Shown: piece by piece, positions 1 through 35,891 of the stretch | Layout of the letters: each line of letters starts with the position of its first letter | Position numbering within the stretch: position 1 is the stretch's first letter | DNA from: an uncultured Clostridia bacterium | GTDB taxonomy: Bacteria; Bacillota; Clostridia; Lachnospirales; Anaerotignaceae | Assembly: GCA_944377425.1 (NCBI GenBank) | Contig: CALWEX010000017.1 | Span: forward strand, 1 to 35,891 | Direction of reading: 5' to 3' | DNA length: 35,891 nt | Notes under the pieces: generated by a model | What the model saw: only the letters and a program-made list of their open reading frames with translations | Told to the model about the DNA's origin: nothing | The model's database searches: none | Position numbers and translations under genes: made by a program

Positions 1-2
1 AA

Positions 3-197
3 GGTATAGCAGAAGCACGAAAGCAGGGAAAATACAAGGGCAGAAAGGCAAAGAAACTGCCGGAATTTGAAGCTGTATATACTAGATGGAAAAACGGAGA
101 AATTACAGCTGTAAAGGCTATGAGTATCTTGGGGATATCTAAAAGCAGTTTTTATAGAAAGGTGAAAGGTCATCTATCATTATATGTTGAAAAATGA
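3..197 (+). CDS. C-terminal end of a small serine resolvase/invertase (5' end outside the window)
   Basis: The first 65 codons in this frame are open and end in TGA at 195-197. The translated tail begins GIAEARKQGKYKGRKAKKLP and ends with a short helix-turn-helix (ILGISKSSFYRKV). This is the typical C-terminal DNA-binding end of Tn3-type resolvases and DNA invertases. The catalytic domain would lie upstream of position 1, so its integrity cannot be judged. It is transcribed in the same direction as the rest of the element up to 7140 and was probably acquired with it. The HTH is intact and no frameshift is visible in the part present. The 244 bases between this stop and the next gene are extremely AT-rich and hold no recognisable gene. 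Confidence 0.8.
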   Translation, partial: GIAEARKQGKYKGRKAKKLPEFEAVYTRWKNGEITAVKAMSILGISKSSFYRKVKGHLSLYVEK

Positions 198-441
198 TAT
201 ACTAATATAAGGCAATAATTGTCTTAGCTCACCTCAATATTGTAAAATGCTATTATTTACCCCAAATTATAGAATTTTCTTTATAAATATAGTGCAAAAA
301 AGATTGATTTTGAAATAACTGAAAATATTTTCTGTACAAAGGTAAAAAAATATAAATTTAATATATCAAATAAAATTGATTAATGATAGATGAAAAAAAC
401 GATTAAAATATAGTAAAAATTTTATTATATGGAGCAGAATT

Positions 442-2391
442 ATGATTAAAGAAATATCCAATTTTAATATTACAAATAAAATAATACAATATGTCTCAGA
501 AATATCAGAATATGTAGGTGCACTTACGTTTAATAAAAGATTTTTAAAATGTAATAATACAGACGAAAATATAGTTATAAGCACAATACAAGGCTCCCTT
601 GCAGTTGAAGGAACTAATCTTACTAAGGAACAGATTGCCTCTTGCTTAAATAATAAACAGCCAAACATTTCTTATGATAATATTTTAAAAGTTAAAAATT
701 ATTATAATATGTATAAAGACATTGATAAGATTAATCCATATGACAGTAATTCATTAAACAATATTCATCTTATGCTGATGACAGGTATAGATAAAGACGC
801 TGGTAATTTTAGAAATTTAGATGAAGTAAACTATAAAGACAACTTAACAGAATATCAATATAGTTCTTATATTGTTAAGGAACTTTTAAAATGGACAGAG
901 GAAAGTAATCTTCATGTGCTTATAAAAAGTTGTCTGTTTCATTATGAATTTATATCAATGAAGCCTTTTAAAGATGGAAATGAAAGAACAGCAATGTTTT
1001 GGCATAATATTTTGCTTTTTAAATGGAGAGAAATATTTGGAGGCGTATCCATTGAATCAATAGTTTATAATATGATGCAGGAGTATAAAGATGCTTTTAA
1101 TTTATCAAAAAATAGTAATAATGCTACTGCATTTATAGAATTTATGCTGTTTGTCATAAAGACAGATCTTTTTAACATAGTTTTAGAAAAAAGGCTTTAT
1201 AGAGATAAATACCAACAAAGATGGATGAAAATAAGTAAATTTACAAAAGAAAATGAAGGAATAGTAAGAAATTCTGATGTAAGGTCTATGTTTAATGTTT
1301 CTTCTGCCACAGCAAATAGAATATTAAAAAAATTTGTTAAAGAAAAAAAGCTTATGTTATTAAAATATGGCTCATATTGGGCTTATAAAAACATTGAAAA
1401 TATTCCAATTTATTCAATAAGAAGTTTGTTGTGTAAAGTTATTTCGGAAGAACTTTCTATTGATGAAAATCAAATTAAACAAAATACAAACTTTGATTTT
1501 GAAAATATAGTTCGATCACTTTATTCGGTTTTAGATAAGATATTTGATGATAATAACTTGTGTAAACAATTATCTGAGGGCAAAAAAGAATATGTGCTTG
1601 ATTATAGAGCAAAGGATTTAATAAAGATATTATTTTACAAAGTAATAGAATTTAAAGATGAAAAATATATGAAAGATAATATTGAAGCTTGTGATTTTTA
1701 TATAGATGCTAAAAATAAAGAATTTGCCTTATTAAATTCATATATTGCAAATATAATATATGATCGTTATGCCGAAAATAAAGATAATATAGAAAGTAAT
1801 TTTGAAATGATTTTTTATAATGCTTTACAAAGTTATATCGATAGTTACAATGAATATTGTGATACGAACAAAAGAATAATGAATTATAATAGAAAAGAGT
1901 TTTCTTTTGAAGCTTATTATATAAATTGTGAAAATAAAAAAAGTTTTAGCATAGTTAAAGCATGGATTTTAATTCCAGGTTATGATAACTATAACGATTC
2001 TAAATTTATGTATTTTCCCGAAGTTGTAAAAGAACGAAATGTATTTAAAGAAAATGCTCATAAGTTTAGTGAAGAAGAACTAAAAGATTTTGTGGATAGT
2101 GTTTCAATGAGTTATATAGGACAATTCATGGTTTTCATTAATTTAGAGGAAAAAACAGAACGAGCATATGAAATGCTAAATAAATATTGTAAAGAATTGC
2201 TGCAAACAAAATTTAAAATAGAAACTGCTGAACCAATATTTTATTCTAAAGAATATAAGGTATATAATTCCCTTAAAATTTTTACGGTTATGTTTCCAGA
2301 TATTTTAGACAGGCTTATTAAAAAGTATGCTGTTGAAAGCTATAATATATATCTGTATAAAGACTGCAAACTAAATTTTGGAAAAAAATAA
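442..2391 (+). CDS. Fic-domain protein with N-terminal inhibitory motif, degenerate active site and long unknown C-terminal region
   Basis: This 649-residue protein starts at an ATG preceded by GGAG at 431-434. Residues 52-57 (SLAVEG) fit the Fic inhibitory-helix pattern S/T-x3-E-G/N. Residues 106-240 carry the Fic fold, including GNFRN at 121-125. The active-site loop at 174-182 reads KPFKDGNER where the family has HPFxDGNGR. The catalytic His is Lys174 (codon AAG) and the second Gly is Glu181, while Asp178, Gly179, Asn180 and Arg182 remain. A winged-helix segment follows at about 255-317 (NVSSATANRILKKFVKEKKL). Residues 320-649 match no family I recognise. Fic proteins usually transfer AMP from ATP to a target hydroxyl. 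With no catalytic His, this one may be inactive, act as a regulator or use different chemistry. It lies in an AT-rich mobile element, where Fic proteins often act as toxins or defence factors. Confidence 0.8.
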   Translation: MIKEISNFNITNKIIQYVSEISEYVGALTFNKRFLKCNNTDENIVISTIQGSLAVEGTNLTKEQIASCLNNKQPNISYDNILKVKNYYNMYKDIDKINPYDSNSLNNIHLMLMTGIDKDAGNFRNLDEVNYKDNLTEYQYSSYIVKELLKWTEESNLHVLIKSCLFHYEFISMKPFKDGNERTAMFWHNILLFKWREIFGGVSIESIVYNMMQEYKDAFNLSKNSNNATAFIEFMLFVIKTDLFNIVLEKRLYRDKYQQRWMKISKFTKENEGIVRNSDVRSMFNVSSATANRILKKFVKEKKLMLLKYGSYWAYKNIENIPIYSIRSLLCKVISEELSIDENQIKQNTNFDFENIVRSLYSVLDKIFDDNNLCKQLSEGKKEYVLDYRAKDLIKILFYKVIEFKDEKYMKDNIEACDFYIDAKNKEFALLNSYIANIIYDRYAENKDNIESNFEMIFYNALQSYIDSYNEYCDTNKRIMNYNRKEFSFEAYYINCENKKSFSIVKAWILIPGYDNYNDSKFMYFPEVVKERNVFKENAHKFSEEELKDFVDSVSMSYIGQFMVFINLEEKTERAYEMLNKYCKELLQTKFKIETAEPIFYSKEYKVYNSLKIFTVMFPDILDRLIKKYAVESYNIYLYKDCKLNFGKK

Positions 2392-2399
2392 ATGAATGA

Positions 2400-2451
2400 A
2401 AAAGCAAGCCGCAAAAAAGATTAAATTTAATCTTTTTTGCGGCTTGCTTTT
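2400..2451. terminator. Perfect 52-nt palindrome, probable bidirectional terminator
   Basis: Bases 2400-2425 are exactly reverse-complementary to 2426-2451, giving 26 paired positions with no designed loop. The GC-rich part is AAGCAAGCCGC and its complement, flanked by A and T tracts, so either strand would form a hairpin followed by a T run. It begins nine bases after the Fic stop codon. The most economical reading is a transcription terminator. An origin, a cruciform site or a protein-binding palindrome remains possible. Confidence 0.75.
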
Positions 2452-2577
2452 AGTTTTTCATATATTTGATTTAATAATAGTCAATTTTTATAAAATGATA
2501 TTTTTAATGTATAAAACAACTTATCATAAATATGAGCTCAAAAAACAACAAGGTACCTTGGGAACATGGAGTAAGCT

Positions 2578-4239
2578 ATGAGTAAAAAACACAATAAACT
2601 ATCAAAAAAATACAAAGACAAATCCCTAGAAGAGTTAATAAGAGATCAAAATAAAAATTATTTTTGGTTTGGAAATGATTTTTATGATGATGAATATAAT
2701 GGGGGTTTGAGTGAAAGTAACGAATATATATATTCCTGTGATGATTATATATATAATTCCAATGAAGCTGCTGAGGATACATATTTCTATGATGATTATA
2801 TATATAATTCCGAGGAAGATTGGGATGGAATTAATGAGGGTATATATTGCTTCAATAATAAGTACGATGAAGATATATATTCACACAATAATACATTTCT
2901 AACTTTAGGAAATACATATGTTGATGAATCTAAAAGTGCCATTCCAAACTACAAAATGTATGAAAGAATTTGTCAGCGATTTGAATTTGCAGTGTGTGAT
3001 GACAGCCAAATTTATGAGTATATACAAGAAAAGGGTTTATATATGAGGTTGAATAGCAGCGTTTTAGCAAAATTAGCTGCTGAGTCATTAACCTTTAGTG
3101 AAAATCAATCTGTAACAACATACAAGGTAAAACAGGTTGAAGAACGTATAAAACGTGAATGCAGCAAAAGGTTTACCTCAAATGATATAAATTCTAAAAA
3201 GTATTTATTAAATTGCTTAAATGGTGTTTTAAGCTTTGAAGATGGCAGTATAAAGCTATTGCCGCACTCATCAGAGTACATTTTTGATTACTGTATTGAA
3301 GCTGAATATGAAGAAGGTGTTATTTGTGAAGCAGAAAATTTTGAAAAATTTTGTTTAACCTCTTTGGGTGGGGTTGAAAGCAAAAAGAAACTTCTTTTAG
3401 AGTTTTTTGGTTATTGTCTTAGTGACAGTAATGATGCTAAAAAAATACTGTTTTTAAATGGAAAGCCAAATTCAGGAAAAAGCATTGCATTAAAGTTTTT
3501 ACAAAGATTGGTTGGTGAGGATAAAGTGTCAAATATACCAATTCATGAGTTGAGTACGCCTTTTAATCGTGCACAGCTTTTTGGAAAAAAGATTAACATA
3601 CAGGCTGAAATGAAAACATCACCTCTTAATGATATTTCTATTATTAAAGCAATTACAGGCGGAGATAGAATTACAGCAGAGTACAAAGGGCAAGATTCAT
3701 TTTCTTTTATGCCAAAGTGCAAACTTATTTTTGCTGGAAATGCTTTGCCTGCTGCAGCTGATTTTGAGGCTACAAAAGCCTTTACAAACAGGCTTGCGGT
3801 ATTGCTTTTTAACAAAAGTATTTCTGCCGAAGAACAAGACAAAGAACTTTTAGAAAAGCTTTGGGCTGAAAGAAATGAAATTTTTACATTATCTATAAAA
3901 GCGCTATTGGATTTAATTAATAGAGATTATGTTTTTACATCAAATGAAGATTCTGAAAGATTTATAGCTGCTTATTCTATGGATGCTGATCCTGTTGGGT
4001 GTTTTTTAAATGAAGAAATTAACTTTATACCAAGTGGTAATATTCCGGTAAGAGATTTTTATGAAAGTGTAAAGACATATTGTATACAAAACGGATTTTC
4101 TGTACCAAATGACAGGGATATAGGAAAGGCACTTTTGGAAAAATACAATATACCTAAAAAACGAATTAATAAAGACGGGTTAAACGTGTACAGATTTGTT
4201 GGCATAGACTATAAAGAAAGAGGTGAAAATAATGCCTAA
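2578..4239 (+). CDS. Phage/plasmid primase family (D5/P4-type) SF3 helicase with acidic Tyr-rich N-terminus
   Basis: This is a 553-residue replication protein. The SF3 helicase core is clear: Walker A GKPNSGKS at 295-302, Walker B INIQAEM at 339-345, sensor FAGN at 385-388, and the arginine in FTNRL near 405. Before it lies a D5_N-like segment at about 205-245 ([21 protein letters not shown]). A C-terminal winged-helix region at about 480-545 completes the P4/D5 layout. Residues 28-115 hold no primase motif. They are acidic and tyrosine-rich, with two DDYIYNS repeats. So the protein probably unwinds DNA at an element origin and either relies on host primase or has lost its own primase domain. 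The start ATG has GGAG about nine bases upstream. The stop lies inside the integrase gene, so the two are translationally coupled. Confidence 0.85.
2739..2811 (+). repeat. In-frame 22-bp direct repeat in the helicase gene
   Basis: The 22 bases at 2739-2760 recur exactly at 2790-2811, 51 bases (17 codons) apart. Both copies encode DDYIYNS in the acidic N-terminal part of the helicase. A third, weaker copy of the GAATATATATATTCC type lies just before. The unit is very AT-rich (ATTATATATATAATT is itself palindromic). It could reflect slippage or be an iteron-like or melting element inside the gene. Confidence 0.75.
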
Positions 4240-5176
4240 AATTGAGTTTTTTATAGAAAAATGGATAGAAAAAAAGGAAGATTTTATATCTCCAAACACG
4301 CTGTTAAGTTATAAAAGAGCTTTAAGAATAATTGAAGGCTCAGAAGCACTTAATGTTTCCATTGATAAGATTTGTCCGTATAATCTTGAAATCTTTATAG
4401 AAGAGATTAAAGAAGTTTACAGCCCATCAACAATTAAAATTTGCACAGTAGTAGTTAAAGGCGGTCTTAATATTGCTAAAGAACAAGGATATATTGAAGA
4501 TATTCCTGTTTGGAAGGCAAATATAATTACAAATAACGAAAAAAGAGCTCTTGAAAAAGATGAGTTAGAAATATTTTTGAGCCTTATTAAAGGAAAAAGT
4601 TTTGGAAACTTACTTGCTTTTCAGGTATCAACAGGCATGAGGATAGGAGAAGTTATAGGGTTAACATGGGACTGCATAGATTTTGAAAGCCATGAAATAA
4701 ATATTGTTAAATCAGCCCGTCGTGAACAAAATAAAGTAATATCAGTTTTGCCTAAAAATAATAAATGCAGAAAAATTCCATTAAATAATATGGCAGAAGA
4801 GATACTTCTTAATCAAAGGGCTGTATATAGAAAACTTTGCTGCAGAAAGGGCTTTTATGAAAAAAATTTAGTGTTTCCAACAAAAGCCGGAAAATGCTAT
4901 GATACCTCTTTCTTAAATAAAAATTTAAAAGAAGTTTCCAGAAAGATGGAAGAATATTATTTTAAGAAAGGTATTAATAAAAAATTCAGCTTGTCAACAC
5001 ATATACTTCGCCATACATATGCAACACGTTTAATGGAAAAAGGTGTTTCTCTAAAAACAATATCAGAGCTTCTTGGTCATTCTTCCATAGTTACAACATC
5101 TGATACATATTGCCACGTTTCTGAGCAGCAAAAGAGCTTAGCAACAAATTTATTCCAAGTTTCAAGTCCATTATAA
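4232..5176 (+). CDS. Tyrosine site-specific recombinase (phage integrase family)
   Basis: This 314-residue integrase has a SAM-like core-binding domain at about 1-95 and a catalytic domain at about 105-305. All catalytic residues are visible: Arg137 (TGMRIGE), the Lys in the beta-turn near 178-181, His257 and Arg260 (HILRH), His283 (LLGHSS) and the nucleophile Tyr293 (TSDTYCHV). I chose the ATG at 4232 because AGAGGTG sits at a good distance before it. An in-frame GTG at 4223 is part of that ribosome site. The gene overlaps the helicase stop by 8 bases. A helicase-integrase pair like this is the core of many small integrative elements and phage satellites. It may mark an element nested inside the larger one that splits spoIIID. 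Its own attachment site was not identified. The 5177-5343 interval is AT-rich and shows only weak inverted repeats. Confidence 0.92.
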
Positions 5177-5343
5177 AACTATTTATAAAGATAGGATATA
5201 ATTTCAATATGTTTTAAATTATTTATTGGTTTTTGAAATTTAGACCTTAAAATATATGTATTTATAAGGGTTTTGCTGTGTTCCATAAATTTATAACATA
5301 TAGAAAAACCAGTACTCATGGAATTAAAGTTTATTGTAAAAAT

Positions 5344-5372
5344 TAATATTAGTTAGGCATATAGCATAATTT
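5344..5372 (+). promoter_or_regulatory. Candidate sigma-E-type promoter for the small ORF and large serine recombinase
   Basis: TAATATT at 5344-5350 matches the sigma-E -35 consensus KMATATT. After 14 bases comes CATAATTT at 5365-5372, which shares CATA and the final T with the -10 consensus CATACAMT. Transcription would begin near 5380, shortly before the AAGGAGG ribosome site at 5392-5398. The spacing fits, but the -10 matches only in part. Mother-cell sigma-E control is what a sporulation-timed excisionase would need. Confidence 0.45.
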
Positions 5373-5406
5373 TAAATATAAGCTTTTGGACAAGGAGGGC
5401 ATTGTT

Positions 5407-5553
5407 ATGAAAAGCAAAAGCATAAAATACATATTTCACGACGCAAATCCGCCCGAAATAACAGCCGAAAATTTACTTAAAGTTTTGGTTAAAGTTAATG
5501 CGGAGAAAGTTGAAAAAGTAATAAGTGAAAAGACAGCTAAAAAAGTTGTTTAA
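5407..5553 (+). CDS. Small 48-residue protein preceding the large serine recombinase
   Basis: This short gene starts at ATG 5407 with a near-perfect AAGGAGG at 5392-5398 and ends in TAA at 5551-5553. The product starts MKSKSIKYIFHDANPPEITA and continues as a Lys/Val/Glu-rich amphipathic helix (LLKVLVKVNAEKVEKVI). It has no signal peptide or membrane segment. It is separated from the recombinase by a hairpin and shares its strand. I do not recognise a named family. Position, size and charge would suit a recombination directionality factor or another recombinase partner. That is inference from context only. Confidence 0.75.
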   Translation: MKSKSIKYIFHDANPPEITAENLLKVLVKVNAEKVEKVISEKTAKKVV

Positions 5554-5563
5554 AGAAAGCTTC

Positions 5564-5597
5564 AAGCCACTTGCAAAAATGAGCGAGTGGCTTTTTA
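5564..5597 (+). terminator. Hairpin plus T tract between the small ORF and the recombinase (attenuator-like)
   Basis: AAGCCACTTGC at 5564-5574 pairs with GCGAGTGGCTT at 5583-5593 (11 pairs, one a T-G wobble), followed by five T. It lies only about 20 bases before the recombinase start. It would terminate most transcripts from upstream and limit recombinase expression to read-through. Confidence 0.7.
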
Positions 5598-5615
5598 TAT
5601 AATGAGGTGATATTA

Positions 5616-7151
5616 ATGAACATAGCAGCGTATTGCAGAGTTTCTACAGATAAAGAAGACCAGCTTAATAGTTTAGAAGCACAGAAGGAGTTTTTTATTG
5701 AATATGTAAATAGAACGGGTGATAACCTTGTAAAGCTATATGCTGATGAAGGAATATCCGGAACAAAAATTAAGAACAGAAAAGAATTTCTTAAAATGAT
5801 GTCAGATGCTGAAAAAGGGCTTTTTGATATGGTGGTAGTAAAAGATATTTCCCGTTTTGCAAGAAATACTGTTGATTTGCTTCAAAATATAAGAAAGTTA
5901 AAGGCATTAGGAATAGAAACGCAGTTTTTAACAGCAAATATGACAAGCATGGGAAACAGTGAGTTTGTTCTTACAATATTTGGAGCTCTTGCACAGGAGG
6001 AAAGTGCAAATACCTCTAAAAGGGTTAAGTTTGGAAAGAAGCTTAATGCTGAAAAAGGCAGAGTACCTAATATAGTATATGGCTATGATAAGACTATAGG
6101 TGACTACTTTAACCTTTCCATAAACAAAAAAGAAGCTGATGTAATTAAGCAGATTTTTAAATGGTATACCGAAGAAGGATATGGAGCTGTTAAAATAGCA
6201 AATATGCTTAATGAAAAAGGCTTAAAGACAAAGCGTAACTGCTCATGGAGCCAAAATGCTATATGCCGTATACTTACAAATGAGCTGTATACAGGAAAAG
6301 TTGTAAACGGTAAAGAGGAGATTATAGACTTTTTATCAGGCAGAAGGAAAGAAAAAGATGAAACCCAGTGGTTTGTAGTGGAAAAAGAAAATTTACGCAT
6401 AATTGATGATGATACATTTAAAAAGGCACGAGATATACTTAATTCAAGACATAATGCTTTTAAAATTACCCATGAAAGGCAAAGCAATAAACATCTTTTT
6501 TCCACATTGATTAAGTGTAAGGAATGCGGATGGTCTTTTAGAAGGGTTGTAAAGAAATATAAAAATACATATATAAGATGGGTGTGTTCAAGTCATAATG
6601 GACGTGGAGCAGACAGCTGCCCAAATGCCCAAACAATTGATGAGGACGAGCTTATAGAAGTTATTGAGGAATACTTTGCAGGAGTGCTTAAACAGAAGAA
6701 AAAAGTTATAGACAGCGTACTAATGGAGTTTAAAAAGGTCTATAAGGAAAAAGACGAAAATATGGAGCGTGAGAAGGAAATAACCCAAAACATTGCTAAA
6801 TTAAACAAAGCACGTCAAAAATATATGGATATGTATACCGATGATTTAATTACAAGGGAAGAACTTAATGAAAAAATAGGCGGAGCAAAAAAAGAAATTG
6901 AAAAACTTGAAGATGAGCTTAGAGTAATTTCGTACTACCTTACAAAAGGCGACCGGCTGGAAGAAATATTAAATGCTACATTTAAGGAAGTTGAGGATAT
7001 TACTGATGTAAGACAGATGACAAATGCACAATTAAGGAGTATAATAAAGAAAATTGAAGTTGATAAAGAAGGTACTGTAAATATATATCTTAGACTCTTT
7101 GATGATTTGGGTCTTGATGATACCGTTCTAATTAATAACAACCAAACATAA
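5616..7151 (+). CDS. Large serine recombinase, probable integrase/excisionase of the element in spoIIID
   Basis: This 511-residue protein has an N-terminal resolvase domain at 1-145 with the nucleophile Ser10 (YCRVSTDKEDQ) and the SRFARN segment at 79-84. A recombinase domain covers about 150-260. A zinc-ribbon domain has Cys301, Cys304, Cys324 and Cys335, and a coiled coil runs at about 370-450. All parts are present and uninterrupted, so it should be active. ATG 5616 is preceded by ATGAGGTG. An upstream in-frame GTG at 5607 is part of that ribosome site. The gene ends exactly where the spoIIID remnant begins, facing it. The same layout is known for the skin recombinase SpoIVCA beside the split sigK and for SprA in SPbeta. 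The likely job is to excise the element in the mother cell and rejoin spoIIID. Confidence 0.95.
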   Translation: MNIAAYCRVSTDKEDQLNSLEAQKEFFIEYVNRTGDNLVKLYADEGISGTKIKNRKEFLKMMSDAEKGLFDMVVVKDISRFARNTVDLLQNIRKLKALGIETQFLTANMTSMGNSEFVLTIFGALAQEESANTSKRVKFGKKLNAEKGRVPNIVYGYDKTIGDYFNLSINKKEADVIKQIFKWYTEEGYGAVKIANMLNEKGLKTKRNCSWSQNAICRILTNELYTGKVVNGKEEIIDFLSGRRKEKDETQWFVVEKENLRIIDDDTFKKARDILNSRHNAFKITHERQSNKHLFSTLIKCKECGWSFRRVVKKYKNTYIRWVCSSHNGRGADSCPNAQTIDEDELIEVIEEYFAGVLKQKKKVIDSVLMEFKKVYKEKDENMEREKEITQNIAKLNKARQKYMDMYTDDLITREELNEKIGGAKKEIEKLEDELRVISYYLTKGDRLEEILNATFKEVEDITDVRQMTNAQLRSIIKKIEVDKEGTVNIYLRLFDDLGLDDTVLINNNQT

Positions 7152-7161
7152 AGATATAACC
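7129..7161. other. spoIIID: Right attachment junction (attR-like) of the element in spoIIID
   Basis: The reading frame of the spoIIID remnant (phase 7150) is open back to a TAA at 7129-7131. SpoIIID-like sequence starts at ACC AAA CAT AAA GAT from 7141. The recombinase stop TAA is at 7149-7151. The crossover core must therefore lie within about 7132-7150, overlapping the last recombinase codons. The exact 2-base core cannot be set without the left end. Confidence 0.65.
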
Positions 7162-7290
7162 GACCGTGTTGAGCACATTAACCCTCAGCTTGCCCGCCAG
7201 GTAAGGTGTGTACTTGAAGTAAATAAGGCGGAAAGACACATACGAGGCGGCATAGCTACAAAAAATAAATACCTGCATATGAAAAAATAA
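7141..7290 (+). pseudogene. spoIIID: 3' half of spoIIID, separated from its 5' half by the integrated element
   Basis: The frame reads TKHKDITDRVEHINPQLARQ, then continues through NKAERHIRGGIATKNKYLHM to a stop at 7288-7290. This aligns with the second half of SpoIIID, whose family has ST-HKDLTERLPEINPDLA and RHLRGGEATKLKYK. The homology starts within the recognition helix of the HTH, and everything N-terminal to it is missing from the window. There is no start codon for this fragment, and it has no frameshift. It is therefore not a decayed gene but a clean 3' half. SpoIIID is the mother-cell regulator that acts after sigma-E and before sigma-K. I infer that the 5' half lies on the same strand left of position 1 and is rejoined by excision. 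Assignment to SpoIIID is strong. Functional rearrangement is inference. Confidence 0.85.
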
Positions 7291-7314
7291 TGTAAGTAAA
7301 TGTAAAATTATACT

Positions 7315-7352
7315 AAAATCCATGCAATATTTGTAATTGCATGGATTTTTTA
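7315..7352 (+). terminator. Rho-independent terminator after spoIIID
   Basis: AAAATCCATGCAAT at 7315-7328 pairs with ATTGCATGGATTTT at 7336-7349 around a 7-base loop and runs into T residues. It closes the reconstituted spoIIID transcript. Confidence 0.9.
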
Positions 7353-7371
7353 TGTTATTTTGAGTAAAAGT

Positions 7372-7400
7372 TTGCTATATTGTACGTTATCGTTTATAAT
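7372..7400 (+). promoter_or_regulatory. Sigma-A promoter for the aldo/keto reductase
   Basis: TTGCTA at 7372-7377 and TATAAT at 7395-7400 are separated by 17 bases, about 48 bases before the chosen start codon. Confidence 0.65.
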
Positions 7401-7447
7401 TAAAATAATTTCATTGGTATAAAATGAGAAAGGTAGGTAAAGTTATA

Positions 7448-8485
7448 ATGTGTAGAGTTACTCTTGGTAAGACAGGAATAAACGTAAACAAAAATGGTTT
7501 TGGTGCTTTGCCGATACAAAGGGTTGATTTTGAGCAAGCTGAAAAAATACTCAAAAAAGCATACGACAACGGAATTGATTTTTATGACACAGCAAGATTT
7601 TATACAGACAGCGAGGAAAAAATCGGTCGTTTTCTTTCACCTGTCAGAGACAGAATTATAATTGCCTCAAAAACAATGGCTAAAAATGCCAATGATTTTA
7701 ACAACGATTTGGAAACAACATTAAAAATGCTTAAAACCGACTACTTGGATATTTATCAGTTCCATGACGCAAGGGTTTGTTATAAACCGGGGGATGGAAC
7801 AGGCCTTTGTGAGGCTATGGAAAAAGCCAAAAAAGACGGAAAAGTTAAGCATATAGGTATTACAACTCACAGAATTAATGTTGCTAAAGAAGCTATTGAA
7901 AGCGGACTTTTTGAAACTATACAGTATCCGTTTAACTACCTTGCTTCCGACGATGATATGGAAGTTTACAACATGGCCGTTAAAGCCAATATGGGTTTTA
8001 TATGTATGAAAGCTATGTCTGGCGGACTTATAACAAACTCAAAAGCAGCTTATGCATTTTTAGAGCAGTTTGACTCCCTTGTGCCTATTTGGGGAATACA
8101 AAGAGAGAGCGAGTTAGACGAGTTCTTAAGTTATGCAAAACAGGAAGTTAAACTTACAGATGATTTAAAGGCTGTTATTGAAAAAGACAAAAAAGAGCTT
8201 TCTGGTAATTTCTGCCGCGGCTGCGGTTACTGCATGAGCTCTTGTCCTGTAGGCATTAAAATTGATGACTGCGCAAGAATGTCACTTATGATAAGAAGAG
8301 CGCCATCTTACAGAATGTTATCCGACGAAAATCAGGCTAACATGAAGAAGATAGCAGAATGTATACACTGCGGAGCATGCGCCGCTAAATGTCCTTATGG
8401 ACTTGATACACCTAAGCTTTTGGAAGAAAACTACAAAGACTATATGAATATTTTAAAAACAGGTGAGATTAAACCACTTAGTTAA
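7448..8485 (+). CDS. Aldo/keto reductase fused to two [4Fe-4S] ferredoxin motifs
   Basis: This is a 345-residue oxidoreductase. It starts with the AKR barrel (LGKTGINVNKNGFGALPIQR), and the catalytic-type Asp and Tyr lie in GIDFYDTARFYTDSEEKIG. The C-terminal ~80 residues carry CRGCGYCMSSCP and then CIHCGACAAKCP, two cluster-binding motifs. This is the usual architecture of the clostridial ferredoxin-type AKRs, which probably reduce or oxidise small carbonyl substrates with ferredoxin-linked electrons. The substrate is unknown. I prefer ATG 7448, preceded by GAAAGGTAGG, to the ATG at 7424, which lacks a ribosome site. It stands alone between a promoter and a terminator. Confidence 0.9.
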   Translation: MCRVTLGKTGINVNKNGFGALPIQRVDFEQAEKILKKAYDNGIDFYDTARFYTDSEEKIGRFLSPVRDRIIIASKTMAKNANDFNNDLETTLKMLKTDYLDIYQFHDARVCYKPGDGTGLCEAMEKAKKDGKVKHIGITTHRINVAKEAIESGLFETIQYPFNYLASDDDMEVYNMAVKANMGFICMKAMSGGLITNSKAAYAFLEQFDSLVPIWGIQRESELDEFLSYAKQEVKLTDDLKAVIEKDKKELSGNFCRGCGYCMSSCPVGIKIDDCARMSLMIRRAPSYRMLSDENQANMKKIAECIHCGACAAKCPYGLDTPKLLEENYKDYMNILKTGEIKPLS

Positions 8486-8498
8486 TTAATAATTATTT

Positions 8499-8536
8499 AA
8501 AAGCGTTCTAAGGCGAAAGTCTTAGAACGCTTTTTT
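8499..8536 (+). terminator. Terminator after the aldo/keto reductase
   Basis: AAAAGCGTTCTAAG at 8499-8512 pairs with CTTAGAACGCTTTT at 8521-8534 and continues in T residues. The reverse strand also ends in a short T run, so it may serve the converging MATE gene too. Confidence 0.9.
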
Positions 8537-8564
8537 GTGTTAAAATATTCTGATTTTAATATTA

Positions 8565-9896
8565 TCAATAACCATATTTTTTCTTTTTAGTGATAAGAAA
8601 CCATATTGAAATGGCAATACCCATAGCTTCAGCTACTGGAACGGAAAGCCAAAGCCCAAATGAGTCGAAAAAGTATGGCAGTATTATAATTGTGCCAGTT
8701 AAAAACAAAAACGTTCTGGCAAAGGATATAACAGCCGATACAAGGCCGTCGGAAAAAGCCGTAAACATTGACGAGGCGAATATGCTTGTGCCCATAAGCA
8801 GAAAGCCGAGTGAGTATATGCCAAAGCCTTCAAGAGTAACGTTTTTTACTCCACTGGATGTGCTGCCTGTAAAAACATCAAGCACAAAGCCCACTGAAAG
8901 CTGTGAAACAGCAAAAGTTATTAAAGAACCAGCCGTTATTAGGAATATACTGCTTTTGAATACGGTTTTAAGCTGTGGTTTATCTCCGCTGCCATACTTA
9001 TAGCTTATAACAGGAGCTATACCATTGGAATAGCCAAAAAACATAGCTGTAAGTATAAACTGGAAATACAGCACTATTGTTATAGAGGCTACACCGTCTT
9101 CGCCATAATATTTCAAAAAGGCATAGTTAAACAAAAATGTAGTAACAGAGTTTGAAAGGTTAGTTACCATTTCAGACGAGCCGTTTGAAAACGACTTAAG
9201 CAGTATACTAATATCAAATTTAGGCTTTGAAAAACGTATAGGATTATTTTTTCCAATAGCAAAAAATACCAAACCCCATATAGCTACAACGCTATAGCCT
9301 ATGCCTGTGGCAATAGCCGCACCTGCAATACCCATATTAAAAGGCCCCATAAAAAGATAATCAAGGACTATATTTGATACGCCAGCTGCCGCTGTTACAA
9401 AAAGCCCCAATCCCGGGCGGCCAGCAGTTACAAAAAATACCTGAAAAGCTGTTTGCAAATAAAAAGCCGGAGCAAACAAAAAAAGTATTGCCATATATTC
9501 AACACACATTTCTTTTTGTGTGTTGCTGGCGCCTAAAAAGGCCACAATTTCGTTTATAAATATATATCCAAATACAGCCGTAATTACACCTAATATAATT
9601 TCTGTTGCCACAAGAAGTGACAAAGCAGATTTTGCGTCTTGTTCTCTTTTTTCGCCTAGGCGTGTTGCTATTATGGCGCTGCCGCCTGTTGCAATCATAA
9701 TTGATACTGCCATCTGTGCCGATATGGCAGGGTAAACCATGTTTGTTGCCGAAAGTGCATCTGTGCCAACAAAACGAGATATAAACATACCGTCTACTAT
9801 TGTATACATAGACAGAAAAAGCATCATTATCATGTTAGGGAGAGCAAATATAATAAGTGTGAATATATTAAAATTTTTAGCAAGGGCGTTATTCAT
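8565..9896 (-). CDS. MATE family multidrug efflux transporter
   Basis: This 443-residue polytopic membrane protein has about twelve hydrophobic segments and the two-fold MatE repeat. Its first repeat has ALPNMIMMLFLSMYTIVDGM, and the second starts near KSFSNGSSEMVTNL. MATE proteins export cationic drugs and metabolites in exchange for Na+ or H+. The start ATG at 9896 is preceded by AGGAGATG. A longer frame to 9959 would lack a ribosome site and overlap the MarR gene heavily. It overlaps the MarR stop by 8 bases, so the two form an operon in which the regulator controls its own pump. The drug or metabolite exported cannot be read from the sequence. Confidence 0.93.
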   Translation of the reverse strand: MNNALAKNFNIFTLIIFALPNMIMMLFLSMYTIVDGMFISRFVGTDALSATNMVYPAISAQMAVSIMIATGGSAIIATRLGEKREQDAKSALSLLVATEIILGVITAVFGYIFINEIVAFLGASNTQKEMCVEYMAILFLFAPAFYLQTAFQVFFVTAGRPGLGLFVTAAAGVSNIVLDYLFMGPFNMGIAGAAIATGIGYSVVAIWGLVFFAIGKNNPIRFSKPKFDISILLKSFSNGSSEMVTNLSNSVTTFLFNYAFLKYYGEDGVASITIVLYFQFILTAMFFGYSNGIAPVISYKYGSGDKPQLKTVFKSSIFLITAGSLITFAVSQLSVGFVLDVFTGSTSSGVKNVTLEGFGIYSLGFLLMGTSIFASSMFTAFSDGLVSAVISFARTFLFLTGTIIILPYFFDSFGLWLSVPVAEAMGIAISIWFLITKKKKYGY

Positions 9897-10341
9897 TAAG
9901 CATCTCCTCTTTGAATATTCGCTCAAACTCCTCACAGTGTGCCATTGTGCTTTCCACAAGACTGATGCGTGTTTTATCCCCTATGTTTTCCATTGTTTTT
10001 TCTTCTATATAGTTTACTTTTTCAAGAACGCTATCGGCAAAAAGCCTGCCTTCAGGTGTAAGCTTTAATATTTTTTCACGTTTATTGTTTGGATATGGCT
10101 CAAAATATATATATCCTTTTTTCTCGAACTCCTTTAATATTGAATGAACCGTTTGTTTTGGTATTAGCCATCGCTGGCTGACGGTTTTTTGAGTGCATAC
10201 ATCAACTTCATACATGGTATAAAGCACCATAAGTGAGTTGTAGTTTAGGCCATGCTTTTTAGCAAGATTTTCATAAACATTCAGTACACGGCTCATGGCC
10301 GAGTTTAAAAGTGCTATTTGTTCTTTAACTTCATTTTCCAT
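9889..10341 (-). CDS. MarR family transcriptional regulator of the MATE pump
   Basis: This is a 150-residue winged-helix protein. The HTH lies at about 53-75 (TQKTVSQRWLIPKQTVHSIL) and the wing at about 80-95, with N- and C-terminal dimer helices. It is the first gene of an operon with the MATE transporter, which its stop overlaps. Its promoter is saturated with two copies of an inverted repeat (10365-10378 and 10389-10402), so autorepression relieved by a ligand is the likely mode. The ligand is unknown. Length and architecture are normal for the family. Confidence 0.93.
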   Translation of the reverse strand: MENEVKEQIALLNSAMSRVLNVYENLAKKHGLNYNSLMVLYTMYEVDVCTQKTVSQRWLIPKQTVHSILKEFEKKGYIYFEPYPNNKREKILKLTPEGRLFADSVLEKVNYIEEKTMENIGDKTRISLVESTMAHCEEFERIFKEEMLNE

Positions 10342-10364
10342 TTAATTCACCCCATATAAAAAAG

Positions 10365-10411
10365 GTACGACTTCGTACTATGAGTATAGTATGATTTCGT
10401 ACCTTTGTCAA
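10365..10411 (-). promoter_or_regulatory. MarR-MATE promoter with two operator palindromes
   Basis: On the minus strand TTGACA (10411-10406) and TATACT (10388-10383) are separated by exactly 17 bases. The palindrome GTACGACTTCGTAC occupies 10365-10378, just downstream of -10. Its near copy GTATGATTTCGTAC fills most of the spacer at 10389-10402, with centres 24 bases apart. A repressor at either site would block polymerase. Confidence 0.88.
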
Positions 10412-10450
10412 CGGAGGATAAATATTTAATCTGTTTATAATAAAGCTATA

Positions 10451-11479
10451 TTAAATCATATCCGCTATATCCAGTATAAGTCTTTGGGTTTTTTCCCAGC
10501 CAAGGCAAGGGTCTGTAATAGATTTGCCATATACTCCGTCGCCTATTTTCTGGCAGCCGTCTTCAATATAGCTTTCAATCATAAAGCCTTTTACCATTTT
10601 TTTAACATCATCAGAGTATTTGCAGCTATGAAGAACTTCTTTGGCTATTCTTATCTGTTCTATATATTTTTTAGATGAGTTGGCGTGGTTTGTATCCACA
10701 ATTACGGCAGGGTTTTCAAGGTCTCTTTCTGAGTACATGTCAAAAAGGCGAACCAAATCTTCGTAATGGTAGTTTGGTATATTCTGACCATGTCTGTCAA
10801 CAGCACCACGCAGTACGGCGTGAGTAAACTCGTTGCCTTTTGTTGTTACTTCCCAGCCGCGGTAAAGGAATGTATGGGCACATTGTGCGGCTTCTATGGA
10901 GTTAAGCATAACTGAAAGGTCGCCGCTGGTAGGGTTTTTCATTCCGCATGGTATGCCTATACCGCTGGCTGTAAGCCTGTGCTGCTGGTCTTCGGCAGAG
11001 CGTGCGCCTACGGCTACATAAGAAAGCAGGTCTGAAAGGTAGCGGTGATTTTCTGGGTAAAGCATTTCATCGGCTGTTGTAAGGCCTGTTTCCTCAACAG
11101 CTCTTTTATGAAGTTTCCTTATAGAAATAAGGCCCTCAAGCATATCAGGCTTTTTTTCTGGGTCTGGCTGAAGTGCCATGCCTTTATAGCCTTTGCCCGT
11201 AGTACGCGGTTTATTGGTGTAAATACGTGGTATAAGTATAAGTTTATCTTTAACTTTATCGTTTACATCAGCTAAACGGTGGATGTAGTCTATGACAGGC
11301 TCTTCTCTGTCGGCTGAGCATGGGCCTATAACAAGTATTAATTTATCACTTTTGCCGGCAAATACATTTTTAATTTCCTCATCACGCTGTTTTTTTATTT
11401 CATGTACTTTTTCATCTACAGGTATCATTTCTTTAATTTCAGAAGGTATAGGCAGTTTTCTTTTAAATTCCATTTCCAT
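10451..11479 (-). CDS. 3-deoxy-7-phosphoheptulonate (DAHP) synthase, type I
   Basis: This 342-residue enzyme condenses phosphoenolpyruvate and erythrose 4-phosphate, the first step of the shikimate pathway to aromatic amino acids. Family signatures in order are GPCSAD, YTNKPRTTGKGYKG, VGARSAEDQQHR, GMKNPTSGD, VDTNHANS and FMIESYIEDG. It has the E. coli AroF/G/H-type layout, including the N-terminal extension (residues 1-40) that usually carries feedback control by aromatic amino acids. Which isozyme it matches cannot be decided by eye. It is monocistronic here. Its promoter is followed by a TTTAAAGT-type repeat that may be an operator. Confidence 0.95.
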   Translation of the reverse strand: MEMEFKRKLPIPSEIKEMIPVDEKVHEIKKQRDEEIKNVFAGKSDKLILVIGPCSADREEPVIDYIHRLADVNDKVKDKLILIPRIYTNKPRTTGKGYKGMALQPDPEKKPDMLEGLISIRKLHKRAVEETGLTTADEMLYPENHRYLSDLLSYVAVGARSAEDQQHRLTASGIGIPCGMKNPTSGDLSVMLNSIEAAQCAHTFLYRGWEVTTKGNEFTHAVLRGAVDRHGQNIPNYHYEDLVRLFDMYSERDLENPAVIVDTNHANSSKKYIEQIRIAKEVLHSCKYSDDVKKMVKGFMIESYIEDGCQKIGDGVYGKSITDPCLGWEKTQRLILDIADMI

Positions 11480-11521
11480 GTATATTACCTCTTTTCTTTA
11501 TTAATAATACGGTTATAATCG

Positions 11522-11575
11522 CACTTTAAAGTGTTACAGTTTAAAGTATTATAGCACATCTGATTTTTATTGCAA
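11522..11575 (-). promoter_or_regulatory. DAHP synthase promoter with palindromic candidate operator
   Basis: On the minus strand TTGCAA (11575-11570) and TATAAT (11553-11548) are 16 bases apart. Immediately downstream lie the perfect palindrome CACTTTAAAGTG (11522-11533) and a second half-like copy TTTAAAGT (11540-11547). An operator for a pathway repressor is possible. The regulator is not identified. Confidence 0.55.
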
Positions 11576-11799
11576 CACAAATTCGTAATTTATCTTATTT
11601 TATTATATCGTATTTTGTATCATTTACCATATTTTATTAAATTACTTAATGGTTTTATATTACTTGTTTTTTATTTCAAAATAAATCGTGAAAAAATTTC
11701 TAAAATTTTTAAAATAAAATTCCATAATACGGATAAATGTAGTATTATCAAATATGTAATAGTAAACATATTTTGAATGCTAAAAGGAGGAAGATTCCA

Positions 11800-12570
11800 T
11801 TGAAGCTGAACAAAGCTATTGCTGTATACTTTTCTCCTACGGGAAACAGCAGAAAATGCGCCTTAGCTACTGCTGGTGTTATAGGGCGCAATATTGAAGA
11901 AATAGATTTGACAAAGACAGTTTCTTTTAATGAAAGCATGAAATTCGATATAAACGATTTTATTGTTTTTTCGGCGCCTGTTTACGGAGGACGTTTATTT
12001 AAAGGTTTTGCGGAAAAGCTGAGCAATATGAACGGAAATTTTGCAAAATGCATAGGTATAGTTACATATGGCAACAGGGACTATGACGACGCACTGCTTG
12101 AAATGAAAAACATACTTATTGACAAAAATTTTATACCTCTTGGATTTGGTGCTATTGTGGGCAGACACACATACGGCCAGATTCAAGTAGACAGGCCTAA
12201 TAATGCTGATTTGGAAAACTGCCGTGTTTTGGCTAAAGGTGTATTGGAAAAAATAGAAAAAGGTATTTTTTCAATACCTGATGTTAAAGGCAATTTCCCG
12301 TATAAAGACGGAGGAAATGGCGGAAGCTTTTACCCGCAAACTGAAGATACATGCAAAAAGTGCGGGTTATGCGCAAAAAGCTGTCCTCAGGGCGCTATAT
12401 CTTTTGACGATTTTAAAACTATAGATACTAACAAGTGTATTTCGTGCTTTAGGTGCATAAGGATTTGTCCTTTTGGCTCTAAAGTTATGAATACAAAGGA
12501 ATATATCGAATTTGCTGATATGTTCTCCCAAAAATTAAGCGTGCCTAAAGAGGACGAGATATTTGTTTAA
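11800..12570 (+). CDS. EFR1-type flavodoxin-like/ferredoxin fusion protein
   Basis: This 256-residue protein has an N-terminal flavodoxin fold with the FMN phosphate loop SPTGNSRKC and the segment FSAPVYGGR. The C-terminus carries two [4Fe-4S] motifs, CKKCGLCAKSCPQG and CISCFRCIRICPFG. Such proteins shuttle electrons between flavin and iron-sulfur centres in anaerobes. The physiological partner is unknown. I chose TTG 11800 because AAGGAGG (11784-11790) lies nine bases before it. The upstream TTG at 11773 lacks a ribosome site. It is followed after 15 bases by the peroxiredoxin gene, so the two are probably co-transcribed and may act together against oxidants. Confidence 0.88.
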   Translation: MKLNKAIAVYFSPTGNSRKCALATAGVIGRNIEEIDLTKTVSFNESMKFDINDFIVFSAPVYGGRLFKGFAEKLSNMNGNFAKCIGIVTYGNRDYDDALLEMKNILIDKNFIPLGFGAIVGRHTYGQIQVDRPNNADLENCRVLAKGVLEKIEKGIFSIPDVKGNFPYKDGGNGGSFYPQTEDTCKKCGLCAKSCPQGAISFDDFKTIDTNKCISCFRCIRICPFGSKVMNTKEYIEFADMFSQKLSVPKEDEIFV

Positions 12571-12585
12571 TAGGAGGTTTAAATT

Positions 12586-13041
12586 TTGCTTGAAATAGGA
12601 CAAAAAGCCGTTGACTTTACATTAAAAGACCAGAACGATAATGAAGTTAAGCTTTCGGATTTTTTGGGTAAAAAAGTTGTGCTTTATTTTTATCCAAAGG
12701 ACATGACACCGGGCTGTTCAGCACAGGCAAAGGGTTTTGCCGAGCTTTTTGATGAGTTTTCAAAAAAAGGCGCCATTATAATAGGCGTTAGCAAAGACAC
12801 AGTTAAAAGCCATAAAAAATTTGAAGAAAAATACAGCCTGCCTTTTATACTTCTTTCTGACCCTGAACATGAGGTTATGGAAGCATATGGTGTTTGGCAG
12901 GAGAAAAAACTTTATGGCAAAGTAAGTATGGGCACTGTAAGAACCACTTATATAATAGACGAAAACGGTGTTGTAGAGAATGTTTTTACAAAAGTTAAAG
13001 CAGCTCAAAACCCACAGGATATGCTTAATGAGTTAAGCTGA
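12586..13041 (+). CDS. bcp: Peroxiredoxin of the Bcp/PrxQ type, lacking the usual resolving Cys
   Basis: This 151-residue thiol peroxidase removes hydroperoxides with electrons from thioredoxin. The peroxidatic Cys sits in YFYPKDMTPGCSAQAKGF. Most Bcp proteins have a second Cys five residues later (TPGCTxEACxF). Here that position is Lys, and no other Cys occurs, so the protein should follow the 1-Cys mechanism. The TTG start has AGGAGG directly upstream at a standard distance. It follows the EFR1 gene by 15 bases and ends at a terminator. Confidence 0.93.
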   Translation: MLEIGQKAVDFTLKDQNDNEVKLSDFLGKKVVLYFYPKDMTPGCSAQAKGFAELFDEFSKKGAIIIGVSKDTVKSHKKFEEKYSLPFILLSDPEHEVMEAYGVWQEKKLYGKVSMGTVRTTYIIDENGVVENVFTKVKAAQNPQDMLNELS

Positions 13042-13060
13042 GTATAAAAAATAATATTCA

Positions 13061-13097
13061 AAAGGCCCTTAAAATTTAAATAAGCAGGGCCTTTTTT
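13061..13097 (+). terminator. Terminator after the peroxiredoxin gene
   Basis: AAAGGCCCT at 13061-13069 pairs with AGGGCCTTT at 13086-13094, and a run of six T follows. Confidence 0.92.
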
Positions 13098-13125
13098 AAT
13101 TTTTAATAACAATTTTTTTAATTAA

Positions 13126-13153
13126 TTGAAATATATGGTGTATATGATAAAAT
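13126..13153 (+). promoter_or_regulatory. Candidate promoter for the stalk-domain protein
   Basis: TTGAAA at 13126-13131 and TAAAAT at 13148-13153 are 16 bases apart, some 58 bases before the chosen start codon. Confidence 0.45.
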
Positions 13154-13211
13154 TATTATATGCATCTTAATAATGTAAAACAAAATGCAACAAAAGAGGA
13201 GGTTGGAGTAT

Positions 13212-13859
13212 ATGAAAATGAAATTTTTGGCTTTATGCGGCCTTTCCATGGCTTTATGCGCAAACTGCGGAACTGTTTTTGCTCAAACAGGTTCACAGAA
13301 AATAGATGCGGTATATAACGATATTAAAATTGTTGTGGACGGAAAAGAAGTTTCCACAAGCACTGAGCCTTTTATTTACAATGGTACAACTTATCTGCCT
13401 GTAAGGGCTATAGGCGAAGCTTTAGGCAAAGATGTCAGCTGGGATGCTGAAACAAATACTGTTTATATTGGCTCTGCTCAATCAAATGCCTCAACTCAGG
13501 CTAATGAGGTTATATATGACAGCAACGGTTTAAAGGTAACATATACAGGTTTAAGTGTAAATGATTTTGGTGAAATAAACATAAATCTTACTATTGAAAA
13601 TAATACAGATAAAAATTACACTTTCCAAGTTCGTGATTTTTCATTAAATGGTATTATGTTTGAGCCTATATTCTCATGTGATGTAGTAAGCGGTAAAAAA
13701 GCCGTTGACGGAATATATCTGCCGATTTGGAGTTTAAAGGATATAGGAATATCCCAAGCTGAAGAAATTGAAAATGCGGAATTTAGCCTGCATATTTTCA
13801 ATTCCAAAGAGTGGGGAGAGGCTATAGATACAGAGAAAGTAACATTAAACTTTAAATAA
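13212..13859 (+). CDS. Secreted protein with copper-amine-oxidase-type N-terminal (stalk) domain
   Basis: This 215-residue exported protein has a signal peptide (MKMKFLALCGLSMALCANCG, cleavage likely after VFA). It is followed by a stalk domain of the Cu_amine_oxidN1 type: IKIVVDGKEV, then YLPVRAIGEALGKDVSWDAE. The rest (about 100-215) is a beta-rich domain resembling those that hold DUF4352-like folds. I do not recognise a precise family for it. No enzymatic residues are visible, so a surface or scaffold role is likely. ATG 13212 is preceded by AGAGGAGG. The ATG at 13185 has no ribosome site and would spoil the signal peptide. It is probably monocistronic. Confidence 0.82.
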   Translation: MKMKFLALCGLSMALCANCGTVFAQTGSQKIDAVYNDIKIVVDGKEVSTSTEPFIYNGTTYLPVRAIGEALGKDVSWDAETNTVYIGSAQSNASTQANEVIYDSNGLKVTYTGLSVNDFGEININLTIENNTDKNYTFQVRDFSLNGIMFEPIFSCDVVSGKKAVDGIYLPIWSLKDIGISQAEEIENAEFSLHIFNSKEWGEAIDTEKVTLNFK

Positions 13860-13918
13860 AAGTCTGAAAGTTTATTTATTGGTTTAATAAACAATATTAT
13901 TACTGAGATTTTTATGAG

Positions 13919-13960
13919 AAAGCACGAAATCCTTTGCATAGGCAGAAGGTTTCGTGCTTT
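13919..13960 (+). terminator. Hairpin after the stalk-domain gene
   Basis: AAAGCACGAAA at 13919-13929 pairs with TTTCGTGCTTT at 13950-13960, with extra pairs (CCTT/AAGG) inside. The T tract after it is interrupted, so it is a weaker terminator than its neighbours. Confidence 0.7.
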
Positions 13961-14007
13961 AATGTTTTATCAAGTGTTTATAATAAGGCAGAATGAAATT
14001 ACTTTAT

Positions 14008-14077
14008 ACTTTTAGAGCCTTATTTTTAATTGGCTGAATTAAAAGTACGGTTTTAAAGGGAATAAGACTCTAAAAGT
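14008..14077. repeat. Imperfect 17-bp inverted repeat upstream of ispE
   Basis: ACTTTTAGAGCCTTATT at 14008-14024 is matched, with one mismatch, by the reverse complement of 14061-14077. The two arms are 36 bases apart. It lies in the 381-base gap between the stalk-domain gene and ispE. It could be a terminator stem, a degenerate mobile repeat or an RNA fold. No T run follows it. Confidence 0.6.
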
Positions 14078-14165
14078 TAGGTTTTGAATTTTTGTATATT
14101 ATTTTTTATATACCGCAAAAGAATGTGCTAAAATACGCCGATATGCCGCAAAAATAGTATTGATA

Positions 14166-14194
14166 TTGCTTTATTTGTGCGGTTTGGATATAAT
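14166..14194 (+). promoter_or_regulatory. Sigma-A promoter for the ispE operon
   Basis: TTGCTT at 14166-14171 and TATAAT at 14189-14194 are 17 bases apart, about 46 bases before the ispE start. Confidence 0.65.
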
Positions 14195-14240
14195 AAAGCT
14201 GTATACTGTATAAATCATTTTATATTTTGGTGAATGTATT

Positions 14241-15113
14241 ATGGATAAGATTTTGATTAAAGCTTACGCTAAAATTAATTTAACCCTTAACGTGTTAAGA
14301 CGGCTTGAAAACGGATACCACGAGCTGGAAATGATTATGCAGTCCGTTGGTCTGCATGATACTGTTGAGGTGGAAAAAAACGATTTGGGCACAGTTCGTG
14401 TATTTTCAAACAGCTCAAAGGTACCTTTAGGTCCCAATAATACGGCCTATAGGGCGGCAGAGGGCATAATTGAAAAGTACGAGCTTAAAAATGGTGTTGA
14501 CATACACATTCAAAAGCGCATACCTGTTGCCGCAGGTCTTGCAGGCGGAAGTGCTGACGCGGCGGCTGTTATTAAAGCTATGAGAGAGCTTTTTCTGCCA
14601 TCAGTGCCTATTGAGAAGTTTCATAAATTTGCTTCGGCAATAGGCAAAGATGTACCGTTTTGTATTAAAAACGGAACCGCTTTTGCTTTTGGATTAGGGG
14701 ACAAGTTGGTATACATTAAAGACTGTCCGCTTTTTTACACCGTTATAGCTAAGCCTGATATTGACGTATCAACTGCCGCGGTTTACAAAGCCCTTGAAAT
14801 TGACAAAATAACAAAGCGGCCTGACACTAAAGCTGTACTTAGGGCTATTGATATGTCAGACAAAAAAGCTATATCAGAGAGCGTACTTAATGTGCTTGAA
14901 ACGGTTACAGCAGTAAAGTACCCGGTTATATGCCGCCTTAAAGAATTTATGATTAATAACGGTGCTTTGGCAAGTGCCATGAGCGGAAGCGGGCCGTCTG
15001 TATTTGGTCTTTTCGATAGTGAGGAAAAGGCACAGTTTGTATGTGAAAGCATAAAAAAAGAATTTGGCATTACAGAGGTTTATTCAACTCAAACAGTTAA
15101 TCCGAGGGATTGA
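14241..15113 (+). CDS. ispE: 4-diphosphocytidyl-2-C-methyl-D-erythritol kinase
   Basis: This is a 290-residue GHMP-family kinase. It phosphorylates CDP-methylerythritol with ATP, the fourth step of the MEP route to isoprenoids. The N-terminal AYAKINLTLNVLRRLENGYHE substrate motif and the ATP-binding glycine loop PVAAGLAGGSADAAA (95-109) are intact. The third GHMP motif appears near ASAMSGSGPSVFGLF. The ribosome site is weak (GGTGA). It begins a transcription unit in which the GntR regulator follows after 13 bases and the LysM and walRK genes further on, all on the same strand. Isoprenoid supply feeds undecaprenyl phosphate, so its place beside cell-wall control genes is sensible. Confidence 0.96.
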   Translation: MDKILIKAYAKINLTLNVLRRLENGYHELEMIMQSVGLHDTVEVEKNDLGTVRVFSNSSKVPLGPNNTAYRAAEGIIEKYELKNGVDIHIQKRIPVAAGLAGGSADAAAVIKAMRELFLPSVPIEKFHKFASAIGKDVPFCIKNGTAFAFGLGDKLVYIKDCPLFYTVIAKPDIDVSTAAVYKALEIDKITKRPDTKAVLRAIDMSDKKAISESVLNVLETVTAVKYPVICRLKEFMINNGALASAMSGSGPSVFGLFDSEEKAQFVCESIKKEFGITEVYSTQTVNPRD

Positions 15114-15126
15114 GGAGGAGTTTTGT

Positions 15127-15795
15127 ATGGAATATAAGTTTGAAGTAAATGCTAATGAGTATCTTCCGTTAAGAGAAGTTGTTTTTAACAATCTGCGGGA
15201 TGCTATATTAAAGGGCCAGCTTAAGCCAGGCGAGAGGCTTTTGGAAAATCATCTGGCTGATAAATTAGGAGTTAGCCGTACACCTGTAAGGGAAGCTTTA
15301 AGAATGTTGGAGCAGGAAAACTTAGTTGAGCTTATACCACGCAGGGGCGCACAGGTACTGGACATAAGTGCAGAGGATATTAAGAATATATTGGAAATAA
15401 GAAAGGCGCTGGAAGTAGTAAGCATACGCCATGCCTGCCAGAAAATGGATGAGGAAAGCCTTAAGGAGCTGAAAGCGTATAACGCGGAGTTTGAAAAATC
15501 TTTTGAAAATGAGGATTATGAAGGCGTAGCTATATCTGACGAGAAATTCCATGATGTTTTATTCCGCTCAGCAGGTAATTTAAAGCTTGTAGCCATTATA
15601 AGCAATATTCAGGCACAAGTATACCGCTACAGAATGGCATACCTTAAAGTTTATGAAACAAAGACAGCCGTTATAAATCACCACAGAAATATAATAGAGG
15701 CTGTTGAAAAGCATGATGAGGCTATGGGTGAGAAGGTTATGGCTGAGCATATAGAGCATCAGACACAGGTTATATTGGAATCACTTAAAAAGTAA
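15127..15795 (+). CDS. GntR family (FadR/FCD subfamily) transcriptional regulator
   Basis: This 222-residue protein has a winged HTH at about 10-75 (LKPGERLLENHLADKLGVSR, then TPVREALRMLEQENLV). The C-terminal all-helical FCD ligand domain at about 85-215 has the metal-binding Asp/His pattern (SDEKFHDVLF, then HHRNIIEAV and MAEHIEHQ). FCD regulators bind small carboxylates. The ligand here is unknown. ATG 15127 follows GAGGAGGAG. It lies 13 bases after ispE and is probably co-transcribed, but no operator could be assigned. Confidence 0.93.
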   Translation: MEYKFEVNANEYLPLREVVFNNLRDAILKGQLKPGERLLENHLADKLGVSRTPVREALRMLEQENLVELIPRRGAQVLDISAEDIKNILEIRKALEVVSIRHACQKMDEESLKELKAYNAEFEKSFENEDYEGVAISDEKFHDVLFRSAGNLKLVAIISNIQAQVYRYRMAYLKVYETKTAVINHHRNIIEAVEKHDEAMGEKVMAEHIEHQTQVILESLKK

Positions 15796-15874
15796 TTTTT
15801 AGTTAAAAAATGCAAATGCTATAAAAATTATAAGGGAAATTACAAAGAAGGTTCTCAAAAGGGAGGCGCGCAGT

Positions 15875-16684
15875 GTGAGTACAAAAAGGAAACCGACGGC
15901 TAATCATAGCATAAGAACCTACGGCGCCGAAAATCGCAAGGCCGCCAGAGAAAAAAAGCAGAGAGAAAAAAAGATAAAAGCTATTACAGCTTTGATTTTG
16001 GTTCTGGCGGTTATTATATTTATTATTTTTCAGGTGTTTTTTGGCAAAAATGCATATAATGTTATGGTAGGGCAGAATGTTGTATGCACCATTGATAAAA
16101 CAAATCTTACATCAGAAGATATTTTAAATACGGCTACAGCGTCTTTAAGCAAAGACCTTAATACTAATGTTAGAATAAAAGACGAAATTACATTGCAGCC
16201 TGTTCATGCGTCGTCTAAGGACATGGTTACAGTTGAGTATGCCGTTACAAAGGTTAAAGAGGCGGCATCTTATGAGGTTGAAGCTGGTATAATTTTAATA
16301 GACAACAAAAAAACAGTTGTTTTGGAAACCAAAAACGAGGCCGAAAACCTGCTGGAGAGCATTAAAGGCAAGTTTGCGCCGGAAAATGCCGATGTTACAA
16401 AGTGCACATTTGAGCAGAATGTATCAACGGTTACGGATTTTGTAGACTCGTCTGAAATACTCTCTTTTGAAGAGGCATACAAAAAACTGACATACACAAC
16501 CGAGCAGGACGATGTATACACTATTGCTCAAGGTGATAGTGTTTGGTCTGTGGCCAATAAGTTCGGTATGACTATAGATGAGCTTAAAAGTCTTAACTCA
16601 ATGACAAGTGATACACTTAAAATAGGGCAGGAAATTAAAGTAAAAAAACAAGTACCGTTTTTAACAGTTAAATACAACCCTTAA
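15875..16684 (+). CDS. Membrane-anchored LysM protein, possibly a C-terminally shortened G5/M23-type wall protein
   Basis: This is a 269-residue protein with a basic cytoplasmic tail (1-35), one membrane segment at about 36-55 (ITALILVLAVIIFIIFQVFF), and an extracytoplasmic domain. A LysM peptidoglycan-binding domain lies at about 215-259 (YTIAQGDSVWSVANKFGMTI). Clostridial proteins with this layout usually continue after LysM with a G5 domain and an M23 endopeptidase. Here the sequence stops a few residues after LysM (VPFLTVKYNP). It is therefore a non-catalytic wall-binding protein, or a shortened relative of such a peptidase. GTG 15875 has GGGAGG eight bases upstream. It precedes walR by 18 bases, so it probably belongs to the walRK transcript. 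Confidence 0.85.
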   Translation: MSTKRKPTANHSIRTYGAENRKAAREKKQREKKIKAITALILVLAVIIFIIFQVFFGKNAYNVMVGQNVVCTIDKTNLTSEDILNTATASLSKDLNTNVRIKDEITLQPVHASSKDMVTVEYAVTKVKEAASYEVEAGIILIDNKKTVVLETKNEAENLLESIKGKFAPENADVTKCTFEQNVSTVTDFVDSSEILSFEEAYKKLTYTTEQDDVYTIAQGDSVWSVANKFGMTIDELKSLNSMTSDTLKIGQEIKVKKQVPFLTVKYNP

Positions 16685-16702
16685 TAGCGGAGGTGTTTTT
16701 AT

Positions 16703-17404
16703 ATGAACAGCAGGATACTTGTAGTTGATGATGAAAAAAACATTGTTGATATTATAAAATACAACTTAAAAAAAGAAGGCTATGACGTTATAACGGCAGG
16801 TGACGGAGAAGAAGCTATTAAGCTTAATGAGGAATATGAGCCTGACTTAATACTTCTTGACTTAATGATGCCTAAGCTTGATGGCTATGCTGCATGCCGT
16901 AAAATACGCGAAAAATACGATACGCCTATTATTATGCTTACAGCAAGGGCTGAAGAGGTTGACAAGGTTTTAGGTCTTGAGCTTGGCGCTGATGACTATG
17001 TTACAAAGCCTTTTGGCACAAGAGAGCTTATGGCAAGGGTTAAGGCAAACCTTAGGCGCCGTGCTGTAAATGACGAGGAGGGCGCAGATAAGGCAAAAAG
17101 CAAGGATGATATATCATTTGGCGGTCTTACAATTAACATGAAGCTTTTTGAAGTAAAGAAAAATGGTAAAACAATAGACCTTACGTTAAGGGAATACGAG
17201 CTTTTGAAATTTTTAGCTTCACAGAAAACTCAGGTATTTTCAAGAGAAACTTTGCTTGAGAAAGTATGGGGTTACGAGTATTTTGGCGATGTGCGTACGG
17301 TAGATGTTACTGTAAGGCGCTTAAGAGAGAAAATTGAGGACGATCCGGGAAAACCTGTGTATATACTTACTAAGCGCGGTGTAGGTTACTATTTCGGCGC
17401 TTAA
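16703..17404 (+). CDS. walR: Response regulator WalR (YycF)
   Basis: This 233-residue OmpR/PhoB-class regulator has a receiver domain with the acidic pair Asp9-Asp10, the phospho-acceptor Asp53 (LILLDLMMP) and the Lys near 103 (YVTKPF). It is followed by a winged-helix DNA-binding domain at about 130-230. WalR controls wall hydrolases and other envelope genes and is usually essential in Firmicutes. Assignment to WalR rather than PhoP rests on the neighbouring walK, yycH, yycI and walJ. A site fitting its binding consensus lies at 19282-19298 in this window. It overlaps none of its neighbours and is 15 bases from walK. Confidence 0.94.
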   Translation: MNSRILVVDDEKNIVDIIKYNLKKEGYDVITAGDGEEAIKLNEEYEPDLILLDLMMPKLDGYAACRKIREKYDTPIIMLTARAEEVDKVLGLELGADDYVTKPFGTRELMARVKANLRRRAVNDEEGADKAKSKDDISFGGLTINMKLFEVKKNGKTIDLTLREYELLKFLASQKTQVFSRETLLEKVWGYEYFGDVRTVDVTVRRLREKIEDDPGKPVYILTKRGVGYYFGA

Positions 17405-17419
17405 GCCGGGGGTTATGAT

Positions 17420-19207
17420 ATGATGAAAAGCATTAAGGCCAAGCTTATAGCCATGTATCTTGGCCTTGTAATGATTGTAATGATTGTATGCGGAAGCTTT
17501 ATACTTATAAGCTTACAGGACATTGAGTTAAAGCGCGCTGAGGAGCAGATGCGGCTGTATACCGAAAAGATAAAAGAACAGGTAGTTCTTACATGTGAGG
17601 AAACAGGCTTTCAAGATGGGCTTATACAGTTTACCCAAAACGGTTCAAGCTCAAGTCAGCTTCAAGGCAATATTATAAATACTGACGGAAAAACAATAGC
17701 CTCTACTGTAGGGGCTAAAGGCGTTCAGGAGGAGTATAAAAACTCTGTGATAATAAGCGCACTTTCCGGCACAGCATCTTTTTCCAAAAAAAATGCCATA
17801 ACCGAAAATGGCGATATATATATAGAATACGCCGAGCCTGTGCTTATAAGTGGTGTTGTTAAGTATGTAATATTTACAAGAATGGACGCATCCAGCATAT
17901 ACGAGAGCATTGACCAAACAAGGCGCACACTTGTGTTATCTGTTGCTATAGCATTTGTTATGGCGGGCATTATGGGGTATTTTTTCGCCAACACAATTAC
18001 AGGACCTATACTTACACTTACAACAAAGGCTAAAGAATTGGCTAAAGGCAAGCTTGACCAGACGGTTAGAGTTAATTCCGACGATGAAATAGGCCAGCTT
18101 TCTGAAAGCTTTAATTTTATGGCTATGGAGCTTAGCAATACATTAAGCGAAATGGGCAAAGAAAAGAATAAGCTGGAAATAATACTCCATAACATGACAG
18201 ACGGTGTTATTTCATTTGACAAATCCGGAGAGCTGACTCACTTTAACAGTGCGGCTATGGAGCTTTTAGGTGTTGATAAGCTTGAAAACAACTTGCAAAG
18301 TTTTATAAACCATTACGACATTACAAGTGGTGTGTATATTGATATGGTAGATACCAAAACTACCAAAAAAATAAATTTCTGGGTTGGGGAAAAATACATT
18401 AACGCTACATTTTCGCCGTATTTAAGCGAAAAAGACATATTTGCCGGTGTGGTAGTTGTTCTTCAGGATAACACCGAAATGAAGCGTCTTGACGACATGC
18501 GAAAAGAATTTGTGGCTAATGTTTCCCATGAGCTGAGAACACCTCTTACAACGGTTAAAAGCTATGCAGAAACACTTCTTGACGGTGCCCTTGATGACAG
18601 GGAAACGGCAGAGGAATTTTTGGGCATTATAAACAACGAAGCGGACAGGATGTCTTTCCTTGTGCGTGACCTTTTACAGCTTTCACGCTTTGACAATAAC
18701 CAGATTGAGCTTAGCTTAAGCCGTATTAATGTAGACAGCTTTATAGCTGAAAATGTTAAGGCTAGCCGAATATTGGCTGAAAATAAAAAGCAGAACTTAA
18801 TATTTACGCCTTTAGGCAGAGATGTATTTATATCCGCCGACAGAGGAAGAATTACCCAAGTTATAAATAACGTAATAACAAACGCCATTAAATACAGCCC
18901 CGAAGGCAGTACTGTAAATGTATGGGCCGAGGAAGAAAAAGACAGTGTAAAAATAATGGTTGAGGATAACGGTATAGGTATATCCAAAAACGATTTGCCA
19001 AGAATATTTGAAAGGTTTTATAGGGTTGATAAGGCCAGAAGCCGTGCTATGGGCGGCACTGGTTTGGGTCTTGCTATTGCCAAAGAGATTATGGAGCGCC
19101 ATGGCGGCAGCATAAATGTTGAAAGTGAAATACTTAAAGGAACTAAAATGACACTGTGTTTCCTTAAAAATCCAGAAAAAAGCAGCAGTAATATAAAAAG
19201 TGTTTGA
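17420..19207 (+). CDS. walK: Sensor histidine kinase WalK (YycG)
   Basis: This 595-residue kinase has two membrane segments (about 9-31 and 171-191) that enclose a ~140-residue extracytoplasmic sensor domain. A HAMP domain (about 192-245) follows, then a PAS domain (about 250-350), HisKA with His370 (FVANVSHELRTPLTT) and a HATPase domain (VEDNGIGIS, GGTGLGLAIAKEI). This is the WalK architecture. It phosphorylates WalR according to wall-synthesis status. Start codons at 17420 and 17423 are adjacent and cannot be separated. The inhibitory partners YycH and YycI are in the next transcription unit. Confidence 0.95.
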   Translation: MMKSIKAKLIAMYLGLVMIVMIVCGSFILISLQDIELKRAEEQMRLYTEKIKEQVVLTCEETGFQDGLIQFTQNGSSSSQLQGNIINTDGKTIASTVGAKGVQEEYKNSVIISALSGTASFSKKNAITENGDIYIEYAEPVLISGVVKYVIFTRMDASSIYESIDQTRRTLVLSVAIAFVMAGIMGYFFANTITGPILTLTTKAKELAKGKLDQTVRVNSDDEIGQLSESFNFMAMELSNTLSEMGKEKNKLEIILHNMTDGVISFDKSGELTHFNSAAMELLGVDKLENNLQSFINHYDITSGVYIDMVDTKTTKKINFWVGEKYINATFSPYLSEKDIFAGVVVVLQDNTEMKRLDDMRKEFVANVSHELRTPLTTVKSYAETLLDGALDDRETAEEFLGIINNEADRMSFLVRDLLQLSRFDNNQIELSLSRINVDSFIAENVKASRILAENKKQNLIFTPLGRDVFISADRGRITQVINNVITNAIKYSPEGSTVNVWAEEEKDSVKIMVEDNGIGISKNDLPRIFERFYRVDKARSRAMGGTGLGLAIAKEIMERHGGSINVESEILKGTKMTLCFLKNPEKSSSNIKSV

Positions 19208-19281
19208 TTTATGGCAGTTTATGCTCTAAAAGCGGGTATTTTGAATTAGTGGGATATACTGTAATTTAAAAGTAACTGCCA

Positions 19282-19314
19282 TGTAACAAAAATGTAATAT
19301 ATATAGTGTATAAT
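19282..19314 (+). promoter_or_regulatory. WalR box and promoter for the secreted protein-yycH-yycI operon
   Basis: TGTAAC at 19282-19287 and TGTAAT at 19293-19298, five bases apart, match exactly the WalR consensus of two TGTWAH hexamers with a 5-base spacer. A -10 TATAAT lies at 19309-19314 with no good -35. The box thus covers the -35 region, the usual place for an activator. The 299-base gap between walK and the next gene holds nothing else that I could identify. Confidence 0.75.
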
Positions 19315-19506
19315 ACTTTTTGTAAGCGATAATATATAGTTATATTTATTTGTAACTGTATTTTCAACTGTATTTTTTAACTTACACTCTAACTTATATT
19401 ACTAACTTTTTCAAACTTTTTGGTTTTGGCTGGAACATGAAATTTAATATACAGCCAATAATAAAAGTTTGGGCCGAAGGCAAATTTTATTTGGAGGTGC
19501 ATGGCA

Positions 19507-19923
19507 GTGAAAAAAATCCTGTTTGTTTTTATGCTTTGTTTTTCCGCTTTATTAGCTTGTCCGGCTGCCTATGCAAAGGAAGCCGATACAGACGCTTTTG
19601 AGATTACAAGCGGACTTGATTTTAGTAAAGATACAGTATCTACATTCGACAATTCCAAAACTATTTCTGGTACAGCCGAAAAGGATACTGAGATTAAAAT
19701 AGAAGTATACTCAGTTGATTCAGAAGATATGACATTAACAAACGATTATGACCTTACTGTGGGAGTTTCAGGTATATTCTCGCAGATTATAGACTTAAGT
19801 TTGGGCGAAAATTTTATTGTTGTTTCATCCGGTGATTCAGACGAAAGCAAAGCCGAAATTACAGTAAACCGTAAAACGGAGGCTGTTAAAAGGGCTTTGG
19901 AAAATGGTGTATATCTTCCGTAA
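19507..19923 (+). CDS. Small secreted protein of unknown function in the WalR-controlled operon
   Basis: This is a 138-residue exported protein with a signal peptide (MKKILFVFMLCFSALLACPA, cleavage probably after AYA). The mature part is acidic and beta-strand-rich, with an Ig/Big-like pattern (KTISGTAEKDTEIKIEVYSV and SLGENFIVVSS). I recognise no named family. GTG 19507 is nine bases from GGAGG and is preferred to ATG 19501, only three bases from it. It is the first gene after the WalR box and precedes yycH by 31 bases, so its abundance is probably tied to wall stress. Confidence 0.75.
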   Translation: MKKILFVFMLCFSALLACPAAYAKEADTDAFEITSGLDFSKDTVSTFDNSKTISGTAEKDTEIKIEVYSVDSEDMTLTNDYDLTVGVSGIFSQIIDLSLGENFIVVSSGDSDESKAEITVNRKTEAVKRALENGVYLP

Positions 19924-19954
19924 AAATGAAAAATAAAGTATATGGTGATTAAGT

Positions 19955-21352
19955 ATGGCAGGCAAAAAAAACAGTATGTTTAAAAATATATTTGTTATAG
20001 TGCTTTTTGTCTGTGCTGTTATTCAAACAGGTATGTTATGGCTTGACGGTAGCTCGAGCCATAACTTTTTTTATTATTTGTTTGAACGGCAGTTTGCAGA
20101 AAGCGGCTCAAATGGGCCTGTTGAGTCTATTGCGCCTAAAGACACAGCTGTGGGAAACGGCAGCAATATATTTAAACTGCTCTATGGTACTGATGAAGGC
20201 ATTGACAAGGCTGTAAGTTCTGTTATAAAAAATGCCGTTTCAGATTCTGATGTTCAGGTGGTAACGGATTTTTTGTGGCAGGAATGTCTTAACACTAAGT
20301 GCGCAGTATATGAGTTTGGCATTACAGTGCCTTTTAATGAGTACTTTAATGGTATAGGTGTTTCGGAAAAAAAGGCTCCTGATAATATGAGCGGCTTTAC
20401 AAGCATAGTGGCTGTGCCTTTTGATGATGATAATAAAAACAGTCTTATTTATTTTATAGATACTTCTTCATCATCTAATGAGGCTGTACTGTATACAGCT
20501 GATGTTTCGCCTGAGCTGTCAAATGAGATAGATAAATTACTTAATGATTCATCCAACAAGTTAAGCTGCATATCAACGGCTGTAAGTGGGTTTAATATAT
20601 TTAAAAATAATGTTTTTGTACCGCAGTTTTCCGCTGATAAAAGCGGGTTTTACAGCATTAAGGAAAGTCCATGTATTGATTTATCTGCTGATGTTACTAT
20701 GGAATATATGGAATCCGTTACAGACCAGTATTTTAACGGATATACAAATAAAACGGTTTCTTTTGAGCCATCTGGTGTTTATACCATTGCGGACACAACT
20801 AATGTTGTTAAGTGTTACCCTTATAATGTGTTGGAATACTTCAGCTATAATGCCGAAAATACTGACCAGCAGCAAAGTTTATCTTCGGCGTATTATGTAT
20901 GCAGAGAATTTCTTAATAAGGATACATCTATTAAAACTGATTATTATTTATCGGATGTGCGCATTACTGGCGAAGGAGTTTTATTCTGTTTTGATTACTG
21001 TGTATCAGGCATGCCAGTTGTTATAGGCGGGGATATAAGAAATAAATATGGAATAGAACATGCAATGGAAGTTCTTGTTTCTGGAAACAATGTAAGAAAG
21101 TTTAAAAAATATAATTCAAATTTTGCTGAAGACCGTAATTTTGACGAGAATATATATATTGATTTTCTTACGGCTGTTAATTACTCCATGGTTTTAAAAG
21201 GCGGCGACAACAACCAGATTGACGGCATTGTATTTGGTTATTATTTAAACGGCGAAACTGATGAAAATTTAAGCGGTATATGCTGGTTTGTTAATATTGA
21301 TTCCACTGTTTATATAATAGACACTGAGGACGGAAGCCTAAGAATTAAGTAG
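19955..21352 (+). CDS. yycH: YycH-like regulator of the WalRK system
   Basis: This 465-residue protein has one N-terminal membrane anchor (about 10-28, IFVIVLFVCAVIQTGMLWL) and a large extracytoplasmic part. The gene order YycH then YycI next to walRK, and the TM plus WLDGSS start, are typical of YycH. In other Firmicutes YycH and YycI form a membrane complex with WalK and restrain or tune it. Sequence conservation is low, so the call leans on context. It lies 18 bases before yycI. Confidence 0.82.
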   Translation: MAGKKNSMFKNIFVIVLFVCAVIQTGMLWLDGSSSHNFFYYLFERQFAESGSNGPVESIAPKDTAVGNGSNIFKLLYGTDEGIDKAVSSVIKNAVSDSDVQVVTDFLWQECLNTKCAVYEFGITVPFNEYFNGIGVSEKKAPDNMSGFTSIVAVPFDDDNKNSLIYFIDTSSSSNEAVLYTADVSPELSNEIDKLLNDSSNKLSCISTAVSGFNIFKNNVFVPQFSADKSGFYSIKESPCIDLSADVTMEYMESVTDQYFNGYTNKTVSFEPSGVYTIADTTNVVKCYPYNVLEYFSYNAENTDQQQSLSSAYYVCREFLNKDTSIKTDYYLSDVRITGEGVLFCFDYCVSGMPVVIGGDIRNKYGIEHAMEVLVSGNNVRKFKKYNSNFAEDRNFDENIYIDFLTAVNYSMVLKGGDNNQIDGIVFGYYLNGETDENLSGICWFVNIDSTVYIIDTEDGSLRIK

Positions 21353-21370
21353 TGCCTATGGAGGTTAGCT

Positions 21371-22270
21371 ATGGATTGGAACAGAGTTAAAAGCATATTT
21401 ATATATATACTTATAGCAATAAATATAGGCCTGTTTGCACTTAATTACAAAGAAGGCCAGAAATATACTTTAACAAGTGAGCAGGAAAGAGCTGTTTATG
21501 AGCTTTTAAGCAATAACAACATAGGCATATATACTGACCTTATAAAAAAATTCAACCCTATGCGGCAGTTAGCCGTTACAACACCTGTTTTTGACAACGA
21601 CAGTATACGCGGTACATTCTTTGACCAAGATGAAGAAATTAAAATTACAGTTGATTTTGACCAGACGGTTTTTAAAAGTGAGAGTAAAACAGTTACTTTA
21701 TATGGAAATATATTGGTATTTGACTGTCCTAATGGTACTGGAAAGCTTGAAAATTTTACTAAAAAAGAAGCCGCCGAGTATGCCGAAAGCTTTATTGATA
21801 ATTTAACTTTTGACAGTAAAAACAATATTAAACTGGAGAAAGTATCTGAATACGAAAAGGGGTATATGGTATACTTTAACGAGCTTTACGGCAAAAACAG
21901 TGTGTTTTGCAGCTCAAGAGAGGTTTATGTTACAGAAAACGGCATTATATCAATGCGTGCTGAGTTTTACAATATTGAGGGATATATAGGTGAAAAGCGT
22001 CAAATCTGTTCCTGTGATGAAGCTTTGCTTACAGTGCTTTATGCCATAAAAAACAGTAATAATGAAATGCCTACAGGGGCATATATAGAAAAAATAGAAT
22101 TGGGGTACGACCTTCAGGTGCAAAGCGATATTTCACAAGTTAATACTTTAAAGCTTGTGCCGTGTTACAGGGTTTTTATTTCGGGGTTTGAAAAGCCATT
22201 TATAATAGACGCTTATACTAATACACTTACTGAGATAAAAGACAGTACTTTTATTCAGGATGAAGAGTAA
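21371..22270 (+). CDS. yycI: YycI-like regulator of the WalRK system
   Basis: This 299-residue protein starts with MDWNRVKSIFIYILIAINIG, the family's hallmark N-terminus, whose hydrophobic part forms a membrane anchor at about 7-25. The rest lies outside the cell. It partners YycH in control of WalK. GGAGG lies before the ATG. The gene closes the operon at a clear terminator. Confidence 0.88.
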   Translation: MDWNRVKSIFIYILIAINIGLFALNYKEGQKYTLTSEQERAVYELLSNNNIGIYTDLIKKFNPMRQLAVTTPVFDNDSIRGTFFDQDEEIKITVDFDQTVFKSESKTVTLYGNILVFDCPNGTGKLENFTKKEAAEYAESFIDNLTFDSKNNIKLEKVSEYEKGYMVYFNELYGKNSVFCSSREVYVTENGIISMRAEFYNIEGYIGEKRQICSCDEALLTVLYAIKNSNNEMPTGAYIEKIELGYDLQVQSDISQVNTLKLVPCYRVFISGFEKPFIIDAYTNTLTEIKDSTFIQDEE

Positions 22271-22290
22271 AACGAAAATAGTTCAGTTTA

Positions 22291-22321
22291 AAAAGCCAGT
22301 TAAAAAAAGCTGGCTTTTTTT
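22291..22321 (+). terminator. Terminator after yycI
   Basis: AAAAGCCAG at 22291-22299 pairs with CTGGCTTTT at 22310-22318 and is followed by more T. Confidence 0.92.
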
Positions 22322-22418
22322 GGTGTTATATTTAGTTATATTTGGGTATTGAAAAATTTATTGTAACAGGTTATTATTGTTCATTATGCTTTAGAGTTTT
22401 GTCGGGCATTAAAAATAC

Positions 22419-22447
22419 TTTTCACAAAAGACATAACGTGCTATAAT
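22419..22447 (+). promoter_or_regulatory. Promoter for murA
   Basis: TATAAT at 22442-22447 has TTTTCA at 22419-22424, 17 bases away. A TG dinucleotide precedes the -10 closely, as in extended -10 promoters. It lies about 80 bases before the murA start. Confidence 0.6.
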
Positions 22448-22526
22448 TATTATAACTATGTAAACTATACGGCATTGCCGTTTTGATATTATATTTGGAT
22501 TAATTTGGAGAGGTTTGAATAAAGAT

Positions 22527-23786
22527 ATGGACAGGCTCGTAGTAAAAGGAAAGAAAAGACTTTCGGGCAGCGTAGTAATTAGTGGGGCTAAAAATGCCGC
22601 TGTTGCCGTTATACCGGCAGCTATAATGGCAGACGGTATATGTGTTATTGATAACCTTCCTTATATTGAGGATGTAAGATGCCTTTATACAACATTAAAC
22701 AAAATAGGCATCAAGTGCACATACGAAGACAAACATACACTAAAAATAGACAGCGTTAATGATATATGCACTAAGGTTACATTTGACGAAGTGCGTAAAA
22801 TGCGTGCCTCTTATTACCTTTTAGGCGCGCTTTTGGCAAGGTTTAAAAAAGCGGAAGTTGCTATGCCGGGAGGATGTAATTTCGGTACAAGGCCTATAGA
22901 TTTGCATTTAAAAGGATTTAGGGCATTAGGTGCTGAGGTTGAGGTAAATGGCGAGATTGTATGTGTTAAAGCCGAAAAGCTTAAAGGTGCCAGTATATAT
23001 ATGGATACTGTAAGTGTTGGGGCTACAATTAACATAATGCTTGCCGCTACTATGGCAGAAGGTATAACTACCATAGAAAACGCAGCTAAAGAGCCACATA
23101 TTGTTGATGTAGCTAACTTCCTTAACATGATGGGTGCTAAAATTAAAGGCGCCGGAACAGATGTTATAAAAATAGTAGGTGTAGAGCACCTTCATGGCGC
23201 AGAATACACAATTATACCAGACCAGATTGAAGCCGGAACTTATATGATAGCGGCAGCTATTACAAAAGGCTGTGTTAAAGTACAGAATATTATTCCTACA
23301 CATATGGACTCTTTAAGCGCCAAGCTGATAGAAATAGGAATAAATATAGAAGAAGGCGACGATTACATAACTGTAGATGCAACAGATGTTGATTTTAAAG
23401 CTACAAGCATACGTACAATGGCTTATCCTGGGTTCCCTACTGACTTACAGCCGCAGATGGCTGCACTTTTAAGCGTATGTGAGGGAACAAGCATGATAAC
23501 TGAAAATGTTTGGGAAAAACGTTATCAGTACATAGACGAATTAAAGAAATTAGGTGCTAAAATAACGGTGGAAGGCCGTGTGGCTATTATAGAAGGCGTT
23601 AAAGAGCTTTCTGGTGCCAATGTTGAGGCTACGGACTTAAGAGCAGGCGCGGCTATGATTATAGCTGCTTTAAACGCGCGTGGTGAAACTGTTATAGGCG
23701 AGGTAAAATATATCGACAGAGGTTACGAGGAAGTTGAAAACAAGTTTTTGGCTTTAGGCGCCGATATACGCAGAGTCTCTGTTTGA
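22527..23786 (+). CDS. murA: UDP-N-acetylglucosamine 1-carboxyvinyltransferase (MurA)
   Basis: This 419-residue enzyme transfers enolpyruvate from PEP to UDP-GlcNAc, the first committed step of peptidoglycan synthesis. Lys22 (SGAKNAA) and the catalytic Cys117 (MPGGCNFGTRPIDLHLKG) are present, so fosfomycin sensitivity of the usual kind is expected. The C-terminal YIDRGYEEVENKFLALGADI is typical. The start at ATG 22527 follows GGAGAGG by 13 bases; a TTG at 22515 would lie inside that site. It sits between yycI and walJ, interrupting the usual wal gene order. walJ follows after 17 bases. Confidence 0.96.
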   Translation: MDRLVVKGKKRLSGSVVISGAKNAAVAVIPAAIMADGICVIDNLPYIEDVRCLYTTLNKIGIKCTYEDKHTLKIDSVNDICTKVTFDEVRKMRASYYLLGALLARFKKAEVAMPGGCNFGTRPIDLHLKGFRALGAEVEVNGEIVCVKAEKLKGASIYMDTVSVGATINIMLAATMAEGITTIENAAKEPHIVDVANFLNMMGAKIKGAGTDVIKIVGVEHLHGAEYTIIPDQIEAGTYMIAAAITKGCVKVQNIIPTHMDSLSAKLIEIGINIEEGDDYITVDATDVDFKATSIRTMAYPGFPTDLQPQMAALLSVCEGTSMITENVWEKRYQYIDELKKLGAKITVEGRVAIIEGVKELSGANVEATDLRAGAAMIIAALNARGETVIGEVKYIDRGYEEVENKFLALGADIRRVSV

Positions 23787-23803
23787 TACGGAGGTAATAT
23801 TAA

Positions 23804-24601
23804 ATGACTAAATTTTGCCCTCTTGTAAGCGGAAGCAGCGGCAACAGTATATTTATTAAAAGCGAAGGTACTAATATACTTATAGACGCTGGAGTAAGCG
23901 GCAAAAAAATACAGGACTGTCTTAAAAGTATAGGCGAGGATTGTTCACAGCTGGACGCTATATTTATAACCCATGAGCATACTGACCACATAAAGGCAGT
24001 TGGTATACTTTCAAGAAGGTTTGATATACCGCTTTATGCAACTGAGGGTACTTGGGGCGCTATGGAAGGCCTTATAGGCAATATTGACAGAAAAAACAGA
24101 AAAATTATATACAGCGGTGAAAAAACACAGCTTAACGATATGGTACTTAAGCCTTTTTCGATACCGCATGACGCTGCTGAGCCAGTGGGATACAGTGTTT
24201 TTTCTGAAGGTGTTAAAATGACTGTGGCTACAGATATAGGCCATGTTGATGATGTGGTTAAAGAGGCTGTTGCCGACAGTGATGTGCTTTTGCTGGAATC
24301 AAACCACGATATAGAAATGCTTAAAAGAGGGCCATATCCTTACAGCCTTAAGCAGAGGATACTTGGTCTTTATGGACATATGGCAAACAACAGCGCTGGA
24401 AGCCTTATAGGTGAGGTGTTTTCAGGACGAATGAAAAATATATTTTTAGGACACTTAAGTGCCGAAAATAATACTCCGGATTTAGCATACTCAACTGTAA
24501 CTGAAATACTTAAAAAAAGCGGTATTTCAGCAGGAAAAGACGTAAACATAACCCTTGCCCAAAGGCACTGCCCAAGCGGTATTGTTACATTTGGTATTTA
24601 A
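23804..24601 (+). CDS. walJ: Metallo-beta-lactamase fold hydrolase WalJ (YycJ)
   Basis: This 265-residue protein has the N-terminal SGSSGNSIFI, the metal motif HEHTDH and a second His cluster (GHLSAENNTPDLA), characteristic of YycJ. It is a metal-dependent phosphodiesterase or nuclease-type enzyme, conserved beside walRK and implicated in DNA replication and division coordination. It has good spacing to murA and rlmH, so it is co-transcribed. Length is normal. Confidence 0.93.
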   Translation: MTKFCPLVSGSSGNSIFIKSEGTNILIDAGVSGKKIQDCLKSIGEDCSQLDAIFITHEHTDHIKAVGILSRRFDIPLYATEGTWGAMEGLIGNIDRKNRKIIYSGEKTQLNDMVLKPFSIPHDAAEPVGYSVFSEGVKMTVATDIGHVDDVVKEAVADSDVLLLESNHDIEMLKRGPYPYSLKQRILGLYGHMANNSAGSLIGEVFSGRMKNIFLGHLSAENNTPDLAYSTVTEILKKSGISAGKDVNITLAQRHCPSGIVTFGI

Positions 24602-24619
24602 AATGGCAGGTATTAAAAC

Positions 24620-25099
24620 ATGAATATAAACATTGTCTGTGTAGGCAGACTAAAAGAAAAATATTGGACCGACGCTGTAAACGAATATGCTAAAAGGCTT
24701 GGAAGATATGCCAAAATTAAAATAATTGAGCTTAATGATGAAAAAGCGCCTGAAAACTTAAGCGATGCGCAGAAAATACAGGTAATGGAAAAAGAAGGCG
24801 ACAGAATACTTAAAAGTATCCCTTCTGGAAGTTTTGTTGTAACTCTTGAGATAGACGGCAAAAACATTAGCTCTGAGGAGTTAGCGAGCTTTATAAAAAA
24901 CAAAATGGTAAACGGCGTAAGCGACATGACTTTTGTTATAGGCGGTTCTTTGGGGCTTAGCAAAGAAGTTACAGGCAGGGCAGAATATCACTTGAGTTTT
25001 TCAAGAATGACTTTCCCGCACCAAATGGCAAGGGTAATGCTTCTTGAACAGATATACAGAGCAGAAAGAATAATCTGCAATGAACCATATCATAAATAA
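24620..25099 (+). CDS. rlmH: 23S rRNA pseudouridine-1915 N3-methyltransferase
   Basis: This 159-residue SPOUT methyltransferase modifies pseudouridine 1915 of helix 69 in the 70S ribosome using SAM. The knot motif [10 protein letters not shown] and C-terminal [20 protein letters not shown] through YHK are almost textbook. It is co-directional with walJ and 16 bases from the cupin gene. Confidence 0.97.
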
Positions 25100-25115
25100 T
25101 CAGGAGGTTAAAGAC

Positions 25116-25469
25116 ATGATTAAAAAAGCAGGCTCATTAAACAAAATTGAAATGAAAAACGCAAAAGGCGGTTTAAACAGCATTTTTGCCGACCTTATAC
25201 TTGAAGGCGATGAATTTACAAACGCTGGTAGACTTTTTAACTTTGTTACATTCCCTCCAAACTCATCTATGGGTTATCATGTACATGAGGGTGAAAGCGA
25301 AACTTATGTAATACTTAAAGGTCATGGAATTTACAATGACAACGGAACAGAAGTTGAGGTTTCAGCCGGAGATGTTACATACTGTGCTCCAGGCGAAGGA
25401 CATGGACTTTTAAACAACACGGATGAGGAGCTTGTTATTGTAGCTCTTATTATGTATGATAAAAGATAA
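25116..25469 (+). CDS. Small cupin-domain protein
   Basis: This 117-residue single-domain cupin has YHVHEGESETYVILKGHG as motif 1 (metal-binding His/Glu) and PGEGHGLLNN as motif 2, both complete. The protein should bind one divalent metal. Its substrate cannot be inferred. ATG 25116 has CAGGAGG nine bases upstream. It follows rlmH by 16 bases and ends at a strong terminator. Confidence 0.9.
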   Translation: MIKKAGSLNKIEMKNAKGGLNSIFADLILEGDEFTNAGRLFNFVTFPPNSSMGYHVHEGESETYVILKGHGIYNDNGTEVEVSAGDVTYCAPGEGHGLLNNTDEELVIVALIMYDKR

Positions 25470-25486
25470 TTAATAAACTTACTTTA

Positions 25487-25513
25487 AGGCGGGCAATAGC
25501 CCGCCTGTTTTAA
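25487..25513 (+). terminator. Terminator after the cupin gene
   Basis: AGGCGGGC at 25487-25494 pairs with GCCCGCCT at 25499-25506 around AATA, followed by TGTTTTAATTT. Confidence 0.92.
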
Positions 25514-25568
25514 TTTATTGGGCATTGGCTATAATATGCATGAGTACCTATTAAATGGAAGTGATTAT

Positions 25569-25946
25569 ATGATTTATTGGATTTACATGTTTATAATAGC
25601 TTTAATTATGCCTGTTATTATGATTATATTTGGAAATTTGTTTTTACATAGTACGCCTAAGGATATTAATATTTTTTGGGGCTATAGAACGCCTATGTCT
25701 GTAAAAAACATTCAAACATGGCGCTTTGCTCATAACTGCTGTGGAAAAATTTGGAGAAAATGGGGAGTAATAACTGGAATTGCTGCAATAATTATTATGA
25801 CATGTTTTATAGGTAAAAGCGAAAGCACTATAGGAGCGGTTTGTGGTATTTTAAGTGTAATAGAGCTGGTTATTGTTGTTGCTTCAATTTTTACTACAGA
25901 AAAAGAGCTGAGAAAGAATTTTGACAAAACGTGTACAAGGCGCTGA
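25569..25946 (+). CDS. SdpI-like membrane protein
   Basis: This 125-residue protein has three hydrophobic segments (about 3-25, 70-90, 92-110). The central GYRTPMSVKNIQTWRFAHNC motif is typical of the SdpI C-terminal domain. In Bacillus SdpI gives immunity against the SdpC toxin. Relatives lacking the N-terminal half, like this one, have no known toxin. I chose ATG 25569 because of GGAAGTG just upstream. The longer frame from 25518 would begin with a weak TTG. Confidence 0.75.
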   Translation: MIYWIYMFIIALIMPVIMIIFGNLFLHSTPKDINIFWGYRTPMSVKNIQTWRFAHNCCGKIWRKWGVITGIAAIIIMTCFIGKSESTIGAVCGILSVIELVIVVASIFTTEKELRKNFDKTCTRR

Positions 25947-25960
25947 ATTTTGAATACAGA

Positions 25961-25993
25961 AAAAGAGCTTGGAAAAAATCCAAGCTCTTTTTA
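25961..25993. terminator. Bidirectional terminator between convergent genes
   Basis: AAAAGAGCTTGG at 25961-25972 pairs with CCAAGCTCTTTT at 25980-25991. It separates the SdpI-like gene from the converging MATE gene and has A/T tracts on both sides. Confidence 0.92.
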
Positions 25994-26004
25994 AATATTT
26001 AAGT

Positions 26005-27402
26005 TTACGATTCCACAGCCTTTGACTGAGCTTTCTGCAAATCCTTTTTCCACCAGCCTTTTTTCTTTGTGTAGTAAAGGAAATAAACAATAAACAAAGA
26101 TGATGTTATTATCCACGAAAGCGGGAATGTAAAAAGTATTGTATGCAGTGTCTGATTTTTTGGTACAGCTATAGCAAGCCAAAGTACACGAGGTATGCAT
26201 ACACCGGATATAGCTAAAAGCATAGGTTTAAAGGAGTTACCTGTTCCACGCAGTGTACCTGAAAGCACTTCTATGCAGATATACCATATAAAGAACGGCG
26301 GAAGATAATGCATTATAATAACACCTATGCTTATAACTGTTGGGTCTGTTATAAACAGGCTTAAAAGATTGCTGCTGAATGTATACAGACAAAAACTTAT
26401 AAGCAGTGTGGCTACAAGAGCCATTATAAGACATTCTTTAACGCTTTTCATAACACGGTCTTTACGTCCGGCGCCATAGTTTTGTCCGGCGAATGTTGTC
26501 ATTGAAGTACCGAATGACGCGATTGTCATCCAGAATATGGTTTCTATTTTGCTGTATGTGCTCCAAGCGGCTACAGTATCTGTTCCCAAAAGGTTTACGT
26601 AAAACTGAAGGAGTATATTTGGTACATTAAACATAAGTGACTGTATGCCGGCAGGAAGGCCTACTCTTAACATTCTTATAAGAAGATTAAGACGGATTCC
26701 CAAGTGTGCCGGATATATTCTATAGCAGTCTTTTGATATAGCCAGTGTACCTATAGCCATAATAGCACTTATAAGCTGTGAAAGTATTGTAGCAAGTGCT
26801 GCACCGGCAACACCCATATTGCATACAACAACAAAGAATAAGTCAAGGCCTATATTTATAAAGCAAGTTATAATAAGGAATATAAGCGGCCTTTTTGAGT
26901 CGCCTACGGCACGGAGTACAGATGCACCCATATTATAAAGCATGTTAGGCACCATGCCTAAAAAGTATATCCTTAAGTAAGTAATTGAAAGGTCTATAAT
27001 ATCATCTGGTGTAGCTATGGCTCTTAAAATTGTAGGTGTAAGTAAAAAGCCTAATATACATACTACAAGGCCAAAAAGCGCTGAAAAAGTAATAGCGGTA
27101 TGCACAGAACGCTGAGTATGGATATAATTTTTTGCACCATAAAATTGTGCTATTATAACTGACGCTCCAGATGTTATACCTATTGAGAAATAAACTATAA
27201 CATCTATTATTTTGCCTGTCGAGCCGCCTACGGCTGAAAGTGCTTCTTTGCCCAAGTACCGGCCTACTATAACGGTGTCGGCCATATTATACATCTGCTG
27301 GAAAAAAGCGCCAAAAAGCAGTGGAAAGAAGAATATAAGCAGCTGCTTCCAAATGACGCCTTCGGTAATAGCATTGTTTTTAACTAATTTAGAGTTTTCC
27401 AT
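26005..27402 (-). CDS. MATE family efflux transporter (second copy)
   Basis: This 465-residue transporter has about twelve hydrophobic segments and the repeated MatE domain. The N-terminal FFFPLLFGAFFQQMYNMADT VIVGRYLGKEALSAVGGSTG region is a family hallmark. It has the NorM/DinF-like layout and is not closely similar to the MATE at 8565. The basic C-terminal tail (KKKGWWKKDLQKAQ) is cytoplasmic. AGGAGG precedes the ATG. It is monocistronic, with its own promoter upstream. Substrate unknown. Confidence 0.93.
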   Translation of the reverse strand: MENSKLVKNNAITEGVIWKQLLIFFFPLLFGAFFQQMYNMADTVIVGRYLGKEALSAVGGSTGKIIDVIVYFSIGITSGASVIIAQFYGAKNYIHTQRSVHTAITFSALFGLVVCILGFLLTPTILRAIATPDDIIDLSITYLRIYFLGMVPNMLYNMGASVLRAVGDSKRPLIFLIITCFINIGLDLFFVVVCNMGVAGAALATILSQLISAIMAIGTLAISKDCYRIYPAHLGIRLNLLIRMLRVGLPAGIQSLMFNVPNILLQFYVNLLGTDTVAAWSTYSKIETIFWMTIASFGTSMTTFAGQNYGAGRKDRVMKSVKECLIMALVATLLISFCLYTFSSNLLSLFITDPTVISIGVIIMHYLPPFFIWYICIEVLSGTLRGTGNSFKPMLLAISGVCIPRVLWLAIAVPKNQTLHTILFTFPLSWIITSSLFIVYFLYYTKKKGWWKKDLQKAQSKAVES

Positions 27403-27464
27403 AATTACCTGCCTCCTGATGACGGTAAAATATTAAATTTTGTTAACCTCAATCCCGTTTGATA

Positions 27465-27507
27465 ACTATACAATACAAAATATAAATATGCAATACATTG
27501 GTGTATT
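27465..27507 (-). promoter_or_regulatory. MATE promoter with candidate repressor palindrome
   Basis: On the minus strand TTGCAT (27493-27488) and TATAGT (27470-27465) are 17 bases apart. The palindrome AATACATTGGTGTATT at 27492-27507 overlaps the -35 end, and CAATACA occurs again at 27471-27477. No MarR or TetR gene lies next to it, so the regulator is unknown. Confidence 0.65.
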
Positions 27508-27749
27508 AAAATTTTAAGGGTTTTATTGCGTGTAAAATATTAAAAATTACATGACGTTATTTCACATTATTTGAATTACCAACATTTTAAATGGCTTTTT
27601 AACTACTCTTTTACGCACTTTACACAATAAAAACCCCGCTATGAGCTGTATAGAGAGTTATGCAAAAGTAAGGCATGAAAACAATAATATATGTAAAAAT
27701 GTACAAATGAAATATATTTAATTTGGTGAAAAATATTTCATAAAAACTA
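27508..27749. other. AT-rich non-coding stretch between the MATE promoter and the RNA locus
   Basis: No gene or strong hairpin is visible. The most ordered part, around 27636-27665, is a short run of C and G (AAAACCCCGCTATGAGC) without a clear stem. It separates two divergent promoters. Confidence 0.6.
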
Positions 27750-27778
27750 TTTACTTTTTGAAGACCCGATGATATAAT
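27750..27778 (+). promoter_or_regulatory. Candidate promoter of the large non-coding transcript
   Basis: TTTACT at 27750-27755 and a perfect TATAAT at 27773-27778 are 17 bases apart. Transcription would start near 27785. Confidence 0.6.
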
Positions 27779-27943
27779 AATAATCACAAAAGGGAAACAG
27801 ATTAATAAGCAGTTATAAATTTAAAGATATTAATTAATTTAATATCGGTTTATTTATTCCAAGCTTATTTAATCAGCTTTACATTTTAAAATACCTCAAA
27901 ATGTTAAGCCATTGTTTTTCTCTTAATCTAACTTAGGAAGGGG

Positions 27944-28045
27944 ATGTCTGCTATGGTAATGAGCGAAGAACCATACTCAATAAGTGAAACACAAATCCGC
28001 AGGTATGCTGTAGCAATAATGAGAGGCGGTAAGGTAACAGTTTAA
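27944..28045 (+). CDS. Short leader ORF in the non-coding transcript
   Basis: The ORF encodes 33 residues (or 30 from ATG 27953), MSAMVMSEEPYSISETQIRR followed by YAVAIMRGGKVTV. AGGAAGGGG lies directly before the first ATG, so ATG 27953 with a longer spacing is the better start. The stop codon is in the loop of a small hairpin (AACAG 28036-28040 with CTGTT 28047-28051). The peptide is soluble and resembles no family I know. It could be translated in its own right or act as a leader whose translation controls folding of the RNA behind it. Confidence 0.55.
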   Translation: MSAMVMSEEPYSISETQIRRYAVAIMRGGKVTV

Positions 28046-28865
28046 TCTGTTTATATCCCTGAGTTAAATCTAATATAATGTGTGGTTTTAAAATTTAATT
28101 TTAAGGCTGTACAATTAATTTGGTTATAAGTTTTCAGGCGGTATAGATAAGATTCAATTAATATTCTAAACCGCATGAATTGAAAATATAGTAAAATATA
28201 TAAGCTATAGCGCTTGTGGTAATACCTTAATACAAATAAAATTAACAAAGCTTTTTATTACAGGCGGAAGTTGAAAAAATATAAATTTCCCTTAGGATTA
28301 AGTTAAGGGCTGGCTTAAAAGTTAAAAGCCTTTAAAATAATTTGTTTATCACCTTAAAGAAGTGAAATTCAAATTACTGTAATATTTAAGCCAAGTTAAT
28401 AAGTATTAACAGGTATTGAGTTTAAAATTTAATAGAGATTACGAAGAATAGAACATTTTAACACTACTAAAAGTCAACCGTATAAAATAAAAATATAAGC
28501 ATGTAAACAAAGATTATTATGATTGCAAGAATATTATCTGCCGGATAATTTAAAACGGTTTACACTTTCGTTACAGAAGAAGTAGTTAGGAGCTAAGTGA
28601 ACGTTTAGTATTTACAAAGCGTTGATTAATTATAATTCAGTAAACCGAATGTATATGAAAAATGTTTGTTGGGGCGGATAAAGATTCTTAAGTTAATTAA
28701 ATAATTACCTTGCTTAGTTTAATATGGTACAGCTTTTAGCCAGATAAGAAATGAAAATTTCTTCGGCTCAAGCCGTATAAAAGCCTTAAATTATTAGATA
28801 ATATAGTAATATATAATTTTAGGCACGGCAGGGATTAACATAGATTAAACCTAAAAAAATATTAT

Positions 28866-28897
28866 GGCCATGGGATTAAAAACCCCATGGCTTTTTT
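28866..28897 (+). terminator. Terminator of the large RNA
   Basis: GCCATGGG at 28867-28874 pairs with CCCATGGC at 28884-28891, followed by six T. Confidence 0.92.
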
Positions 28898-28902
28898 ATA
28901 TT

Positions 28903-28929
28903 AAAAAAGGAACTCCATATATGAGTTCC
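28903..28929 (-). terminator. Terminator after the small membrane protein gene (minus strand)
   Basis: GGAACTC at 28909-28915 pairs with GAGTTCC at 28923-28929. On the minus strand six T follow. Confidence 0.85.
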
Positions 28930-28943
28930 ATAAATAATAAACA

Positions 28944-29183
28944 TTATTTAAAATATTTATTGATAAATAATTTTACAGCTAAAACAATAGCTATAATAAC
29001 AACAGTTACTACAGCGTAAAATATAATACTTGTATACCATGGGGCAGAAGTTACAGCATAAAATTCTGGATTGCGGCAAAAATCACCATACTGCCATATG
29101 CACTGGCCTATAAATACACCTATAAAGGCGCCTATTATGCAATTTAAAACACGGTTAAGCTGTTTTATAGTTACGCCACCCAA
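28944..29183 (-). CDS. Small two-TM membrane protein of unknown function
   Basis: The frame encodes up to 79 residues with two hydrophobic segments (LNRVLNCIIGAFIGVFIGQC and a C-terminal one, TSIIFYAVVTVVIIAIVLAV) and a short basic tail. I do not know a name for it. The start is uncertain. TTG 29183 is part of GGGTGG (29181-29176), which looks like the ribosome site. Seven bases after that site lies an in-frame ATA at 29168-29166, giving a product that starts at IKQLNRVLN. No ATG or GTG is available in that region. Confidence 0.65.
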   Translation of the reverse strand: MGGVTIKQLNRVLNCIIGAFIGVFIGQCIWQYGDFCRNPEFYAVTSAPWYTSIIFYAVVTVVIIAIVLAVKLFINKYFK

Positions 29184-29244
29184 TTTTTAAAATACATAAA
29201 ACAATTATTCAGACAACAGTAGAAATTTAAAAAATTAATATATG

Positions 29245-29619
29245 TTATTTTTCTATTATATATGACTGAAGGCTTTTTTTACAGCCGTTTTTTTCATAAA
29301 ATATTTCAGCTTCAGGCTGTGAGCCAAAATACAGCAAAGTAGGTGTGTTTTCTTTAGCAAGATTTAAAAGTTTACTGCCTATTCCATGTTTTTGATACTC
29401 ATGAAGAACAAGAAGTTCTGTAATTGTTCCAAAAAAATAACCATCGGTAAGAATACGAAGGCAGCCTACAAGTACACCGTTATTATAACATGTGATATTA
29501 ATTGTTTTAGATAAAGCCTCATGGGTCTTTTTTAAGTCATAACCGCCTTTCCATATTTTATTGGCAAAAGAAATAAAGTCTAATGCTTTAAGTTCTGTAT
29601 CATTTACTTTATAAATCAT
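29245..29619 (-). CDS. GNAT family N-acetyltransferase
   Basis: This 124-residue protein has the compact GNAT fold and the acetyl-CoA pyrophosphate loop QKHGIGSKLL (motif A). The motif B region YFGSQPEAEIFYEKNGCKK is also present. It probably acetylates a small amine. The substrate is not evident. AAAGAGGTAA lies before the ATG. It is 61 bases from the small membrane protein gene and may be co-transcribed with it. Confidence 0.9.
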   Translation of the reverse strand: MIYKVNDTELKALDFISFANKIWKGGYDLKKTHEALSKTINITCYNNGVLVGCLRILTDGYFFGTITELLVLHEYQKHGIGSKLLNLAKENTPTLLYFGSQPEAEIFYEKNGCKKSLQSYIIEK

Positions 29620-29700
29620 TTATTTTTACCTCTTTATTATAAATCAGCCTGAAATTAAAAGTATAAATATATTTTATCAGTCAATACAAAAAAATAAAAT

Positions 29701-29731
29701 AAAAAAGGCAGAGAATATTTAATTCTCTGCC
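29701..29731 (-). terminator. Terminator after the GldA-like dehydrogenase (minus strand)
   Basis: GGCAGAGAAT at 29707-29716 pairs with ATTCTCTGCC at 29722-29731. Reading the minus strand, six T follow. Confidence 0.9.
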
Positions 29732-29772
29732 TGAAAATGCTTTATAAGCTATAAGATATTATATTTTTAATA

Positions 29773-30867
29773 TCAGTGTGTTTTGTTGTATTCCTCAAGG
29801 TCAACAACTGCCTGATACATAAGCTCTTTTGTAATCTTGTAAGGTGAGCACTCGATATCGTATTTTGTAACTGCGCTGTCAAGAGCAGGGCCCATTTCCT
29901 CAAGTTTAACTTCCATATCTGCAAGTTTTGTAGGAAGACCGATTGACTTCATGAATTTATAAATTCTGTCAAGAAGTTCCATCTGTTTGTCCATCATAAG
30001 CATGCAGAGTACGCCGTAAGATACAACTTCACCATGAAGGTGTCTTTCTTCAATCTGTGGAAGAACTGTCATGCCGTAGAATATAGCGTGACCCATGTTA
30101 GAGTTGTATTTATAAGAATCGATAAGGTAAGATACCATACCGCTTGTAACTACTACTGCAAGAACAACCTGCTCAAGAGCAAATGATGTTTTGCCTTCTT
30201 TAACGCCGTCGTAAGCTTCTTTACCATACTGAAGAAGAGGCTCGCCTGTCATTTTGCTCATGCAAAGAGGAAGAGCGTCTTTCATAGCAAGCTCGGACTC
30301 ATGGCCTCTTGCTGAGAAAGGTACTTCTGTAAATTTAGCAAGTGTATCACCGATACCAGCCCAAAGATATATTGGAGGAGCCTGAGCGATTATGTCGAGG
30401 TTGATAAAGTTATGTATAGCTGGTCTTGGAGCGATAAATACGTCTTTCTGTACGCCGTTTGGATAGTACATAACGCCGATTGCTGTTGTAGAAGCACATG
30501 TTGCAGCAATAGTAGGGAATGTAAAGAAAGGTTTTCCTGTCTGGCTTGCTGTGCATTTAGCGCAGTCGATAGCTTTACCGCCGCCTACAGCAAAAATCAT
30601 GTCAGCGTTTTTAACTGTGTCAAGAGCTTTAAGTCTGTCTACGTTCTCGTATGATGCAACACCGCCGTACCACTCAAAACCGAGAATTTCAAGCTCTGAA
30701 TCCTTTACAGCCTCTGTAATGTATGGTTTTGCAGCTGCAAGAGCTTTCTCTCCACCTATAACAACGATGTTTTTACCATATCTTGAGCAGATAGGTACGA
30801 GCTGTTCATATGTCTCCTGTCCGTAGCCGACTGTATATCCGGCAAAAGTAACTGTTTGTACGCTCAT
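29773..30867 (-). CDS. Iron-containing (GldA-like) alcohol/glycerol dehydrogenase
   Basis: This 364-residue NAD-dependent dehydrogenase has the nucleotide-binding GGGKAID at 95-101. TFPTIAATCASTTAIGV is typical of the glycerol-dehydrogenase branch. Metal ligands are visible in order as Asp174 (GIGDTLAK), a His in NMGHAIFYG and a His in LHGEVVSYG. It oxidises a polyol or alcohol, or reduces the matching carbonyl. The substrate cannot be fixed by eye. Codons avoid ATA and TTA more than neighbours do and the gene is richer in G+C, which suggests high expression. AAGGAG precedes the ATG. It has its own promoter and terminator and is divergent from a sigma-54 activator. Confidence 0.93.
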   Translation of the reverse strand: MSVQTVTFAGYTVGYGQETYEQLVPICSRYGKNIVVIGGEKALAAAKPYITEAVKDSELEILGFEWYGGVASYENVDRLKALDTVKNADMIFAVGGGKAIDCAKCTASQTGKPFFTFPTIAATCASTTAIGVMYYPNGVQKDVFIAPRPAIHNFINLDIIAQAPPIYLWAGIGDTLAKFTEVPFSARGHESELAMKDALPLCMSKMTGEPLLQYGKEAYDGVKEGKTSFALEQVVLAVVVTSGMVSYLIDSYKYNSNMGHAIFYGMTVLPQIEERHLHGEVVSYGVLCMLMMDKQMELLDRIYKFMKSIGLPTKLADMEVKLEEMGPALDSAVTKYDIECSPYKITKELMYQAVVDLEEYNKTH

Positions 30868-30920
30868 TTATAACACTCCTTTGAATTTAATTTAACATAA
30901 TTAAACTATATGTTTATATT

Positions 30921-30949
30921 ATTATAATGCAAAGAGGTAAATATTTCAA
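30921..30949 (-). promoter_or_regulatory. Sigma-A promoter for the GldA-like dehydrogenase
   Basis: On the minus strand TTGAAA (30949-30944) and TATAAT (30926-30921) are 17 bases apart. No sigma-54-type -24/-12 element (GG, ten bases, GC) was found in the 358-base gap to the activator gene. Confidence 0.7.
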
Positions 30950-31225
30950 TTGTTAATTTAGATTAGAAGGTTTTTTAATAGAAACAATCTGTTTTTAAAT
31001 GCATATTACTCTGTTTAAAACCTATAAATTTTCAAATTTTTTGTTTATGTGGTATTTAAAATAATACAATACTGGTGTAAAATTAGTTTATAAGCTAAAT
31101 TTTGAGAAAATTTTAATGATATTAAATTAACAATAAATTATTTTTTAACATAAAAATTTCAGGCTGATGGTTAGGCCGCTTTACCATGTTTTTATATAAG
31201 CTATGCGGTTTTTACGGGGGATAGT

Positions 31226-33205
31226 ATGGATTTAAGACAGGATTATTTAGATAAAATAAACTTTATTGCCTTTACATCTTTTAACGCCGGGCAGATAGAA
31301 GAAGCTCTTTTAAAACTAAATTACAACATAGAAGTTTCGGTATGTGATGAGGAGTATGTTTCAAGGCACTGCCGCGAAAAAATGGACAAAGGCAAAACAG
31401 TTTTCCTTTTTTACGGTATGGACAGCCGTATAGTGGAGTATGGCCGAGATGTATGCGCCTTAATGGTTAGAAAAAGCACAATAGACTTTTATAAAACAGA
31501 TTTTGACAAAAGCAGATTCAGCAAGGCGGTACTTCTTTTATATAACGGTGAAGAAGCAGATTGTGAGTTTTTATCTCAAAAGTGGAATATAAATGTTGAA
31601 AAATTTAATATTTCATGCAATGAAAGCGCAAGAAATATGTTTTTTGACAATGCCGACAAAAACGCAATATTTATAGGGCCAGATGACTTTGCTTATGAAT
31701 TAAGATGTCGTGGCTTTACATATAAAACAGCTTATTTAAGCGCTGAAAGCGTTTTGCATGCCATTGACAGTGCCAAAGAAATAGCCGCAGTTAAACAGAG
31801 GGAAGAAGAAAAGAACAAAGAAAACGAACTGAGGCTGGAACAATACAAAGTTGTATTTAACTTTACTAATGATGCTATACTTGCTATTGATGAAAACGGA
31901 ATAATAATTGCTGCCAATGACATGGTTTATAAATTTCTTAAGCGAGATAAAAACCAGCGTTTAGAGGGTCAGCACATTTATAATGTAATTAAAGGTACTA
32001 AAATGATTAAGGCCATGGAAAAAGATGGCGGTGACATAGGAGATATATTTGAGCTGCCTTACGGTACTGTTCTTACTCACAGAATACCTATTGAGGTTGA
32101 CGGCAAAAAGAAAGGTGTTGTTTCCACCTTTCAGGACTTAGCCGTTTTGCAGGAGCACGAGAAAAATGCACGTTTGAGTCTTACAAAAAACAAGAAAGGT
32201 TTTTTTGCTAAGTATGGTTTTGACGATATAAAAGGTTCGTCATTTGCTATTACAGAAACCAAAAACGTAGCCAAAAGTTATGCATTTTCGGATTCTACAG
32301 TGCTTATACTGGGAGAAACAGGAACGGGCAAGGAGCTTTTTGCCCAAAGTATACACAACGCAGGCTTTAGAAGCGGCGGACCGTTTGTGGCTGTAAACTG
32401 TGCCGCAATACCTAAAAATCTTTTAGAGGCGGAGTTTTTTGGCTATGATGAAGGCTCATTTACAGGCGCCAGCAAAGGCGGCAAAATGGGTGTTTTTGAA
32501 ATGGCGCACATGGGCACAATATTCCTTGATGAGATAGGAGAGATGCCCCTTGAAATGCAGGTTCAGCTTTTAAGGGTTATACAGGAAAAAGAAATACGCC
32601 GAATAGGAAGCGACAGAGTTATACCTGTTGATGTACGTGTTATAGCAGCTACCAACAGGGATTTACAAAAAGAAGTTGCAAAAGGTAATTTCAGAGAGGA
32701 TTTATATTATAGGCTTGATGTGCTGGAACTTAAAATTCCACCTTTAAGAAAGCGTAAGGAAGATATTGAGGAAATAGCCGTTGAGTTTTTAAAAGATATA
32801 GATTATAGGAGTTTTAAGGCCAATGAGGCCTTATGGCGTGAAATAATAGAGGAGCTTTCAAAATATGAGCTAAGGGGCAATATACGAGAGCTAAGGAATA
32901 TACTTGAGAGAATTACTGTAATGATGAAAAACAGCCGTATTAACACCAGTGCCCTTTTTACCGAAATAAGCCGGGCCCTTGCGTCATCGGAGCAGGGTGA
33001 GCAGGCCCACAGGCGGAAAAACCAAACAATTAAGTATGATGATAATGACATGCCTGAAGAAGATACAGCTCAGCAATGGGAAAAACGCCGCATTATATCT
33101 GCCCTTAAAAACAATGGGCTTTCAAGAAAAAAAGCGGCACAGGAGCTGGGCATAAGCCGCTCAACACTATGGAATAAAATGAAATACTATAAAATAGAAC
33201 TGTAA
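31226..33205 (+). CDS. Sigma-54-dependent transcriptional activator (PrpR_N-PAS-AAA-Fis)
   Basis: This 659-residue enhancer-binding protein has four parts. First is a PrpR-type ligand domain at about 10-185, then a PAS domain (205-300). The AAA+ domain (about 335-560) has Walker A GETGTGKE at 363-370, the sigma-contact loop GSFTGA at 410-415 and Walker B TIFLDE at 431-436. A Fis-type HTH lies at about 620-655 (LSRKKAAQELGISRSTLWNK). The loop has Ser in place of the common Ala, which several active family members also show. It would sense a small molecule and remodel sigma-54 polymerase. It is divergent from the dehydrogenase gene, but no -24/-12 promoter was found there, so the target is unresolved. 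Confidence 0.93.
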   Translation: MDLRQDYLDKINFIAFTSFNAGQIEEALLKLNYNIEVSVCDEEYVSRHCREKMDKGKTVFLFYGMDSRIVEYGRDVCALMVRKSTIDFYKTDFDKSRFSKAVLLLYNGEEADCEFLSQKWNINVEKFNISCNESARNMFFDNADKNAIFIGPDDFAYELRCRGFTYKTAYLSAESVLHAIDSAKEIAAVKQREEEKNKENELRLEQYKVVFNFTNDAILAIDENGIIIAANDMVYKFLKRDKNQRLEGQHIYNVIKGTKMIKAMEKDGGDIGDIFELPYGTVLTHRIPIEVDGKKKGVVSTFQDLAVLQEHEKNARLSLTKNKKGFFAKYGFDDIKGSSFAITETKNVAKSYAFSDSTVLILGETGTGKELFAQSIHNAGFRSGGPFVAVNCAAIPKNLLEAEFFGYDEGSFTGASKGGKMGVFEMAHMGTIFLDEIGEMPLEMQVQLLRVIQEKEIRRIGSDRVIPVDVRVIAATNRDLQKEVAKGNFREDLYYRLDVLELKIPPLRKRKEDIEEIAVEFLKDIDYRSFKANEALWREIIEELSKYELRGNIRELRNILERITVMMKNSRINTSALFTEISRALASSEQGEQAHRRKNQTIKYDDNDMPEEDTAQQWEKRRIISALKNNGLSRKKAAQELGISRSTLWNKMKYYKIEL

Positions 33206-33335
33206 ATATGAATTTATAAAAAAATTAATATTATAGCTGTTTTCAGCAACGTATTTTATGGTATACTTAAAAAGCAGTAACTTTTATCCAGTTATAATAC
33301 AGTTATGAAGCGGGATTAAAAGGAGGACTTTGTAT

Positions 33336-33800
33336 TTGGAAGACCTTAAAAGAATTAAAACTATGGTAAGCTTAGCCGTTTATGACAAGCATTACGGCGA
33401 AAAGGACAGAAAGATTACATCTAAATACAGGAGAGATTATGTTTATTTACGTGGACTAAGTATGCGCATAGGCGTGGCTATGGGCTTTTTTATAATCTGT
33501 GGTATGTATTATCTTTATGAGCTGGTTATAAAAAATGCCGATATATTTGAGATGATTAGTAAAAATACCATTATAGAAATTGGTGTTGCACTTTTAGCTA
33601 TATTAATAATATACACATTTATTTGCTCTTTTACGTACAAAAGAGAATACGAGGAGGCCCAAAGGCGGCTGGATATTTATGAGGAAAGGCTTAAAAGGCT
33701 TAATGTATCAGGCGGTCTTAAGGGAAGAAAAATATCTGTAAAGGGGAAGGAAAATGGAAGAGTTATTTCTGATTCGTCAAAGACTGATAGGGATTTATAA
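33336..33800 (+). CDS. Two-TM membrane protein of unknown function, first gene of the cdaA operon
   Basis: This is a 154-residue protein with a basic N-terminal part. Two membrane segments follow (about 46-66 and 82-103), and then a charged coiled-coil-like tail (REYEEAQRRLDIYEERLKRL). No named family is recognised. TTG 33336, nine bases after AGGAGG, is preferred to TTG 33330. It overlaps the next gene by 47 bases, so it is translated with it. Its place in front of cdaA suggests a wall or c-di-AMP related job. Confidence 0.75.
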   Translation: MEDLKRIKTMVSLAVYDKHYGEKDRKITSKYRRDYVYLRGLSMRIGVAMGFFIICGMYYLYELVIKNADIFEMISKNTIIEIGVALLAILIIYTFICSFTYKREYEEAQRRLDIYEERLKRLNVSGGLKGRKISVKGKENGRVISDSSKTDRDL

Positions 33801-34698
33801 GCTTAATGAGGATAAAATCAATATCGCATGTAAATTTTTGGCGGGCATAATAACTTTTTTGTTGATGAGCTATTTATCTGCTGGAAATTTAATAGGTACA
33901 AAAAAACTTATTATAGTTCTTTTAGGTGGTATATTTGCATCTGTTTCGTCTCCAGCAGTTTTTTTGGCAGTGGCGGCAGTGGCGACAGTTATTTTTATAG
34001 CTTCGGCATCTGTTGAAACGGCAGTGGCAGCTTTAATATTTTTCTTTCTTTTATATGTTTTTTACGGAAGAGTTTTTCCTAAGGAAAGTTTACTGTTTGT
34101 AGCTATGTTGGTTTGTTTTAAGTTTAAAGTGCCTTATGCAGTTGCTTTTTTAGGCGGAATATATTTTGGGGGAAAAGCCATTTTTCCTGTGGCTGCGGCA
34201 ATGTTTACAAACCAAATAACGCCTATTATGCAGGAATTTATTAAAATGTCACCGGCTGCGGAGTTTTCTGCATCAACTATGCCGGATGTGCTTTTTAATA
34301 TGTATACATATATTTTTTCAGAAGCCGGAATGGCTGTTATATCAGGCAGTTTTTATGCAGCGGCGGCTATGGTTTTAGCCGTTGTAACATCTTGGGCCAT
34401 AAGCAGTGCACATATTGACCATGAAAAAGAAATTGCCATTATAGCCTCGGCAATAGTCACTGTTATAGCCATGTTTTTGGCTGTAATTATAGGCGGAAGC
34501 AAGTTTTCTGTTGTGGGACTGCCGTTTTTCGTATTTTTATCTGCGGTAATTGCTTTTATTATAAGGCTTTTTGATGATTTACCCGACTACAGACATACCG
34601 AAAGAGTACGGTTTCAGGACAAAAACTATATTTATTATGTTAAAGCCGTGCCTAAAATGAAAATGCCTCCAAAAGAGCGCGACGGGAGTGAGGATTAA
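33754..34698 (+). CDS. Polytopic membrane protein of unknown function upstream of cdaA
   Basis: This 314-residue protein has some seven to eight hydrophobic segments (from IACKFLAGIITFLLMSYLSA onward). A hydrophilic C-terminal tail of about 45 residues ends in KMPPKERDGSED. I do not recognise a family; it superficially resembles the membrane part of stage II sporulation protein E without its phosphatase domain, but that is only a similarity in shape. ATG 33754 follows GGGGAAGGA. It shares bases with both neighbours: a 47-base overlap upstream and one base with cdaA. Confidence 0.72.
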   Translation: MEELFLIRQRLIGIYKLNEDKINIACKFLAGIITFLLMSYLSAGNLIGTKKLIIVLLGGIFASVSSPAVFLAVAAVATVIFIASASVETAVAALIFFFLLYVFYGRVFPKESLLFVAMLVCFKFKVPYAVAFLGGIYFGGKAIFPVAAAMFTNQITPIMQEFIKMSPAAEFSASTMPDVLFNMYTYIFSEAGMAVISGSFYAAAAMVLAVVTSWAISSAHIDHEKEIAIIASAIVTVIAMFLAVIIGGSKFSVVGLPFFVFLSAVIAFIIRLFDDLPDYRHTERVRFQDKNYIYYVKAVPKMKMPPKERDGSED

Positions 34699-35564
34699 TG
34701 GATCATTATATAATAAACCTTTGGGATAGCTTTAGGTTTGCCAGTGTATCCATGCCTACGGTGGGTGTCAGGGATATTCTTGATATTCTGATAGTCGCTT
34801 ACCTTATATATAAAATGATATTTTGGATTAAGGAAACAAGGGCGTGGGTTCTTTTTAAGGGCATACTTGTTATTGTGATATTCGCTTTGGCTTCATACAT
34901 GCTTAGGCTTAACACTATATTATGGATACTGCAAAACACAATATCTGTTGGTATTATAGCAGTTATAGTTGTTTTCCAACCGGAGCTGAGGAAGGCCTTA
35001 GAGCAGCTTGGAAAGAGCAAGCATTTTTTTGCTATGCTTAATTTTGACACACCGGAAAAAAGCCGTGAGTACACAGAAAAAACCGTTGAGGAGGTTATAA
35101 AGGCTTCCGAAAAAATGAGCGCTGCAAGGACTGGTGCCCTTATGCTTATTGAAAGGGATGTGCCTTTAGGTGACTTTGAAAGAACAGGAATTAATATAGA
35201 TGCTGTTGTTACAAGCCAGCTTCTTATTAATATATTTGAAAAAAACACTCCGCTTCACGACGGCGCTGTTATTATAAAAAATAACCGTGTTGCCGCTGCT
35301 ACATGCTTTTTGCCTCTTACAGAAAGCAATGACATAAGCATGGATTTGGGCACAAGGCATAGAGCCGCTATAGGTGCCAGCGAGGTTTCGGACGCTTTTG
35401 TTGTTGTTGTTTCAGAAGAAACAGGTGCTATATCTATAGCTAACGGTGGTGTACTTTACCGCAATTTAAGTGTTGACGCTATGCGGCGCATGCTTTTACA
35501 AGGCAAAAAGAGCAGGAGTAAGAAAAAGAAAATATTCTGGAGGAGGGGCAAAAAAGATGAGTAA
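34698..35564 (+). CDS. cdaA: Diadenylate cyclase CdaA
   Basis: This 288-residue enzyme makes cyclic di-AMP from two ATP. Three N-terminal membrane segments (about 26-95) precede the DAC domain (about 100-265). Catalytic motifs are complete: LHDGAVII (DGA) and GTRHRAA (RHR). The C-terminal basic tail (KKSRSKKKKIFWRRGKK) follows. Essential in most Firmicutes, c-di-AMP controls potassium uptake and wall homeostasis. The ATG overlaps the upstream stop by one base and the cdaR ATG overlaps its stop region by eight. The usual partner glmM is probably downstream of the window. Confidence 0.97.
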   Translation: MDHYIINLWDSFRFASVSMPTVGVRDILDILIVAYLIYKMIFWIKETRAWVLFKGILVIVIFALASYMLRLNTILWILQNTISVGIIAVIVVFQPELRKALEQLGKSKHFFAMLNFDTPEKSREYTEKTVEEVIKASEKMSAARTGALMLIERDVPLGDFERTGINIDAVVTSQLLINIFEKNTPLHDGAVIIKNNRVAAATCFLPLTESNDISMDLGTRHRAAIGASEVSDAFVVVVSEETGAISIANGGVLYRNLSVDAMRRMLLQGKKSRSKKKKIFWRRGKKDE

Positions 35565-35891
35565 GTTTAAAGAAACTCTCACAAAAGACGCCGGCTGGAA
35601 ACTGCTTTCCGTTTTTATAGCCATTTGCCTCTGGTTTATTGTTATAAACATAGAAAATCCCGTTGAAACAAGGATTTTTACGGCTAATTTGGATATTATA
35701 AATGCTTCTTACGCTGAAGAAGCCGGAAAGACAATTACAAATGCCGATGAAATAGAAAATACTAAGGTTTCGGTAAGGCTTAGAGGCAAACGAATGGTGC
35801 TGGATAAAATTCAGCAGAACAAGTCCTTTTCGGCATATATAGATATTTCGTCTATAGATATGGAATCTTCCCCAGATGAGGTGAGCCTGCC
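35557..35891 (+). CDS. cdaR: CdaR (YbbR-domain) regulator of CdaA, 3' end outside the window
   Basis: The start ATG 35557 overlaps the cdaA stop and is preceded by GGAGGAGG. The N-terminus has a membrane segment (WKLLSVFIAICLWFIVINIE), followed by the start of the first YbbR repeat (FTANLDIINASYAEEAGK and KVSVRLRGKRMVLDKI). CdaR sits on the outer face of the membrane and adjusts CdaA activity. The reading frame is open to the window end. Confidence 0.93.
   Translation, partial: MSKFKETLTKDAGWKLLSVFIAICLWFIVINIENPVETRIFTANLDIINASYAEEAGKTITNADEIENTKVSVRLRGKRMVLDKIQQNKSFSAYIDISSIDMESSPDEVSL

Follow-up and report, generated by a model that had tools for sequence, protein, structure and literature searches.

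The window, by which we mean the whole 35.9-kb stretch of DNA analysed (35,891 nucleotides), comes from a gut Lachnospirales bacterium and contains a predicted non-coding RNA gene of about 1.1 kb at 27785-28897, laid out as one promoter-to-terminator unit. This gene and all of its parts described below lie on the forward strand. An extended -10 promoter (TTTACT-17-TATAAT, the -10 being preceded by TG) was found at 27750-27778, and an intrinsic terminator, consisting of a 9-bp stem (28866-28874/28884-28892) followed by T6, was found at 28866-28897. A MATE transporter gene (26005-27402, reverse strand) is divergent from the RNA gene. Downstream, all on the opposite strand, lie an unclassified 79-aa ORF, a GNAT acetyltransferase gene and an iron-containing alcohol dehydrogenase (Fe-ADH) gene. 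The RNA gene is single copy in its genome, and no tRNA was found in the 35.9 kb. The longest forward ORF within the gene has 33 codons; the claim in the original prediction that there is almost no reading frame was nearly right, and this frame (27944-28045) had been overlooked. At the other end of the window, positions 442-7151 (forward strand) hold an apparent mobile element, in which genes for a Fic/DOC protein, a D5_N/DUF5906 protein, a phage integrase and a large serine recombinase stand in a row.

The RNA was found at the same locus, with MATE and ADH synteny retained, in the genome of the window (G000) and in three other species. G003 and G002 were 92% and 91% identical to the window, respectively, and G001, Lachnospiraceae bacterium NSJ-143, was alignable over the full length with 68% identity by BLAST and 74-77% over aligned bases. 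G004 has a shortened form of the RNA, about 0.4 kb long, at a different locus (L009, about 2660-3155, contig C159), with ADH and MATE on contigs C81 and C127. The RNA was not detected in G005, and its absence there together with its shortening in G004 shows that it is dispensable or replaceable. A DNA search of 58 genomes of the family revealed no credible match outside the genus. Searches with a profile of the small-ORF peptide (58 family genomes), a pattern of the 3' motif (392 order genomes) and a profile of the 5' block (295 order genomes) likewise returned the genus only; the best outside match of the 5' block sits in a 126-aa ORF. In wider genome contigs the 3'-motif pattern matched the genus and scattered sites in unrelated phyla, which we read as chance, and the sole outside match inspected, in Peptoniphilus, was rejected as it had none of the surrounding features. 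No credible match to the RNA was found among phages, plasmids and viral contigs.

The promoter scan alone gave 22 matches compared with 19.3 in shuffled sequence, which is no enrichment, and the promoter call therefore takes its weight from conservation. The promoter is conserved in G003 and G002 and has the form TTTACA-18-TATAAT in G001, making four species with the window. The terminator is also conserved, and its stem carries compensatory changes in step in both G001 and G004.

The forward strand of the locus folds far more stably than shuffled sequence (z = -6.24; 994 nt, 20 shuffles), and a subregion of the RNA gene gave z = -6.13. As controls (20 shuffles each), z was -3.93 for the reverse strand and -1.49 for a piece of the MATE gene of the same length. 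Base composition alone is insufficient to explain the fold of the RNA gene. The unit of about 1.1 kb that the original prediction had outlined is confirmed and strengthened, and its coordinates, promoter and terminator were right.

Minimum-energy folds were made separately for the window, G003, G002 and G001, and a structure-aware alignment was then built. This procedure replaced RNAalifold on a sequence-only alignment, which mispaired several arms. The separate folds revealed a largely common architecture, and 142 aligned base pairs were common to the independent folds of the window and G001. For a permutation null, the G001 substitutions were redistributed, within bins of 60 nt, over sites that carry the same base in the window; the shared pairs then averaged 16 ± 9 with a maximum of 47 (60 trials), although this null splits invariant runs and somewhat overstates the excess. 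The fold energy of G001 was -270 compared with -232 ± 8 for the permuted copies. Of the common pairs, 7 had changed on both sides and 12 on one side. About one quarter of the pairs predicted in the window were broken or gapped in G001, so the structure model is a draft, some parts of which are incorrect or variable. With five sequences that represent about three independent lineages, the covariation statistics for single pairs are weak. At the level of helices, compensatory changes were observed in H1, H4, H6, the 8-bp helix and the terminator in G001, with those in H4 and the terminator also seen in G004.

The 5' domain (27791-27921), defined from the folds and the comparison, contains H1 (27791-27799/27913-27921), H2 (27800-27805/27869-27874) and the hairpin H3 (27826-27833/27839-27846). 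In H1, GGGAAACA/TGTTTTTC of the window corresponds to GGAGAAAA/TTTTCTCC of G001. A match between 27790-27797 and the interior segment 28286-28293, which had been put forward for the 5' end, is lost in G001, where the local partner 27913-27921 is retained. The most conserved block (27936-28030) follows and is present in all five species that carry the RNA, including G004. H4 (27997-28219) consists of two segments, 27997-28004/28212-28219 and 28007-28014/28204-28211, with the window sequence CCGCAGGT..GCTGTAGC/GCTATAGC..GCTTGTGG. It was rebuilt as CCGC..ACGCTGTAG/TTACAGCGT..GCGG in G001 and as TCCGTAAAA.AGCTG/CAGCT.TTTTACGGA in G004. H5 (28026-28030/28170-28174), which spans 28026-28174, is retained in G004 with its long tip deleted. 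The next arm (28220-28418) is closed by H6 (28220-28227/28411-28418), which covaries from TAATACCT/AGGTATTG in the window to TAATATCAAAGG/CCTTTGATATTA in G001.

The long 3' arm (28442-28765), again defined from the folds and the comparison, includes five helices: 28442-28448/28759-28765, 28467-28474/28732-28739, 28477-28483/28722-28728, 28534-28542/28673-28681 and the 8-bp helix 28556-28563/28640-28647. The last of these had been named in the original prediction and is borne out by two double-compensated pairs in G001 (CGGTTTAC/GTAAACCG to CAGTTTAT/ATAAACTG). A three-way junction with a GAAA tetraloop had also been proposed at 28732-28784; this GAAA hairpin is possible, but its strands join long-range helices with 28442-28474 in the minimum-energy folds of the four long homologues, and the GAAA loop is lost in G001. 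A pairing of 27947-27982 with 28667-28681 was dropped, as in both the window and G001 the segment 28673-28681 forms a helix with 28534-28542. Ahead of the 3' end lies the H11 hairpin (28783-28824), which is shorter in G001. The predicted 7-bp helix before the terminator (28788-28794/28813-28819) does appear in the minimum-energy fold, and G001, which is without the tip, retains GCCTTT/AAAGGC. No complementary hairpin loops of at least six bases were present in the predicted folds.

These observations bear on whether the region is a gene in decay, a mobile element such as an intron, or merely AT-rich DNA that folds artefactually. The region is indeed AT-rich, undetected in G005 and short in G004, as such an origin might leave it. 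Against this, the RNA keeps 74-77% identity over aligned bases, compared with 84% for the protein of the adjacent MATE gene, compensatory changes are present, no intron model of Rfam matches, and the sequence is single copy and has no phage, plasmid or viral counterpart. A decayed protein gene, which the original prediction had named as its own refutation, was looked for and none was found, and the covariation that it had expected among homologous regions was tested and is present. We therefore regard decay, mobility and artefact as very improbable. The predicted large structured non-coding transcript is supported by the conserved structure, the compensatory changes, and the promoter and terminator conserved in sister species.

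The short version in G004 separates a core from a periphery. A promoter-like TTTACA-17-TATAAT stands just upstream of its core; the 5' domain is missing, and H5 and both long arms are shortened. The block 27936-28030, H4, H5, a GCGGATA segment, strand C (described below) and the terminator are all retained. We define the core as H4/H5 together with the 27936-28030 block, the terminator and strand C; the 5' domain and the long arms are peripheral, because G004 lacks or shortens them.

The block retained in G004 overlaps the small ORF (27944-28045; 33 codons, or 30 from the second ATG), which lies behind the Shine-Dalgarno-like GGAAGGGG and stays open in each of the five species. RNAIII/hld-type dual-function sRNAs are long structured RNAs that contain a small ORF. 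The transcript could similarly be an mRNA for a peptide of 30-33 residues (MSAMVMSEEPYSISETQIRRYAVAIMRGGKVTV) with a long structured 3' part, comparable to RNAIII/hld or SgrS/SgrT. The Shine-Dalgarno-like element and the frame persist in five of five species with EEPYSI invariant, G004 keeps this block though most other parts are lost, and four of its codon changes are synonymous, all of which would suit a coding role. The counts of changes, however, match random expectation: the window and G001 differ by 0 synonymous and 10 nonsynonymous codon changes (random placement, 2.4 and 10.3), and the window and G004 by 4 and 12 (random placement, 2.5 and 16.1). Synonymous changes did not exceed random placement in any pair, and purifying selection on the peptide was thus not detected, the changes being few and the power low. 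In addition, the second half of the frame forms one strand of H4, in which the changes are compensatory, and the peptide has no Pfam match. Judged from these substitutions, RNA constraint is enough to account for the conservation of the small ORF, and the changes fit RNA pairing better than coding. The RNA thus shares a small ORF with the RNAIII/hld-type sRNAs and differs in that peptide selection was undetected, and we consider a dual function rather unlikely, although it is the least improbable of the alternatives.

Three further segments, strand A (28040-28063), strand B (28133-28154) and strand C (28829-28850), were almost invariant among the four long members. Strand A can pair locally with strand B or with strand C near the 3' end. 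Strand C carries the motif GGGATTAA(A)CATARATTAAAC, is present in five of five species and was absent from 387 order genomes outside the genus. Enforcing the A:C pairing in the predicted folds cost 0.1 kcal/mol in G002 and 1.6 in G001, but 7.8 in G003 and 9.6 in the window. The RNA could represent a new very large bacterial class that changes shape: A would pair with B or with C, and the finished transcript would switch from the state adopted during transcription to a closed one. Such an RNA might be a ribozyme or an assembly made of RNA only. As G004 has strand C without strand A, strand C must serve another role too, and we hold such a shape-changing class to be doubtful.

The synteny with MATE and ADH in G000-G003 raises the question of a cis-acting element, that is, a long leader or an antisense RNA for a neighbour, most plausibly for the divergent MATE transporter. 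This is quite unlikely in our view, since the terminator closes the unit before any same-strand gene, the RNA of G004 sits on a contig other than those of MATE and ADH, and a conserved fold of 1.1 kb is unnecessary for an antisense RNA or a leader. Its own promoter and terminator, the autonomous fold, the opposite strand of the downstream neighbours and the other locus in G004 argue instead for action in trans. Among the neighbours, the 79-aa hydrophobic ORF (28944-29183, reverse strand) between the RNA and the GNAT gene showed no Pfam match; it lies beside the RNA in G002 (49% identical) and G003 (45%) and is absent from G001, G004 and G005. It was rejected as a protein partner of the RNA, being missing in G001 and conserved far less than the RNA.

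To place the RNA among known families, we compared the whole window with the Rfam covariance models, and no family matched at gathering scores. At E ≤ 10 the locus gave only scattered sub-threshold matches of unrelated small RNAs. The statement in the original prediction that tmRNA, RNase P and intron cores could not be matched was upheld: a diverged RNase P RNA or tmRNA was rejected, as both genes were located elsewhere in six of six genus genomes, and a group I/II intron was rejected for want of any matching Rfam intron model. That prediction had further offered ROOL, OLE or an undescribed class, of which the last survives. OLE RNA (RF01071) had no covariance-model match over the locus even at E up to 10. 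Like OLE, the RNA here is a large structured RNA encoded once on a Bacillota chromosome, and in both, highly conserved stretches separate the helices. OLE, a membrane-associated RNP, is about 600 nt long (PMC9723947), whereas the RNA here is about 1,100; OLE has oapA in tandem, and no oapA-like gene was recognised among the neighbours here, which are MATE, GNAT, Fe-ADH and the unclassified 79-aa ORF. ROOL RNA (RF03087) was rejected with no covariance-model match in the window, and its model found nothing in six genus genomes, with the control genomes silent too. It is likewise a large ornate RNA of gut and rumen bacteria, but its genes lie in phages or prophages, frequently close to tRNAs (PMC12286853); the window has no tRNA and the RNA no phage homologue. 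GOLLD RNA, also rejected for lack of a covariance-model match, is similarly very large with a conserved region and a variable periphery (PMC12286853), but neither a tRNA array nor a phage context was found around the RNA here.

Taken as a whole, the evidence makes it fairly probable that an independent gene at this locus encodes a large structured ncRNA (about 1.1 kb) that founds an undescribed family in one Lachnospirales genus and would act in trans as a folded particle. We class it as a new family among the large ornate RNAs, separate from the known ones; like such RNAs in general, it is predicted to have a long, stable and evolutionarily conserved fold. The RNA would be transcribed as one piece and, like OLE, ROOL and GOLLD, would work as a multimer of RNA or as the scaffold of an RNP. 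ROOL and GOLLD form RNA nanocages; OLE, ROOL and GOLLD, all solved recently, proved to be dimers or nanocages, and what purpose these serve is still debated (PMC12286853). The RNA probably acts in trans like OLE, and by analogy with OLE and ROOL/GOLLD it may scaffold proteins or self-assemble.

Few bacterial ncRNA classes longer than 500 nt are known. In the openly accessible literature on large bacterial ncRNAs, we found no obvious earlier description of this RNA. Where a sister species has a natural 0.4-kb version, as here, a family of 1.1 kb would itself indicate which part is its minimal core. The genome record of Lachnospiraceae bacterium NSJ-143 is not a MAG and the organism may be cultured, which would make expression and structure directly testable. 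Additionally, a stretch of 55 bases elsewhere in G002 (L008, C43:2564-2619) resembles one of the interior arms (query 605-658) at 79% identity and E = 1.7e-4; it could be a chance match or a fragment.
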